In this document: piece after piece, positions 1-64,000 of the stretch
How the letters are laid out: each line of letters opens with the position of its first letter
Position numbering within the stretch: position 1 is the first letter of the stretch
NCBI RefSeq assembly: GCF_000426685.1
Contig: NZ_AUFV01000007.1
Span: forward strand, 124,001-188,000
Direction of reading: 5' to 3'
DNA length: 64,000 bases
From: Solimonas flava DSM 18980
Lineage (GTDB): Bacteria; Pseudomonadota; Gammaproteobacteria; Nevskiales; Nevskiaceae
Program-made: the position numbers and the translations under genes
Notes under the pieces: generated by a model
Database searches by the model: none
The model's input: the letters and a program-made list of their open reading frames with translations, nothing else
Told to the model about the DNA's origin: nothing

Positions 1-2
1 AG

Positions 3-329
3 GCGCTGCGGCGTACCGGCGTGGCGCCGTTCTGGGATCGTCCGATGCTGACGCTCGAAGCGCTGCAGGCGCTCGCCGAGCAGCCCGCGGCGCTGGATGC
101 CCACCTGCTCGGCCTGGCCGAGGCGCTGAGGCATTGGCCGGCCATTGTCGTCGATGAGGTCCGCGCCGGCGCATTGGCGCACGGCCAGCCGCAACGTATG
201 GCGGGGCTGGTGCGCGGGCAACGTGTGGCGGTGCTCGACGGAGCCGGGCGCTTGCTCGGCCTGGCTTGCACGGATGAGGAGGGCTGGTTGCGTCCGCAGC
301 GCTGGCTGCAGACGGACCAGGGCGGTTAA
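3..329 (+). CDS. truB: tRNA pseudouridine(55) synthase TruB, C-terminal part
   Basis: Open from the left edge of the window, so only the last ~108 codons are present. The visible residues begin [10 protein letters not shown], which matches the conserved LRR(T/L)GVGPF segment of TruB just before its C-terminal domain. The rest, ending [10 protein letters not shown], is the small PUA-like tail that helps hold tRNA. TruB makes pseudouridine 55 in the T loop of most tRNAs. The catalytic Asp lies upstream, outside the window. The GTG at 21 is internal, not a start. The position immediately before rpsO and pnp is the classic gammaproteobacterial truB-rpsO-pnp order, which supports the call. Confidence 0.9.
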
Positions 330-330
330 C

Positions 331-360
331 TTGTGAGAAAGCCGCCAGAAAAGCTAATAT
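331..360 (+). promoter_or_regulatory. Candidate sigma-70 promoter for rpsO
   Basis: TTGTGA at 331-336 and TAATAT at 355-360 are separated by 18 bases in the short gap after the truB stop. This would start transcription about 40 bases before the rpsO ATG. An rpsO promoter in the truB-rpsO gap is known in E. coli; the box assignment here is by eye. Confidence 0.6.
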
Positions 361-406
361 ATTGGACTTTGTAAAGATCGAAGAATTGTTCCCGGAGTTG
401 AAGGCA

Positions 407-676
407 ATGACGTTGACGGTTGAACGCAAGGCGGACGTGGTCAAGAAGTACGCCCGCGGCAAGAATGATACGGGCTCTCCCGAAGTCCAGGTGGCGCTGC
501 TGACGGAGCGCATCAATGTGCTGGCACCGCATTTCGAAGCGCACAAGAAGGACAATCACTCGCGCCGCGGCCTGCTGAAGATGGTCAACCAGCGTCGCCA
601 GATGCTGGACTATCTGAAGGGGAAGGACGAAGCCCGCTACAGCAAGCTCATCGCTGAGCTCGGTCTGCGCCGCTAA
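407..676 (+). CDS. rpsO: 30S ribosomal protein S15
   Basis: This is an 89-residue protein, exactly the usual S15 length. It carries the signature run [32 protein letters not shown] and the C-terminal ELGLRR. S15 binds the central domain of 16S rRNA early in 30S assembly. The ATG at 407 is preferred over an upstream in-frame TTG at 362, because the family starts with M-(T/S)-L and GGAG lies at 394-397. In E. coli S15 represses its own translation through a pseudoknot; I did not verify such a fold here. The gene sits between truB and pnp and is followed by its own terminator-like hairpin. Confidence 0.97.
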
Positions 677-695
677 CAAGCGGCGCAGTCGTTTT
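665..695 (+). terminator. rpsO/pnp intercistronic terminator-attenuator
   Basis: A 10-bp perfect stem (665-674 with 679-688) closes on the loop AACA and is followed by TCGTTTT. The stem begins inside the last rpsO codons. It probably separates abundant rpsO mRNA from lower-level pnp read-through, as the equivalent hairpin does in E. coli. Confidence 0.8.
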
Positions 696-721
696 GACCG
701 CCAGAATTCAGGGGTAGACCC

Positions 722-2836
722 ATGGCAGTACCTGCCACTCCAGCCGTGCCCGTCAAAAAGACGTTCCGCTACGGCAAGCACAATGTGACGTTCGAAACCG
801 CCGCCATCGCCCGTCAGGCGACCGCGGCGGTCATGGTGCATGTCGACGACACGGTCGTCTTCGTCAGCGTCGTCGGCAAGAAGGAAGCCAAGCCCGAGCA
901 GGACTTCTTCCCGCTGACCGTCGACTACATGGAGCGCTTCTACGCCGGCGGCCGCATCCCCGGTGGCTTCTTCAAGCGCGAAGGCCGTCCGACCGAGAAG
1001 GAAACGCTGACCTCGCGCCTGATCGATCGTCCGCTGCGCCCGCTGTTCCCGGAAGGCTTCTACAACGAAGTCCAGATCGTGGCGATGGTGATGTCGCTGA
1101 ATCCGGAGATCGACGGCGACATTCCGGCGATGCTCGGCGCCTCGGCGGCGCTGGCCCTGTCCGGCATCCCGTTCCAGGGCCCGATCGGCGCCGCCAAGGT
1201 CGGCTACAAGGACGGCAACTACATCCTCAACCCGACGGCCACGGAACTGGAGACTTCGGATCTCGAACTCATCGTCGCCGGCACCAAGGACGCCGTGCTG
1301 ATGGTCGAGTCGGAAGCCAAGATGCTGTCCGAACCGGTCATGCTTGGTGCCGTCCTGTTCGGCCACGAGCAGATGCAGGCCGCGATCCAGGCGATCAACG
1401 AGTTCGCCGCTGAAGCCGGCAAGGCGAATTGGGACTGGCAGCCCGCCGACCGTTCGGTCGTCAAGGCTTTCGTCGCCCAGTTCGAAGCCGAGATCGCCGA
1501 CGCCTACGGCATCACCGAGAAGCAGGCGCGCTACGCCAAGCTCGACGAGGTGGCCAAGAAGGCCAAGGCCGCCCGCGCCGCCGATGCGCCGTTCACCGAG
1601 AATCAGCTCAAGGCTGAGCTCGATGAGCTGAAGGCGAAGATCGTCCGCAACCGTATCCTCGACGGCGCGCCGCGTATCGACGGCCGCGATCGCTTCACGG
1701 TCCGTCCGCTGGCGATGTCGGCCGGCGTGTTGCCGCGTACCCACGGCTCGGCGCTGTTCACGCGCGGTGAGACGCAGGTGCTGGCGGTGACCACGCTGGG
1801 CACCGGCAAGGATTACCAGATCATCGACGCCGTCGAAGGCGAGTGGCATGAGCACTTCATGTTCCACTACAACTTCCCGCCGTACTGCGTCGGCGAGACC
1901 GGCCGCCTGAACGCGCCGAAGCGCCGCGAGATCGGCCACGGCCGCCTCGCCAAGCGCGGCGTTGCCGCCGTGATGCCGGATCTCGACAGGGAGTTCCCGT
2001 ACGTCGTCCGCGTCGTCTCGGAAGTCACCGAGTCGAACGGATCGAGCTCGATGGCCTCGGTCTGCGGCGCGTGCCTCGCGCTGATGGACGCGGGCGTGCC
2101 GATCAAGGCGCCGGTGGCCGGCGTGGCGATGGGCCTGATCCTCGAGGAAGGACGCTGGGCCGTGCTGACCGACATCCTGGGCGACGAGGATCACCTCGGC
2201 GACATGGATTTCAAGGTGGCCGGCACCAAGGACGGTATCACCGCGCTGCAGATGGACATCAAGATCACCGGCATCACCGGCGAGATTATGGCCCAGGCGC
2301 TGCAGCAGGCGCAGACCGCTCGTCTGCACATTCTCGAGCAGATGGTGCAGGTGCTGCCGACGCCGCGTTCGCAGCTGTCGCCGCACGCGCCGCGCATCAC
2401 CACGATCAAGATCAACCCGGACAAGATCCGCGACGTGATCGGCAAGGGTGGCGCGACCATTCAGGCGATCACCAAGGAAACCGGCACGACGATCGACATC
2501 GAGGACGACGGCACGATCAAGATCGCTGCGGTCGACGGCAAGGCGGCGGAAGCCGCAATCACGCGCATCAATGCGCTGACGCGTGATGTCGAGGTGGGCA
2601 CGATCTACGAAGGCCGCGTCGCCAAGATCATGGACTTCGGCGCGTTCGTGACGATCGCGCCGGGCAAGGATGGTCTGGTGCATATCTCGCAGCTCGCCGA
2701 CAAGCGCGTCGAGAAGGTCGAGGATGTCGTCAAGGAAGGCCAGACCGTGCGCGTCAAAGTGCTCGAGGTCAGCCGCGACGGCAAGATCCGCCTGTCGATG
2801 AAGTCGAGCGACGTCGGGGCCCCGGCGACGGCCTGA
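722..2836 (+). CDS. pnp: Polyribonucleotide nucleotidyltransferase (PNPase)
   Basis: The 704-residue protein is the standard PNPase length. It is a phosphate-dependent 3'-5' exoribonuclease that acts in the cytoplasm with the RNA degradosome. Two RNase PH-type halves are visible: the first with [28 protein letters not shown]-like substrate loop, the second with [14 protein letters not shown] and [11 protein letters not shown]. They are followed by a KH domain (GxxG motif IGKGGATI near residue 578) and an S1 domain ([19 protein letters not shown], about 625 onward). The start ATG follows AGGGGTAG. A strong terminator lies just after the stop, so pnp ends the transcription unit. Confidence 0.98.
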
Positions 2837-2850
2837 TCGGCAGTAGAGCA

Positions 2851-2880
2851 AAAAAACGGCGCACTTCGGTGCGCCGTTTT
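2851..2880. terminator. Bidirectional rho-independent terminator after pnp
   Basis: AAAACGGCGCAC, a UUCG-type tetraloop and GTGCGCCGTTTT form a perfect 12-bp stem (2853-2864 with 2869-2880). The T run on the plus strand terminates pnp. The A run on the left (2851-2856) reads as a U tract on the minus strand, so it can also stop antisense transcription coming from the sRNA promoter at 3017-3045. Confidence 0.93.
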
Positions 2881-2907
2881 CGTTTGGAGAGCCGGATTCG
2901 GCGGCGC

Positions 2908-3010
2908 AAAAAAGAAACCCTCCGCAGGCGGAGGGTAAGGTGCGAGAAAGGCGCGTAGCCTTTCTGGAGGAGAGCGGTTCGAATCGCCGCCGCGCGGACG
3001 ATTCATGTTG
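2908..3010 (-). ncRNA. Candidate regulatory small RNA (~103 nt)
   Basis: Not a family I recognise. A near-consensus promoter on the minus strand (TTGACC, 17 bases, TATACT) predicts a 5' end near 3010. The transcript would contain a single-stranded 5' part ending in the pyrimidine run TCTCCTCC (2973 down to 2966), which is complementary to Shine-Dalgarno sequences. Next comes a hairpin with an 8-bp stem (2945-2952 with 2958-2965, 5-base loop). Last is a GC-rich hairpin (2917-2924 with 2929-2936) followed by a U tract (TTCTTTTTT, 2916-2908). No convincing coding frame ends within it: an ATG frame at 3004 runs through the terminator into antisense of pnp. Promoter, terminator and length fit a trans-acting sRNA; expression is inferred. 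Confidence 0.6.
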
Positions 3011-3016
3011 CAATGC

Positions 3017-3045
3017 AGTATAAAAAGGGTTGACCGATCGGTCAA
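3017..3045 (-). promoter_or_regulatory. Sigma-70 promoter with overlapping palindromic operator
   Basis: On the minus strand, -35 TTGACC (3045-3040) and -10 TATACT (3022-3017) are spaced by exactly 17 bases. A perfect 16-bp palindrome, TTGACCGATCGGTCAA (3030-3045), covers the -35 and half the spacer. Its half-sites resemble TetR-family operators and are close to the E. coli RutR motif TTGACCANNTGGTCAA. Position over the -35 implies repression. The regulator is not encoded nearby. Confidence 0.65.
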
Positions 3046-3054
3046 TTAAGAATC

Positions 3055-3087
3055 AAAAAAATAAGGCCTTCAAGATGAAGGCCTTAT
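3055..3087 (-). terminator. Rho-independent terminator of phaR
   Basis: ATAAGGCCTTCA and TGAAGGCCTTAT (3061-3072, 3076-3087) form a perfect 12-bp stem with a 3-base loop. It is followed on the minus strand by six T residues (3060-3055). It lies about 50 bases after the phaR stop and isolates phaR from the sRNA promoter just beyond. Confidence 0.9.
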
Positions 3088-3138
3088 CAAAGATTCAGAA
3101 AAGACGTGACGTTTTTCGTCACGGAATGACGGGGAGCC

Positions 3139-3657
3139 TCAGGGCAGCACGTCCTTCTGTACCTGTTCGTCGTCGCGGCCGGTACGGCGCTTGATCGCCT
3201 GGGCGCTGGCCTGGATGTTGTGCAGGAACTCCTTGCGGATCGAGCGCCAGATCGGCACCTGCCGGTCGGCCATTTCCTTGAGCACCTGCAGCGGCTGCTG
3301 GGCCTGTCCGAGCATCTGACGCAGCTGATCGGTGAAGTGCCCCTGCTGTTCCTGGAACAGGCGGGCCGACAGTTCGAGATAGCGGCCGATGCTGTTCTGC
3401 ATCGGGTCGCCGTAGTAGCGAATGATGAACTCGAGCAGTTCGGTGGTGAAGATCGGGTCGCCGCCTTCTTCCTGCTCGGCGATCACCTGCAGCAGAATGC
3501 TGCGCGTGATGTCCTCGTGCGTGCGCTTGTCCTCGACGCGAAACTTCACATCCTGCAGCACGAGCTGGCGGATTTCCTCCAGCGTGATGTAGCGGCTGAT
3601 GTGCGTATCGTACAAGCGCCGGTTCGGATACTTCTTGATGATGCGGACGTCGGACAT
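3139..3657 (-). CDS. phaR: Polyhydroxyalkanoate synthesis regulator PhaR
   Basis: This 172-residue protein has the N-terminal PHA-accumulation regulator DNA-binding domain, recognisable from IIKKYPNRRLYDT and SRYITLEEI. A PHB_acc segment (DITRSILLQVIAEQE, FIIRYYG) and a coiled helical tail follow. In other proteobacteria PhaR represses phasin and its own gene and is released by binding polymer granules. No phaC, phaB or phasin gene is in this window, so polymer storage is suggested only by the regulator. The ATG at 3657 is chosen because the family begins a few residues before the KKYPNRR motif. A GTG at 3672 would add five residues, and neither start has a strong ribosome site. Confidence 0.88.
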   Translation of the reverse strand: MSDVRIIKKYPNRRLYDTHISRYITLEEIRQLVLQDVKFRVEDKRTHEDITRSILLQVIAEQEEGGDPIFTTELLEFIIRYYGDPMQNSIGRYLELSARLFQEQQGHFTDQLRQMLGQAQQPLQVLKEMADRQVPIWRSIRKEFLHNIQASAQAIKRRTGRDDEQVQKDVLP

Positions 3658-3717
3658 AAGCACCGGATTCACGAGGCTTTGCTGCGATGCAGCGTATTGC
3701 GACGCATCATGCCAGAA

Positions 3718-4638
3718 CTAGGGCGGGGCCTCCACCGTCTGGCGATGGGTGTCGCGCAACGCGTCTGCGTGCCAATGGGCGATGCCCCAGGTCAGGATCT
3801 CGGCGGGCGCGGCGTCGCGCAGTGCCGCGGGCGGCATCTGCCGCAGCCATCGCAGGCACAGCCAGAGATTCGCGCCGGCCTCGGCGGTATCCAGCGGCGC
3901 TGCGTGATTCTGCTTGGAAAGCTTGTGACCGCTTGCGTCGACCAGGACGGGCACGTGCGCGTAGCGAGGCGTCGGCAGCGCCAGCGCCTGCTGCAGCACG
4001 TTCTGCGCAAAGGTGGCGCCGATCAGGTCGGCGCCGCGCACGACGTCGGTAATGCCTTGCGCCGCTTCGTCGACGGCGCAGGCGAGGTGATAGCCGATGA
4101 TGCCGTCGCGCCGGCGCACGACGAAGTCGCCCAGCTCGCTGGCCGCGTCGCGCTGCAGCCGCCCTTGGATGCGGTCGTCGAGGCGCAGCAGACCGTCCGG
4201 TACCGAGACGCGCAGGGCTTGATCATCGAACGCCAGGCGCAGCGTGCGGCAGGTTCCGGGATAGACGGGGCCGTCAGGGCCGGGCAAGGCGCTGGCCGCC
4301 AGCGCTGCCCGCGTGCAGCGGCAGGCGTAGAGCCAGCCTTGCGCGGCGAGGCGCGCCAGCGCCGATTCGTACTCGGCCAGGTGCTGCGACTGATAGCGGG
4401 GTGCCTCGTCCCAATACAAGGCATGCGCCTCGAGTTGGCGAAGGATTTGCGTATCGGCACCCGGTACGCAGCGCGGCCGGTCCAGATCGTCGATACGCAG
4501 CAGCCAGCGTCCGTCGTTGCAGCGGGCGTCGAGATAGCTGGCGAGCGCCGTCAGCAGCGAGCCGAGATGCAGCGGACCGCTCGGCGTCGGCGCGAAGCGG
4601 CCGCAATAGGATCCGGCGGCTGCGGAACGAGCGGTCAT
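3718..4638 (-). CDS. gluQ: Glutamyl-Q tRNA(Asp) synthetase
   Basis: The protein has 306 residues and is a truncated GluRS-like enzyme lacking the anticodon-binding half. It transfers glutamate onto queuosine at position 34 of tRNA-Asp. Visible features are the HIGH-type motif PTPSGPLHLGS near residue 17, the KMSKS-type HKLSKQ, and a zinc-site pattern CRC...Y...C (YACRCTR and VYPGTCR). Length and layout match YadB/GluQRS. It links functionally to queF further right, since both depend on queuosine synthesis. It is transcribed with, or just upstream of, phaR, with a gap of about 60 bases. Confidence 0.93.
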   Translation of the reverse strand: MTARSAAAGSYCGRFAPTPSGPLHLGSLLTALASYLDARCNDGRWLLRIDDLDRPRCVPGADTQILRQLEAHALYWDEAPRYQSQHLAEYESALARLAAQGWLYACRCTRAALAASALPGPDGPVYPGTCRTLRLAFDDQALRVSVPDGLLRLDDRIQGRLQRDAASELGDFVVRRRDGIIGYHLACAVDEAAQGITDVVRGADLIGATFAQNVLQQALALPTPRYAHVPVLVDASGHKLSKQNHAAPLDTAEAGANLWLCLRWLRQMPPAALRDAAPAEILTWGIAHWHADALRDTHRQTVEAPP

Positions 4639-4792
4639 GTTGCGGGGTTTGGACGGTGCCGCCGTTCACAGTCGTTCCTGTCGACGCGGCAGCGTCGCAT
4701 GGTACAGTAACTTCACGTTGTAGCCGTTTGAAAAACAATATGGACCCTGATGGATCTCATCGGCACTGCACCGCTGGTTCGGAGCGGCGGCC

Positions 4793-5602
4793 ATGAGTTT
4801 GAGAGCGGTACTGTTCGACGTCGATGGCACGCTGGCGGATACCGAGGCGCTCGGCCATCGCCCTGCCTACAATCGCGCCTTTCGTAATCTCGAACTGCCG
4901 TTCCGCTGGGGTCCCAAGCTCTATCGCAAGCTGCTGAAGCAGCCCGGCGGGCGCGAGCGGCTCAAGCATTACCTGCAGCATTACCAGCCGGAACTCGGCC
5001 CCGAGACAGTCGAGGCGCAGCAGAACGTTGACGCCTGGGTCAGCAAGGTCCATGCGCTGAAATCACAGTACTTCAAGCGCTACATGCGGCATGGCCGCGT
5101 GCCCCTGCGTCCGGGCATTGCCCGCATCATGCGCGAGGCGCGCAGTTCCGGTGTGCGTCTGGCGATCGTCACCAACGCCAGCCTGAAGACCCTGAGGCCG
5201 GTGCTCAAGTACAGCATGGGGCCCGAGCTGGCGGCCGAGGTCGAGGTCATCGCCAGCGGCGAGGAAGTGCAGCGCAAGAAGCCGGCGCCGGATCTTTACC
5301 AGCTCGCCATGCGGCGGCTGAACCTTCTGCCGCACGAATGCGTCGCCCTGGAGGATTCGGAGATGGGCCTGGAGGCGGCCGCTGCCGCCGGCGTCGCGGC
5401 GGTCGTCACGATCAATCGCGACACGCTCGAACAGGACTTCACGGAAGCGGCGCTGGTCGTCAGCAGCCTTGGCGAGCCGGGCGCCCCGACGCGCGTGCTC
5501 AAGGGCCGACTCGATGGCCTGCCGTGGGTGACGCTCGACACGCTGCAGACCGTGCTCGCCGAGCGCAATCGCCCGCACGAAAGGGCTCGCGCCGCCGCCT
5601 GA
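4793..5602 (+). CDS. HAD-superfamily phosphatase, CbbY/phosphoglycolate phosphatase-like
   Basis: The 269-residue protein has all HAD motifs. Motif I is FDVDGTLADTE (nucleophile D9, acid D11), motif II VTNAS, motif III Lys in RKKPAPDLY, and motif IV EDSEMGLEAAAAAG. A helical cap lies between motif I and II (about residues 20-100), as in the CbbY/PGMB branch. Likely substrates are small phosphorylated sugars or phosphoglycolate; the exact one cannot be read from sequence. GGAG at 4781-4784 supports the ATG. It stands alone: it diverges from gluQ, and a weak -10 candidate precedes the next gene. Confidence 0.85.
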   Translation: MSLRAVLFDVDGTLADTEALGHRPAYNRAFRNLELPFRWGPKLYRKLLKQPGGRERLKHYLQHYQPELGPETVEAQQNVDAWVSKVHALKSQYFKRYMRHGRVPLRPGIARIMREARSSGVRLAIVTNASLKTLRPVLKYSMGPELAAEVEVIASGEEVQRKKPAPDLYQLAMRRLNLLPHECVALEDSEMGLEAAAAAGVAAVVTINRDTLEQDFTEAALVVSSLGEPGAPTRVLKGRLDGLPWVTLDTLQTVLAERNRPHERARAAA

Positions 5603-5688
5603 GGCACCGCCGGCCGCCGCGTGGTGCAGGGCCACACGGATTGTCAGGATCGCCGCTTATACTCCGGCTCCACCGAACGGGGGCAGGT

Positions 5689-7281
5689 ATGCGGCGCTGG
5701 AACGGCTGGGGCGACGAATCCGATCAGTACGCGCTGAGCGAGGACGCGCAGGCGTTCCTGCGCGAGCGCGTCGGCGAGGGCCGGCCGCCGCGCGACGCCG
5801 ACCTTGAGACGAGTCTGCGCGCCGTGCCGCCGAGTCGGGTTGCGCCGAGCGCGCGCTTCGATGTCGCCACGCGAAGCCGCTTGCTGCACGCCCGTGGCCA
5901 GAGCTTCCCCGACTGGGTGGCGATGAAGGCCGGCCGCTTCGGCCCGGTCGCCGATGCCGTCGCGCTGCCGGCTTCTCACGCGGAGGCCGCCGAGGCGCTG
6001 GCCGAGGCGCAGAAGCTCGGCGCCATCGTCATTCCGTACGGTGGCGGCACCAGCGTCGTCGGGCATCTGCAGGTGCCGGCCGGCGACCGGCCGGTCGTCA
6101 ATATCTCGCTCGAGCGCATGAACCGCCTGCAGGCCTTCGACGAGCGCTCGTTCCTCGCCACTTTCGGCGCCGGCACGCCCGGACCGCAGATCGAGGCGCA
6201 GCTGCGCGAACGCGGCTACCTGCTCGGACATTTTCCGCAGTCCTACGAGTTCTCCACGCTCGGCGGCTGGGTCGTGACGCGCTCGTCGGGGCAGCAATCG
6301 CTGCGCTACGGCCGTATCGAGAACCTGTTCGCCGCCGGTCGCCTGGCGACGCCGCGCGGCGAGTGGACGGTCGGCGGCGTGCCGGCCTCCTCGGCCGGCC
6401 CCGATCTGCGCGAGCTTGTGCTCGGCTCCGAAGGCCGGCTCGGTCTGCTGACCGAAGTCACGGCGCGCGTGCGGCGCCTGCCGCAGGCCGAGGATTTCCA
6501 CGCGGTGTTCTTCCCGAGCTGGGATCTCGGCGTCGAGGCGGTGCGGGCGATCGTCCAGGCCGAGGTCCCGCTGTCGATGCTGCGCCTGTCGAACGAGATC
6601 GAAACCGAGACGCAGCTGCGCCTCGCCGGTCACGCCGAGCTGATCAAGTGGCTGCAGCGCTATCTCGGCATGCGCGGCATCGCCGGCGGCCAGTGCATGA
6701 TGGTGTTCGGCGCGACCGGCACGCTCGGCGAGACGCGGCGCATGCGCCGCGACGCGCTGGCGATCGCCAAGCGCTTCCGCGGCGTGCACGTCGGCAAGAC
6801 GATCGGCAAGGGCTGGGCCAAGAACCGCTTCCGCGGTCCGCTGCTGCGCAACGCCTTGTGGGAGGCCGGCTACGCCGCCGATACCGTCGAGACCGCCGTC
6901 AACTGGCCGCAGGCGACGGCGACGATGCGGGCGATCGAGGCCGCCGCCGTCGATGTGCTGCAGGGCGACAACGAACGCGTGCATGCGTTCACGCATCTGT
7001 CGCACGTCTACCGCCAGGGCTGCAGCGTCTACTCGACCTTCGTGTTCCGCTCGGCCGGCGATCCGGACGCCGATCTCGAACGCTGGCGCCGTCTCAAGCG
7101 GCGCGTCTCGGAGGCGATCGTCGCTTGCGGCGGCACGATCAGCCACCAGCATGGCGTGGGCGTCGATCATGCTCCGTACCTCGTGCACGAGAAGGGCGCG
7201 CTCGGCATCGACCTGCTGCGGGCGATGGCGCGCGAGCTCGATCCGCAGCAGATGATGAATCCCGGCAAGCTGTTCGCCTGA
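5689..7281 (+). CDS. FAD-binding oxidase, alkyl-DHAP synthase (AGPS)-like
   Basis: A 530-residue flavoprotein of the vanillyl-alcohol-oxidase fold. The N-terminal FAD-binding type 4 domain has IPYGGGTSVVGHL (about residue 118) and SEGRLGLLTEVTARVRRLP; a C-terminal FAD-linked oxidase domain follows. The end contains ISHQHGVGVDHAPYL, matching the AGPS motif HHHGVG except that the middle His is Gln. AGPS forms the ether bond of ether lipids by exchanging acyl for a fatty alcohol on DHAP. The HQH change and the glpD and kinase partners leave open a dehydrogenase role on a related glycerol compound. The start at 5689 follows GGGGGCAGG; the frame is open further upstream but without a good start. 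Confidence 0.78.
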   Translation: MRRWNGWGDESDQYALSEDAQAFLRERVGEGRPPRDADLETSLRAVPPSRVAPSARFDVATRSRLLHARGQSFPDWVAMKAGRFGPVADAVALPASHAEAAEALAEAQKLGAIVIPYGGGTSVVGHLQVPAGDRPVVNISLERMNRLQAFDERSFLATFGAGTPGPQIEAQLRERGYLLGHFPQSYEFSTLGGWVVTRSSGQQSLRYGRIENLFAAGRLATPRGEWTVGGVPASSAGPDLRELVLGSEGRLGLLTEVTARVRRLPQAEDFHAVFFPSWDLGVEAVRAIVQAEVPLSMLRLSNEIETETQLRLAGHAELIKWLQRYLGMRGIAGGQCMMVFGATGTLGETRRMRRDALAIAKRFRGVHVGKTIGKGWAKNRFRGPLLRNALWEAGYAADTVETAVNWPQATATMRAIEAAAVDVLQGDNERVHAFTHLSHVYRQGCSVYSTFVFRSAGDPDADLERWRRLKRRVSEAIVACGGTISHQHGVGVDHAPYLVHEKGALGIDLLRAMARELDPQQMMNPGKLFA

Positions 7282-7285
7282 GCCG

Positions 7286-8800
7286 ATGAACCGACCCGCG
7301 CTGTCCGAGCTCGCCGGGCGCTACGACCTCGTCGTCATCGGCGGCGGCATCACCGGCGCCGGCGTGTTCCGCGAAGCCGTGCGCAGCGGCGCGCGCGTGC
7401 TGCTGGTCGAAGCCGGCGATTACGCGTCGGGTACCTCGTCGGCGTCGTCGAAGCTCGTCCACGGCGGGCTGCGCTACCTCAAGAGCGGGCAGTGGCGCCT
7501 GACGCGCGAATCGGTGCGCGAGCGCCAGCGCCTGCTGCGCGAAGCGCCGGGGCTGGTGGCGCCGCTGCCGTTCGTGATGCCGATCTACGCGGACCGTCCG
7601 CCGGGCCGCTGGCTGATGCAGATCGGCTTGCGGCTCTATGACGCGATGGCCGGCGTGCGCCGTTCGGCCTGGCTCGGCGCCGAGGCCGCGCTGGCGCGCG
7701 AACCGACGCTGCGCCGCGAGCAGCTGCGCGGCGCGATGCTCTACGAAGATGCCCAGACCGACGATGCGCGTCTGGTGCTGCGCCTGATCGTCGACGCCGT
7801 CGCGGCCGGCGGCACAGCGATCAACTACACCGAAGCCCGGCTGCGGCGTGACGGCGCCGGTGTCGCCGGCGTGACGCTGCGCGACGTGGCCGGCGGCGGC
7901 GAGCGCGAGATCGGCGCCGCCATGGTCGTCAACGCGACCGGCGCCTGGGCCGATCGCCTGGACGGGGCGCCGCCCGGCGCGCCGAAGCTGCGGCCGCTGC
8001 GCGGCAGCCATCTGCTGTTCTCGGCGCAGCAGCTGCCGCTGCGGCAGGCGGTGTCCTGGCTGCATCCGCGCGACGGCCGGCCGGTGTTCGCCTACCCCTG
8101 GGAAGGCGCGATCCTGTACGGCACGACCGATCTCGATCACGACGACGATCTCGCCCAGCCGCGGCCGACCGCCGCCGAGCTCGCCTACCTGATCGAGGGA
8201 CTGCAGGCGCAGTTTCCGGATCATCCGCTGCAGGCACACGAGGCGCTGGCGACTTACGCCGGCGTGCGCCCGGTGGTGGCCGGTGGCCAGGCCGATCCGT
8301 CGAGCGAGTCGCGCGAATCGGCGCTGTGGACCGCGCCTGGTCTGGTCGGCATCACCGGCGGCAAGCTGACGACCTTCCGGGTCACCGCGCGCGAGGTGCT
8401 CGAGGCCGCCGCCCGCCAGCGGCCGAGCCTGCGGCCGGCATCGGCGACACCGCTGTTCGAGGCGCAGGCCGGCGATCGGCTCACGGCGCGCTATGGCCGC
8501 GCCGGCGCCGCCGCGATCGGCGCCGCGCCCGAGGCTGAGCGGCTGCCGCTCGGCGATACCCCGTACTGCCTTGCCGAGCTGCGCTGGGCGCTGCGGCACG
8601 AAGCGGTGCTGCATCTCGACGACCTGCTGCTGCGGCGCACGCGCCTCGGACTCGTCAGCCCGCGCGGCGGCGAGGCCCTGTACGCGCCGATCGGCGCGCT
8701 GTGCCGCGAGGTGCTCGGCTGGGACGAGACGCGCTGGCTGCGCGAGTGCGAGCGCTATCGCACGATCTGGCGTACGCGGCACGCGCCGCCGCCGCCATGA
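7286..8800 (+). CDS. glpD: Glycerol-3-phosphate dehydrogenase/oxidase (FAD)
   Basis: The 504-residue protein has the Rossmann FAD motif VVIGGGITGAG near the N-terminus. The GlpD signatures SSASSKLVHGGLRYL, VNATGAWAD, ILYGTTDLDHDDD and GITGGKLTTFR are all present. GlpD oxidises sn-glycerol-3-phosphate to DHAP at the inner membrane and passes electrons to quinone. It begins 4 bases after the FAD oxidase stop and its TGA overlaps the ATG of the kinase gene, so the three are one operon. The partner genes suggest this copy serves a special glycerol or ether-lipid pathway and may not be the housekeeping glpD. Paralogues in this family can use other 3-carbon phosphates. Confidence 0.87.
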   Translation: MNRPALSELAGRYDLVVIGGGITGAGVFREAVRSGARVLLVEAGDYASGTSSASSKLVHGGLRYLKSGQWRLTRESVRERQRLLREAPGLVAPLPFVMPIYADRPPGRWLMQIGLRLYDAMAGVRRSAWLGAEAALAREPTLRREQLRGAMLYEDAQTDDARLVLRLIVDAVAAGGTAINYTEARLRRDGAGVAGVTLRDVAGGGEREIGAAMVVNATGAWADRLDGAPPGAPKLRPLRGSHLLFSAQQLPLRQAVSWLHPRDGRPVFAYPWEGAILYGTTDLDHDDDLAQPRPTAAELAYLIEGLQAQFPDHPLQAHEALATYAGVRPVVAGGQADPSSESRESALWTAPGLVGITGGKLTTFRVTAREVLEAAARQRPSLRPASATPLFEAQAGDRLTARYGRAGAAAIGAAPEAERLPLGDTPYCLAELRWALRHEAVLHLDDLLLRRTRLGLVSPRGGEALYAPIGALCREVLGWDETRWLRECERYRTIWRTRHAPPPP

Positions 8801-10356
8801 GCGGCGCGCGCTGCATTCTCAGTCTCGACGTCGGCACGCAAAGCGCGCGGGCGCTGCTGTTCGACGCGCAGGGCGAGCTGCTGGCGCGCGCGCAGCAGGT
8901 GTTCGAGCCGACCTACCAGTCGCCGCAGCCGGGCGCTGCCGAGCAGGACCCGGAGGTCTACTGGCAGGCACTGGTCGCCACCTGCCAGGAGTTGTGGCGC
9001 GGCGGCGCGCGGCCGGCCGACGTGGCGGCGCTGAGCCTGACCACGCAGCGCGCCACCGTCGTCTGCGCCGACGCCGGCGGACGCGTGCTGCGCCCGGCGA
9101 TCCTGTGGCTCGACCAGCGCCGGGCGACGCAGCCGCCGGTGCTGAGCGTCGCCTGGCGCGCCGCATTCCGCGCGATCGGCGCGAGCGCGCTGATCGCGCA
9201 CTTCCAGCGCGAGGCCGAGGCCAACTGGCTGGCCGAGCACGAGCCGGCGCTGTGGCGCGAGACCGCGCATTTCCTGCTGCTGTCCGGCTGGCTGAGCTGG
9301 CGGCTGTGCGGCCGCTACGTCGACTCCGCGGGCAGCCAGGTCGGCTTCCTGCCGTTCGACTACAAGCGCCAGACCTGGGCACGGCCCGCCGACTTCAAGT
9401 GGCAGGCGCTCGCCGTGCGCCGCGAGCAGCTGCCGGAGCTGGTCGCGCCCGGGCGTCCGCTCGGAACGCTGACGGCCGCAGCGGCCGCGGCGCTGGGCCT
9501 GCCGGCGGGGCTGCCGCTGATCGCCGCCGCCGCCGACAAGGCCTGCGAGGTGCTCGGCTCCGGCGTCGTCGAGCCCGACGTCGCCCAGCTCAGCTTCGGC
9601 ACCACGGCGACCATCAACACCGTGCAGCCGCGTTACGTCGAGGTGCAGCGTCTGGTGCCGGCGTACCCGGCGGCGCAGCCGGGCGCCTGGAACACGGAAA
9701 TCCAGATCTACCGCGGCTTCTGGATGGTGAGCTGGTTCAAGCGCGAGTTCGCGCTGCACGAGCAGCGTCTCGCCGACGCGCGCGGCGTGCCGGTCGAGGC
9801 CCTGTTCGACGAGCTGGTGCGCACGGTGCCGCCGGGGGCGATGGGCCTGACGCTGCAGCCGTACTGGTCGCCGGGCGTGCGCGAGCCCGGCCCGGAGGCC
9901 AAGGGCGCGATCATCGGCTTCGGCGACGTGCACACGCGGGCGCACTTCTATCGCGCGATCCTCGAGGGCCTGGTCTACGGGCTGCGCGGCGGTTGCGAGC
10001 AGATCGAACGCCGGCTGCGCCGGCCGATCCGGCTGCTGCGCGTCGCCGGCGGCGGCTCGCAGTCGGACGCGGCGATGCAGATCACCGCCGACGTCTTCAA
10101 CCGCCCGGCCGAACGGCCGCAGATCTACGAGACCTCGGGCCTGGGCGCGGCGATGAACGCCGCGGTCGCGCTCGGCTGGCACGCCGACCACGCCGCGGCG
10201 GTGCGGACGATGGCGCGCGTCGGCCGCCGCTTCGAGCCCGATCCGGATGCGGCGCGGACCTACGACGCCCTGTATCGCGAGGTCTACTGCCGCATGTACG
10301 GGCGGCTCCGGCCGCTGTATCGCAGCATTCGCCGCATCACCGGCTACCCGCCCTGA
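8797..10356 (+). CDS. FGGY-family carbohydrate kinase
   Basis: The 519-residue protein has the FGGY N-domain ATP/substrate loop SLDVGTQSARALLFD and the motif LTTQRATVVCAD with WLDQRRATQ. The C-terminal FGGY domain has LSFGTTATINT and the ATP-binding VAGGGSQSDAAMQITADVF. Glycerol kinase is the nearest functional guess given glpD beside it, but substrate residues cannot be assigned with certainty; other polyols or ketoses are possible. The start ATG sits inside the glpD stop (ATGA), which implies translational coupling. It is the last gene of the three-gene operon and meets queF tail to tail. Confidence 0.82.
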   Translation: MSGARCILSLDVGTQSARALLFDAQGELLARAQQVFEPTYQSPQPGAAEQDPEVYWQALVATCQELWRGGARPADVAALSLTTQRATVVCADAGGRVLRPAILWLDQRRATQPPVLSVAWRAAFRAIGASALIAHFQREAEANWLAEHEPALWRETAHFLLLSGWLSWRLCGRYVDSAGSQVGFLPFDYKRQTWARPADFKWQALAVRREQLPELVAPGRPLGTLTAAAAAALGLPAGLPLIAAAADKACEVLGSGVVEPDVAQLSFGTTATINTVQPRYVEVQRLVPAYPAAQPGAWNTEIQIYRGFWMVSWFKREFALHEQRLADARGVPVEALFDELVRTVPPGAMGLTLQPYWSPGVREPGPEAKGAIIGFGDVHTRAHFYRAILEGLVYGLRGGCEQIERRLRRPIRLLRVAGGGSQSDAAMQITADVFNRPAERPQIYETSGLGAAMNAAVALGWHADHAAAVRTMARVGRRFEPDPDAARTYDALYREVYCRMYGRLRPLYRSIRRITGYPP

Positions 10357-10401
10357 GCGACGGGGCGGGCAGGTCCGGACGGCGTCGGGATCTGCAATAA
10401 G

Positions 10402-10434
10402 GTCCGCCGCCCGGCTGCGCAGCGGACGGCGGAC
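10402..10434. terminator. GC-rich hairpin between the convergent FGGY kinase and queF genes
   Basis: GTCCGCCG (10402-10409) pairs with CGGCGGAC (10427-10434), and an inner palindrome GCTGCGCAGC sits in the loop. There is no U tract on either side, so it is a possible structural or Rho-assisted end for both convergent units, not a classic terminator. Confidence 0.45.
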
Positions 10435-10458
10435 GTTCTGCGGCCGTGGCCGGGGCGC

Positions 10459-10884
10459 TCAGGCCGGCGTCTGGCCGGCGCCGGTCGGGTCGACGTGCCA
10501 GGCCGGCGGCGGCAGCTCGCCCTTCCAGCCTTTCTTGCGGTGCTCGGCGGTGACGTGCGTGTAAATGCCGCCGCGCACGTTGAAGACCGCCGTCAGGCGC
10601 AGGTAGCGCGGCGCGATCGCCTTGACGATGTCGTCGACGATCTGGTTGGTGACCGCCTCGTGGAAGCAGCCCTCGTTGCGGAAGCTCCAGATGTACAGCT
10701 TCATCGACTTCAGCTCGATGCACTTCTTGTCGGCGACGTATTCGAGGTACAGCGTACCGAAGTCCGGCTGCCCGGTGATCGGGCACAGACAGGTGAATTC
10801 GGGCATGCGCATGCGGATGCACGAGTCGCGCTGCGGCGCGGGGTTGGCGAAGGTCTCCAGCTTCTTGCTGGCTTGGGTCGTCAT
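10459..10884 (-). CDS. queF: NADPH-dependent 7-cyano-7-deazaguanine (preQ0) reductase, type I
   Basis: At 141 residues this is the short, single-domain (type I) form; the E. coli enzyme is the double-length type II. The catalytic Cys34 lies in [14 protein letters not shown], with Asp41 as the proton donor. The QueF signature ELKSMKLY and the zinc-less substrate His-Glu in CFHEAVTN are present. The enzyme reduces preQ0 to preQ1, the last soluble step before the queuosine precursor is inserted into tRNA. It is transcribed alone, divergent from smc. I saw no preQ1 riboswitch in its leader. Confidence 0.95.
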
Positions 10885-10936
10885 GGGATGGGGTTTCCGG
10901 AGTTTCTAGGGGGCGGCGCCGTGCCGCGGCGGGCCG

Positions 10937-10985
10937 CTGTCACGGCAGGGCGCCTAATTTACACTAGCCCCATTTACACTAGCCC
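10937..10985 (+). promoter_or_regulatory. Candidate smc promoter containing a duplicated -10 region
   Basis: CTGTCA (10937-10942) and TACACT (10960-10965) are spaced by 17 bases. The -10 and its surroundings are tandemly duplicated: ATTTACACTAGCCC occurs at 10957-10970 and again at 10972-10985. The second copy supplies another TACACT (10975-10980) but has no matching -35. Confidence 0.5.
10957..10985 (+). repeat. 14-bp tandem direct repeat upstream of smc
   Basis: Two identical copies of ATTTACACTAGCCC, offset by 15 bases, lie in the queF-smc divergent gap. They are AT-rich compared with the surroundings and overlap the predicted smc -10, so they may be a promoter duplication or a tandem protein-binding site. 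Confidence 0.85.
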
Positions 10986-11067
10986 ACCGTGTCCGCTGGC
11001 CTCGCGATGGCCGTACGCCAGGACGGGAAGCACACCGGCCGGCGACGGCCTCAAGACCAGACCATCA

Positions 11068-14000
11068 ATGCGACTTTCGGGTATCAAACTCGCCGGGTTC
11101 AAGTCGTTCGTCGACCCGACGCATCTGCCGCTGCCTTCGAACCTGACGGGCGTCGTCGGGCCGAACGGCTGCGGCAAGTCGAACGTCATCGACGCCGTGC
11201 GCTGGGTGCTCGGCGAGACGAGCATGAAGAACCTGCGCTCCTCGGACGCCGAGGACGTGATCTTCAACGGCTCCAAGACGCGCAAGCCGGTCGGCCGCGC
11301 CTCGGTCGAGCTGATCTTCGACAACTCCGACGGTTCGGTCACCGGCAATTACGCCGCCTACGCGGAAATCTCCGTGCGCCGCGAGCTGACGCGCGACGGC
11401 AGCTCGCAGTACTTCCTGAACGGCCGCAAGTGCCTCAAGCGCGACGTCACCGACCTGTTCCTCGGCACCGGCCTCGGCGGCAAGAACCAGTACGCGATCA
11501 TCGAGCAGGGCATGGTCTCGCGGATGATCGAGGCCAAGCCCGAGGAACTGCGGCAGTGGCTCGAAGAGGCGGCCGGCATTTCCAAGTACAAGGATCGCCG
11601 CAAGGAGACCGAGTCGCGCATCAAGCAGACGCGCGAGAACCTGGCGCGCCTCAATGACCTGCGCGCGGAGATTACGCAGCGCCTCGAAGTGCTGACCCGG
11701 CAGGCCGCCAACGCCGAGAAGTACCGCGAGTTCAAGACCCAGGAACGCCAGCTGCGCGCCGAAATCCTGGCGCTGCGCGCCCGCCAGTTCGAGGCGCAGA
11801 GCCAGGCGCACGAGACGGCGATCACCGAATTCGAGGCGGCGCTGGAAGCGGCGCGCACGCGCGTCAGCCGCGCCGGCGAGGCGCGCGTCGCCGCCGAGAT
11901 CGAGCAGCGCGTGCAGGCGCAGAAGCTGGGCGAGGAGCAGAGCACGGTCTACGCCGCCGAGGCTGCGCTGGCGCGCCAGGAGCAGAGCCTGCAGCACGCC
12001 CGCGAACTGCAGCAGCTCAAGGCGCGCGAGCTCGACCAGCTCAACCGCCAGCTCGCCGAGATCGAGGCGCGCGAGCTGCGCGAGCGCCAGCGTCTCGACG
12101 CGGCGGCGCGCGAGCTGGTCGAGCTCGAACAGCAGGCGCAGCTGGCCGAGGAGCATGAAGCCGGCGCCCAGGGCGCGCTGATCGAGGCCGAGGACGACGC
12201 CCAGGCCGAGCAGCGCCGCTGGGACCACTTCCAGCAGGACGCCGAGACGCCGCTGACGCAGACCGAGGCGGAGCGCGTGCGCGTGCAGCAGCTGGAGCGC
12301 GCGCGCTTCCAGGGCGAGGAGCGTTTCAGGCGGCTCGAGAACGAGCTGGCGGCGCTCAACATCGGCCCGGTGCAGCACAGCCTGAACGAGGCCGACCACG
12401 AGCTGCGCACGCTCGGCGACGAGCTGCAGCAGGCCGAGGCGCGTCTGCAGCTGATGGACGAGACGCTGCAGGCGCTGCGCGACGAGCGCACCGCGGCCGA
12501 GACCGCGCTGCACGAGACGCGGCAGTCGCTGCAATCGGCGCGCGGCCGCGTCGCCTCGCTGGAGACGCTGCAGCAGGCGGCGCTGCGCCAGGACGATGCC
12601 GAGCTGAACCAGTGGCTGCGCCAGTACCAGCTCGCCGATGCGCCGCGCCTGGCCTCGGCGCTGCAGGTCGAGAGCGGCTGGGAGGCGGCGGTCGAGCAGG
12701 TCCTCGAAGGCCTGCTGCAGGCGCCGCTGGTCGCCGGCCTCGACGAGCGCCTGCGGGCGATCCAGGGCGGGCCGAAGGCCGGCATCGCGCTGCTCGGCGA
12801 GCAGCAGGGTCAGGGCGGCGGCGGATTGGCCGCCAAGGTCACGGGGCCGCAGGCGGTGCTCGACTGGCTCGCCGGCATTCGCATCGCCGCCGACGCGGCC
12901 GAGGCCGAAACCATCGCCCGCACGCTGGCGCCCGGCGAGTCGGTGATCACCGCCGACGGCCTGTGGCGCGGCCGGCTCTGGGTCCGCTACCCGAAGCGCG
13001 GCGACGACCGCAGCGGCGTGATCGCCCGCGGCCAGCTGCTCAAGCAGCTCAAGGCGCAGGTCGAGGAACAGCAGCAGCAGGTGCTCGAGCGCGAGCGCGT
13101 GCTCGGCGAGCTGCGCGGTCGTACGCATGCGATGGAGCAGGAGCGCCGCGACGTTTCCTCGAAGTTCGATCAGCTGCGTCACCGCCAGGCGCAGAAGATG
13201 GCGTTCCGGCAGTCGCAGGCGGTACGCCTGGAGCAGATGCAGTCGCGCGTGCAGACGCTGACGCAGGAGGTCGAGGCGCTGCGCGAAGCCCGCGAGCAGC
13301 AGGGCCGCGAACTCGACGAGTCGAAGACGCGGCTGGTCTTGCTCGAACAGATCGCCCAGGAGTTGCGCGACAAGCGCGCCGACATGCAGCAGACGCTGCA
13401 GCGCAAGCGCGATCTCGTCGGGCGCGCGCGGCTGGCCCTGCAGCAGGCGCAGCAGGCGCGCGGTCAGCTGCAGGTCAATCTCGCCGGCCGGCGCAGCGCG
13501 CAGTCCGCGCTGGAGCAGTCGCTGAAGGATCTGGCTGCCAATCGCGAGGCGCTGCTGATGCGCCGGGCGGAAGAGGAAGAGAAGGCGGCCGAGCTCAACG
13601 AGCCGCTGACCCAGCACGCCGAACACGTCGAGCAGGCCCGCGCCCGGGTCGGCATGGCGCGCGAGCAGCTGCGCGCGCTGCGCGAGGCCGCGGCCGCGGT
13701 CGACGCCGCGCTGCAGGCGGCGGTCGAGGCGGCGCGCGCCGCCGAACTCGAAAAGGATGCCGCCGTCGAGAAGCTGCAGCAGGCCCGTCTGGAGTTCGAG
13801 AACCTGCGCGCGCATCGCCAGAGCCTCGAGGAGCAGATCCGCGAAACCGGCTTCGAGCGTCAGGCGCTGTTCGACGGACTCGATGCCGACGCCACGCTGC
13901 CGAACTGGGAAGAGAAGCTGGCGACGACCGTGCGCCGCATCGAACGCCTCGGCGCGATCAATCTGGCGGCGATCCAGGAATTGGAGGAAGCGCAGGGGCG

Positions 14001-14592
14001 CGAGAAGTATCTCGCCGAGCAGCACGACGATCTGCACGGCGCGCTGGAGACGCTCGAGGAGGCGATCCGCAAGATCGACGCCGAGACCAAGGAGCTGTTC
14101 AAGCAGACCTTCGACAAGGTCGACGGCGTGTTCCGCGACCGCTTCCCGAAGCTGTTCGGCGGCGGCGAGGCCTATCTCGAACTGACCGACGACAACCTGC
14201 TCGAAACCGGCGTGCGTGTCATGGCGCGGCCGCCGGGCAAGCGCAACTCGACGATCCACCTGCTGTCCGGCGGCGAGAAGGCGATGACCGCGGCGGCGCT
14301 GCTGCTGGCGCTGTTCCAGCTCAATCCGGCGCCGTTCTGCCTGATGGACGAAGTCGATGCGCCGCTCGACGACGCCAACGTCGGCCGCTTCTGCGAAGTC
14401 GTCCGCGAGATGTCGCAGAACGTGCAGTTCATTATCATCACGCACAACAAGATCACGATGGAGCTCGCTCAGCAGCTGCACGGCGTGACCATGCAGGAGC
14501 CCGGCGTCTCGCGGCTCGTCAGCGTGGACATCGAGCAGGCGGTCGAGCTGACCTCACAGACCGAGAACCAACAGGCAGGAACGGGGACATGA
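11068..14592 (+). CDS. smc: Chromosome segregation ATPase SMC
   Basis: The 1174-residue protein is the full SMC length. Walker A is GPNGCGKS (residues 31-38). A long heptad-rich coiled coil follows, then a hinge (about 515-660) and a second coiled coil. The ABC signature LLSGGEKAMTAAALLLALF (about 1065) and Walker B CLMDEVDAPLDDANV (about 1090) close the head. It forms the SMC-ScpAB condensin that folds the chromosome; scpA and scpB lie about 10 kb downstream. The ATG at 11068 begins the family-typical MRLxxIKLAGFKSFVD. The frame is open far upstream but that part overlaps queF. It starts the smc-zipA-ligA-mscS operon. Confidence 0.97.
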   Translation: MRLSGIKLAGFKSFVDPTHLPLPSNLTGVVGPNGCGKSNVIDAVRWVLGETSMKNLRSSDAEDVIFNGSKTRKPVGRASVELIFDNSDGSVTGNYAAYAEISVRRELTRDGSSQYFLNGRKCLKRDVTDLFLGTGLGGKNQYAIIEQGMVSRMIEAKPEELRQWLEEAAGISKYKDRRKETESRIKQTRENLARLNDLRAEITQRLEVLTRQAANAEKYREFKTQERQLRAEILALRARQFEAQSQAHETAITEFEAALEAARTRVSRAGEARVAAEIEQRVQAQKLGEEQSTVYAAEAALARQEQSLQHARELQQLKARELDQLNRQLAEIEARELRERQRLDAAARELVELEQQAQLAEEHEAGAQGALIEAEDDAQAEQRRWDHFQQDAETPLTQTEAERVRVQQLERARFQGEERFRRLENELAALNIGPVQHSLNEADHELRTLGDELQQAEARLQLMDETLQALRDERTAAETALHETRQSLQSARGRVASLETLQQAALRQDDAELNQWLRQYQLADAPRLASALQVESGWEAAVEQVLEGLLQAPLVAGLDERLRAIQGGPKAGIALLGEQQGQGGGGLAAKVTGPQAVLDWLAGIRIAADAAEAETIARTLAPGESVITADGLWRGRLWVRYPKRGDDRSGVIARGQLLKQLKAQVEEQQQQVLERERVLGELRGRTHAMEQERRDVSSKFDQLRHRQAQKMAFRQSQAVRLEQMQSRVQTLTQEVEALREAREQQGRELDESKTRLVLLEQIAQELRDKRADMQQTLQRKRDLVGRARLALQQAQQARGQLQVNLAGRRSAQSALEQSLKDLAANREALLMRRAEEEEKAAELNEPLTQHAEHVEQARARVGMAREQLRALREAAAAVDAALQAAVEAARAAELEKDAAVEKLQQARLEFENLRAHRQSLEEQIRETGFERQALFDGLDADATLPNWEEKLATTVRRIERLGAINLAAIQELEEAQGREKYLAEQHDDLHGALETLEEAIRKIDAETKELFKQTFDKVDGVFRDRFPKLFGGGEAYLELTDDNLLETGVRVMARPPGKRNSTIHLLSGGEKAMTAAALLLALFQLNPAPFCLMDEVDAPLDDANVGRFCEVVREMSQNVQFIIITHNKITMELAQQLHGVTMQEPGVSRLVSVDIEQAVELTSQTENQQAGTGT

Positions 14593-15320
14593 GCGCGTTG
14601 CAGTGGGCGTTGCTGGTGTTGGGAGCAGCGGCGGTCATCGCCATCTACATCACCAGCCGGCGCGGCGAGAAGCTGCCGAAGGACTGGACGCCGCCGGGCG
14701 CCGGCGGGCCAGCGGTCGGCCGTGCGCCGAAGCTGCCGGCCCAGGACCAGATGGACATGTTCTCCAGCAAGGGCGAGTTCGACGAGTTCGGCGTCGGCAA
14801 GCCGCGCAAGCGCGTCGAGCCGGGCCTGGGCGAAGGCGAGACCGCGCCGTTGTTCGACTCGCCGTCGACGCGTGCCGAGCCGGCCCTCGAAGCGCCGAAG
14901 AAGGTGTTCGAGGAGAAGATCATCACGCTGCTGATCGCCGAGCGCGAGGGCACGGCGATCTTCGGGCCGAAGATCCATCAGGCGCTGGCCAGCCAGGGCC
15001 TGCAGTACGGCGATCGCAAGATCTATCACCGCCTGCTCGGCGAGCAGCCGGTGTTCTCGGTCGCCAGTCTGATCAAGCCGGGCACGCTCGATCCGGCCGA
15101 GCAGCAGAGCTTCTCGACACCGGGCCTGACCGTGTTCATGGTGCTGCCGAACGATGCCAAGCCGCGTGCGGCGCTGGACGATCTGGTCGCGACCACGCGC
15201 GCACTTGCCGAGCAGCTCAATGCCGAGGTCTTCGACGCCAACCGCCAGGTCTTCACGGCCGAGGCGCAGCGCGTGCTCGCCGCCGAAGTCGACGCGTGGA
15301 CCAAGCGCAACGGCCTGTGA
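14589..15320 (+). CDS. zipA: Cell division protein ZipA
   Basis: The protein has 243 residues, short for ZipA (E. coli has 328). One N-terminal membrane segment (about residues 3-22, LQWALLVLGAAAVIAIYIT) is followed by a basic patch, a short unstructured linker and the C-terminal FtsZ-binding domain (about residues 100-240, IITLLIAEREGTAIFGPKI to VDAWTKRNGL). ZipA anchors FtsZ at the inner membrane during septation and is restricted to gammaproteobacteria. The ATG overlaps the smc stop (ATGA). Placement between smc and ligA is the common gammaproteobacterial order. Confidence 0.92.
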   Translation: MSALQWALLVLGAAAVIAIYITSRRGEKLPKDWTPPGAGGPAVGRAPKLPAQDQMDMFSSKGEFDEFGVGKPRKRVEPGLGEGETAPLFDSPSTRAEPALEAPKKVFEEKIITLLIAEREGTAIFGPKIHQALASQGLQYGDRKIYHRLLGEQPVFSVASLIKPGTLDPAEQQSFSTPGLTVFMVLPNDAKPRAALDDLVATTRALAEQLNAEVFDANRQVFTAEAQRVLAAEVDAWTKRNGL

Positions 15321-18832
<3,512 letters not shown>

Positions 18833-18863
18833 ACGCGCGCCACGCAAGGCGCGCCGACCGGCG

Positions 18864-20015
18864 CTAGAACGCTTCGCCGACCTGGAAGTAGACGCCGCTG
18901 CTGCCGCGGCCGACGCCGAGATCGAGGCGCACGTTGACGCGCGGCTTGAACATGAAGCGGTAGCCGGCGCCGTAGCTCGGCAGCCAGTGCTCGCCGAGAT
19001 CGCTGACGCGCGGTGCCAGCGTGCCGGCGCCGGCCCACAGCGTCATGCCGTGGCGCCAGGCCAGCTGGCGGCGCCATTCGAGCTGCGTGCTGAGCACGTC
19101 GCGGTCGCGATAACGCCCGTTGTAGTAGCCGCGCATGCGTGCGTCGTCGCCGAGCGTCGCCAGCATGTTCCACGGCACGGCGCCGGCGCGGAAATCGCCG
19201 TAAAGCTCGAAGGCCAGCGTGTTCTTCGCGTCGAGCGCGAGGTAGTGCCCGTAGCGGGCATTGAACACCGTGAAACGGCGCTCGCTGCCGAAGGCCGGCT
19301 CGTAGACGGCGTAGTCGACGCTCAGGGCGTGGCCGCGTGCCGGGTTCGGCACGAAATCGCGGGTGTCGTTCAGCAGATGCGCGCTGAGGCCCGAGCTGAA
19401 CACGGACGGTCCGTCGGCGGTGTCGTGGATCGCGTGGCCGGCGCCGTCGTCGAGCGCGGCGGCGTGCAACTGGTTCACGCTCCAGCCGAGGCCGGCCCAG
19501 GTCGACGGCGCAACGCGCGCATAGGCTTTCGGCCACAGCTCGAACGAGCGCGCGGTGTAGCCCTGCGAATGGTCGTCGCGGCCGGCGGCGTAGCCGATGC
19601 CCCAGTACTCGTCCGGCTGGTTCTTCAGCGCGCCGTCGACGAACAGGCGCCAGCGGTCGCCGGCGAAGAAGCTGTAGTTGTCGAAGCTCAGGCCGAACAG
19701 GCCGCTGACGCTGACGTAGCCGGTCAGCGTCAGCGACGACAGCGGCGTGTCCGGCACTTCGCGATCCGGACGGTACAGGCCGACCAGCGCGACGCCGACG
19801 CCCAGGCTCGTCTCCGGCATGTAGAACGGGCCGGGCAGCATGCCCCAGTCGATCGGCTTCGAAGGATCGAGCGCGTCGCCGCCGCCGAGCGAGGCGAGCA
19901 GTTCGTCGATGCGCGCGCGATCGGGCCACCAGGCCGCGGAGGCCGGCGTCGCCGCGCCCGCGTCGCCGAGCGCGAGCAGAGCGGCGGCGACGGTGCGGCG
20001 GGCGCTGCGGCTCAA
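18864..20015 (-). CDS. Outer-membrane beta-barrel protein, surface antigen (D15/Omp85 barrel)-like
   Basis: The 383-residue protein starts at a TTG that overlaps the bolA stop (TTGA). This gives a basic N-terminus and a hydrophobic stretch ending ASA-A, a signal peptide of about 30 residues. The rest is rich in alternating aromatic/hydrophobic strands (LGVGVALVGLYRP, GYRFMFKPRVNVRLDLGVGRGSSGVYFQVGEAF). The C-terminus ends in Phe, as expected for BAM-inserted barrels. No POTRA domains precede the barrel, unlike true BamA. Similar proteins are annotated as bacterial surface antigens of unknown role. A longer open frame upstream overlaps bolA and looks non-coding. Confidence 0.75.
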   Translation of the reverse strand: MSRSARRTVAAALLALGDAGAATPASAAWWPDRARIDELLASLGGGDALDPSKPIDWGMLPGPFYMPETSLGVGVALVGLYRPDREVPDTPLSSLTLTGYVSVSGLFGLSFDNYSFFAGDRWRLFVDGALKNQPDEYWGIGYAAGRDDHSQGYTARSFELWPKAYARVAPSTWAGLGWSVNQLHAAALDDGAGHAIHDTADGPSVFSSGLSAHLLNDTRDFVPNPARGHALSVDYAVYEPAFGSERRFTVFNARYGHYLALDAKNTLAFELYGDFRAGAVPWNMLATLGDDARMRGYYNGRYRDRDVLSTQLEWRRQLAWRHGMTLWAGAGTLAPRVSDLGEHWLPSYGAGYRFMFKPRVNVRLDLGVGRGSSGVYFQVGEAF

Positions 20016-20299
20016 GCGCGCTCGCCGGCCTGCGCCGCTTCGTCCGGCGTGCGGGCGCGGATCGACAGCGCGTGAATGTCGCGGGCCATCAGCGCGCCGA
20101 GCGCGGCGTAGACGGCGCGATGCCGCGCGACCGGCGTCATGCCCGCGAACGCGGCGGCGACGATGTCGACGCGGAAATGGCCGGCGCCGCTCGCCGCTCC
20201 GGCATGGCCGGCATGCGCGGCGCTGTCGTCGTCGACCTGCAGCGACGCCGGCGCGAAGGCCGCGACCAGGGCGGCGCGGATCTGCTCGCTGCGATTCAC
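20012..20299 (-). CDS. bolA: BolA-family protein
   Basis: This 95-residue protein has the BolA class II KH-like fold. Its second half [31 protein letters not shown] matches the conserved (H)F.V.IVS..F.G...V.RHR.VY..L. motif, followed by [12 protein letters not shown]. BolA proteins partner monothiol glutaredoxins in iron-sulfur handling, and some bind DNA. The start is GTG overlapping the stop of the YciI-like gene (GTGA). The middle insertion [18 protein letters not shown] is His-bearing, a position where BolA proteins bind clusters. Confidence 0.88.
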
Positions 20300-20610
20300 T
20301 TCGGCAGGGTCTTGACGAAGGGATAGACCTCGACCCGCTCATAGACGCCGGCGTGCACGAAGGGGTCGTCCGCCGCCCAGGCCTGGGCGGCTTCGAGACT
20401 GTCGAACTCGGCGATCACGACGCTGCCGGAGAAGCCGGCCTCGCCCGGATCGGCGGCGTCGATGCGCGGGCGCGGGCCGGCGATCACCAGGCGGCCTTCG
20501 TCCTGCAGCGCGACCAGGCGCGCCAGATGCGCGGGACGGTGGGTGCGGCGCCGGGCGAGGCTGTCGGCGGCGTCGTTCGAGATGATGGCGTAAAGCATCG
20601 GGCGGCTCAT
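20296..20610 (-). CDS. YciI family protein
   Basis: The 104-residue protein has the YciI/ferredoxin-like dimer fold. Conserved features are the N-terminal [21 protein letters not shown] with its His, the VIAGPRP segment, and the C-terminal [36 protein letters not shown]. The family is widespread with unclear chemistry, sometimes a dehydrochlorinase- or isomerase-like fold using a His-Asp pair. It overlaps yciB upstream (ATGA) and bolA downstream (GTGA), so all four minus-strand genes are one translationally coupled operon. Confidence 0.88.
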
Positions 20611-21137
20611 TGCTGGGGGAGGTAACGCTTCAGGAACGGCGCGTGGCCGATCAGGAAGACGAACATCAGCGCCGTGAAGCCGAAGGTCTTGAACTTGACC
20701 CAGGTCGCTTCCGAGAAGTTGTAGGCGACATACAGGTTCAGCACGGCGCAGCCGGCGAAGAACACCGCCCACGCGAAATTCACCTTGCGCCAGACCGGAT
20801 CGGGCAGCTGGATCGTCTTCTGCGGCAGGCGCGCGAGCAGCACCTTGTCGCCGATCACATGGCTGCCGAGCAGCGCCAGCGCGAACACCGCGTAGACGAC
20901 GGTCGGCTTGAACTTGATGAAGCTGGCGTCATGCACGTACAGCGTCAGGCCGCCGAGCACCAGCGCGACCAGCGCGGTAATGAAGTGCGCCTTGTGCAGG
21001 CGCTTCTCGCGGAACCAGTACCAGGCGACCAGCGCGAACATCGCGACGATCAGCACGGCGGTGGCGACATAAATGCCGTAGGCGGCGTAGGCGCCGAGGA
21101 ACAGCAGCGCCGGCAGGAAATCGAGGAAGGCGTTCAT
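20607..21137 (-). CDS. yciB: Inner membrane-spanning protein YciB (septation protein A)
   Basis: The 176-residue protein has five hydrophobic segments and the family opening [17 protein letters not shown]. The conserved blocks FGGLTLY-like ([26 protein letters not shown]) and [26 protein letters not shown] are also present. YciB interacts with cell-envelope elongation and division machinery; ispZ is an older name. The ATG at 21137 is preferred over one three codons earlier (21146) by alignment with the family. A hexanucleotide repeat lies just upstream. Confidence 0.93.
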
Positions 21138-21150
21138 CGCCGTCATTGTA

Positions 21151-21180
21151 GCCGCTGCCGCTGCCGCTGCCGCTGCCGCG
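21151..21180. repeat. Hexanucleotide microsatellite in the yciB/yciO divergent gap
   Basis: Four perfect copies of GCCGCT plus a fifth ending GCCGCG sit between the two divergent start regions, 14 bases before the yciB ATG. The tract lies where promoter elements or the yciB leader should be. Confidence 0.85.
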
Positions 21181-21245
21181 CCGCGCCCAGCGCCGAGGCG
21201 GACGGTGGTTCTACAATACGTCTCCACTGACTCGCGGAGGACGCC

Positions 21246-21869
21246 ATGGCCGAATGGCTTGAGCTGCATCCCGTCAACCCGCAGAAGCGCCTGCTCGGGC
21301 AGGTGGCGCAGCGCATCCGCGAGGGCGCCGTCGTCGCGTACCCGACCGATTCCTGCTACGCGCTCGGCTGCCATCTCGACGACAAGGACGCCGCCGACCG
21401 CCTGCGCCGCATCCGCGACTTCGACCGCCATCACCAGTTCACGCTGGTCTGCCGCGACCTGTCGGAGATCGCCACCTACGCGCGCGTCGACAACCGCCAG
21501 TTCCGCCTGCTCAAGCAGCTGACGCCGGGTCCGTACACCTTCATCCTGGCGGCGACCAAGGAACTGCCGAAGCGCGTCGCCCACGAGAAACGCAAGACGA
21601 TCGGCATTCGCGTGCCGGAGCACGTCATCGCCCAGGCGCTGCTGGAGACGCTCGGCGAGCCGCTGATCTCGTGCACGCTGCAGTTCCCGGGCGAGGACGA
21701 GCCGGTCAACGCGCCGGATGACTATCGCGAGCGGCTCGACCGCGAGGTCGACATCGTCATCGACGGCGGGCCCTGCGGCACCGTGCCGACCACGGTGCTG
21801 GACCTCAGCGAGGAAGGCGTGCGCCTGGTCCGCCAGGGCAAGGGCGACGTCGCCGCGCTCGGCCTCTAG
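21246..21869 (+). CDS. yciO: Sua5/YciO/YrdC-family protein (threonylcarbamoyl-AMP synthase-like)
   Basis: The 207-residue protein has one YrdC-like dsRNA-binding fold. AVVAYPTDSCYALGC, LTPGPYTFILAATKELPKRV and GIRVPEH match YciO, which lacks the Sua5 C-terminal domain. TsaC/Sua5 makes threonylcarbamoyl-adenylate for t6A tRNA modification. YciO is a close relative whose activity is weaker or different, so the t6A role is not assured. GGAGG at 21236-21240 and a -10-like TACAAT at 21212-21217 precede it. Its neighbours (yciB, M50 protease, trpS, scpAB, rluB) match the conserved gammaproteobacterial neighbourhood. Confidence 0.85.
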   Translation: MAEWLELHPVNPQKRLLGQVAQRIREGAVVAYPTDSCYALGCHLDDKDAADRLRRIRDFDRHHQFTLVCRDLSEIATYARVDNRQFRLLKQLTPGPYTFILAATKELPKRVAHEKRKTIGIRVPEHVIAQALLETLGEPLISCTLQFPGEDEPVNAPDDYRERLDREVDIVIDGGPCGTVPTTVLDLSEEGVRLVRQGKGDVAALGL

Positions 21870-22036
21870 GCCAGCGCCGAAAGCGTTCACGCATCGTCGC
21901 GGCGCGGCGCCGTCGGCAACGCAGCCATCCAGCGGCGCGCGACGCCGGCGGCATCTGCGGATCGCCACCGCCGCCGCGCGATCTGGCGATGACGGCGTGA
22001 TTCAGACCTGCGCCGGCGTCGCGGCCGCGAGCGGGG

Positions 22037-22058
22037 CGGGGCGTCGCCCCGATATAAT
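22037..22058 (+). promoter_or_regulatory. Consensus -10 with adjoining inverted repeat before the M50 protease gene
   Basis: A perfect TATAAT (22053-22058) ends only six bases before the ATG at 22065, with no Shine-Dalgarno sequence between. CGGGGCG T CGCCCCG (22037-22051) is an inverted repeat filling the spacer. No good -35 is visible. The geometry predicts a leaderless transcript. Confidence 0.55.
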
Positions 22059-22064
22059 CAGCGC

Positions 22065-22751
22065 ATGCCGATCGAACTCTCGCTGGTCCAGAAGATCGCC
22101 GTCTGGGCCATTCCCGTCATTTTCGCGATCACCGTGCACGAGGCCGCGCACGGCTATGCGGCGCGCGCGCTCGGCGACCGCACCGCGCAGATGCTCGGCC
22201 GCCTCAGCCTGAACCCGATCCGGCACATCGATCCGGTCGGCACGATCCTCGTGCCCGGCCTGCTCCTGCTGCTCGGCGGCTTCCTGTTCGGCTGGGCCAA
22301 GCCGGTGCCGGTCGACTACCGCAATCTGAAGCATCCGCGCCGCGACATGGCGCTGGTCGCCGCCGCCGGCCCGCTGTCGAACGGCCTGATGGCGATCGGC
22401 TGGGGCCTGCTGCTGAAACTGGCGCTGGTCGTCGGGTCCGCCGACGGCATCTGGATGGGCCTGCGCTACATGGCGGTCGCCGGCATCATCATCAATCTGG
22501 TGCTGATGGTGCTGAACCTGCTGCCGCTGCCGCCGCTCGACGGCGGCCGGGTGCTGACCGGCCTGCTGCCGGCGCGCGCCGCCTACCAGTACGCCAAGCT
22601 CGAGCCCTACGGCATGTTCATCCTGCTCGGCCTCGTGCTCATTCCCGGCCTGCTCAGCGCCATCATGTTCTGGCCGCTGGCGATCGCCGAATCCACTCTT
22701 TACGCACTGCTCGGTCTCAATGCGAGCAGCGCCCTGATGCCCGGCACATGA
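22065..22751 (+). CDS. Site-2-protease-like M50 family zinc metallopeptidase
   Basis: The 228-residue polytopic membrane protein has the zinc site HEAAH (His25, Glu26, His29) and the second motif [14 protein letters not shown] (about residue 153), whose Asp is the third ligand. It has about five to six transmembrane segments and no PDZ domain, so it belongs to the small S2P subgroup and not to RseP (encoded separately at 51.8 kb). Its substrate is unknown. The last four bases overlap trpS (ATGA). This gene commonly sits between yciO and trpS in gammaproteobacteria. Confidence 0.92.
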
Positions 22752-23755
22752 CCCCTCCGAATCCGAAACCCGTCGTCCTCTCCGGTATCCAGCCGTCCGG
22801 TCGCCTGACCCTCGGCAACTATCTCGGCGCCCTCAAGAACTGGGTGCCGCTGTCCGAGCAGTACGACTGCTACTACATGCTGGTCGACCTGCACGCGATC
22901 ACCGTGCGCCAGGACCCGGCGGTGCTGCGCGAGCGCTGCTACGAGTTCCTCGCGCTGTATATCGCCTGCGGGCTCGATCCGGCCAGGAACACCCTGTTCG
23001 TGCAGAGCCATGTGCCGGCGCACGCGCGCCTGTCCTGGGTGCTCAACTGCTACACGCAGATGGGCGAGCTGAACCGCATGACGCAGTTCAAGGACAAGAG
23101 CGCCAAGCACGCCGACAACATCAACGCCGGCCTGTTCGATTACCCGGTGCTGATGGCGGCCGACATCCTGCTCTATCAGGCCAAACAGGTACCGGTCGGC
23201 GACGACCAGAAGCAGCATCTCGAACTGACGCGCGACGTGGCGCTGCGCTTCAACAATCTCTACGGCAACGTCTTCACCGTGCCGGAGCCGATGATCCCGC
23301 CGGTCGGCGCGCGCATCATGGGCCTGCAGGACCCGACCAAGAAGATGTCGAAGTCGGACGACGCCGAGACCAACGCGCTGTACCTGCTCGATCCGCCGGA
23401 CGTGATCACGCGCAAGCTCAAGCGCGCCGTCACCGACCTCGGCAACGAGATCCGCTACGACATCGCCGAGAAGCCGGGCGTGTCGAACCTGATGTCGATC
23501 CTCGCCGCCGCCAGCGGCGAGTCGTTCGAGGCCATCGTCGAGCGTTACAACGGCCAGGGCTACGGCAAGTTCAAGCAGGCCTGCGCCGACGCCGTCGTCG
23601 CCTGCCTGGAGCCGGTGCAACAGAAGTACCGCGAGGTCCGCGACGACATCGACGGCCTGCGCAAGGTGCTGCGCGCCGGCGCCGAGGCGGCGTCGGCGAA
23701 GGCCGACGCGACGCTGATGCGCGTGCACGACGTGCTGGGCTTCATCCCCGAGTGA
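22748..23755 (+). CDS. trpS: Tryptophan-tRNA ligase
   Basis: The 335-residue class I synthetase carries [18 protein letters not shown], containing the HIGH-equivalent TLGN, and a perfect KMSKS loop (TKKMSKSDD). [13 protein letters not shown] and [15 protein letters not shown] are typical tryptophan/ATP pocket blocks. It charges tRNA-Trp in the cytoplasm. It lies in a run of overlapping genes (M50 protease before, GNAT after), so it is probably expressed from the upstream -10 at 22053. Confidence 0.97.
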
Positions 23756-24231
23756 ATGCGGTGCTGCCGATCCGCGCCGACGACCTGCGTCTGATCGCCA
23801 TCCTCGAGGGTGGCGAGCCGGCGTTCCGCGCCACTGAGCCGACGCCGCTGGTGCAGGACGTGCTCGACGGCACGGCGCGGCTCTACGCGGTGGAAGGCTT
23901 CGAGCCGCCGTGGATCGGCTATCTGGCGCTGGCCGGCGGCGAGATCGTCGGCGCCTGCGCCTTCAAGGCGCCGCCCTGCGACGGCAAGGTCGAGATCGCC
24001 TGCTACAGCTTCCCCGGCCATGAAGGTCAGGGCGTCGCCACGGCGATGGTGCAGAAGCTCCTCGCACTGGCCTGGCAGGCCGCGCCGGCGCTGATCGTCT
24101 GCGCGCAGACCGGCTCGCACGAAAGCGCGGCGACGCGCGTGCTGCGTAAGCTCGGCTTTCGCTTGCGCGACAGCCTGCGCGACCCGCACGATGGCATCGT
24201 CTGGCACTGGGAACGGGACGCGTCGGCATGA
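23752..24231 (+). CDS. GNAT-family N-acetyltransferase
   Basis: This 159-residue protein has the acetyl-CoA binding motif A as [18 protein letters not shown] and the late [14 protein letters not shown] segment typical of RimJ/RimL-like GNATs that modify alpha-amino groups or small molecules. The start is GTG overlapping the trpS stop (GTGA). The substrate cannot be inferred. It is coupled to scpA by another overlap (ATGA). Confidence 0.85.
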
Positions 24232-25112
24232 GCGAGCACGAGGCGGAGCAGGAACAGGAGCAGGGCGCGGCGCCGGCCGAGGCGCACGCCGATGCCGGCC
24301 GCATGCCGAAGGTGCACGGCCATGCGCTCGACAAGATGCCGGAGGATCTCTACATCCCGCCGGACGCGATGGAAGTGTTCCTCGACGCCTTCGAGGGCCC
24401 GCTCGATCTGCTGCTGTACCTGATCCGCAAGCAGAACCTGAACATCCTCGACATTCCGGTTCTCAAGATCACCCAGCAGTACATCCAGTACATCGAGCTG
24501 ATGCGCGACATGAAGCTCGAACTGGCTGCCGAATACCTGGTGATGGCGGCGCTGCTCGCCGAGATCAAGTCGCGCATCCTGCTGCCGCGGCCGCCGCCGG
24601 AAGAAGCGCAGGAGCAGGGCGATCCGCGCATGGAGCTGGTGCGCCGCCTGCAGGAGTACGAGCGTTTCAAGACCGCCAGCGAGGAGATCGAGAAGCTGCC
24701 GCGCATCGGCCGTGATTTCTTCCTCGCGCAGGCGCGGCCGGAGGTGATTCCGACCACGACGCAGCTGCCGATGCCGACGTTGCGCGAGCTCGTGCTCGCG
24801 TTCCGCGACATCATGGAGCGCGCGGCACTGTTCAAGCATCACGAAGTCTCGCGCGAGCCGCTGTCGGTGCGCGAGCGCATGACGCACATCCTCGCGCGCA
24901 TCCAGGAAGGGCCGAAGCGGCTCGACCAGCTCGTCGATCCGGAGGAAGGCCGGCTCGGCGTCGTCGTCTGCTTCCTCGCGATCCTTGAAATGGCGCGCTC
25001 GGCGATGCTCGATATCGAGCAGCAGGGGCCGTTCGCGCCGATCCTCGTCATGCCGGCGCGGCCGCGGCCGGACGCGATCGAAGAAGAAACCGAACCGGAG
25101 TCGCCGACGTGA
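24228..25112 (+). CDS. scpA: Segregation and condensation protein A
   Basis: The 294-residue kleisin has the Smc-binding N-terminus EVFLDAFEGPLDLLLYLIRKQNLNILD, the AAEYLVMAALLAEIKSRILLP helix and a C-terminal winged helix (LVDPEEGRLGVVVCFLAILEMA). An acidic 30-residue N-terminal extension precedes the kleisin domain. ScpA bridges the two Smc heads and binds ScpB. It overlaps the GNAT gene and scpB by four bases on each side. Confidence 0.95.
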   Translation: MSEHEAEQEQEQGAAPAEAHADAGRMPKVHGHALDKMPEDLYIPPDAMEVFLDAFEGPLDLLLYLIRKQNLNILDIPVLKITQQYIQYIELMRDMKLELAAEYLVMAALLAEIKSRILLPRPPPEEAQEQGDPRMELVRRLQEYERFKTASEEIEKLPRIGRDFFLAQARPEVIPTTTQLPMPTLRELVLAFRDIMERAALFKHHEVSREPLSVRERMTHILARIQEGPKRLDQLVDPEEGRLGVVVCFLAILEMARSAMLDIEQQGPFAPILVMPARPRPDAIEEETEPESPT

Positions 25113-26011
25113 GCGAAGCCACCGATCCGCAGGTCGATCTCGACATCCAGAACACCGCCGACGAGCGCATCGCCCAGCTCGATCGCATCCTCGAAGCGAT
25201 CCTGCTCGCTTCCGAACAGCCGCTGCCGACCGAGCAGCTGCAGCGCATGCTCGCGCACGATCTCGGCGTGACCAAGAAGGATGTGCGCGAGGCGCTCGCC
25301 AAGCTCGCCGAGGACCTCGCCGCGCGCGCCGCCGAGCTGGTCGAGGTATCGAGCGGCTGGCGCATCCAGGTCCGGCGCGAATACGCCGAGTGGGTCGGCA
25401 AGCTCTATCAGGAAAAGCCGCCGCGCCTGTCGCGCGCGCTGCTCGAGACGCTGGCGCTGATCTGCTACCGCCAGCCGATCACGCGCGGCGAGATCGAGGA
25501 CGTGCGCGGCGTCGCGCTGTCGCCGAACATCATCCGCACCTTGCTCGACCGCGGCTGGATCCGCGAAATCGGGGTCAAGGAAGTGCCGGGCCGTCCGTCG
25601 CTGTTCGGTACCACGCATCAGCTGCTCGACGATCTGAACCTGCGCACGCTCGACGACCTGCCGTCGCTGCCGGAGATCAAGGACCCGCAGCAGCTCGAGA
25701 CCGCGCTCGCGCGTTTGGGCGAGCAGCTGCACGAAGGGCACGCGCTCGCGGCGCCCGCGGCCGACGGCGAGGCCGAAACCGAGGCGCCGGCGGATGAAGC
25801 GACCGACGCGGCGGCCGAAGCGACGGATGCGCCCGTCGAGACGCCGGCCGACGACGCCGTCGAATCGGCCGGCGTGGACGAAGCCGACCGTGGCATCGAG
25901 TCGGCGCCGGTCGACACGCCGGATTCGCTGAACGAGGGCGATGCCGAGTCGATCGAGAGGCCGTCGGCGGACGACGACAACCCGGACGAGTCCGAGCGCG
26001 ACGAGCGCTGA
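25109..26011 (+). CDS. scpB: Segregation and condensation protein B with long acidic tail
   Basis: The 300-residue protein has two winged-helix domains (about 20-185; signature LIAYRQPITRGEIEDVRGV as ICYRQPITRGEIE). A low-complexity C-terminal tail of about 90 residues follows, made almost only of A, D, E, P, S and T. ScpB normally is about 200 residues, so the tail is extra. It dimerises on ScpA in the SMC condensin. The start is GTG overlapping the scpA stop (GTGA). Confidence 0.94.
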   Translation: MSEATDPQVDLDIQNTADERIAQLDRILEAILLASEQPLPTEQLQRMLAHDLGVTKKDVREALAKLAEDLAARAAELVEVSSGWRIQVRREYAEWVGKLYQEKPPRLSRALLETLALICYRQPITRGEIEDVRGVALSPNIIRTLLDRGWIREIGVKEVPGRPSLFGTTHQLLDDLNLRTLDDLPSLPEIKDPQQLETALARLGEQLHEGHALAAPAADGEAETEAPADEATDAAAEATDAPVETPADDAVESAGVDEADRGIESAPVDTPDSLNEGDAESIERPSADDDNPDESERDER

Positions 26012-26132
26012 GAACCCCGACGCGGCCCGCTCGCCGGACCGCGTCTTCGCATCGCCGCCAGGTGGCGCGATGTCTTTCGCCCGCTGGCGCGCATGGCGCC
26101 GCGGCATCATCGGAACGTCGGGAGGACGTGCC

Positions 26133-27365
26133 ATGAGTGAACGTATCCAGAAACTGCTCGCGACCGCGGGCGTGGCCTCGCGCCGCGAGATCGAACGCCT
26201 GATCGACGAGGGCCGCATTCTCGTCAACGGGCAGCCGGCCGAACTCGGCCAGAAAGTCGATCACGAGGACCACATCCGCGTCGACGGCAGGCCGGTGTCG
26301 CTGAAGGCCAAGGCCGAGCCGGCGCGCGTGCTGATCTACAAGAAGCGCGTCGGCGAGCTGGTCACACGCGACGATCCGGAAGGGCGCCGCACCGTATTCC
26401 GCAAGCTGCCGAAGCTCGAATCCGGGCGCTGGATCGCGATCGGCCGCCTCGACATCAACACCTCGGGCCTGCTGCTGTTCACCAATCACGGCGAACTCGC
26501 GCGGCGCCTCACGCATCCGAGCTTCGAGATCCCGCGCACCTATGCCGTGCGCGTGCTCGGCACGGTCGACGAGGATGTCATCGCGCGCTGGAAAGCCGGC
26601 GTCGAGCTCGATGACGGCAAGGCGCGTTTCGAGCGCGTCGAGCCGGGCGAGAACGAGGACGGCGAGGGTGCCAACCAGTGGTTTCACGTCAGCGTGCGCG
26701 AGGGCCGCAACCGGCTCGTGCGCCGCCTGATCGAATCGCAGGATCTGCAGGTCAGCCGCCTGATCCGCATCAACTACGGCCCGATCGAACTCGGACGCGG
26801 CATCAAGTCCGGCACTGCGCGCGAGGCGACGCCGGTCGAGCTGCTGGCTCTGCTCGACGCCGTCGGTCTCAGCGAAGCCGAAGCCGGGATTGAAACCAAG
26901 CGCCGCCCCGGACGCGGCCAGCCGCCGAAGCGGCCGGCACCGCGGACCGCGGCGCGCGGCGAACCCGAAGGCAAGCGGCGCGAGCCCGGCGCAGGCCGCG
27001 GCACGCGGGCGCGCAGCGAAGAACGCGAAGAACGCCGCGAACCGCGGGCCGCCGAGCGGCGCGAGGTGCGCGAACCGCGCGAAGCGCGAGGCCGGAGCCG
27101 GCCCGCCGCGGAACGCCAGAGCCGCTCCACGGCAGAGCGCCAGAGTCGGCCCACGGCGGAGCGCCGGAGCCGATCCACGACGGAACACCAGAGCCGGTCC
27201 ACGGCGGAGCGCCAGACGCCGGCGCCCCGTACCGACCGTGCCGCGCCGCGCAGCGGCACGGCGCGGCGCGGCGAGTCCCGTCCGGCGCCTGCCGGTGCGC
27301 GCCCGACGCGTCCGTCGCGACCGGCGCCGCGCGGCGGCAAACCCGGCCGCTCGCGTAGCCGCTGA
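26133..27365 (+). CDS. rluB: 23S rRNA pseudouridine(2605) synthase RluB
   Basis: The 410-residue protein has an N-terminal S4 domain (IQKLLATAGVASRREIERLI), then the RsuA-type catalytic domain with GRLDINTSGLLLFTNHGELA (catalytic Asp in GRLD) and the REGRNRLVRRLIES block. After about residue 250 it is a very basic, disordered R/P/A/E-rich tail, longer than in E. coli RluB (291). The tail contains five tandem 8-residue repeats. GGAGG at 26121-26125 gives a clear start at 26133. It follows scpB after 120 bases, the usual order. Confidence 0.94.
   Translation: MSERIQKLLATAGVASRREIERLIDEGRILVNGQPAELGQKVDHEDHIRVDGRPVSLKAKAEPARVLIYKKRVGELVTRDDPEGRRTVFRKLPKLESGRWIAIGRLDINTSGLLLFTNHGELARRLTHPSFEIPRTYAVRVLGTVDEDVIARWKAGVELDDGKARFERVEPGENEDGEGANQWFHVSVREGRNRLVRRLIESQDLQVSRLIRINYGPIELGRGIKSGTAREATPVELLALLDAVGLSEAEAGIETKRRPGRGQPPKRPAPRTAARGEPEGKRREPGAGRGTRARSEEREERREPRAAERREVREPREARGRSRPAAERQSRSTAERQSRPTAERRSRSTTEHQSRSTAERQTPAPRTDRAAPRSGTARRGESRPAPAGARPTRPSRPAPRGGKPGRSRSR
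27096..27215 (+). repeat. Five tandem 24-bp repeats inside the rluB tail
   Basis: In-frame units of 24 bases encode SRPAAERQ, SRSTAERQ, SRPTAERR, SRSTTEHQ and SRSTAERQ. The units are similar but not identical at DNA level, so this is an expanded coding minisatellite in the disordered RNA-binding tail. Confidence 0.9.
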
Positions 27366-27379
27366 GGAATCCCATACAT

Positions 27380-27507
27380 CGTCATGGCGAGGGAGCCGCA
27401 GGCGACGAAGCCGTTCAGCGGCGCACGAAACAAGTCGCGTCCCTGGATCGCCGCGGCCGCTGCGCGGCCTCGCGATGACGGGGTTTTTCCGATCTTCCCC
27501 AAGGCCT
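27380..27507. repeat. Dispersed palindromic intergenic repeat, copy 1
   Basis: The core (27380-27480) begins CGTCATGGCGAG and ends CTCGCGATGACG, an 11 of 12 terminal inverted repeat. Internal blocks GGCGACGAAGCC and CTGGATCGCC recur in copy 2. Similarity continues for about 27 bases past the core. The layout resembles the widespread CGTCATTGCGAG...CTCGCAATGACG type of non-coding repeat. No transposase is present. Confidence 0.8.
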
Positions 27508-27565
27508 GTGAATGCCAATAGCGTCGCTGTGGCCGTGAAGGAAGATCTGAATGCAGTCCCTGTTC

Positions 27566-27694
27566 CGTCATGGCGAGGCGCCGTAGGCGACGAAGCCATC
27601 CAGTAGTGCCCTGCGCAAGCGATGTCTCTGGATCACCACGGCCGCTGCGCGACCTCGCAATGGCGAGCGTTTTCAGACCTTCCCTGACAGGCTC
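27566..27694. repeat. Dispersed palindromic intergenic repeat, copy 2
   Basis: A direct-orientation relative of the repeat at 27380. It starts with the same CGTCATGGCGAG and has the same GGCGACGAAGCC and GGCCGCTGCGCGNCCTCGC blocks. Its core ends CTCGCAATGGCG (27665) and is followed by a related TTTTC...CTTCCC flank. It is diverged from copy 1, so the duplication is not recent. Confidence 0.8.
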
Positions 27695-28081
27695 TAGTCG
27701 GAACCGCGCGCTGCCGCGTCGGCCGACGACAGCGCCTGGCGCCAAGTAGCGGCGCAGCGAAGTGTCGCTCGTGCGCTGGCCGCAAGCGGCGAAGGCCGTC
27801 GTTCAATCGAGGATCTGCAGGGCTGCGTCGCGCTCTTGCGCGCGGTGCGTGACGGACGTCGGCTGTCTGGCGATCGCCATCGGGATGTCATTCGCGCCGA
27901 CTAGCATCCGCCGGATACGCGACACGGCCTGAGTTCCCACCGGAAAGAGTCTCCGGCGACGGTCTCCGAGGCCCGGCTTCGCGCTGACTTCCAGCCTCGC
28001 TTGCCCATCGACGCCTTCGCGAAGGCGGGTCGCAGGGCTGCGCGATGCCGGCGTTATCGACGACAAGGGGACAAGGGGAAT
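27695..28081. other. Gene-free stretch before the GH27 gene
   Basis: No convincing coding frame is visible; short frames on both strands lack recognisable domains or ribosome sites. It holds a perfect 16-bp palindrome CGCCTTCGCGAAGGCG (28012-28027) about 55 bases before the GH27 start. The duplicated GGGGACAAGGGG just ahead of the ATG contains its ribosome-binding site. Confidence 0.6.
28012..28027. promoter_or_regulatory. Perfect 16-bp palindrome upstream of the GH27 gene, possible operator
   Basis: CGCCTTCG and CGAAGGCG abut with a central CG, the symmetry seen in many LacI/GalR-family operators. Placement 55 bases before a glycosidase start is suggestive. The GC-rich background makes chance hairpins common, and no regulator gene is adjacent. 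Confidence 0.35.
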
Positions 28082-29968
28082 ATGCATTCGAGCCGAATGA
28101 CGGGCGTGATCGTTTTCACCGCCTTCACGATGCTGGGCTGCGGCAGAAGCGACAGCCCGGCGGTCGACGCCGTCGATGCCGTCGACGGTACGTACAAGCG
28201 CGCGCCGATGGGCTGGAATTCATGGAACTACTTTCGCTGCGACGACCTGAATGAGACCGCGGTCCTCGCCCAGGCGCAGGCCCTGGTCGATTCCGGTCTG
28301 ATCGACGCCGGCTATCGCTACGTCAATCTCGACGACTGCTGGATGGATGGTCGGGATGCGGACGGGGCGCTGCGCTCGAACCAGGACAAGTTCCCCGACG
28401 AAGAGCAGGTGCAGAGCGACGGCACGATCGTCGTCGTGCCCGGCATGAAGGCGCTGGCGCAGAAGATTCATGCGCTGCACAGCCGGAAAAATCCCGAACT
28501 GAATCTGCTGTTCGGCCTCTACGAATCGCCGAGCTTCTTCGGTCGGACCTGCGCGGGCATGGACGGATACGCCGGCGGCGTCGGCAGCTATCTGCATGAA
28601 GAGCAGGATGCCCAGAGCTTTCAGGACTGGGGCGTCGACTACCTCAAATACGATTCCTGCGGCAGCTTCACGGCCAGCTACGGCGTCATGCACGACGCTC
28701 TGCTCAAGGCGCGGCAACGCAACATCGACGCGAACGCCGCCGACGCCGGCGAGCGGCCGACGCAGCCGATCTTCGTGAGTGCCGATCCGCTGGCGCTCGA
28801 GGGTTTCTGGAGCGGACAGTGGTACAGCCCGCTCGTGCCGTTCCCGGCTCGGACCGTGTCGAATGCCGCGCGTGTTTCCGAGAACGTCGGTAAGAGCTGG
28901 TCGACGATCGCGGACAGCATCTACTACGCCCACGCCAACGCCAGCTACGTCATCGGCCCCGCCTACTTCAACGATCTGGACATGCTTCAGGTCGGCAACG
29001 CGTCCGACGAGGCGTACTGGCTGGACGCGCAAAAGACGCAGTTTGCGATGTGGGCCATGTTCCTCAGTCCGCTGCTGGCGGGCAATGATCTGTCCAGCCA
29101 GTCGAGCGAGACGCTGGAGATTCTGTCCAATCGCGAGATCATCGCGGTCAATCAGGATCTGCTGACGCTGTCGCCCGCGCTCGACGTGCCGGCCTCGCTC
29201 GCGGCCAATGCCGCCAATGGCCATTCGCTCACGGAAATTTCCGCCCAGCCGGAGGGTGTCCTGCAGGTGTGGAAACGTCCGCTGTCCGCATCGGGCGAGT
29301 GGGCGGTGGCCATGGTGAACGGCACGACGTCCGCGGCCGACATCAGCGTCGATCCGGCCCGTCTGGGCTTCGAAGGCGCGGTGACGGTCCGCGACCTGTG
29401 GACGCATACGCAGGTCGGCAACATGACGGGCGCCTATACCGCGAAAGCCGTGCCGCCGCACGGCACCGCCATCTTCGTCATCAAGGGCAAGGAGCGCGCT
29501 TTCGACGGCGTCATCTCGCTGGGTTCGGAGCCGATCGAAGCGCTGGTGACCACCTCGACGCTGGATCCCCTGAAGTCCGACGGGCTCTATCGGAATCAGG
29601 CCGTCGGCGGCGGCTCGCTCCAGCTCGGGGGCACGAGCTACGAGCAGGGCATCGCGGTCAATGCATTGGCCAACATCGTCTATCGGCTCAACGGCCGGTG
29701 CTCGACGTTCAGTAGCGTCGTCGGCGTCGACGACAAGGGAAGAACGCGGCTGGGGCTGGCCGGATACGCGCAGTTCGAGGTCTGGGGCGACGGCATCAAG
29801 CTCTGGGACAGCGGCGTCATGAAAAACGGCGATCAGCCCCTGCGCATCGACGCGCTCGACATCCGGGGTGTCACCACGCTGGTCCTGCACGTCGGCGACG
29901 CCGATCACGGGCTTGACGGCAGCCACGCCGACTGGGCCGATGCGACGCTGAGCTGCGGCGGCGGCTGA
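28082..29968 (+). CDS. Lipoprotein alpha-galactosidase, GH27, with C-terminal NPCBM module
   Basis: The 628-residue protein has an N-terminal lipoprotein signal ending MLGC, so it should be membrane-anchored in the envelope. The GH27 TIM barrel spans about 40-400: APMGWNSWNYF, YVNLDDCW, the nucleophile Asp191 in YLKYDSC, and the acid/base Asp300 in FNDLDML. A C-terminal all-beta sugar domain follows, then an NPCBM-type carbohydrate-binding module (about 480-628). It should remove alpha-linked galactose (or N-acetylgalactosamine) from glycans. AAGGGG at 28073-28078 supports the ATG. It is followed by a GH92 gene in the same direction, suggesting joint action on a complex glycan. Confidence 0.88.
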   Translation: MHSSRMTGVIVFTAFTMLGCGRSDSPAVDAVDAVDGTYKRAPMGWNSWNYFRCDDLNETAVLAQAQALVDSGLIDAGYRYVNLDDCWMDGRDADGALRSNQDKFPDEEQVQSDGTIVVVPGMKALAQKIHALHSRKNPELNLLFGLYESPSFFGRTCAGMDGYAGGVGSYLHEEQDAQSFQDWGVDYLKYDSCGSFTASYGVMHDALLKARQRNIDANAADAGERPTQPIFVSADPLALEGFWSGQWYSPLVPFPARTVSNAARVSENVGKSWSTIADSIYYAHANASYVIGPAYFNDLDMLQVGNASDEAYWLDAQKTQFAMWAMFLSPLLAGNDLSSQSSETLEILSNREIIAVNQDLLTLSPALDVPASLAANAANGHSLTEISAQPEGVLQVWKRPLSASGEWAVAMVNGTTSAADISVDPARLGFEGAVTVRDLWTHTQVGNMTGAYTAKAVPPHGTAIFVIKGKERAFDGVISLGSEPIEALVTTSTLDPLKSDGLYRNQAVGGGSLQLGGTSYEQGIAVNALANIVYRLNGRCSTFSSVVGVDDKGRTRLGLAGYAQFEVWGDGIKLWDSGVMKNGDQPLRIDALDIRGVTTLVLHVGDADHGLDGSHADWADATLSCGGG

Positions 29969-29974
29969 TCCGAT

Positions 29975-29998
29975 CGTTCCCCCTTCTTCAGGGGAACG
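29975..29998 (+). other. Hairpin between the GH27 and GH92 genes
   Basis: CGTTCCCC (29975-29982) pairs with GGGGAACG (29991-29998) around an 8-base loop. There is no U tract, so it is more likely an mRNA stability or processing element than a terminator. Confidence 0.5.
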
Positions 29999-30080
29999 CG
30001 GCCGGCGTTCAGGAAAGGAGGCTGCAACATGTGGCCGCTAGAGTGCGCGGTCATTTCCACGGTGATGGGTGAATCCAGCG

Positions 30081-32690
30081 ATGCCGCATTTGCGCTTGCA
30101 TGCCTTGATCGCCGCATCGCTCCTCGCGGCGGTGCTGGCCGCCTGCGGTTCGTCCACGTCGGCGCCTGCGGCCGGGGCGGGCGGGGCGACGACGGGGGGC
30201 GATACGCCCGCGTCCGACATTCCGCTGGACGCCGCCGCGTATGTAGACCCTTTCGTGTCGACCGCCGACGACTACGGCCAGGATCTGCCCGGGGCCTACG
30301 TGCCGAACGGACTGGCCAAGGTCAACCCGATGTCCTGGCCTTATCGCGCGCACAGTGGATACAACTATCCGATTCCGGAAATCGCCGGCTTCACGCACAC
30401 CAATCTGGATGGCGTGGGCAGCAGCGGCGGCGGCGGGGATCTGCTCGTCGCGCCGATGAAGGGGGCTTATCTCGGCAGCAAAAGACCGCTGCTGCTTGGC
30501 GACCCGGCAGGCGATCTCGGTTCACTTCCGTACGCGGCGTATGCGAAGTTCTTCAGCCATCGCGCCGAAACCGCGCGGCCCGGCTACTACCAGGTCAAGC
30601 TGCTGGACGCGAACCCGGACCTCTCCAGCCTGAGCGGCCTGCTGCCGGGGGCCATCGATGCCGAGATGACGGCGGATACGCGCAGCGGCTGGGACCGCTA
30701 CCGTTTTCCGGATACGGCCACCACGGCCAGCCTGATCGTCGACCTGTCGTCCAACTTCCATCGGCGCCTCCATGCCACGGTGGACGTCAGCACCCTGCCT
30801 GACGGCAGGATCGGCCTGCAGGGCCGGCTGGACGGAAACTTCTACACCTCCGACTACACGCTCTACTACTACGCCGAAACGACCGCGCCGGCGGCCTCGG
30901 TGCGCACCTGGGGCCCCGATGGCGCGCTGTCCGGCGCCGGCAGCCAGAGCGGCACCGACGTCGGCGTGATCCTGCAGTTCGACACCCGCGCCGACAAGGT
31001 CGTCGGCCTCAAGATCACGCTGTCGCCGATCAGCGCCGAGCAGGCCCGCATCGACCAGGCCAAGGAACTGGGCAGCCGCACGTTCGACGAGGTGCGCGCG
31101 TCGGCCTATCAGCAGTGGAACGATCTGCTCGCGCGCGTCCGCGTCACGGCGTCGAGCCGCGCCGATCCGGACGGCACGCTGCAGAAGCTGTTCTATACCC
31201 ATCTGTACAAGATGTTCGGCACGCCGGTGAACGCCACCAGCACCACCGGGCTTTATAGGGGCGTCGACGGGCAGATTCGCGAAGCCAGCGCTTATGTCCA
31301 CTACGACGGCTTCACGACCTGGGACGACTACCGCAAGTACGCGGTGATCGCGCTGGTGGCGCCGCAGCGCTACGCCGACATGACGCGTTCGATGGTCGAT
31401 CTCTTCGCCGACCTCGCGCCGACCGGCCAGACCGATCCTGCGGCCCTGGTCCAGGCGGTGCCGACCGTGCGCTTCGAGCGCTCCGCCGTCGTGATCGCCG
31501 ATGCGGTGGCCAAGGGGGTGGAGCTGCCGCGCCTGGCCGAGGCCTATCCGGCGCTGAAGGCGTTCTCGAACGGTTTGTGGGACGAGGACAACACCCGGCT
31601 CGGCTATTTCCCCGGCCAGGTTTCCGATCTGCTCGGCACCGCCTACGACGACTGGGCCATGTCGCGCATCGCCCGGGCGCTGGGCAAGACGTCCGAAGCC
31701 GATGCGCTAGCGCAGCGCGCCACCCGCTATCGCAACATCTTCAACAGGGACGGCTGGACCTCGCCCCGCGGCACGCGGATCGGCCTGCTGTGGCCGAGGG
31801 CGGCCGACGGCAGCTGGAACGAGATCGATCCGGAGGCTTTCGGCCCCGACGGGCTCTACCAGGGCACCCTGTGGCAATACAACTGGTACGACACGGCGGA
31901 CCTTGGCGGCCTGATGCAGCTGATGGGAGGTCAGGCGCCGTTCGCCGAAGCGGTCAGCTTCTTCTTCGGAGAGCAGGCCCCGGAAGACTGCAGCCGGATG
32001 CTGCATTCGAACGCCAATGAAGTCGATCTGATCGGCGCCTACCTGTTCGACTACGCCGGCAAGCCCAGCCGTACCCAGTACTGGGTGCGGCAGATCTTCG
32101 GCGGGAGTTCCTGCAATCGCTATATCGCCTCCGGGGACGCTTTCCCTTACGCGCTGACCCGCAACGGCGAATACCTCACGCCGCGGAAAATGGAGGTTTA
32201 CCGGCTTCAGCCGGCGGGCTTTCTGCCCACCATGGACAACGACGCCGGCACGATGTCGTCGATGTTCGTGGCCGCGGCGCTCGGCCTGTTCCCCGCGTCG
32301 CCGGGTTTCGATACCTACGCGATCGGCTCGCCGTTCTTCGATCGGGTGACCCTGCCGACCGCGGATGGCGGAAGCTTCACCATCGCCGCCAAAGATGTCT
32401 CGCCGGACGCCTACTACATTCAGTCGGCGCAGCTCGGACCCTGTCCGCTGCAGCGCAGCTGGATCCGGTACGCCGACATCGTCTCCGGAGCGTCGCTGGA
32501 TTTCGCCATGGGCTCCGCCGCTTCGGACTGGGCCGAGGACGGCGCGTTGCCGCCCAGCCTCAGCGACAGCCTGCCCGTCGAAGGCTGGGCGCCGCGCAGC
32601 GAGGCCGCGAGCCCGGCCTGTCCGCAGCTGCGATCAGCGCGGGCCACGCTCCTTGCCGTCGCCGGTGCCGGCATGCCGCTGCTGCGCTGA
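30081..32690 (+). CDS. Lipoprotein alpha-mannosidase, GH92 family
   Basis: The protein has about 869 residues with a lipoprotein signal MPHLRLHALIAASLLAAVLAAC (lipobox LAAC, Cys22). Next comes the GH92 N-terminal beta-sandwich (YVDPFVSTADDYGQDLPGAYVPNGLAKVNP, GYNYPIPEIAGFTHTNLDGVGSSGGGGDLLV) and the helical catalytic domain (LWQYNWYDTADLGGLMQLMGG, MDNDAGTMSSMFVAAALGLFPASPG). GH92 enzymes are calcium-dependent exo-alpha-mannosidases, mostly alpha-1,2, that trim N-glycans or mannans. The start is uncertain: GTG at 30069 is in frame, and a strong Shine-Dalgarno further up serves a different frame. A terminator follows at 32765. Confidence 0.87.
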   Translation: MPHLRLHALIAASLLAAVLAACGSSTSAPAAGAGGATTGGDTPASDIPLDAAAYVDPFVSTADDYGQDLPGAYVPNGLAKVNPMSWPYRAHSGYNYPIPEIAGFTHTNLDGVGSSGGGGDLLVAPMKGAYLGSKRPLLLGDPAGDLGSLPYAAYAKFFSHRAETARPGYYQVKLLDANPDLSSLSGLLPGAIDAEMTADTRSGWDRYRFPDTATTASLIVDLSSNFHRRLHATVDVSTLPDGRIGLQGRLDGNFYTSDYTLYYYAETTAPAASVRTWGPDGALSGAGSQSGTDVGVILQFDTRADKVVGLKITLSPISAEQARIDQAKELGSRTFDEVRASAYQQWNDLLARVRVTASSRADPDGTLQKLFYTHLYKMFGTPVNATSTTGLYRGVDGQIREASAYVHYDGFTTWDDYRKYAVIALVAPQRYADMTRSMVDLFADLAPTGQTDPAALVQAVPTVRFERSAVVIADAVAKGVELPRLAEAYPALKAFSNGLWDEDNTRLGYFPGQVSDLLGTAYDDWAMSRIARALGKTSEADALAQRATRYRNIFNRDGWTSPRGTRIGLLWPRAADGSWNEIDPEAFGPDGLYQGTLWQYNWYDTADLGGLMQLMGGQAPFAEAVSFFFGEQAPEDCSRMLHSNANEVDLIGAYLFDYAGKPSRTQYWVRQIFGGSSCNRYIASGDAFPYALTRNGEYLTPRKMEVYRLQPAGFLPTMDNDAGTMSSMFVAAALGLFPASPGFDTYAIGSPFFDRVTLPTADGGSFTIAAKDVSPDAYYIQSAQLGPCPLQRSWIRYADIVSGASLDFAMGSAASDWAEDGALPPSLSDSLPVEGWAPRSEAASPACPQLRSARATLLAVAGAGMPLLR

Positions 32691-32764
32691 AGGGCCGCGG
32701 GCGGCCGCCGTACCCGACGAGCGGCGAGGGCGCATTCGGAAAATCTCGAATTTCTAAAGCATCA

Positions 32765-32791
32765 GAGCGCCGAAGGCGCTCCAATATTTTT
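32765..32791 (+). terminator. Rho-independent terminator after GH92
   Basis: GAGCGCC (32765-32771) and GGCGCTC (32775-32781) close on a GAA loop, followed by CAATATTTTT. It ends the GH27-GH92 unit before the oppositely oriented nitroreductase gene. Confidence 0.85.
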
Positions 32792-32914
32792 GTGGCGGGC
32801 CGAGAGCGATGAAACGGAGAACTACGTCTACGCCATGGCCCTCTAAATTGCTTGTCCGACAAGGTTGGCAGACCGCTCGTTCATGCTCATCAGCGGTATC
32901 GTCGCTTGCCGTTG

Positions 32915-34006
32915 CTAGACCAGAACGGTGTTCACGGGGCGCCGGGGCGAGAAGGGCAGCGTCGGGCCGTAGCCGAAGCGCATGACGATATCGGGCCGCA
33001 TTCCGCGTTCCCCGATCAGCGCCGCCAATTCAGGCCGCAGCCGCGCGATCTCGACAGGCTGGTTGATGAAGGCGTGCTTGAGGCCGGAAGCAGTCGCGGC
33101 AAGCGCGAAACGCTGGCAGGCGCGCCCCACTGCGATCCAGTGCGCTTTGTCCTCGCGCTCCGCCAGAAAGATCGCGATACCCGCCGAGGAGTCGATCTGG
33201 CGCGCATATTTGTCGTTTTCGGCGCTGGCCGTGAAGAACGTGTCAAAGGCGAGATCGCCGAGAAATTCTGGCAGCACCGGATTGCCGCTTGCGGCCGAGA
33301 ACAGGCCGTCACCGGACACCATGGCGCTGCGCGGATTGAACCGCAGCCATCGTTTCAGCTCGGCCATGAAGGCCGCGTCGGCCATCTGTGCATCGTTGCC
33401 GGCGACGACCAGATCCCGCACCTGATTGATCCGCGCGCGGTCGGTAAGCAAGACGAGACGCACACCCGGCGTTTCGGCGGACTGTCGAAGTGACTCGATA
33501 TCCGCTGCAGGCACCGAGCGCCCGTCATATTCCGCCCGGGTGGATTGCCGCCTGGGGATGGCGGTAAGCAGCGGATGCGGACGGGCTTCAGCTCTGGAGA
33601 AGGAATAGCGGACGCGCTCGCCTCCAGCATCCGTTTCCAACTGCCCGGGCCGTCCGCTCGCGCTGGCGGCGATCAGCAGATTCTCGGCTGCACATCCGAG
33701 ACTGACGCAGAGGTGATGATTGTCGGGATCGACGACCGGTGTGGTGCGGGAGAGGTCGGGCAGAATGTCGATCGTGCTTTCCCCGACGCGAAACTGCCAA
33801 GGCTGCGCATTGTGGCCGTTGGCGGCAAGCGTCGCGTAGCGGATGATGTCGACGATGTCCGGGTTGGCAGGCATCGGGACGCGAAGGCTGCCTGTATAGG
33901 TGTCGAAGTCACCCATCGAACCCACGGCCGACCGCCAGCCGGCGGTGCCACCGCCAGCCAGTACGAGTGCACCGCCTACGCCAACGAGTATGTCTCGCCT
34001 TCTCAT
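32915..34006 (-). CDS. Acg-family FMN-binding nitroreductase-like protein with Tat-type signal
   Basis: The 363-residue protein begins MRRRDILVGVGGALVLAGGG, a twin-arginine-type export signal. Then comes the divergent duplicated nitroreductase fold of the Acg family: ATLAANGHNAQPWQFRV, DPDNHHLCVSLGCAAENLLIAA, IPRRQSTRAEYDGR, and the C-terminal FGYGPTLPFSPRRPVNTVL. In mycobacteria Acg is hypoxia/nitric-oxide induced and proposed to sequester flavin; its chemistry is not settled. The ATG at 34006 (AAGGGG upstream) is chosen over one seven codons earlier. An FNR/FixK-like box lies upstream. Base composition looks less GC-biased than the core genes, hinting at transfer. Confidence 0.85.
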   Translation of the reverse strand: MRRRDILVGVGGALVLAGGGTAGWRSAVGSMGDFDTYTGSLRVPMPANPDIVDIIRYATLAANGHNAQPWQFRVGESTIDILPDLSRTTPVVDPDNHHLCVSLGCAAENLLIAASASGRPGQLETDAGGERVRYSFSRAEARPHPLLTAIPRRQSTRAEYDGRSVPAADIESLRQSAETPGVRLVLLTDRARINQVRDLVVAGNDAQMADAAFMAELKRWLRFNPRSAMVSGDGLFSAASGNPVLPEFLGDLAFDTFFTASAENDKYARQIDSSAGIAIFLAEREDKAHWIAVGRACQRFALAATASGLKHAFINQPVEIARLRPELAALIGERGMRPDIVMRFGYGPTLPFSPRRPVNTVLV

Positions 34007-34027
34007 GCCGGCCCCCTTCACCGCCAT

Positions 34028-34067
34028 GTTATGCGGGGCGGCGCGACGGGCGGTTGACGTCGGTCAA
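34028..34067 (-). promoter_or_regulatory. FNR/FixK-type box and promoter of the Acg-family gene
   Basis: TTGACGTCGGTCAA (34054-34067) fits the CRP/FNR-family pattern TTGA(C/T)-N4-(G/A)TCAA. On the minus strand a -10-like CATAAC (34033-34028) follows, which puts the box centre about 40 bases before the predicted start, the class II activator position. An overlapping hairpin GTCGGTC-AAAA-GACCGAC occupies 34059-34076. Confidence 0.6.
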
Positions 34068-34076
34068 AAGACCGAC

Positions 34077-34563
34077 GCGCGGATACGCTGCCATCGACGC
34101 CACCGTCGGCCTGCGCGCTGATGACGATACCTGCTTAGGAATATGCCCTGATCGGGGCACGAGATCGGCCAGCCGATCACCGCCTCAATCGCCTCTATGA
34201 CGCCGTAGAGGCGGTTCACTCGACTCGGCCGAATCCGCCCTTTTCGATCGCGTCGTCGGGGCTCATGGCGATTTGGGAACAGGCGCGCGCCGATGCGGCC
34301 AGGAGCGAAGTCATGCTCCAAAGCTCGTCGCATCACGCCCTTGCAGGCGCGGCCGTGCGCGAACTGGCGACTGAAACACGCGGTCGGCTCCGGCTCGGAA
34401 AGGGCGGCTATCGGTGGGACCACGTCCGCGCTTCCGCCCTGCGCATTGAGGTTGCCGACGACGCATTTACATCAAAGGGAGCAAAGGCCCCCTGCTGAGC
34501 ATGCTTGTGGCCGCAAAAGGAGAGAAATCGGCGGGAATCGGCGTTGCCGGTTTTGTTCCGAAG
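34077..34563. other. Gene-poor stretch between the Acg gene and tRNA-Ser
   Basis: About 490 bases with only short overlapping frames. The plus-strand frame from 34265 (77 codons) and the minus-strand frame from 34423 (119 codons) show no domain I recognise. No integrase remnant or direct repeat of the tRNA 3' end was found by eye. It abuts the 3' end of tRNA-Ser, the usual side for integrated elements. Confidence 0.5.
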
Positions 34564-34651
34564 TGGCGGAAGGGGTGGGATTCGAACCCACGGATGGTTG
34601 CCCATCGCCGGTTTTCAAGACCGGTGCATTAAACCGCTCTGCCACCCTTCC
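34564..34651 (-). tRNA. tRNA-Ser (anticodon UGA)
   Basis: This 88-base class II tRNA has a 7-bp acceptor stem (GGAAGGG with CCCTTCC), discriminator G and genomically encoded CCA. The anticodon stem CCGGT/ACCGG holds the loop CTTGAAA (anticodon TGA at 34617-34615). A long variable arm follows, then the T arm GTGGGTTCGAATCCCAC. It reads serine UCA and related codons. Its 3' end faces the accessory region. Confidence 0.97.
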
Positions 34652-34708
34652 GTTGCGCGGCGCGCGGATTGTACATGCGCGCCGCGCGAGGTCACGAGCG
34701 GGCACGCT

Positions 34709-35311
34709 TCAGTCGAACTGCTTGACCGCGATCTGCGCGACGTGCCTGCCCTGGAAGCGCGCCATGCCGAGTTCCTGTTCGCTGGGCATGCGCTTGCCGT
34801 CGCCGCCGGCGATCGTCGAGGCGCCGTACGGGCTGCCGCCCTTGATTTCGTCGAGCCCCATCTGCGCGGCGCAGCTGTACGGCAGGCCGACGATCATCAT
34901 GCCGTGGTGCAGCAGGTTGGTGTGAAAGGTCAGCAGCGTGCTTTCCTGGCCGCCGTGCTGCGTCGCGCTCGAGGTGAACACGCTGCCGATCTTGCCGATC
35001 AGCGCGCCCTTGGCCCACAGGCCGCCGGTCTGGTCGAGGAAGGTGCGCATCTGGCCGGTCATGTTGCCGAAGCGCGTCGGCGTGCCGAACAGGATCGCGT
35101 CGTAGCCGGCCAGTTCGTCGACCGCCGCGACCGGCGCGGTCTGATGCAGCTTGGCGCCGATCTTGGCGAGGACGTCCTCGCTCATCGTCTCGGGGACGCG
35201 CTTGAGGCTGGTTTCCACCCCGGCGACTTCGCCGGCGCCGGCGGCGACGGCCTGCGCCATCGCTTCGATATGGCCGTAGAGGCTGTGATAGAGGACGAGG
35301 ATCTTGGCCAT
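34709..35311 (-). CDS. wrbA: NAD(P)H:quinone oxidoreductase, WrbA type
   Basis: The 200-residue flavodoxin-like protein has the FMN phosphate loop [13 protein letters not shown], the [24 protein letters not shown] block and [25 protein letters not shown], all typical of WrbA. It performs two-electron quinone reduction that avoids semiquinone radicals. It stands alone between tRNA-Ser and the divergent fba. The ATG at 35311 begins MAKILVLY. Frames that continue upstream would read antisense to fba and are not used. Confidence 0.95.
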
Positions 35312-35578
35312 GCGGGCGCTCCGGCGTGTCGAGGGATGGAGCCCCAGCTTAATCCGGCGCGGGGGCGCCGGCGACCGCCATCGGCCGCGGCGTCGCGGGT
35401 GGCGGCTGCGTGCGCGGCGGCACGGACACGGCTCGCGGTTTGCGGCAGTCTGGCCCCTTCCGGCAGCCGCGCGCCGCCGACGGGCCGGAAAGTGAATTTG
35501 GCATGCCCTTCCTCTAAACTTCTGGCCCCTGACCGGGTTGGGCCGGGACACGGAATACACAGCGGAGCATTGGAACTT

Positions 35579-36592
35579 ATGAACGAGAAGTTGTTGAACG
35601 AAACCGCGCTCGCCATGGTCGCCCCGGGCCGGGGAATCCTGGCCGCCGACGAGAGCACGGGCACGATCGAGAAGCGCTTCAAGAGCATCAACATCGAGAA
35701 CACCGAAGCGCATCGCCAGGCGTACCGCGACATGCTGTTCACGACCCAGGGCTTCGAGCAGTACACCTCGGGCGTGATCCTGTTCGAGGAAACGCTGTTC
35801 CAGAAGGCGCTCGACGGCACGCCGTTCCCGCAGCTGCTCGCCGCCAAGGGCGTGATCCCGGGCATCAAGGTCGACAAGGGCGCCAAGGACCTCGCCGGCG
35901 CGCCGGGCGAGACGGTCACCGAAGGCCTCGACGGCCTGCGCGAGCGCCTCGTCAAGTACCGTGAGGCCGGTGCCCGCTTCGCCAAGTGGCGCGGCGTCAT
36001 CACCATCGGCAACGGCATTCCGAGCGACTACTGTATTCACACCAACGCGCACGCGCTGGCCCGCTACGCGGCGCTGTGCCAGGAAGCCGGCATCGTGCCG
36101 ATCGTCGAGCCGGAAGTGCTGATGGACGCCGACAACACGATCGAGGTCTGCGAGGACGTCACCAACCGTACGCTCGAAGCGGTGTTCGTCGAACTCGGCA
36201 AGCAGAAGGTCCTGCTCGAAGGCATGGTGCTCAAGCCGAACATGGTCATCTCGGGCAAGAAGTGCCCGGTGCAGGCCGATCGCCAGACGGTCGCCGCCGC
36301 CACGCTGCGCACGCTCAAGCGCCACGTGCCGGGCGCGGTGCCGGGCATCGCCTTCCTGTCGGGCGGCCAGTCGGACGAGGACGCGACCGCGCACCTCGAC
36401 CTGATGAACAAGATGGGTCCGCTGCCGTGGAAGCTGACGTTCTCGTACGGCCGCGCCCTGCAGGCCGCGGCGCTGAAGGCCTGGGGCGGCAAGAACGCCG
36501 ATGCCGGCCGCGTCGCGCATCTGCATCGCGCGCACATGAACGGCCTCGCCGCGCTCGGCAAGTGGGACGCCGCGCTCGAAAAGGCGGCCTGA
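35579..36592 (+). CDS. fba: Fructose-bisphosphate aldolase, class I
   Basis: The 337-residue Schiff-base aldolase has the N-terminal block [24 protein letters not shown] and the active-site Lys219 in [29 protein letters not shown] and [10 protein letters not shown], the phosphate-binding region, follow. It cleaves fructose-1,6-bisphosphate to DHAP and glyceraldehyde-3-phosphate, or runs in reverse in gluconeogenesis. This is the animal/plant-like class; most gammaproteobacteria rely on zinc class II enzymes, though xanthomonads have class I. It ends in a strong terminator and is transcribed alone. About 270 bases separate it from wrbA. Confidence 0.96.
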
Positions 36593-36630
36593 AGCCGGTC
36601 CGCGCCGGCGCTCGCTGAAGCGCCGTGACG

Positions 36631-36666
36631 ACGCCCGCCGCAGCCGATGCGGCGGGCGTTTCTTTT
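36631..36666 (+). terminator. Rho-independent terminator after fba
   Basis: ACGCCCGCCGCA (36631-36642) and TGCGGCGGGCGT (36648-36659) form a perfect 12-bp stem with a 5-base loop, followed by TTCTTTT. Confidence 0.93.
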
Positions 36667-36768
36667 GGGTTGCTGTTCTTCTGGCCGCGGCGGCGCGCGC
36701 GTTTGCCGTGTGCCGGCGGCGGCGGGATCATCGCGTCGTTCGACGCCATCACGAGCAGGTGACTTTCC

Positions 36769-37314
36769 ATGCGATCGAGGATTCACACAGCGCTGGCGCT
36801 CATGGCGCTGGCGTTTGCAGGCAGCACCGCCGCCGCGCCGGCAGCCCCGGTCCCGGCGATCGCCGGCTACGGCCGGATCCAGGACATTCCCGGCGCCGCC
36901 TACGTGCCGGATGCGCATGCGCACTACAAGGTGGTGTTCACGCTGACGCAGGGCGCCAAGGCGCCGGAGGAGGTCAATCCCTCGCTCGATCGCGTCGCTC
37001 GCACCGTCAATCTCTACACCGCGTCCGGCGTGCCGCTCGATCATCTGCATTTCGTCGCGGTGCTGTCCGGGGCGGCGACGCCGCTGGTGCTCGATGCCGC
37101 GCACTACCGTGAGAAGTTCGGCGTCGACAATCCGAACCTGCCCTTGCTCGCCGCGCTGCGCAAGGCTGGCGTCGACGTTGCCGTCTGCGGTCAGGCGGTC
37201 GCCGGCTGGGGCTTCGCGCCGGACTGGCTGTCGGCCGACGTGACGCTGGCGCTGTCGGCGCTGACCACGGCGACGATGCTGCAGCAGCAGGGCTACGCGC
37301 TGATGCCGTTGTAG
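36769..37314 (+). CDS. Periplasmic DsrE-family protein
   Basis: The 181-residue protein has a signal peptide (MRSRIHTALALMALAFAGSTAAA, cleavage near residue 22). A DsrE/DsrF-like alpha/beta domain follows: HYKVVFTLTQGAKAPEEVNPSLDRVARTVNLYTASGV, HFVAVLSGAATPLVLD and a single conserved Cys in VAVCGQAVAGWGF. DsrE proteins relay sulfur through that Cys in the cytoplasm. Exported versions are common but their role is unknown, possibly thiol or sulfide handling. It is probably a single-gene unit, as the SDR gene starts 76 bases later with its own ribosome site. Confidence 0.8.
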   Translation: MRSRIHTALALMALAFAGSTAAAPAAPVPAIAGYGRIQDIPGAAYVPDAHAHYKVVFTLTQGAKAPEEVNPSLDRVARTVNLYTASGVPLDHLHFVAVLSGAATPLVLDAAHYREKFGVDNPNLPLLAALRKAGVDVAVCGQAVAGWGFAPDWLSADVTLALSALTTATMLQQQGYALMPL

Positions 37315-37390
37315 CGACGGGGCCGGATTTGCGCGCAGGCGGACGGCGTGCGCCGTGGCAGACTGCGCGCCTGACATTCGGAGACGCTGC

Positions 37391-38179
37391 ATGACGGACC
37401 TGGCGGGCAAGACGATCTGGATCACCGGCGCCTCGAGCGGCATCGGCGAGGCGATGGCGGTGCTCGCCAGCAGGCAGGGCGTGAAGCTGGTGCTGAGCGC
37501 GCGGCGTGTCGACGAGCTCGAACGCGTGCGCGCCGCCTGCGCCGATCCGGCGAAGGTCGCCGTGCTGCCGCTCGATCTGACGCAGTTCGACGCCGAGGCT
37601 GCGCGGGCCGCGGCCGAGGCCTGCTTCGGGCCGATCGACGTGCTCGTCAACAACGCCGGCATCTCGCAGCGCAGCCTGATGCTCGACACTTCGATGGACG
37701 TCTACCGGCGCATCATGGAGCTGGATTTCTTCGCGACGGTGGCGCTGACCAAGGCCGTGGTGCCGGGCATGCGCGCGCGCGGCGGCGGACACGTCGTGGT
37801 CATCAGCAGCGTGGTCGGCAAGATGGGCACGCCGCTGCGCACCGGCTATGCGGCCGCCAAGCACGCGCTGCACGGCTTCTTCGAATCGGCGCGGGCCGAG
37901 CTGTGGCGCGACCAGGTGCGCTTCACGCTGGTCTGCCCCGGCTTCATCCGCACGGAAGTGTCGCGCAACGCCATCACCGGCGACGGCGGCCGGCACGACC
38001 GGATGGACGATGCGCAGGCCAAGGGCATGGACGCGCAAACCTGTGCCGCGCGCATCTGGGCCGGCGTTGCGCGCAATGCCGAAGAGCTGTACGTCGGCCG
38101 CGAACAGGCCGCGATCTACCTGAAGCGCTGGGCGCCGGCGCTGGTCTCGGCGCTGGTCAAGCGCGCCAAGGTGACCTGA
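37391..38179 (+). CDS. Short-chain dehydrogenase/reductase
   Basis: The 262-residue classical SDR has the NAD(P) motif TGASSGIGEA near the N-terminus and the structural NNAG. The catalytic tetrad is visible: the Asn region, Ser in VVVISSVVGKM, then YAAAKHA (Tyr and Lys). The DHRS7-like C-terminal half VCPGFIRTEVSRNAITGDG and the late YLKRWAPALV suggest the dehydrogenase/reductase SDR 7 group. The substrate is unknown; ketones or retinoid-like lipids are candidates. GGAG at 37380-37383 fixes the start at 37391. Confidence 0.88.
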   Translation: MTDLAGKTIWITGASSGIGEAMAVLASRQGVKLVLSARRVDELERVRAACADPAKVAVLPLDLTQFDAEAARAAAEACFGPIDVLVNNAGISQRSLMLDTSMDVYRRIMELDFFATVALTKAVVPGMRARGGGHVVVISSVVGKMGTPLRTGYAAAKHALHGFFESARAELWRDQVRFTLVCPGFIRTEVSRNAITGDGGRHDRMDDAQAKGMDAQTCAARIWAGVARNAEELYVGREQAAIYLKRWAPALVSALVKRAKVT

Positions 38180-38204
38180 AGGCCGGGCCGGCGCGCGCCG
38201 GCGT

Positions 38205-39212
38205 TCAGCGCGGCGCGTCGAGCAGTTGCAGCACGCGGCGCTCGGCCCAGGTCGCGCCGGCGATCGCGTCGAAAAAGCCGCAGTGCCCGCCGTAACGGGT
38301 GAGATCGAAGGCGCGCAGCGCGCCCTGCGCGCGCAGGCCGGCGAAATCGGCGACCGGGATCACCGGATCGTCGGCGGCGGTGATGATGGCCAGCGGCGTC
38401 GGCGAGGCATAGAGCTGCGCGGCGTCGAGCGTATAGGCGGCGAAGTAGGGATCGAGCGCGCCGTACTCGGTATGGCGTTCGGCGAAGTGGCGGGTGATCG
38501 CGACCAGGCTGCGCTCGCCGAGCAGGTGCGCGACCTCGAGTTCCGGCCAGGCCGCTTTCTTCGCCTGCACGGTCTTGCGCCATTTGCCGGTGAAATACCA
38601 GCGGAACAGCGTCGGCCCGTCGTCGATCGCCTGCATCGTCGCGCGCGGATTGATCGCCGGCGAGATGCCGATCGCCAGGCGCGGGTGCACGCCGGCGGCC
38701 GGTCCGTGCAGGCCGACGCGCAGCGAGAAATTACCGCCGAGCGAGAAGCCGATGACGTACAGCGGCGCGTCGGCCGCGCGCACCGGCGCCGCGGCGATCG
38801 CGCCGAGCACCTCGGCGATGCGCGCCGAATGGAAGAACTCGCGGTTCAGGTGGTGCGTGCCGCCGTGGTCGCGCAGGTTCAGGCGCAGCACGTCGAAACC
38901 GGCGGCGTAGACCGTGCACGCCATCGAATACAGATAGCTCGATGCGTGGCTGCCTTCCCAGCCATGGATCAGCACGACGCGGCCGCGCGGCGGCGCGGCC
39001 GGCGCCTGCGGCGACCAGTAGGCGGCGAGCCGCACGCCGTCGCCGGCATCGAGCAGCAGCGGCTGGCAGGCGGCTTCCATGCGGCCGTCGCGCGCCAGCC
39101 AGCGGCGCCGGCGCGGACTCTTGGTCGCGAGGATCGACTGGATCTGCGGATGGCGCAGCAGCCACGGCGGACGGAAGGCGACGTCCGGCGCGGCGTGCGG
39201 ATCCGTGCTCAC
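38205..39212 (-). CDS. YheT-like alpha/beta hydrolase
   Basis: The 335-residue protein has the YheT/ABHD1-3 layout: an N-terminal PPWLLRHPQIQSIL segment, oxyanion-region LIHGWEGSHASSYLYSMA, nucleophile elbow GFSLGGN, Asp in ADDPVIP and His in YGGHCGFF. These are presumed carboxylesterases or lipases, cytoplasmic or membrane-associated. The start is GTG overlapping the dapE stop (GTGA), so it is coupled to lysine biosynthesis although no link in function is known. Confidence 0.9.
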   Translation of the reverse strand: MSTDPHAAPDVAFRPPWLLRHPQIQSILATKSPRRRRWLARDGRMEAACQPLLLDAGDGVRLAAYWSPQAPAAPPRGRVVLIHGWEGSHASSYLYSMACTVYAAGFDVLRLNLRDHGGTHHLNREFFHSARIAEVLGAIAAAPVRAADAPLYVIGFSLGGNFSLRVGLHGPAAGVHPRLAIGISPAINPRATMQAIDDGPTLFRWYFTGKWRKTVQAKKAAWPELEVAHLLGERSLVAITRHFAERHTEYGALDPYFAAYTLDAAQLYASPTPLAIITAADDPVIPVADFAGLRAQGALRAFDLTRYGGHCGFFDAIAGATWAERRVLQLLDAPR

Positions 39213-40351
39213 AGCAGGCGCTCGAGCACGCCTTCGTAGATGCGGCTGAGGCGGTCGAGATCGTCGACGCGCACGTGCTCGTTGATCTTGTGGATGCTGT
39301 CGTTGACCGGGCCGATCTCGACGGTCTGCGCGCCCCAGGGCGCGAGGAAGCGCGCATCGGAGGTGCCGCCGCCGGTGAACAGCAGCGGCGCGGCGATGCC
39401 GGTGACGTCGGCGATCGACGCGCGGGCGGCGTCGACCAGCTCGGCCTCACGCGTCAGGAACGGCTCGCCGGACAGCCACCAGTCGGCTTCGTAGCGCAGG
39501 CCGTGGCGGTCGAGGATCGCGCCGACGCGCGCTTTCAGGTCCTCGGCGTTCGATTCGGTGCAGAAGCGGAAGTTGAAGACCAGGTCGGCGTGGCCGGGAA
39601 TGACGTTGCTCGCGCCGGTGCCGGCGTGCAGGTTCGAGACCTGGAACGAGGTCGGCGGGAAGTGCGCGTTGCCCTGATCCCAGACCGTCGCCGTCAGCTC
39701 GGCGAGCGCCGGCGCGAGGCGGTGGATCGGGTTCTCGGCCTTGTCCGGATAGGCGACGTGGCCCTGCTTGCCGAGCACGCGCAGATTGCAGCCGAGCGAG
39801 CCGCGGCGGCCGATCGTGATGCGATCGCCGAGGCGTTCGGCGGCGGTCGCCTCGCCGACGATCGCGTAGTCCGGCCGGAGGCCGCGCGCCTTCAGCACCT
39901 CGACGACGTGGCGCGTGCCGTGGCGGGCGCTGCCTTCCTCGTCGCTGGTGATGAGAAAGGCGAGGGTGCCGCGCAGCGCGCGGCGCGCCAGCAGGCGTTC
40001 GGCGGCGACCACCATCGCCGCGAGCCCCGACTTCATGTCGGCGGCGCCGCGGCCGTAGAGCACGCCGTCGCGGATCTGCGGCTCGAACGGGTCGCTGAGC
40101 CAGGCCTCGCGCGGGCCCGGCGGCACGACGTCGGTGTGGCCGGCGAGGATCAGCAGCGGGCCGCCGTTGCCGAGCGTCGCCCACAGGTTGGTGACGCCGC
40201 CGGCGTCGATCGCTTCGAGCGTGAAGCCGAGCCGCGCCAGACGCTCGCCGATCAGCGCGCAGCAGCCGGCGTCGTCGGGCGTCAGCGAGCGGCGCGCGAT
40301 CAGCGCGCAGGTGAGGTCGAGTACGGCGCGCGCCGCCACATCGTCAGCCAT
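39209..40351 (-). CDS. dapE: Succinyl-diaminopimelate desuccinylase
   Basis: The 380-residue M20-family dizinc enzyme has metal/catalytic motifs LILAGHTDVVPPG (His, Asp), YGRGAADMKSGLAAM (bridging Asp), ITSDEEGSARHGT (catalytic Glu-Glu) and IVGEAT. The dimerisation-domain signature GKQGHVAYP and the C-terminal LLFTGGGTSDARF, VEIGPVNDSIHKINEHV also match DapE. It makes LL-diaminopimelate for lysine and peptidoglycan. The ATG at 40351 gives the usual N-terminus; dapD lies 1.5 kb away in the same direction. Confidence 0.96.
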   Translation of the reverse strand: MADDVAARAVLDLTCALIARRSLTPDDAGCCALIGERLARLGFTLEAIDAGGVTNLWATLGNGGPLLILAGHTDVVPPGPREAWLSDPFEPQIRDGVLYGRGAADMKSGLAAMVVAAERLLARRALRGTLAFLITSDEEGSARHGTRHVVEVLKARGLRPDYAIVGEATAAERLGDRITIGRRGSLGCNLRVLGKQGHVAYPDKAENPIHRLAPALAELTATVWDQGNAHFPPTSFQVSNLHAGTGASNVIPGHADLVFNFRFCTESNAEDLKARVGAILDRHGLRYEADWWLSGEPFLTREAELVDAARASIADVTGIAAPLLFTGGGTSDARFLAPWGAQTVEIGPVNDSIHKINEHVRVDDLDRLSRIYEGVLERLL

Positions 40352-40445
40352 TGCAGGGTCAGTCCGGGAAAAGTCGCGGAATTCTAGCCCGCTGCTGCCG
40401 CGCGCGCCGCTCGTGGATAATGCGGCGTCCCTGTGGAAGCCGGCC

Positions 40446-40970
40446 ATGGAAGAAACTCAAATCGCGGAGATTGCCCACACGATCCAGGTCTCGGTCGCGC
40501 CGGTGTTCCTGCTGACCGGCGTCAGCGCGATGCTCGGCGTGCTGACCAGCCGGCTGGCGCGCATCGTCGACCGCGCGCGCAAGCTGGAGGCGGAAATGCT
40601 GACGGCGCCGCCCAGGCGCGTGCCGGGTCTGCGCAAGGCCTTGCACCAGCAGGCGCGCCGCGCGCGACTGACCAATCGCGCGATCACGTTCTGCATCGGC
40701 TGCGCGCTGCTGATCAGCAGCGTCATCGTCGTGCTGTTCGTCGGTACGTTCTCGCGCTGGAACCTGTCGGCGCTGATCGCCGGCCTGTACGTCGCGGCGA
40801 TCGCGTCGCTGATCGGCGGCCTGTTCTGTTTCCTGCGCGAGGTGCAGCTGGCGACGCGCTACCTGCGCATCGGCGAGTTCGATCCGGAGCAGATCGTCGG
40901 CGGTACTGGCGGTACTGGTGGCGGTACCGGCGGCACCGAAGGCGGCGCGCCGACGCAGCGCGCGCCGTGA
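40446..40970 (+). CDS. DUF2721 family membrane protein
   Basis: The 174-residue protein has the DUF2721 pattern: N-terminal EIAHTIQVSVAPVFLLTGVSAMLGVLTSRLARIVDRARKLE, then two closely spaced membrane segments (FCIGCALLISSVIVVLFVG and ALIAGLYVAAIASLIGGLFCFL). Function is unknown. A Gly/Thr-rich tail of GGT-type repeats ends the protein, encoded by GGCGGTACT-like triplet runs. It is inserted between dapE and dapD on the opposite strand and diverges from dapE by 94 bases. Confidence 0.85.
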   Translation: MEETQIAEIAHTIQVSVAPVFLLTGVSAMLGVLTSRLARIVDRARKLEAEMLTAPPRRVPGLRKALHQQARRARLTNRAITFCIGCALLISSVIVVLFVGTFSRWNLSALIAGLYVAAIASLIGGLFCFLREVQLATRYLRIGEFDPEQIVGGTGGTGGGTGGTEGGAPTQRAP

Positions 40971-41011
40971 GCGCGGCCTGAACGAAAGCCTGAGCGGGCT
41001 TCGATGAGGGC

Positions 41012-41052
41012 GCGCCGGACGCGCGCGGCGGCGGGCCGCCCGCGTCCGGCGC
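41012..41052. terminator. Long GC-rich hairpin between DUF2721 gene and dapD
   Basis: GCGCCGGACGCG (41012-41023) and CGCGTCCGGCGC (41041-41052) form a perfect 12-bp stem, with further pairing inside the loop. There is no U tract. It lies in the convergent gap and could end either transcript. Confidence 0.55.
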
Positions 41053-41059
41053 CGGGCGA

Positions 41060-41875
41060 TTACAGATCGCGCAGCAGGGCGTTGATGCCGACTTTCTTGC
41101 GCGTGTTCTCGTCGACGCGCTTGACGATCACCGCGCAGTTCAGGGTGTACTTGCCGCCGGCCTTCGGCAGGCTGCCGGCGACGACCACGGCGCCGGCCGG
41201 CACGCGGCCATAGCTGACGGTGTCGGCTTCGCGGTCGTAGATCGGCGTCGACTGGCCGATGAACACGCCCATCGAGATCACCGCGCCCTTCTCGACGATC
41301 ACGCCTTCGACGATCTCCGAGCGCGCGCCGATGAAGCAGTCGTCCTCGATGATGGTCGGCGCCGCCTGCAGCGGTTCGAGCACGCCGCCGATGCCGACGC
41401 CGCCGGACAGGTGCACGTTGGCGCCGATCTGCGCGCAGGAGCCGACCGTCGCCCAGGTATCGACCATCGTGCCGCGGCCGACGTAGCCGCCGATGTTGAC
41501 GTAGCTCGGCATCAGGATCGCGCCCGGCGCAATGAATGCGCCGCGGCGCACCGCCGCCGGCGGCACGACGCGCGCGCCCTGAGCGGCGAAGTCCTTCGCG
41601 CTCCAGCCGGCGAACTTCAGCGGCACCTTGTCGAAGCCGGACAGCGCGCCCATCTCGATCGGCGCATTGTCGTGCAGGCGGAAATACAGCAGCACCGCCT
41701 TCTTCAGCCACTCATTGACCTGCCAACCCGAGGCAGTCGGCTCGGCAACGCGCGCCTCGCCGCTGTCGAGCAGCGCGATCGCGCGCTCGATCGCCTGCTG
41801 CACCGCCGCGTCGTTCTTGTCGAACTTCTCGCGATTGTCCCAAGCCGCTTCGATGGTGTTCTGCAGGGTGGTCAT
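41060..41875 (-). CDS. dapD: 2,3,4,5-tetrahydropyridine-2,6-dicarboxylate N-succinyltransferase
   Basis: The 271-residue protein is close to the E. coli length (274). A helical N-terminal domain precedes a left-handed parallel beta helix of hexapeptide repeats ([57 protein letters not shown]). It uses succinyl-CoA in the succinylase branch of diaminopimelate synthesis, two steps before DapE. The ATG at 41875 matches the family start; upstream in-frame codons run into the gap before glnD. The order dapD-glnD-map matches E. coli. Confidence 0.96.
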
Positions 41876-42040
41876 CGGTGGTTTCTCTCGTTGTCGTTTG
41901 TTCGTTGTGATTTGCTTTGAAGCTCTAGGAGACTCGTGAGTCAGCGTCGCGAGCAGGGTCGAGGCCGCGCTCCCCGCGCACAGCTGTGCCAAGGCACAGC
42001 GAGCACGGAGAGCGCGGGATCGGCCCGCGCAGCAGCTGAA

Positions 42041-44722
42041 TCACGCCGTCTCCGGGCGATCGAGGGTGCGGACCAGCACCTCGCGCAGGCCGTCGAGCGT
42101 GTCCTCGTCGGTGATCGGCCGGTGCATGCGGTCGGTCACGTAGAAGACGTCCTCGGCGCGCTCGCCGATCGTGCCGATCTTGGCGGCGTCGAGCAGGATG
42201 CCGCGTTTCTGGAACACGCGGCCGATGATCGACAGCAGGCCCGGCCGGTCGGCGGTGACGAGTTCGAGCACGGTGCGCCCGCGGGCGTCGTCCTGGCTGA
42301 AGTGCACGTGCGTCGGCGTGTTGAAGTGGCGCAGGCGCTGCGAGCGGCGGCGGTTGACGTCGATCGTCGAGACTTCCGGGTCCGACAGCACCTTGCGCAG
42401 CGCCGTGCGGATCTCGTCGAAGCGGATCGGCTGCGTGATCGGCGTGTTGTCGCCTTCCATCACCATGTACGAGTCGAGCACGAAGCCGTCGTGCGTGGTG
42501 TGCAGGCGCGCGTCGAGGATGTTGAGGCCCAGGCGCGCGAGTACGCCGGTCGACAGGCCGAACAGGTGATCGCGGTCGCGCGTGTAGATGAATACGCTGG
42601 TGCCGCGGCCGACGACCGCGCCGACCAGCACCAGCGGCAGATCGGCCTCACCCGCCTTGATGATCGCCGGCAGATGCCAGGCCAGTTCCTCGGCCGAATG
42701 GCGCAGGAAGTACTCGTGGTCGAAGCGCGTCCAGACGGCTTCGGCCTGCTCGCGGGTGATGCCCTGCGGTTCGAGCAGCGCCAGCGCCTTGGCGCGGATC
42801 TCGGCGCTGCGCTCGTTGTCGCTGAGCGGATTGTCGAGGCCGCGTTCGAGCGTGCGTACCGTCAGGTTGTAAAGCTCCTTGAGCAGCGAATCGCGCCAGG
42901 CGTTCCACAGCGCCGGGTTGGTGCCGCGGATGTCGGCGCAGGTCAGCAGGTAGAGGTAGTCCAGGTGCAGGCGGTCGCCGACCGTGCGCGCGAACTCGGC
43001 GATCACCGCCGGATTGCTGATGTCCTGCTTCTGCGCGGTCAGCGACATCAACAGGTGGTTCTGCACCAGCCAGCGCACCAGCGCCGCGTCGCCATGCGAC
43101 AGGCCGTGGTCGAGGCAGAACTGCTCGGCTTCCTGGGCGCCGATGTCGGAATGGTCGCCGCCGCGGCCCTTGGCCATGTCGTGCCAGAAGGCGCCGAGGT
43201 AGAGCAGCTCCGGCTTGGCGAGGCGGTCCATGACCTGGTTGCAGAACGGCAACTCGTCGCGGAAGCGCTGCATCGCGAAGCGGCGCGCGTTGCGCACCAC
43301 GTAGAGGATGTGCTCGTCGACGGTGAGCGTGTGGAACAGGTCGTACTGCATCAGGCCGACGATGCGGCCGAAGGCGGGCAGGTAGCGGCCGAGCACGCCG
43401 TAGCGGTTCATGCGGCGCAGGTTGCGCGTCAGGCCGCGGCCCTCGCGGAACATCTCGATGAACAGCGAGCGCGCCTGCACCGACTGCCGCACGGCATCGT
43501 TGAGCAGGCGGCTGTCGCGCAGGATCAGGCGCAGCGTCTGGGCGCGGATGCCTTCGATCTTCGGATGCTGCTGCAGCAGCAGGAAGGCTTCGATCAGCGC
43601 CCACGGATAACGCTGGAAGACGTCGTCGGCGCGTGCCTCGAGGTAGCCGTTGCGGATCTGGAAGCGCGGGTTCAGCGCGGTCGGTTCGCCGCCCTGCGCC
43701 GGATGCACGATCGCTTCCTCGAACAGCTGCAGCAGCATGTCGTTGAGGCACGACAGCGACTTGATCGTGCGGTAGTACAGCTGCATGAACTGCTCGACCG
43801 CCATGTTCTTGTCGTCGTCGCGGTAGCCGAACAGCTCGGCGACCTTGATCTGATGGTCGAACAGCAGGCGGTCCTCGTGGCGGCCGGTCAGCATGTGCAG
43901 CGCGAAGCGCACCCGCCACAGGAAGTCCTGGCCGGCGAACAGCTCGTCGCATTCCTGCTTGGTGAGAAAGCCGCGCTCGCGCAGCTCGCCGAGCGTCTGC
44001 GCGCCGAAATAGCGCTTGGTGACCCAGCCGATCGTGTGGATGTCGCGCAGGCCGCCCGGCGACTCCTTGACGTTCGGTTCGAGCTTGTAGCCGGTGTCGT
44101 CGTACTTGCGGTGGCGCGCCGCCTGCTCGGCCTTCTTGGCCTCGAAGAATTCCTTGACCGGCCAGATCCTGTCCGGGGTCAGCGCCGCCTGCATGTCGCG
44201 GAACAGCGACTCGTCGCCGGTCAGCAGGCGCGCCTCAAGCAGGTTGGTGATGACGGTGATGTCCTTCTCGGCCTCGGCGACGCATTCGCCGACCGTGCGC
44301 ACGCTCTGTCCGACCTCGAGCCCGATGTCCCAGCCGAACGCGGTCATCTGTTCGAGCGCGCTGCGATGGCGCTCGAGGGCGTCGTCGCGGTGCAGCAGCA
44401 GGATGTCGATGTCCGAATGCGGCAGCAGCTCGCCGCGGCCGTAGCCGCCGACCGCGACCAGCGCTAGGCCGCTGGCCCCTTCCGGCAGGAATTTGTGCCA
44501 GGACGCGCGCAGCACCTCGTCGACCAGGTGGGCGCGGGCGTGCACCAGCGAATCAGCCGGAAAGCCCTCGTGGAACAGGCTGTAGAGGCGGTCGCGACCC
44601 CAGTTCAGCGTGTCGCGGAACGCGGTGATCGAGTAGCCGCCCTGAGCCAGCCGCGAGCGGATGCGCGGGGCGCTGAAGATGCTGGCGGCTTCTTCCTCCG
44701 CCAGGTCGATCTCGGCGCCCAT
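42041..44722 (-). CDS. glnD: Bifunctional uridylyltransferase/uridylyl-removing enzyme
   Basis: The 893-residue protein is full length. The nucleotidyltransferase domain has GGYGRGELLPHSDIDILLL (about residue 85), followed by KESPGGLRDIHT. An HD phosphohydrolase domain (HTLTVDEHIL, LGAFWHDMAKGRGGDHS) and two C-terminal ACT domains (about 690-880) sense glutamine. GlnD adds or removes UMP on PII proteins to report nitrogen status. The ATG overlaps the map stop by one base (TGATG), so map and glnD are coupled. Confidence 0.97.
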   Translation of the reverse strand: MGAEIDLAEEEAASIFSAPRIRSRLAQGGYSITAFRDTLNWGRDRLYSLFHEGFPADSLVHARAHLVDEVLRASWHKFLPEGASGLALVAVGGYGRGELLPHSDIDILLLHRDDALERHRSALEQMTAFGWDIGLEVGQSVRTVGECVAEAEKDITVITNLLEARLLTGDESLFRDMQAALTPDRIWPVKEFFEAKKAEQAARHRKYDDTGYKLEPNVKESPGGLRDIHTIGWVTKRYFGAQTLGELRERGFLTKQECDELFAGQDFLWRVRFALHMLTGRHEDRLLFDHQIKVAELFGYRDDDKNMAVEQFMQLYYRTIKSLSCLNDMLLQLFEEAIVHPAQGGEPTALNPRFQIRNGYLEARADDVFQRYPWALIEAFLLLQQHPKIEGIRAQTLRLILRDSRLLNDAVRQSVQARSLFIEMFREGRGLTRNLRRMNRYGVLGRYLPAFGRIVGLMQYDLFHTLTVDEHILYVVRNARRFAMQRFRDELPFCNQVMDRLAKPELLYLGAFWHDMAKGRGGDHSDIGAQEAEQFCLDHGLSHGDAALVRWLVQNHLLMSLTAQKQDISNPAVIAEFARTVGDRLHLDYLYLLTCADIRGTNPALWNAWRDSLLKELYNLTVRTLERGLDNPLSDNERSAEIRAKALALLEPQGITREQAEAVWTRFDHEYFLRHSAEELAWHLPAIIKAGEADLPLVLVGAVVGRGTSVFIYTRDRDHLFGLSTGVLARLGLNILDARLHTTHDGFVLDSYMVMEGDNTPITQPIRFDEIRTALRKVLSDPEVSTIDVNRRRSQRLRHFNTPTHVHFSQDDARGRTVLELVTADRPGLLSIIGRVFQKRGILLDAAKIGTIGERAEDVFYVTDRMHRPITDEDTLDGLREVLVRTLDRPETA

Positions 44723-45504
44723 CACATCGCCCCGTCGCGCAGCGTCAGCACTTCGTAGCCGCTTTCGGTGACGAGGATCGTGTGCTCCCACTGCGCCGAC
44801 AGCGAGTGGTCCTTGGTGACGACGGTCCAGGCGTCCGGCAGCAGCTTCACGTCCGCCTTGCCGGCGTTGATCATCGGTTCGATCGTGAAGGTCATGCCCG
44901 GAAGCAGTTCAAGACCCGTGCCAGGTCGGCCGTAGTGCAGGACCTGCGGGTCTTCGTGGAAGCCGCGGCCGATGCCGTGGCCGCAGTATTCACGGACCAC
45001 CGAGAAGCCGCGCGATTCGGCATATTTCTGGATCACGGCGCCGATGTCGCCGAGGCGGGCGCCGGGGCGGACCTGGCGGATGCCCTCGATCATCGCCTCG
45101 TGCGTGGTCTCGCAGAGCCGGCGGGCGAGGATGCTCGGCTCGCCGACGTAGTACATGCGGTTGGTGTCGCCGTGCCAGCCGTCCTTGATGACGGTGACGT
45201 CGACGTTGAGCACGTCGCCCTTCTTCAGGACCTTGGGCCCCGGGATGCCGTGGCAGACCACGTGGTTGACCGAGGTGCAGATCGACTTCGGGAACGGCGG
45301 GCGGCCGTTGCCGCCGCCGTAGTGCAGCGGGGCGGGGATGCAGTCGAGCTTGTCGACGATGTACTCGTGACAGATCCGGTTGAGCTCGTCGGTCGTCACG
45401 CCGGGCTTGACGTAGGGTTCGAGGATCATCAGCACTTCGGCGGCGGCGGCGCCGGCCTCGCGCATCTTCTGCTGTTCCTCGGGGGTCTTGATCGTAACGG
45501 CCAT
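44722..45504 (-). CDS. map: Methionine aminopeptidase, type I
   Basis: The 260-residue pitta-bread enzyme has all five metal ligands visible: Asp in NVDVTVIKDG, Asp in WHGDTNRMY, His in YCGHGIGRGFHEDP, Glu in TIEPMI and Glu in QWEHTI. It removes the initiator Met from nascent proteins. It is divergent from rpsB, the universal arrangement in gammaproteobacteria. GAGGCGAG just upstream of the ATG serves as ribosome site. Confidence 0.97.
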   Translation of the reverse strand: MAVTIKTPEEQQKMREAGAAAAEVLMILEPYVKPGVTTDELNRICHEYIVDKLDCIPAPLHYGGGNGRPPFPKSICTSVNHVVCHGIPGPKVLKKGDVLNVDVTVIKDGWHGDTNRMYYVGEPSILARRLCETTHEAMIEGIRQVRPGARLGDIGAVIQKYAESRGFSVVREYCGHGIGRGFHEDPQVLHYGRPGTGLELLPGMTFTIEPMINAGKADVKLLPDAWTVVTKDHSLSAQWEHTILVTESGYEVLTLRDGAM

Positions 45505-45546
45505 CTCGCCTCGGTGCCCGAGCCGCCGCGCGCAGCGGCAAACTCA

Positions 45547-45575
45547 TTGTTTTCAAAGGGGCGCTATGGTATAAA
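45547..45575 (+). promoter_or_regulatory. rpsB promoter with extended -10 and GC-rich discriminator
   Basis: TTGTTT (45547-45552), 17 bases, then TGG TATAAA (-10 at 45570-45575 with the extended TG). The following GCGCGCCC is the G/C-rich discriminator typical of stringently controlled ribosomal promoters. The predicted leader is about 120 bases. Confidence 0.75.
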
Positions 45576-45581
45576 GCGCGC

Positions 45582-45700
45582 CCTTCAAAGGCAATCGCAA
45601 CGCGGTCGCCCTTGAGGAAATCCACTCGCGCCATTCCCAGGTGCCCGCCCGTAGGCGGTGCCCCGGCGCGATTTGCCACAACCTGACGGAGTCTCAAATC
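45582..45700 (+). promoter_or_regulatory. rpsB mRNA leader, possible S2 autoregulatory region
   Basis: A ~119-base untranslated leader precedes the rpsB ATG and includes the foldable GCCCGCC-CGTA-GGCGGTGC. In E. coli the rpsB leader is a conserved target for repression by S2. Conservation of that element here was not tested. Confidence 0.4.
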
Positions 45701-46525
45701 ATGGCGGATATCACCATGCGCCAGCTGCTCGAGGCGGGTGCCCACTTCGGCCACCGCACGCGCTACTGGAACCCGAAGATGGATCAGTACATCTTCGGCA
45801 GCCGTAACCGCATTCACATTATCAACCTCGAGCAGACGCTGCCGATGCTGAAGGACGCCTGCTCCTTCGCCGGCAAGCTCGCCGCCAACGGCGGCCGCAT
45901 CCTGTTCGTCGGCACCAAGCGCGCCGCGCGCGAGACGGTCGAAGAAGAGGCCAAGCGCGCCGGCATGCCGTTCGTCAACCAGCGCTGGCTGGGCGGCACG
46001 CTGACCAACTTCAAGACCGTGAAGACCTCGATCAAGCGTCTGGTCGAGATGGAAAAGCAGGTCGATGACGGTTCGATCAACCGCCTCAACAAGAAGGAAC
46101 AGCTGCTCTTCACGCGCGAGATCGAGAAGCTGCGCAAGTCGCTCGGCGGCATCAAGGAAATGCCGAGCCTGCCGGACTGCCTGTTCGTCATCGACACCGG
46201 TTACGAGAAGAACGCGGTGCTCGAGGCCAAGAAGCTCGGCATCCCGGTCATCGCCGTCGTCGACTCGAACAACGATCCGAGCCTGGTCGACTGCGTGATC
46301 CCGGGCAATGACGACGCCACCCGCGCGGTCAAGGTCTACGCGCAGTGCATCGCCGACGCCATCATCGAGGCGCGTGGCGCCAACCCGGTGCCGTTCCGCA
46401 CCGTCGAGGAGCCGGTCGAGGCCAGCGACGAGCGTCAGGCCCCGCGCAAGCCGCGTGGCGCGCCGCGTGGCGGCAAGCCGGGCAGCGGCGACCGTCAGGG
46501 TCGCGGCGGCCGTCGCGGCGAGTAA
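45701..46525 (+). CDS. rpsB: 30S ribosomal protein S2
   Basis: The 274-residue protein shows S2 signatures: [89 protein letters not shown] basic, glycine/arginine-rich C-terminal extension ([26 protein letters not shown]) makes it about 30 residues longer than in E. coli. S2 joins the 30S late and binds S1. The ATG follows GGAG (45688-45691). It is first in the rpsB-tsf unit. Confidence 0.98.
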
Positions 46526-46536
46526 GCGGCATGCGT

Positions 46537-46561
46537 CGGCCGCGGCCCGGTGCCGCGGCCG
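46537..46561 (+). other. rpsB-tsf intercistronic hairpin
   Basis: CGGCCGCGGC (46537-46546) pairs perfectly with GCCGCGGCCG (46552-46561) around CCGGT. There is no U tract. E. coli also has a partial terminator between rpsB and tsf, so a similar attenuating role is plausible. Confidence 0.55.
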
Positions 46562-46664
46562 CAGCGCCCGGCGGTCGCCGCACGCGGCCGGCCGGGCCTT
46601 GCCGTTCCACGGGGCTGGCCCGCATGAGCCGACCCCTCCGTACCTCTAGCATCCAGGACATCCC

Positions 46665-47597
46665 ATGAGCACTCCCATCACTGCTGCCCTCGTCAAAGAG
46701 CTGCGCGACCGTACCGGCGCCGGCATGGGCGACTGCAAGAAGGCGCTCGAAGCCACCGCCGGCGACCTCGACAAGGCCGCCGAGAAGCTGCGCATGGACG
46801 GCGCCGCCAAGGCCGACAAGAAGGCGGGGCGCACCGCCGCCGAAGGCGTGCTGGCGATCGCCGGCAACGACCAGGCGATGGCCATCGTCGAGCTGAACAG
46901 CGAAACCGACTTCGTCGCCAAGGGCGACGAATTCCGCACCCTGGCGCGCCTCGTCGCGCAGGCCGCGCACGCCCACAAGCCGGGCGACACCGAAGCGCTG
47001 GTGCGCCTGCAGTCGGGCGAAGCGACCCTCGACGAGCACCGCCGCGGCCTGATCGCCAAGCTCGGCGAGAACATGACGATCCGCCGTTTCGCGATCGTCG
47101 AAGCCGCCGGCGGCCCGCTGGTGACCTACCTGCACCCGGGCGACAAGATCGGCGTCATCGTGGCGATGGAGTCGGGCGACGCCGAACTGGCGCGCGACCT
47201 GGCGATGCACATCGCGGCGATGAACCCGCGTTACCTCGACGCCGCCTCGGTGCCGGGCGACACCATCGAATCCGAGCGCAAGGTCATCGAGGCCGGCGTC
47301 GCCAAGGAACAGGAAGAGGCACGTCTCGACGCCGAGGAAGCCGGCAAGCCGTTCAAGGCCAAGCCGGCCGAGATCCTCGCCAAGATGATCGACGGCCGCA
47401 TCAACAAGTTCATCGGCGAGATCACGCTGCTCGGCCAGCCGTTCGTCAAGAACCCGGACGAGACGGTCGAGAAGCTGCTCAAGGCCAAGAACGCCAAGGT
47501 CGCGCGCTTCGTGCGCTTCGCGGTCGGCGAGGGCATCGAGAAGCAGCAGACCGACTTCGCCGCCGAGGTCATGGCGCAGGCCGGCATCAAGGCCTGA
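46665..47597 (+). CDS. tsf: Elongation factor Ts
   Basis: The 310-residue protein has the UBA-like N-terminus LVKELRDRTGAGMGDCKKALEATAGDLDKA and the EF-Tu contact TDFVAKGDEF. The core MVQVALE-like dimer domain and the coiled-coil region follow, with the C-terminal VARFVRFAVGEGIEKQQTDFAAEV. It is the guanine nucleotide exchange factor of EF-Tu. It is longer than in E. coli (283), and is followed by a strong terminator, so rpsB-tsf is a separate unit from pyrH. Confidence 0.98.
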   Translation: MSTPITAALVKELRDRTGAGMGDCKKALEATAGDLDKAAEKLRMDGAAKADKKAGRTAAEGVLAIAGNDQAMAIVELNSETDFVAKGDEFRTLARLVAQAAHAHKPGDTEALVRLQSGEATLDEHRRGLIAKLGENMTIRRFAIVEAAGGPLVTYLHPGDKIGVIVAMESGDAELARDLAMHIAAMNPRYLDAASVPGDTIESERKVIEAGVAKEQEEARLDAEEAGKPFKAKPAEILAKMIDGRINKFIGEITLLGQPFVKNPDETVEKLLKAKNAKVARFVRFAVGEGIEKQQTDFAAEVMAQAGIKA

Positions 47598-47633
47598 TCC
47601 GCGCTAAGATCCGCGCGACGCGCTGTCATCCAA

Positions 47634-47660
47634 GGGGCCCCGGAAACGGGGCCTCTTTTT
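47634..47660 (+). terminator. Rho-independent terminator after tsf
   Basis: A 9-bp stem with one GU pair (47634-47642 with 47647-47655) closes on GAAA and is followed by five T residues. Confidence 0.93.
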
Positions 47661-47716
47661 AAGTACCATGCGGGCGGTGCGACGCCGCCCGTCCCACGAC
47701 CGCCAAGTAGCCCGCC

Positions 47717-48442
47717 ATGAGCACGCAGCCCGCTTACCAGAGAATCCTCCTCAAGCTGTCCGGTGAAGCGCTGTTGGGTGACCAGCAGTTCGGCATCTCG
47801 CCGGAGGTCACGGCTTTCCTGGCGCACGAGATCAAGGCGGTCGTCGATATCGGCGTGCAGGTCGCGCTGGTGGTCGGCGGCGGCAACATCTATCGCGGCG
47901 AGCGTCTGGCGCGCGCCGGCATGGACCGTGTCACCGGCGACCAGATGGGCATGCTGGCGACCGTCATCAACGCGCTGGCGCTCCAGGACGCCATCGAGCG
48001 CGTCGGCGGCATGCAGGCGCGCGTGCAGTCGGCGATCCGCATCAACGAGGTCTGCGAGGACTTCATCCGCCGCAAGGCCGACCGTCACCTCGAAAAGGGC
48101 CGGGTCGTCGTCTTCGCGGCCGGTACCGGCAATCCGTTCTTCACGACCGACTCGGCCGCCGCGCTGCGCGCGATCGAGATCGAGGCCGACCTGATGCTGA
48201 AGGCGACCACGGTCGACGGCATCTACACCGCCGATCCGAAGAAGGACCCGGAGGCCAAGCGCTACGACGAGCTGACCTACGACGAGGCCCTGCACAAGCG
48301 GCTCGGCGTGATGGACCAGACGGCGATGGTGCTGTGCCGCGATCACGGCATGAAGCTTCGCGTCTACGACATGGATCGCCCCGGCGCGCTGCTGAAGATC
48401 GTCACCGGCGACATGACGATCGGCACGCGCGTCAACCGCTGA
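47717..48442 (+). CDS. pyrH: UMP kinase
   Basis: The 241-residue amino-acid-kinase-fold hexamer has the phosphate loop [64 protein letters not shown] and [27 protein letters not shown]. It makes UDP from UMP and is regulated by GTP and UTP in bacteria. It heads the pyrH-frr-uppS-cdsA-dxr-rseP-bamA run. No clear promoter is visible in the 56 bases after the tsf terminator. Confidence 0.98.
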
Positions 48443-48486
48443 AATCCCAAGAACCCAGGCCGTAAGCTGCTTTTCGGAGTCTGCAG

Positions 48487-49044
48487 ATGCTGAACGACAT
48501 CAAGAACGACGCGACCAAGCGCATGACCAAGTGCGTCGACGCCCTGAAGAACGAACTGGCCAAGCTGCGCACCGGTCGCGCCAATGCGGCGCTGCTCGAC
48601 CACATCCGCGTCGACTACTACGGCTCCGAAGTGCCGCTGTCGCAGGCCGCGCAGATCACCGTCGAAGACGCCCGCACGATCGTCATCCAGGCCTGGGAGA
48701 AGGGTTTGGTCAGCGTCATCGAGAAGGCGATCATGACCTCGGACCTGGGCCTGACGCCGAATACCGCCGGCCAGACGATCCGCATCATCATCCCGCCGCT
48801 CACCGAGCAGCGCCGCAAGGATCTGGCCAAGGTCGTCAAGGGCGAGGCCGAGAACGCCAAGGTCGCGATTCGCGCCGTGCGCCGCGACGCCAACCAGGCG
48901 ATCAAGGATCTGGTCAAGAACAAGCAGATCTCGACCGACGACGAGAAGCGCGGCGAGGCCGACGTCCAGAAGCTGACCGACCAGTACGTCGCCAAGATCG
49001 ACGAACTGGCTGCCGCGAAGGAAAAAGAACTGCTGTCGATGTGA
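48487..49044 (+). CDS. frr: Ribosome recycling factor
   Basis: The 185-residue protein is exactly the usual RRF length, with a three-helix bundle (MTKCVDALKNELAKLRTGRANAALLDHI; RRKDLAKVVKGEAENAKVAIRAVRRDAN) and an alpha/beta domain II (YGSEVPLSQAAQITVEDARTIVIQ). It splits post-termination ribosomes together with EF-G. GGAG at 48476-48479 supports the start. It follows pyrH as in nearly all bacteria. Confidence 0.98.
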   Translation: MLNDIKNDATKRMTKCVDALKNELAKLRTGRANAALLDHIRVDYYGSEVPLSQAAQITVEDARTIVIQAWEKGLVSVIEKAIMTSDLGLTPNTAGQTIRIIIPPLTEQRRKDLAKVVKGEAENAKVAIRAVRRDANQAIKDLVKNKQISTDDEKRGEADVQKLTDQYVAKIDELAAAKEKELLSM

Positions 49045-49066
49045 GGTGCCGGCCGCAGTCAGCGCC

Positions 49067-49795
49067 ATGACGCGCGTTTCCTCGAAGTCCGGCCCGGCAA
49101 CGCCCGGCCTGCCGCGCCACGTCGCGATCATCATGGATGGCAACGGCCGCTGGGCGCAGGCGCGTGGCCAGCCGCGGCCGTTCGGCCATCAGGCCGGCGT
49201 CAAGGCGGTGCGCAGGATCGTCGGCGCCGCGCGCGACCGTGGCGTCGAGGTGCTGACGCTGTTCGCGTTCTCGCAGGAGAACTGGAAGCGTCCGCCGCTC
49301 GAAGTGCGTCTGCTGATGGAGCTGCTGATGACGGTGCTCGAACGCGAGCTGCCGGATCTGCAGGCCAACGGCATCCGCCTGCGCGTGATCGGCGAGCACT
49401 CCGGTTTCAGCGCGGCGCTGCGCGCCCGCATCGCCGAGGCCGAGCAGCTGACGGCGCGCAATCCGGTGATGACGCTGGTCGTCGCGGTTGGTTACGGCGG
49501 CCAATGGGACATCGTGCAGGCGGCGCAGCGCGTCGCTGCGCGCGGCGAGGCGATCACGCACGATGCGCTCGAAGCCGAGCTGGTCACCGCCGAGTGGCCG
49601 GCGCCGGAGCTGCTGATCCGCACCGGCGGCGAATACCGGATCAGCAATTTCATGCTCTGGCAGCTCGCCTACAGCGAACTGTATTTCACCGACGTCCTGT
49701 GGCCGGATGCCGACGCGCAGCTGTTGGACGATGCCCTGCGCTGGTACGCTGGCCGCGAGCGCCGCTTCGGCGGCGTACCGCCAACCCAGGCCTAG
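49067..49795 (+). CDS. uppS: Undecaprenyl diphosphate synthase (cis-prenyltransferase)
   Basis: The 242-residue enzyme has the FPP-binding P loop HVAIIMDGNGRWAQARG with catalytic Asp, then GVKAVRRIV, LTLFAFSQENWKRP and the C-terminal RTGGEYRISNFMLWQLAYSELYFTDVLWPD. It makes the C55 lipid carrier for peptidoglycan and O-antigen. In the dimer-side motif the usual RTSGE is RTGGE. The start is ambiguous: GTG at 49046 would add seven residues, and neither start has a clear ribosome site. Confidence 0.95.
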   Translation: MTRVSSKSGPATPGLPRHVAIIMDGNGRWAQARGQPRPFGHQAGVKAVRRIVGAARDRGVEVLTLFAFSQENWKRPPLEVRLLMELLMTVLERELPDLQANGIRLRVIGEHSGFSAALRARIAEAEQLTARNPVMTLVVAVGYGGQWDIVQAAQRVAARGEAITHDALEAELVTAEWPAPELLIRTGGEYRISNFMLWQLAYSELYFTDVLWPDADAQLLDDALRWYAGRERRFGGVPPTQA

Positions 49796-49814
49796 CGCCG
49801 AAGAGAAAGCCGAC

Positions 49815-50651
49815 ATGCTGATGCAACGCGTCCTCACGGCGCTGATTCTGCTGCCGCTGCTGCTGGCCCTGGTCTGGTTCGCGCCGACGCCGTGGCTGTT
49901 CCTGGTGCTGAGCGGCGTCGGCCTGATCATGGCCTGGGAGTGGACCGCGTTCATGGGCTGGGCCGGCCGCACGCCGCAACGCCTCGGCTATCTGGCGGCG
50001 ACCGCCGCGGTGCTGGCCGCGACCTGGTACAGCCCGATCAACGGGCCGTGGCTGGGCTATGCGCTGGCGCCGGTCGTGCTGGTCTGGTTCCTGATGCCCT
50101 TGCGTCTGCGTGCCTACGCGCACGGCGGCGCCGACGGTGGCCATCGCATCGCCACGCCGTGGATGATGGCCGGCGGGCTGCTGATGATCGCCAGCAGCCT
50201 GATTTCGGTCGCGGCCCTGCACGGTCTGGCCAACGGCCCGCTGAAGCTGCTGTTCGTGCTGTTCCTGGTCTTTGCCGCCGACACCGGCGCGTACTTCGCC
50301 GGCCGCCGCTTCGGCAAGCGCAAGCTGGCGCCGGCGATCTCGCCGGGCAAGACCGTCGAAGGCGCGCTCGGCGGCCTGGCGTTGTGCGCGGTCTGGGCGC
50401 TGGCGGCCGGCAGCTGGGTGTTCGGGCTGCGCGAGCCGGGCGCGATCGCCGCACTGGTCGGCCTGTCGCTGCTCGTCGCCGTGATCTCGATCGTCGGTGA
50501 TCTGACCGAATCGATGTTCAAGCGCAGCGTCGGCCTCAAGGACAGCGGGCACATCCTGCCGGGCCACGGCGGCATTCTCGATCGCGTCGACAGCATCGTC
50601 GCCGCGCTGCCGACGATGGTGCTCGGTCTGCGCCTCTGCGGTCTGGCCTGA
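49815..50651 (+). CDS. cdsA: Phosphatidate cytidylyltransferase
   Basis: The 278-residue protein has about seven to eight membrane segments and the CDS signature near its end ([36 protein letters not shown]), which holds the metal-binding acidic residues. It makes CDP-diacylglycerol, the common precursor of membrane phospholipids. The ATG at 49815 has AAGAGA upstream; ATG 49821 is an alternative. It lies between uppS and dxr, the standard order. Confidence 0.95.
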
Positions 50652-50665
50652 GGCGCGACGCGGAC

Positions 50666-51850
50666 GTGATCCAGAAACTCGTCGTCCTCGGTGCGACCGG
50701 CACGATCGGCCGCAATACCCTCGATCTGGTGCGCCGCCACCCGCAGCGCCTGCAGGCCTACGCGCTGAGCGCGAATCGCGACGTCGAGGCGCTGGCTGCG
50801 CTGTGCATCGAGTTCCGTCCGCGCCACGCGGTGATGGCGGATGTCGCGTCGGCCGAGGCGCTGCGCGCGCGGCTCGCCGCCGCTGGCGTGCCGACCACGG
50901 TGCACGGCGGCGGCGCCGCGCTGGCCGCGATCGCCGCCGACGCCGAGGCCGACCAGGTGATGTCGGCGATCGTCGGCGCCGTCGGCCTGCTGCCGACGCT
51001 GGCCGCGGTGCGCGCCGGCAAGCGCGTGCTGATCGCCAACAAGGAGCCGCTGGTGATGGCCGGCCGGCTGCTGATGCGCGAGGCCGAGGCCGCCGGCGCG
51101 ACGCTGATCCCGATCGATTCCGAGCACAACGCGATCTTCCAGTGCCTGCCGCCGGACAGCCGCTGCGGACGCGCGCCTGCGCATGTGCGGCGGCTGATCC
51201 TGACGGCCTCGGGCGGGCCGTTCCGCGAGACGCCGCTCGAAGCGCTGGCGGCGGTCACGCCGCAGCAGGCGGTGCGCCACCCGAACTGGGTGATGGGGCC
51301 GAAGATCTCGGTCGACTCGGCGACGATGATGAACAAGGGCCTGGAGCTGATCGAGGCGTCCGTGCTCTACGATCTGCCCGACGCGCAGCTCGACGTCGTC
51401 ATCCACCCGGAAAGCGCGATCCACTCGCTGGTCGAGTACGTCGACGGTTCGATGCTGGCGCAGCTCGGTCACGCCGACATGCGCGTGCCGATCGCGCACG
51501 CGCTGGCCTGGCCGGAGCGCTGGGAATCCGGCGTCGGCGGCCTGGATCTTGCAGCGCTCGGGCGCTTCCGTTTCGAGGCAGCCGACTTGCAGCGCTTCCC
51601 GTGCCTGGGCCTGGCCCGCGCGGCGCTGCGTGCCGGCGGCGACGCGCCGAATGTATTGAACGCGGCTAATGAAGTCGCTGTCCAAGCCTTTCTGGAAGGG
51701 CGTCTTTCGTACCCGGGGATCACCGAAGTGATAGACAGAACGCTGGCGGCTGCCGCGCGACGCACCGCGTCGCCGGCCGAGGACCTCGACGCGATCCTCG
51801 CGGTCGACGCCTGGGCGCGCGCCGTGGCGCAGGAGGCGGTCGGTGCTTGA
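50666..51850 (+). CDS. dxr: 1-deoxy-D-xylulose-5-phosphate reductoisomerase
   Basis: The 394-residue protein has the NADPH Rossmann motif [18 protein letters not shown]. The catalytic region [23 protein letters not shown] (metal ligands Asp, Glu), [34 protein letters not shown] and [21 protein letters not shown] all match Dxr. It catalyses the committed step of the MEP isoprenoid pathway, feeding UppS encoded upstream. The start is GTG. Its end overlaps rseP by eight bases. Confidence 0.97.
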
Positions 51851-53198
51851 TTTTCTGTGGTCGGTCGGCGGTTTCATCGTCACGATCGGCGTGCTCGTCG
51901 CGTTCCACGAGTTCGGACACTACTGGGTCGCGCGCCGCTGCGGCGTGAAGGTGCTGCGCTTCTCGATCGGCTTCGGCCGGCCGCTGTGGACGCATCGCGC
52001 CAAGGACGGCGTCGAGTGGGTGCTGTCGGCGGTGCCGCTCGGCGGCTACGTCAAGATGCTCGACGAGCGCGAGGGCATCGTCGCGCCCGCCGAGCGGCCG
52101 TACGCCTTCACGCAGGCTGCGGTCGGCAAGCGCATGGCGATCGTCGCTGCCGGCCCGCTGTTCAATTTCGCGCTGGCCGTGCTGCTGTACTGGTGCGTGT
52201 TCGTGATCGGCGTGCAGGGCATGAAGCCGCTGATCGCCGATCCGGCGCCGAATTCGGTCGCCGCGCAAGCGCATCTGGCTGCCGGCGATGAGGTGACGAT
52301 GGTCGCCGGCGAGCCGGTGCCGACCTGGAACGAGCTGCGCACCGAAATCATCGAGCGTGCGCTCGACAAGGGCCCGCTGCCGCTGACCGTGAAGTCCGCC
52401 GACGGCACGCTGCGCTCCGTGGTGCTGCCGCTGTCCGGCGTGCGCGTCGACCCCGAGTTCCTGTTCGAGGACCTCGGCCTGCACCCGTATCAGCCGAAGC
52501 TGCCGCCGATCCTCGACACCGTGCAGGCCGGCAGCGCTGCCGCCGCCGCCGGCTTCGAGCCCGGCGACGAGCTGCTGAGCTACAACGGCACACCGGTCGA
52601 CTCCTGGCAGCAGTGGGCGATCTGGGTGCGCGCGCATCCCGACGAAGTCGTCAAGGTCCGCCTGCGGCGTGCCGGCGCGGAACGCGAGGCCACCGTGATC
52701 CTGGCGCGCGTCGAGGAGGGCGGGCAGACGATCGGCCGCTTCGGTGCCAGCGTGGCGAACCCGGGGGACTTGTGGCAGGATTTGCGCGCCGTCAGCCAGT
52801 CCGGGCCGCTCGAGGCGATTCCGCGAGCCGCATCCGAGACTTGGCGGATGTCGGTGCTGACCGTGCGCATGTTGTGGCGCATGGTGACCGGGGAGATTTC
52901 GGTCAAGAACGTCAGCGGGCCGATCCAGATCGCTCAGGTCGCGGGCTACTCGGCGCAGGTCGGGTGGATCGCGTTCCTCAGTTTCATGGCGGTGGTCAGT
53001 GTCAGTCTCGGCGTGCTCAATCTGCTGCCGGTGCCGGTGCTCGACGGCGGCCATCTGCTGTACTACGGCGTGGAGGCTCTGAAAGGTTCGCCGCTTTCCG
53101 AGCGAGCGCAGGAAGCGGGACAGCGCATCGGCCTGAGCTTGCTGGCCCTGCTGATGGGACTCGCGTTTTACAACGACATCGTGCGCCTGCTGAACTGA
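51843..53198 (+). CDS. rseP: RIP metalloprotease RseP
   Basis: The 451-residue inner-membrane site-2 protease has the zinc motif HEFGH (His22, Glu23, His26), two tandem PDZ domains (about 115-290) and [17 protein letters not shown] for the third ligand. It cuts RseA-type anti-sigma factors after DegS to release the envelope stress sigma factor, and removes remnant signal peptides. The start is GTG with AGGAGG at 51831-51836, inside the end of dxr. It sits before bamA as in E. coli. Confidence 0.97.
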
Positions 53199-53217
53199 CA
53201 GAAAAGAAATAGAGCCG

Positions 53218-55518
53218 GTGAAAAGACTCAAGACTTCCAAGACGGCCATCGCGACGGCTCTGGCGGCTCTGGCGCTGACCGCGCGGGCACACGCCTTCGA
53301 GCCCTTCAAGATTTCCGAGATTCGCGCTGAGGGCCTGCAGCGCCTCGAGATCGGCACGGTGCTGACCTACCTGCCGCTGTCGACGGGCGACGAGCTGAAC
53401 AACTCGACGTCGCGTCAGGCGATTCGCGCCCTGTACGGCTCCGGCCTGTTCCAGGACGTGCAGCTCGAACGCGACGGCAACGCGCTGGTCGTCAAGCTTC
53501 AGGAACGGCCGGCGATCTCGACCTTCAAGATCGAAGGCAACGAGAAGATCGGCGGCGACGAGTTGAAGAAGTCGCTGAAGGACCTCGGCCTCGCCGACGG
53601 CGAACTGTTCCGACGCGATCTGCTCGACCAGGTGGAGCAGGAGCTGCGCCGCCAGTACTACGCCAACGGCTACTACGACGTCGGCATCGAGACCAAGGTC
53701 ACCGAAGAGCCGAACAACCGCGTGTCGCTGAACATCAAGGTCACCGAGGGTTCGGTCACCAAGATCACCGACATCAACATCATCGGCAATCATGTGTTTC
53801 CGACGGATGAACTGCTCAAGCAGTTCGACCTGAAGACCACCAACTGGATGCCGTTCCAGAAGAGCGACCGCTACTCGAAGCAGTCGCTGTCCGGCGACCT
53901 CGAGAAGCTGCAGTCCTATTACCAGGACCGCGGCTACCTGAAGTTCTCGGTCGATTCGGTGCAGGTCGCGCTGACGCCGGACAAGAAGGCGATCTACATC
54001 ACCATCAACGTCACCGAAGGCGAGGTCTACAAGGTCAAGGACCGCCGCTATTCGGGCAATACGATCCTCAACGAGCGCTACCTCGAGGCGCTGACGACAA
54101 CGCAGGCCGGCGAGACCTTCTCGCGCAAGCAGGCGACCGACTCGTCGGACCGCATCGAGGCGGCGCTGTCGGACATCGGCTATGCCTTCGCCAAGGTCAC
54201 GCCGGTGCCGGAAGTCGACGAGGAAAAGAAGGAAGTCTCGCTCAACTACGTCATCGATCCGGGCAAGCGCGCCTACGTGCGCCGCATCAGCTTCGTCGGC
54301 AACTCCGGCACCAACGACGAAACGCTGCGCCGCGAGATGCGCCAGCTCGAGGCGGCGCCGTTCTCGAAGTCCTCGGTCGAGCGTTCGCGCGTGCGTTTGG
54401 CGCGTCTGCCGTTCATCGAGGAGGCCGAGGTCGACACCAAGCCGGTGCCGGGCAGCGACGATCTCGTCGACGTCAGCTTCAAGGTCAAGGAGCGTCCGCC
54501 GGGCTCGGTGCAGTTCGGCGTCGGCTACTCGGGCTCGCAGGGCTTCCTGATCACCGGCCAGGTGACGCACACCAACTTCCTCGGCACCGGCAACCGCATC
54601 GACCTGCAGGCGCAGAACAATGCGATCTCGCAGGCGATCAGCCTGTCGTGGACCGATCCGTACTTCACCGAGGACGGCATCAGCCAGTCGATCTCCGCGT
54701 ACTACCGCAAGTCGGAGTCGGTGATCCGCTACTCGTCCGGCTTCAATACCAACACGGTCGGCGCCAACCTGACCTACGGCATTCCGCTGTCGGAGTTCAT
54801 CACGCTGCGCGCCGGCTTCGGCGTCGAGGACGTCGCCGTGCAGACGTTCCCGACCTCGAGCTCGGACGAGATCCTCAAGTTCGTCATCAACAACGGCACG
54901 CAGTTCTTCATCTACCAGGCGCGCACCGGCATCAGCTACGACTCGCGCAACCGCACGTTCTTCGCGACGCGCGGCGCGCTGCATGCGCTGACGATGGACC
55001 TCGCGCTGCCCGGCGGCGATCTCGAGTACTACAACCTCAGCTACCGCGCGCAGCAGTACATCCCGCTGTTCTGGAAGTTCACCGCCGAAATCAACGGCTC
55101 GGTCGGCCTCGTCGATTCGTACGGCAGCTCGGACGTGCCGCCGTGGGAGAACTTCTTCGCCGGCGGTCCGCGCACGGTGCGCGGCTACAAGGACGGTTCG
55201 CTCGGGCCGCGCGACAATCCGTACAACAACCCGTTCGGCGGCAAGCTGCGCACCACGGCGCAGACCAATCTGATCATCCCGCTGCCGGTCGAGAGCGATG
55301 GCAAGTCGACGCGTCTCGAAGCGTTCTGGGACGTCGGCAACGTGTTCCAGGAGCCGGGCGACTTCGCGATCAGCGACCTGCGCCAGTCGGCGGGCATCGC
55401 GTTCTCCTGGTTCACGCCGTTCCTCGGCCTGCTCGACCTGAGCTACGCGTTCCCGCTGAATCCGAAACCGGGTGATGATCAGGATCGCTTCCAGATCACG
55501 TTCGGTTCAGGCTTCTGA
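53218..55518 (+). CDS. bamA: Outer membrane protein assembly factor BamA
   Basis: The 766-residue protein has a signal peptide ending AHA-F. Five POTRA domains follow (about 25-420; e.g. FEPFKISEIRAEGLQRLEIGTV, YDVGIETKV, YVRRISFVGNSGTNDETLRREMRQLE). The 16-strand Omp85 barrel has the loop-6 motif TVRGYKDGSLGPRD and a C-terminal Phe. It inserts beta-barrel proteins into the outer membrane. The start is GTG, 20 bases after rseP. A second, POTRA-less barrel of related type is encoded at 18.9-20.0 kb. Confidence 0.98.
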   Translation: MKRLKTSKTAIATALAALALTARAHAFEPFKISEIRAEGLQRLEIGTVLTYLPLSTGDELNNSTSRQAIRALYGSGLFQDVQLERDGNALVVKLQERPAISTFKIEGNEKIGGDELKKSLKDLGLADGELFRRDLLDQVEQELRRQYYANGYYDVGIETKVTEEPNNRVSLNIKVTEGSVTKITDINIIGNHVFPTDELLKQFDLKTTNWMPFQKSDRYSKQSLSGDLEKLQSYYQDRGYLKFSVDSVQVALTPDKKAIYITINVTEGEVYKVKDRRYSGNTILNERYLEALTTTQAGETFSRKQATDSSDRIEAALSDIGYAFAKVTPVPEVDEEKKEVSLNYVIDPGKRAYVRRISFVGNSGTNDETLRREMRQLEAAPFSKSSVERSRVRLARLPFIEEAEVDTKPVPGSDDLVDVSFKVKERPPGSVQFGVGYSGSQGFLITGQVTHTNFLGTGNRIDLQAQNNAISQAISLSWTDPYFTEDGISQSISAYYRKSESVIRYSSGFNTNTVGANLTYGIPLSEFITLRAGFGVEDVAVQTFPTSSSDEILKFVINNGTQFFIYQARTGISYDSRNRTFFATRGALHALTMDLALPGGDLEYYNLSYRAQQYIPLFWKFTAEINGSVGLVDSYGSSDVPPWENFFAGGPRTVRGYKDGSLGPRDNPYNNPFGGKLRTTAQTNLIIPLPVESDGKSTRLEAFWDVGNVFQEPGDFAISDLRQSAGIAFSWFTPFLGLLDLSYAFPLNPKPGDDQDRFQITFGSGF

Positions 55519-55586
55519 CGGTTGCCGTTTTCCCGGATTCCGCCATTTCCCGTTTCACCGCTGCAACACAGACACGAGAGAAAGAC

Positions 55587-56099
55587 ATGATTCGCAAGTT
55601 GATCGCCGTCACCGGCGTTGTGCTCGCCGTCACCGCGCTGCCGGCGCTGGCCGACATCAAGGTCGGTTCGGTGCGTTCGGCGGAACTCGCCGAGAAGGCG
55701 CCGCAGTTCAAGGCCATGCAGGACCAGCTCAAGGCGCAGTTCGAACGCCGCCAAAACGATCTCGAGGCCGAGGCCAAGAAGCTGCAGGATGACGGTCGCG
55801 CGTTCCAGAAGGAGGCCGATCTGCTGGCGCCGGCCGACCGCGCCAAGAAGGAGAAGGACCTGACGACGCGCCGCATCGACCTCGAATCGAAGGGCCGTCA
55901 GCTGCAGGAAGACTTCAACAAGGCGCGCCAGGAATCGTTCGCCAAGGCGATGGGTCAGGTGAAGAACGTGATCGACGCCGTCGCGCGCGAGAAGAACCTC
56001 GACCTGATCGTCGAGAATCCGGTTTACGCCAAGCCGGAAGTCGACGTCACCGACGACGTGCTCAAGCGCCTGCAGGCTGCTCCGGCCGCCGGCAAGTAA
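55587..56099 (+). CDS. skp: Periplasmic chaperone Skp/OmpH
   Basis: The 170-residue protein has a signal peptide MIRKLIAVTGVVLAVTALPALA (cleaved before DIKVGSV). Long helical arms rich in K, E, Q (FKAMQDQLKAQFERRQNDLEAEAKKLQDD) follow, with the C-terminal strand KNLDLIVENPVYAKPEVDVTDDVLKRL. Skp trimers hold unfolded outer-membrane proteins on their way to BamA, encoded just upstream. A strong hairpin follows before lpxD. Confidence 0.95.
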   Translation: MIRKLIAVTGVVLAVTALPALADIKVGSVRSAELAEKAPQFKAMQDQLKAQFERRQNDLEAEAKKLQDDGRAFQKEADLLAPADRAKKEKDLTTRRIDLESKGRQLQEDFNKARQESFAKAMGQVKNVIDAVAREKNLDLIVENPVYAKPEVDVTDDVLKRLQAAPAAGK

Positions 56100-56145
56100 A
56101 GTTTCTCGCATCGGCGCCCGCACGGCGCCGGTCCGTGGCGGTTCC

Positions 56146-56174
56146 GCGACGGCCTGCCTTGCGCAGGCCGTCGC
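56146..56174 (+). terminator. Strong hairpin between skp and lpxD
   Basis: A perfect 12-bp stem (56146-56157 with 56163-56174) has a 5-base loop and is followed by CGTTTG. The T run is weak, so partial termination or RNA-end protection of bamA-skp mRNA is more likely than a full stop. Confidence 0.6.
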
Positions 56175-56233
56175 CGTTTGCGCCCCCCGGGCGGATGCGT
56201 AAGCTTCGCACTCCCCACGAGCCCGATTCCCTC

Positions 56234-57295
56234 ATGGCCACATTCACTCTCGAAGAACTGGCGCAGCGCTTCGGCCTGGCGCTACGCGGCGATCCGGCGA
56301 CGGCGGTGTCCGGCGTCTGCGGCCTGTCGCCCGGCAAGCCCGGCTGCCTGAGCTTCCTGTCGAATCCCAAGCTGCGCGGCGAGCTGGCCTCGACTGCGGC
56401 GGCCGTCGTCATCGTCCATCCGCGCGACGCCGACGCGCTGGTCACGGCCGGTCTGATCGCGCCGGATCCGTATCTGGCCTACGCGCGCATCGCCGTGCTG
56501 TTCGATCCGGACCGCGATTTCGAGCCCGGCGTGCATCCGGCGGCGGCGCTCGCGGCCGACGTCGTGCTCGGCGACGGCTGCCACGTCGGTGCCGGCGCGG
56601 TGATCGAGGCCGGCGCGCGGCTCGGCGCCGGCGTCTACGTCGGCCCCGGCTGCATCGTCGGCCGCGAGGCCGTGCTCGGCGACGGCACGCGCCTGGTGGC
56701 GCGCGTCTGGGTCGGTCCGCGCGTGCGCGTCGGCGCGCGCTGCCAGATCCATCCGGGTGCGGTGCTCGGCTCGCGCGGCTTCGGCAACGCGCGCGGGCCG
56801 AAGGGTTGGGAGGAAGTGCCGCAGCTCGGCAGCCTGATCGTCGGCGACGACGTCGAGATCGGCGCCAATACCTGCATCGACCGCGGCGCGATCGACGACA
56901 CCGTGATCGAGAACGGCGTGCGTCTCGACAACCTGATCCAGATCGCCCACAACTGCCGCATCGGCGCGCACACCGCGATCGCCGCGCACACCGGTATCGC
57001 CGGCAGTACCCGGGTTGGCAGCCGCTGTATGATTGGCGGCGCCGTGGGCATCAACGGCCACATCGAAATTGCCGACGACGTGATCGTCCTTGGCCGGGCT
57101 ATGGTCACGAACTCGATCCGCCAGCGCGGCGTGTACGGCTCCGGCCTGCCGCTCGACGACGCCCGCGAGTGGCGCAAGACCGTGGCGCGGGTGCGGCGCC
57201 TCGGCCGCTTCGAGGATCGCCTGAAGGCGCTGGAGCGACATCTTCGTATCACCGCCGGAACACAGGACGATGACGACAACAACGACATCCTTTGA
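56234..57295 (+). CDS. lpxD: UDP-3-O-(3-hydroxyacyl)glucosamine N-acyltransferase
   Basis: The 353-residue protein has the uridine-binding N-terminal domain (FTLEELAQRFGLALRGDP, CGLSPGKPGCLSFLSNPKL). A left-handed beta helix of hexapeptides follows, with the catalytic His in AHNCRIGAHTAIAAHTGIAGS, then a C-terminal helical tail. It adds the second hydroxyacyl chain in lipid A synthesis. The ATG at 56234 matches the family start; a GTG at 56135 would read through the intercistronic hairpin. Its last 26 bases overlap fabZ in another frame. Confidence 0.96.
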   Translation: MATFTLEELAQRFGLALRGDPATAVSGVCGLSPGKPGCLSFLSNPKLRGELASTAAAVVIVHPRDADALVTAGLIAPDPYLAYARIAVLFDPDRDFEPGVHPAAALAADVVLGDGCHVGAGAVIEAGARLGAGVYVGPGCIVGREAVLGDGTRLVARVWVGPRVRVGARCQIHPGAVLGSRGFGNARGPKGWEEVPQLGSLIVGDDVEIGANTCIDRGAIDDTVIENGVRLDNLIQIAHNCRIGAHTAIAAHTGIAGSTRVGSRCMIGGAVGINGHIEIADDVIVLGRAMVTNSIRQRGVYGSGLPLDDAREWRKTVARVRRLGRFEDRLKALERHLRITAGTQDDDDNNDIL

Positions 57296-57755
57296 TATCT
57301 GCGAAATCCTCAAGCTGTTGCCGCACCGCTATCCGTTCCTGCTCGTCGACCGCGTGATCGCGATCGACGAGGAGAAGATGACGCTGACGGCGATCAAGAA
57401 CGTCACCTACAACGAGCCGTTCTTCCCGGGCCACTTCCCGGGGCTGCCGACGATGCCGGGCGTGCTGCAGATCGAGGCGCTGGCGCAGGCCAGCGGGCTG
57501 CTGGCGATTCACCGCTCCGGACTGCGTGCCAAGGATGGCCTGGTGCTGTACTTCGCCGGCATCGACAACTGCCGTTTCAAGCGCCCGGTGATCCCCGGCG
57601 ATACGCTGACCTTCCACGTCGAGCTCGAGAAGAACAAGCGCGACATCTGGAAATTCCACACGCGCGCAACGGTCGGCGACGAACTCGCCAGCGAGGCGGA
57701 TCTGATCTGCGTGCTGCGCACGGTGAGCTACGACACCGAAGGGTCGGCGGCATGA
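57270..57755 (+). CDS. fabZ: 3-hydroxyacyl-ACP dehydratase FabZ
   Basis: The 161-residue hot-dog enzyme has [17 protein letters not shown] and the catalytic His in [26 protein letters not shown], with Glu downstream. [12 protein letters not shown] also matches FabZ. It dehydrates hydroxyacyl-ACP in fatty-acid elongation and competes with LpxA/LpxD for hydroxyacyl-ACP, which explains its place between them. It starts 26 bases inside lpxD and overlaps lpxA by four bases. Confidence 0.97.
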
Positions 57756-58537
57756 CGGCGCGTATCCATCCGACCGCGATCGTCGATCCGAAGGCCGAAC
57801 TGCACGAGACGGTCGAGGTCGGCCCGTACAGCATCATCGGTCCCGGCGTGACGGTCGGCGCCGACACCTGGATCGGCCCGCATGTAGTGCTGCGCGGGCC
57901 GATGACGATCGGCCGCGGCAACAAGATCTTCCAGTTCGCCTCGCTCGGCGAGATCTCGCAGGACATGACCGCCAAGCCGGACGATCCGACGCGCGTCGAG
58001 ATCGGCGACGGCAACACGATCCGCGAGTACGTGACGATCCAGCGCGGCACGATGAAGGAGCGGGACGGCCTGACGAAAGTCGGCGACCGCAACTGGATCA
58101 TGGCGGCGGTGCACATCGGCCATGACAGCATCGTCGGCAGCCACAACATCCTCGCCAACAACACCTCGCTCGCCGGCCACGTGCTGCTCGGCGACTATGT
58201 CGGTTGCGGCGGCTATACCCTGATCCACCAGTACTGCCAGATCGGCAATCACGTCTTCACCGGCGGCGGCAGCGTCATTACCCGCGACGTGCTGCCGTTC
58301 ATCATGGTGCAGGGCCACCCGGCCGAGGCGCGCGGCATCAACGCCGAGGGTCTGCGCCGGCGCGGCTTCGCGGCCGAGGACGTGGCGGCGATCAAGGACG
58401 CCTACAAGCTGGTCTTCCTGTCCGGCCAGACGATGGACAAGGTCAAGCAGGAGCTGGCGCAGATGGCATCCGCTTCGGCGCATGTCGCGTATATGCTGGC
58501 GTTCATCAACGGCTCGAAGCGCGCGCTGCAGCGCTGA
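57752..58537 (+). CDS. lpxA: Acyl-ACP-UDP-N-acetylglucosamine O-acyltransferase
   Basis: The 261-residue left-handed beta-helix protein has IHPTAIVDPKAELHETVEVGPYSIIGPGVTVG and the catalytic His region MAAVHIGHDSIVGSHNILANN. The C-terminal helical domain is RGINAEGLRRRGFAAEDVAAIKDAYK. It performs the first step of lipid A synthesis in the cytoplasm. The ATG overlaps the fabZ stop (ATGA). Unlike the usual order, the next gene is a peroxiredoxin and not lpxB. Confidence 0.97.
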   Translation: MTARIHPTAIVDPKAELHETVEVGPYSIIGPGVTVGADTWIGPHVVLRGPMTIGRGNKIFQFASLGEISQDMTAKPDDPTRVEIGDGNTIREYVTIQRGTMKERDGLTKVGDRNWIMAAVHIGHDSIVGSHNILANNTSLAGHVLLGDYVGCGGYTLIHQYCQIGNHVFTGGGSVITRDVLPFIMVQGHPAEARGINAEGLRRRGFAAEDVAAIKDAYKLVFLSGQTMDKVKQELAQMASASAHVAYMLAFINGSKRALQR

Positions 58538-58573
58538 AGGGCCACCGTCGGCGAATCTCGCGAGGAGCGTGTC

Positions 58574-59125
58574 ATGCGGATCATCAAACGGCTGTGGATC
58601 GTGATGGCGCTGGTGCTGGCGCTGCCGGCCTGGGCGGCGCTGCAGGTCGGCGCCAGTGCGCCGGATTTCTCGGCGCCGGCCTCGCTGGCCGGCAAGGACT
58701 ATGCGTTCTCGCTGGCCGAGGCGCTCAAGCAGGGGCCGGTCGTCGTCTACTTCTATCCGAAGGCCTTCACCAAGGGCTGCACGGTCGAGGCGCATCTGTT
58801 CGCCGAGGCGATGGACCAGTACAAGGCGCTCGGCGCGACGGTGATCGGCGTGTCGAACGACGAGATCGACACGCTGCACAAGTTCTCGCTGACCGAATGC
58901 GGCGGCAAGTTCCCGGTCGCCGCCGACAGCGACGGCAAGATCATGAAGGCCTACGACGCCAAGCTGCCGTTGGTGAACTACGCCAGCCGCATCTCGTACG
59001 TCGTCACCCCGGACGGCAAGATCCTCTACGCCTACAGCGCGATGGATCCGAGCCAGCACGTCGGCAACACGCTCAACGCGATCAAGCAGTGGAAGGCGCA
59101 GAACGCCGCCGCGCCGGCGCCGTGA
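58574..59125 (+). CDS. Exported Bcp/AhpC-like peroxiredoxin
   Basis: The 183-residue protein has a signal peptide (MRIIKRLWIVMALVLALPAWA, before ALQVG). The thioredoxin-fold peroxiredoxin domain has APDFSAP, the peroxidatic Cys69 in PKAFTKGCTVEAHLF and a second Cys109 in TECGGKFP. The arrangement suggests a 2-Cys or atypical Bcp/PrxQ enzyme that reduces peroxides, here in the periplasm. GCGAGGAGCG upstream gives a good ribosome site. It sits inside the lipid A operon between lpxA and lpxB, which is unusual. Confidence 0.88.
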   Translation: MRIIKRLWIVMALVLALPAWAALQVGASAPDFSAPASLAGKDYAFSLAEALKQGPVVVYFYPKAFTKGCTVEAHLFAEAMDQYKALGATVIGVSNDEIDTLHKFSLTECGGKFPVAADSDGKIMKAYDAKLPLVNYASRISYVVTPDGKILYAYSAMDPSQHVGNTLNAIKQWKAQNAAAPAP

Positions 59126-59144
59126 GCGGCGCGCGCCCGTCCTG

Positions 59145-60293
59145 ATGGCCGCACCGAAGATCGCCCTGGTCGCCGGCGAGATGTCCGGCGACCTGCTCGG
59201 CGCGGCGCTGGTGACGGCGCTGCGCGCGCGCCTGCCGGCGGCACACTTCTATGGCGTCGCCGGGCCGCGCATGCAGGCCGCCGGTGTCGAGCCGATCGCC
59301 TCGATCGAGCAGCTGTCGGTGATGGGCATCGCCGAGGTCCTGCCGGCGCTGCCGCGCATCCTGCGCCTGCGCCGCGCGCTGATCCGGCGCCTGTCGGCCG
59401 ATCGGCCCGACGTGCTGATCGGCATCGACGCGCCGGACTTCAATCTCGGCGTCGAGCGGCGTTTGCGCGAGCGCGGCATCCGCACCGTGCACGTCGTCAG
59501 CCCGACCGTCTGGGCCTGGCGCGCCGGCCGCGTCAAGACCATTGCCCGCGCGGTCGAGCGCATCCTCTGCCTGTTTCCGTTCGAGCCGGCGTTCTACGCC
59601 GCGCGCGGGGTTTCCGCCGACTACATCGGCCATCCGCTCGCCGACCAGCTGGACGCCTCGGTGACGACGGCGCAGGCGCGTGCCGGGCTCGGCCTGCCGG
59701 CCGGCGGCCCGGTCATCGCCGTGCTGCCGGGCAGCCGCGGTTCGGAGCTGAAGTATCTGGCCGAGCCGTTCGCGCGCGCCGCGCGCCTGATCGCCGCGCA
59801 GGTGCCCGGCGTGCGCTTCGTGACGCCGCTCGCCAAGCCGGCGCTGCGCGCACCGATGGAAGCGGCGATCGCCGCGCACGCCGCCGGCTTGGCCTGGACC
59901 CTGCTCGACGGCCAGTCGCGCGAGGCGATGCAGGCGGCCGACGCGGTGCTGATCGCCTCCGGCACGGCGACGCTCGAATGCCTGCTGCTCGGCCGGCCGA
60001 TGGTCGTCTCGTATCGCGGCTCGCCGCTCACCGCCTGGCTGCTGCTGAAGGCGGGCCTGCTGAAGACCCGGTACGTCAGCCTGCCGAACCTGCTCGCCGA
60101 CGAGGCGCCGGTGCCGGAGCTGTTGCAGGACGACGCCACGCCGGAGCGGCTCGCCGCCGCCGTCATCGAGCTGCTGGCGCCGGGCGGCGCGCGCGCGCGC
60201 CAGCTCGCCGCTTTCGATCGCGTGCGCGCAACGCTGTGCTGCGACGCCGCGGCGCGGGCCGCCGAGGTCGTCGCCGGACTGCTTGGCGCCTGA
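59145..60293 (+). CDS. lpxB: Lipid-A-disaccharide synthase
   Basis: The 382-residue GT19 enzyme has [20 protein letters not shown] at the N-terminus, [55 protein letters not shown] and the C-terminal [21 protein letters not shown] donor-binding block. It joins two acylated glucosamines to form the lipid A disaccharide at the inner face of the inner membrane. It begins 19 bases after the peroxiredoxin stop. Confidence 0.97.
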
Positions 60294-60322
60294 GCGTTCG
60301 CGGTTTCGCCATTTCGTCAAGC

Positions 60323-60351
60323 CTGTCATCGCTGCCGCGAGCGCCTAGAAT
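60323..60351 (+). promoter_or_regulatory. Candidate rnhB promoter giving a leaderless start
   Basis: CTGTCA (60323-60328) and TAGAAT (60346-60351) are spaced by 17 bases. The -10 ends seven bases before the rnhB ATG (60359), so transcription should begin at or next to the start codon. No Shine-Dalgarno is visible. Confidence 0.55.
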
Positions 60352-60358
60352 TCCGCGC

Positions 60359-61021
60359 ATGCCACGCCGCGTCTCCATCGCTTCCTATCGGGTGCCGCTC
60401 GTCGCCGGCCTCGACGAGGCCGGGCGGGGCTGCCTAGCGGGGCCGGTCTACGCCGCCGCCGTGATCCTCGACCAGCGCCACGGCATCCGTGGCCTCGACG
60501 ATTCCAAGAAGCTCAGCCCGGCCGAGCGCGAGGCCTTGTTCGATCGCATCCGCGAGCGTGCGGTCGCTTTCGCGATCGCGCGCGCCGAGATCGAGGAGAT
60601 CGACCGCCTCAACATCCTGCACGCCTCGATGCTGGCGATGCGCCGGGCCGCCGAGGCCCTCACGCCGGCGCCGCTGCACTGCCTGGTCGACGGCAACCGC
60701 CTGCCGGTCTGGAACTTCAGCGCCGAGGCGGTCGTCGAGGGCGATGCGATCCATGCGCCGATCATGGCGGCGTCGATCCTCGCCAAGGTCGCCCGCGACC
60801 GCGAGATGCAGCGGCTCGACGCCGAGTATCCCGGCTACGGTTTCGCCCGCCACAAGGGCTACGGCACGCCGGACCATATGGATGCGCTGCGCCGGCTCGG
60901 CGTCTGCGCGCTGCATCGCATGAGCTTCGCGCCCTGCGCGCAGCGCGGGCTGTTCGGCGCGGTGCCGGACGAGGGCGCCCTGCCGCCGGATCTGCTGCCG
61001 CCGGACGAGGTCTGCGCATGA
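60359..61021 (+). CDS. rnhB: Ribonuclease HII
   Basis: The 220-residue protein has the catalytic DEAGRG (Asp19, Glu20), [17 protein letters not shown], the Asp in [10 protein letters not shown] and [11 protein letters not shown] (catalytic Asp), then [15 protein letters not shown]. It removes single ribonucleotides and RNA-DNA hybrids. The frame is open far upstream through lpxB, but the ATG at 60359 matches the family start. Its last four bases overlap dnaE (ATGA). The lpxB-rnhB-dnaE order is the standard one. Confidence 0.97.
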
Positions 61022-64000
61022 GCGGGACCGGCGACGCCGTGCGCTTCGTGCACCTGCGCGTGCATACCGAGTTCTCGCTGACCGACAGCGTCGTGCGCGT
61101 CGAGCCGCCGAAGCGCAAGGGCGGCGGCGTCGGCGCGACGCTGGTGTCGAAGGCCGCCGAGCTGGGCTTTCCGGCGATCGCCATCACCGACCAGAACAAT
61201 CTGTTCGCGATGGTGAAGTTCTACAAGTCGGCGGAGGGCGCCGGCGTCAAGCCGGTCATCGGCTGCGACGTCTGGCTGGAGCCCGCGGCCGGCGGCGATG
61301 CCCCCGAGCGCCTGACGCTGCTGGTGCAGGACGATAGCGGCTACCGCAACATCGCCAAGCTGCTGTCGCTGGCGTACACGGACGGGCAGGGCAAGGGCTC
61401 GCCGCTGGTGACGCGCGCCTGGCTGCGCGAATACGCCGGCGGACTGATCGCGATGTCCGGCCGCGATGGCGCGATCTTCCGTGCCGCGCTGGCGGACAAT
61501 GTCGCGGCCGCGCGCGAGGCGCTGGCCGAGCTGCAGGCTCTGTTCCCGCAGCGCCTGTATCTGGAAATCTCGCGTTGCGGACGCACCGGCGACGACGAAT
61601 GGGTCGACGCCGCGGTCGCGCTGTCGCGGCACGAGCAGGTGCCGCTGGTCGCGACCAACGACGTGCGCTTCCTGACGCGCGAGGAATTCGATTCGCACGA
61701 GGCGCGCGTCTGCATCGCCCAGGGCCGCGTGCTCAACGATCCGAAGCGGCCGCGCGACTACAGCGAAGAGCAGTACCTGAAGTCGGCCGACGAGATGGCG
61801 GCGCTGTTCGCTGACATCCCCGAGGCGCTGGCGAATTCGGTGGAGATCGCGCGGCGCTGCTCGCTGACGCTGAAGTTCGCGCCGCCGTACCACCTGCCGA
61901 ACTTCCCGGTGCCGGACGGCTACGACACCAACTCCTGGCTGCGTCATCGCGCCGAGGAGGGCCTGCGCGAGCGCTTCGCGATGATCACGCTCGCGGCGCC
62001 GGAGGCGGAGTACTGGAAGCGGCTCGACTACGAGCTCGGCATCATCGAAAAGATGGGCTTCGCCGGCTACTTCCTGGTGGTCTCCGACTTCATCGAGTGG
62101 GCGAAGACGCACGGCTGCCCGGTCGGCCCGGGTCGCGGTTCGGGCGCCGGTTCGCTGGTCGCTTACGCGATCAAGATCACCGACCTCGATCCGCTGCCGT
62201 ACAACCTGCTGTTCGAGCGCTTCCTCAATCCGGAGCGCGTGTCGATGCCGGACTTCGACGTCGACTTCTGCATGGACAACCGCGACCGCGTGATCGAGTA
62301 CGTCACGCACAAGTACGGCCGCGAGCGCGTCGGCCAGATCATCACTTACGCGACGATGGCGGCGCGCGGCGTGATCCGCGACGTCGCGCGCGTGATGGGC
62401 CACGGCTACGGCTTCGCCGATTCGATCGCCAAGCTGATTCCCGGCACGCCCGGCGCGACGCTGGTCGACGCGCTCGATTCGGTGCCGGAACTCAAGCAGC
62501 GCTACGACGCCGAAGAGGACACGCGCGCCGTCATCGACATGGGCCTCGCGCTCGAGGGCGTGACGCGCGGCGTCGGCGTGCACGCCGGCGGCGTCGTCAT
62601 CGCTCCGCAGCCCTTGAGCGACTACACGCCGATGTACTGCGAAGCCGGCGGCGCCGGCATGCGCACGCAGTTCGACATGAAGGACCTGGAGTCGGCCGGC
62701 CTGGTGAAGTTCGACTTCCTCGGCCTGAAGACGCTGACGGTGATCCAGGAGGCGGTCGTCAACATCGAGAAGAGCTCGGGGCGCAGCATCGAAGTGCTCA
62801 AGCTGCCGATCGACGATGCCGAGACCTATGCGCTGTACGCGAGCGGCGATACGACCGCGGTGTTCCAGATGGAATCCCCGGGCATGCAGCGCGCCTCGAA
62901 GGACCTCAGGCCGGACACCTTCGAGGACATCATCGCGCTCGTCTCGCTGTACCGTCCGGGTCCGATGGAGCTGATTCCCGAGTACTGCGCGCGCAAGCGC
63001 GGCGACGCGCCGGTCACCTATCTGCATCCGGACATGGAAGTCGTGCTGCAGCCGACCTACGGTATCTTCGTCTATCAGGAGCAGGTGATGCAGATGTCGC
63101 AGCGCCTGGCCGGCTACACGCTCGGCGGCGCCGATCTCCTGCGTCGCGCGATGGGCAAGAAGATCAAGGCCGAGATGGATAAGCAGCGCGAGGTCTTCAC
63201 CTCGGGCGCGATCGGACGCGGCGTCGATGCGGAAATCGCCACGCAGGTCTTCGACCTGATGGACAAGTTCGCGAACTACGGCTTCAACAAGTCGCACGCC
63301 GCCGCCTACGCGCTGGTCTCGTACCAGACCGCGTGGCTGAAGACGCACTATCCGGCCGAGTTCATGGCGGCGGTGCTGTCCTGCGAAATGCAGCACACCG
63401 ACACGATCGTCACCATGCGCGAGGAGTGCCTGCGCATGGGCCTGACGATGCTGCCGCCGGACGTCAACACCAGCTACTTCCGCTTCACCGTGCCGGGGCC
63501 CGGCGCGATCCGCTACGGCCTGGGCGCGATCAAGGGCGCCGGCGAGGCGGCGCTGGAGGGCATCATCGCCGAGCGCGAGCAGAACGGACCGTTCAAGGAT
63601 CTGTTCGATTTCTGCAAGCGCGTCGATACCAAGAAGGCCAACAAACGCGTACTCGAGGCGCTGATCTGCTCGGGGGCGATGGATGGCTTCGGCCTGAACC
63701 GGCCGTCGCTGATGAAGACGCTGCCGAAAGCGCTGCAGCTGGCCGAGGCGGCGGCGGCCAGCGCCGATTCCGGGCAGAACGACCTGTTCGGGCTCGGCGG
63801 CGGCGCCGCCAAGCAGGAGCGCCAGGTCGAGCCGGATCTGGAGACCGACTGGTCGCAGCGCGAACTGCTGGCGCGCGAGCGCGAGACGCTCGGCTTCTAT
63901 CTGTCCGGCCATCCGATCGAGGCCTACGGCGAGATCGTCGAGCAGGTCTGCAGCGGCCGCCTGCACGAGCTGATCCAGCAGCACGCCGTGCCGCAGCCGG
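61018..64000 (+). CDS. dnaE: DNA polymerase III alpha subunit (5' part, runs off the window)
   Basis: The first ~994 codons are present and open to the right edge. The N-terminal PHP domain reads [17 protein letters not shown] and [18 protein letters not shown]. The family C polymerase core has the catalytic aspartates Asp412 and Asp414 in MPDFDVDF and Asp566 in [52 protein letters not shown] and [17 protein letters not shown] follow. A short KRKGGGVGA insertion lies early in the PHP domain. It is the replicative polymerase. The beta-clamp, OB and tau-binding parts lie outside the window. Confidence 0.97.

Follow-up and report, generated by a model that had tools for sequence, protein, structure and literature searches.

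A candidate PhaR-controlled anti-Shine-Dalgarno small RNA gene between pnp and phaR in Solimonas flava and related Nevskiales

The gap between the convergent genes pnp and phaR of Solimonas flava DSM 18980 carries on its minus strand what an earlier note, made from the letters of the DNA, described as an operator-controlled small RNA (sRNA). This raises the question of whether a stand-alone sRNA gene is encoded here and, if so, which regulator acts on it and to which kind of RNA its product belongs. We examined the locus within its window (the whole stretch of 64,000 nucleotides that was analysed), in the S. flava genome and in related genomes. Judging from sequence comparison, we think it likely that the locus holds a stand-alone gene for a trans-acting anti-Shine-Dalgarno sRNA that forms part of the PhaR (polyhydroxybutyrate, PHB) regulon, repressed by PhaR and induced by the polymer.

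The small RNA gene in the pnp-phaR gap

The gap is bounded by pnp (722..2836, plus strand), which encodes RNase PH, KH and S1 domains, and by phaR (3139..3672, minus strand), which encodes the PHB-binding repressor. The phaR product is recognized by TIGR01848 (142-143 bits), PF07879 and PF05233, and is the only TIGR01848 match in the S. flava genome. The promoter claimed in the earlier note is present at its place on the minus strand: the promoter scan reports a -35 hexamer TTGACC (3040..3045) and, 17 nt away, a -10 hexamer TATACT (3017..3022), and this is the sole promoter-like site in 2400-3700, where shuffled sequences lead one to expect 0.3. The predicted sRNA of about 103 nt (2908..3010, minus strand) is delimited by promoter, terminator and fold, and scores 78.5 bits with R1, a covariance model of sequence and structure built from 40 aligned copies. 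Folded from 3011 to 2907, it reaches -40.9 kcal/mol (z -3.83), and none of 200 shuffles was equally stable.

All elements of the predicted fold lie on the minus strand. The full-length RNA would begin with a 5' stem-loop (2980..3005), whose sequence is poorly conserved and differs between copies, followed by the unpaired stretch UCUCCUCC (2966..2973), a candidate seed against Shine-Dalgarno sites. An inner hairpin of 8 bp (2945..2965) and an unpaired linker CGCACCUU (2937..2944), a second possible pairing site, lead to an intrinsic terminator found by the terminator scan, with a stem of 8 pairs (2917..2936), the tail TTCTTTTTTG and a U-rich tract extending to about 2908. Scan and fold thus reproduce the transcript length, inner hairpin and terminator hairpin proposed earlier, and the exposed pyrimidine stretch proposed along with them is UCUCCUCC. 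We infer that UCUCCUCC pairs with Shine-Dalgarno sequences. The gene had also been said to be insulated on both sides. Upstream this holds, as a terminator-like site behind phaR (3060..3088, minus strand; terminator scan) precedes the sRNA; on the other side the hairpin of the pnp terminator is visible in the sequence but absent from the terminator-scan list.

Homologues of the sRNA were detected by blastn in 37 of 41 whole genomes (S. flava and 40 relatives), and the S. flava genome also holds a second copy. R1 matches 80 of 85 Nevskiales genomes, a count that includes copies from which the model itself was built, and the sRNA core occurs in 20 of 21 genera; among genomes drawn from the class Gammaproteobacteria it matches 11 of 369. 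Conservation to this extent strongly supports the claim of a stand-alone sRNA gene. A scan of named genomes with the core pattern returned 44 stretches, mostly from Nevskia, Solimonas, Sinimarinibacterium, Hydrocarboniphaga and similar genera; some of the remainder are labelled only as Gammaproteobacteria or stand under other family names, and no Burkholderiales name appears among the 44. In the 40 aligned copies, a set chosen for that core, TCTCCTCC and CTTTCT.GCA are invariant (40/40), as are UCUCCUCC (columns 1-8) and the GCA of the CGCACCUU linker.

Structural features were counted in 86 copies, defined by the strict core within fetched loci; this set leaves out diverged cores and does not cover every R1 place. 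An inner stem of 8 or 9 pairs is present in all 86, the selection pattern itself containing parts of both arms, and it exists in five versions, with a G-C/A-U exchange at one pair. Terminators (a stem of at least 6 pairs plus a T tract) were called in 82 of the 86 copies, with 45 different stems in all; among the four others, the stem of L073 is bulged, and in three the caller picked a later stem. RNAalifold recovered 6 pairs on the MAFFT alignment, a small number that we attribute to the variable length of the terminators. Several genomes carry multiple or tandem copies, two to five per genome (L034 in G024, L007, L036 in G014, L037 in G026, G407 and G408).

Such a locus might also arise from two converging terminators and a promoter-like site that yield no functional RNA, or encode a short peptide, since there is an AUG near the 5' end of the sRNA. 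The frame of this AUG has no stop before the terminator in S. flava and is shut after three codons in the copy L005 (ATGAGCCAGTAA), and it is the core that persists across genera while the 5' part varies. We regard this explanation as highly improbable; the sRNA gene is very probably real, and its conservation is strong.

Linkage to phaR and a PhaR-type box at the start site

According to the blastn places, 29 of the 41 genomes have the sRNA behind phaR, in the same orientation and at a distance of no more than 1.5 kb, and R1 places add three more (G020, G038 and G039; 32/41). In 66 of the 86 distinct copies phaR is encoded by the same strand no more than 2 kb upstream, and pnp follows convergently in 57 of these 66; it was not found in eight, where up to 1.7 kb was examined, and one is without data. 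The earlier note held that absence of the promoter/terminator pair from close relatives that keep pnp and phaR would speak against the gene. Because phaR is linked in 66 of 86 copies and pnp in 57 of those 66, this point is answered in favour of the gene. Nineteen copies have no phaR in view; for these, upstream sequence of at least about 1.5 kb was available and was searched up to 2 kb, and one further copy has only 143 nt of upstream DNA. Linkage to pnp is retained in seven of the 19 and in the copy with short upstream DNA. Mere co-presence of PhaR and sRNA is uninformative here, because nearly all of the 41 genomes have both.

In another conceivable origin, the sRNA would arise chiefly as a by-product at the 3' end of phaR or phasin transcripts, active, if at all, after trimming, and its promoter would be weak or silent. 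Gene orders of this kind do exist: in G151 (L284) phaR is followed by PhaR boxes and a 110-aa phasin-like gene with the RNA in its 3' UTR, and G267 (L155) has the same boxes, phasin-like gene and 3' UTR position. The G151 protein matches no Pfam or NCBIfam family above cut-off and is named by appearance alone, and PhaR was not found in the fragmentary genome of G267. A described precedent for trimming is S17 of Bordetella: according to the available part of a preprint, RNase E trims a longer RNA to produce it (PMC11722255). Against such an origin, a terminator-like site follows phaR in S. flava, and a highly conserved -35/-10 pair precedes the RNA across the Nevskiales, so that we consider it very unlikely.

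The earlier note passed over a feature of the start site: the -10 hexamer TATACT runs directly into TGCAYYGCAACA, which matches the published PhaR operator core. The box scan places a PhaR-type operator, TGCATTGCAACA, at 3006..3017 on the minus strand (G000:C5:127006-127017), where it overlaps the -10 hexamer by that hexamer's last base and covers the predicted start. In the accessible text on Ralstonia eutropha, the PhaR consensus is YTKNTGCRNYGCANMAR, one site lies around the phaP1 transcription start, and the authors of the consensus allowed at most three mismatches (PMC12849132). The S. flava box differs from this Ralstonia consensus at 3 of 17 positions, all outside the core; it therefore stands at the allowed limit, and the S. 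flava copy qualifies as a promoter of the PhaR regulon by that definition.

The box core TGCRNYGCA occurs upstream of 76 of the 86 copies (mean 1.58 and maximum 6 in dinucleotide shuffles); the copies are mutually related, and these are therefore not 76 independent events. In 74 of the 86 the box is fused to the -10 hexamer, mostly as TATACTGCAYYGCAACA. A conservation profile of 80 of the 86 copies (58 clusters; six copies excluded) shows the box to be about as conserved as the -35 and -10 hexamers, with variable spacer and flanks. The closest orthologue, from Solimonas variicoloris (L004/L146), has one change inside the core (CGCATCGCA), and the box is missing from three further copies (the first copy of L071, L075 and L087). 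Two PhaR-type boxes also lie just upstream of phaR itself (3680-3691, minus strand, and 3698-3709, plus strand; G000:C5:127680-127691 and 127698-127709) and are candidates for self-control. The core stands before phaR in 20 of 77 distinct upstream regions (4.9 in shuffles, maximum 9), which points to moderate enrichment.

Across the S. flava genome, six of the matches listed, from a total of 158 in the box scan, read TGCAYYGCAACA, so that the box does not appear to be a general part of promoters. The 17-mer consensus is matched perfectly at five places; with one mismatch it occurs at 60, compared with 18 for the reversed pattern, and weak matches therefore carry little weight. One perfect place, TTGTTGCATTGCAACAA, lies in a promoter that serves a Phasin_2-like gene (PF09361), whose 23.4 and 23.7 bits fall just below the cut-off of 24.9 and which has no match in NCBIfam. 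Another precedes a third CTCCTCC RNA, which has a terminator of its own (L052, G000:C4:392587-392729, plus strand); this RNA was recognized by eye as double-hairpin-like, because its score against the Rfam family RF02278 (22.2 bits) is at the level of control genomes and no better than chance. At a further place (L103, G000:C6:136549) the perfect palindrome TTGTTGCATTGCAACAA stands before a membrane-like ORF of about 70 aa, which has no Pfam or NCBIfam match and is a candidate new gene of the PhaR regulon. The other perfect places are C9:85959 and one that is probably inside a coding region.

A second palindrome, TTGACCGATCGGTCAA, read directly in the sequence, covers the -35 hexamer (3030..3045) and is a possible second operator. 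It presumably resembles the site of a TetR-type regulator and could be one. It is found in two of the 86 copies, those of S. flava and its S. variicoloris counterpart, and was rejected as a conserved operator. The description of the sRNA as operator-controlled thus survives in spirit, by way of the PhaR-type box fused to the -10 hexamer, but not by way of the -35 palindrome.

Loss of the box can be followed in family f6, of which 14 copies were examined. Eight have both phaR and the box. In three genomes (G035, G445 and G032) the RNA is kept, the box is lost and no phaR is in view (3/3). R1 finds the sRNA in both G032 and G035, and TIGR01848 finds no PhaR in either genome; for G445 PhaR was sought only in the upstream 1.7 kb, and the G032 contig starts 143 nt before the RNA. 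In G035 dksA (Pfam DksA_N) lies upstream of the RNA and pnp is convergent, and G445 looks alike. Three of the 11 f6 copies with phaR (G441, G448 and G449) have lost the box although phaR adjoins, which speaks against a simple rule. Five f6 promoters without a PhaR box (L149/L236, L227, L228, L232 and L234) share a spacer element, ATACGAAAGTCGTA, and another regulator has perhaps taken over there. Beyond the Nevskiales, G077 has phaR, then TATGATGCACTGCAACA, then the RNA, and in four genomes with an R1 match and no PhaR (G053, G177, G289 and G384) no box was found in the 250 nt upstream.

These patterns bear on a further explanation, namely that the anti-Shine-Dalgarno sRNA is genuine but the box is the site of another regulator or a promoter or initiation element, that the proximity of phaR reflects inherited gene order, and that other factors exert control, for example at the -35 palindrome. 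The f6 genomes that keep phaR and have lost the box, the promoters with ATACGAAAGTCGTA in its place, the palindrome shared by S. flava and S. variicoloris and the persistence of pnp linkage where phaR is out of view are all consistent with it. It accounts poorly for a box that matches the published PhaR core, is also present in a phasin-like promoter, recurs upstream of a phasin-like gene in family f117, disappears from all three f6 copies without phaR in view and is no general part of promoters. We consider this explanation unlikely, and regard the link between PhaR and the sRNA as well supported by sequence and linkage.

Relation to described RNAs

Scans of the window at the Rfam gathering cut-off, and of the gap at E values up to 10, returned no family for the sRNA; the best matches in the gap (STnc320) fall on the pnp hairpin. 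In the literature found, in which subscription papers are scarce, we encountered neither a link between PhaR and an RF02278-type RNA nor an sRNA at a pnp-phaR locus. The statement of the earlier note that no sRNA had been described at this locus agrees with these scans and sources. Betaproteobacteria, however, are described as having RNAs built in the same way, and, as far as the accessible texts go, a PhaR homologue represses an sRNA, MmgR, in Sinorhizobium meliloti.

The RNAs of the same build include RF02278 (Betaproteobacteria_toxic_sRNA), with ncS03, ncS05, ncS27, ncS62 and bdhR1 of Burkholderia cenocepacia. According to the portions of the papers available, they likewise have two hairpins including a terminator, a CU-rich stretch facing ribosome binding sites and several copies per genome; an upstream motif is common to three copies, and levels are higher in glucose medium and starvation than in exponential LB cultures (PMC5688073, PMC4603805). 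They differ from our sRNA in having another inner hairpin and in belonging to Betaproteobacteria, not Nevskiales; their regulator is not named in those portions, one of which calls their transcriptional control unknown (PMC5688073). The two hairpins and exposed CU-rich stretch of RF02278 are found in our RNA, as judged by the fold and by an inner stem in 86/86 and a terminator in 82/86 of the pattern-picked copies. RF02278 was nevertheless rejected as its family: the 50-bit gathering cut-off is not reached and the S. flava copy is not listed at E 10, while the scores of the second and third S. flava copies (16.4 and 22.2 bits) carry no weight, because 13 of 14 control genomes also match at E 10. 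On account of these scores we do not file the sRNA in RF02278.

The second likeness is to Bordetella S17, by description and not by sequence. In the part of the preprint available, its trimmed form has a C/U-rich unpaired 5' end, an inner loop and a terminator; it depends on Hfq and represses an mRNA at the 5' region near the ribosome binding site, and the authors postulate an unidentified repressor at its promoter (PMC11722255). The S17 family of Betaproteobacteria is characterized by 27 identical nt with which its short form begins, and S17 has a glycosyltransferase gene and coq7, rather than phaR, as neighbours. The best reading, by analogy, is that our sRNA works like the RF02278 double-hairpin RNAs and S17.

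MmgR (alpha-r8), again likened by description, is in the accessible texts a trans-encoded RNA that has a connection to PHB storage and whose repressor is AniA, a homologue of PhaR; unlike our sRNA, it is alphaproteobacterial, under nitrogen control by NtrC, and lowers phasin protein levels (PMC8401924, PMC12542648). None of the 16 Rfam matches at E 10 is named alpha-r8, which Rfam may not hold. For NmsR of Neisseria we know of no link to PhaR. It resembles our sRNA, in the portion of the source available, in that its sibling RNAs, arranged in tandem, have unpaired CU-rich stretches whose complements are the ribosome binding sites of metabolic genes (PMC5688073).

RF02278-like matches occur in 102 of the 369 class genomes, two of them over the cut-off. 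Among 30 such loci that were fetched (L161-L190), CATCCTCC is present in 20, several of which show a promoter motif resembling ATATTAGAA...TACATACTGATT, and judging by sequence the CATCCTCC RNAs look like a widespread separate sRNA family of Gammaproteobacteria. No PhaR box was found in the 150 nt upstream in the 23 listed of these 30 loci, and the idea that all double-hairpin RNAs are PhaR-controlled was rejected on this ground. The two matches over the cut-off are in PhaR-bearing genomes. L161 (G262), a canonical RF02278 member, has no box in 250 nt; L162 (G146) has TGTTGCGTCGCAGCA upstream of TATACT, and a search for a relative of L162 among plasmids gave no match.

Proposed role in carbon storage

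Whereas the gene, its conservation, its linkage to phaR and the box can be read in the DNA, the scheme that follows, from transcription through PhaR binding, granule response and processing to the targets, is a prediction. In the absence of PHB, PhaR would occupy TGCATTGCAACA over the -10 hexamer and start site and block RNA polymerase. As PHB granules form, PhaR would move onto them and the sRNA would be made together with phasin. Titration of PhaR by PHB granules is described for phaP1 of R. eutropha in the accessible part of the source, which also reports activation by PhaR at phaP3 (PMC12849132). Since PhaR can activate as well, repression at our locus is deduced from the position of the box over the start. 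The sRNA would act whole, or trimmed just ahead of UCUCCUCC, and would mask the Shine-Dalgarno sites in a group of mRNAs by means of UCUCCUCC and CGCACCUU. These mRNAs would most likely serve the uptake or catabolism of carbon and nitrogen compounds, and metabolism would be adjusted to the stored-carbon state. By this scheme the cell probably switches the sRNA on when filled with carbon reserves.

Double-hairpin anti-Shine-Dalgarno RNAs, and with MmgR an sRNA repressed by a PhaR homologue, are already known from the sources available; relative to the literature found, a double-hairpin RNA linked to PhaR and an sRNA at the pnp-phaR locus are new. More tentatively, and with doubts that outweigh our confidence, we suggest a polymer-sensing regulon in which PhaR is coupled with at least one anti-Shine-Dalgarno sRNA as an inherited module of Nevskiales and other families of the class. 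The module would take one of two forms, either a PhaR operator at the promoter of the sRNA or an sRNA that makes up the 3' end of the mRNA of a phasin-like gene, and through it PHB granules would broadcast "carbon stored" to many mRNAs. If this were true, the repressor still missing for some RNAs of the RF02278 and S17 types would be PhaR, and the box of L162 fits such a role. Anti-Shine-Dalgarno RNAs with two hairpins are found repeatedly among Beta- and Gammaproteobacteria, and if one branch of them were paired with PhaR by inheritance, that branch would respond to a defined signal, namely how much PHB is stored. The pairing would make the physiology of the sRNA testable by a single phaR deletion, and would bring RNA into the control of PHA as an additional layer, which is relevant for producers of bioplastics.
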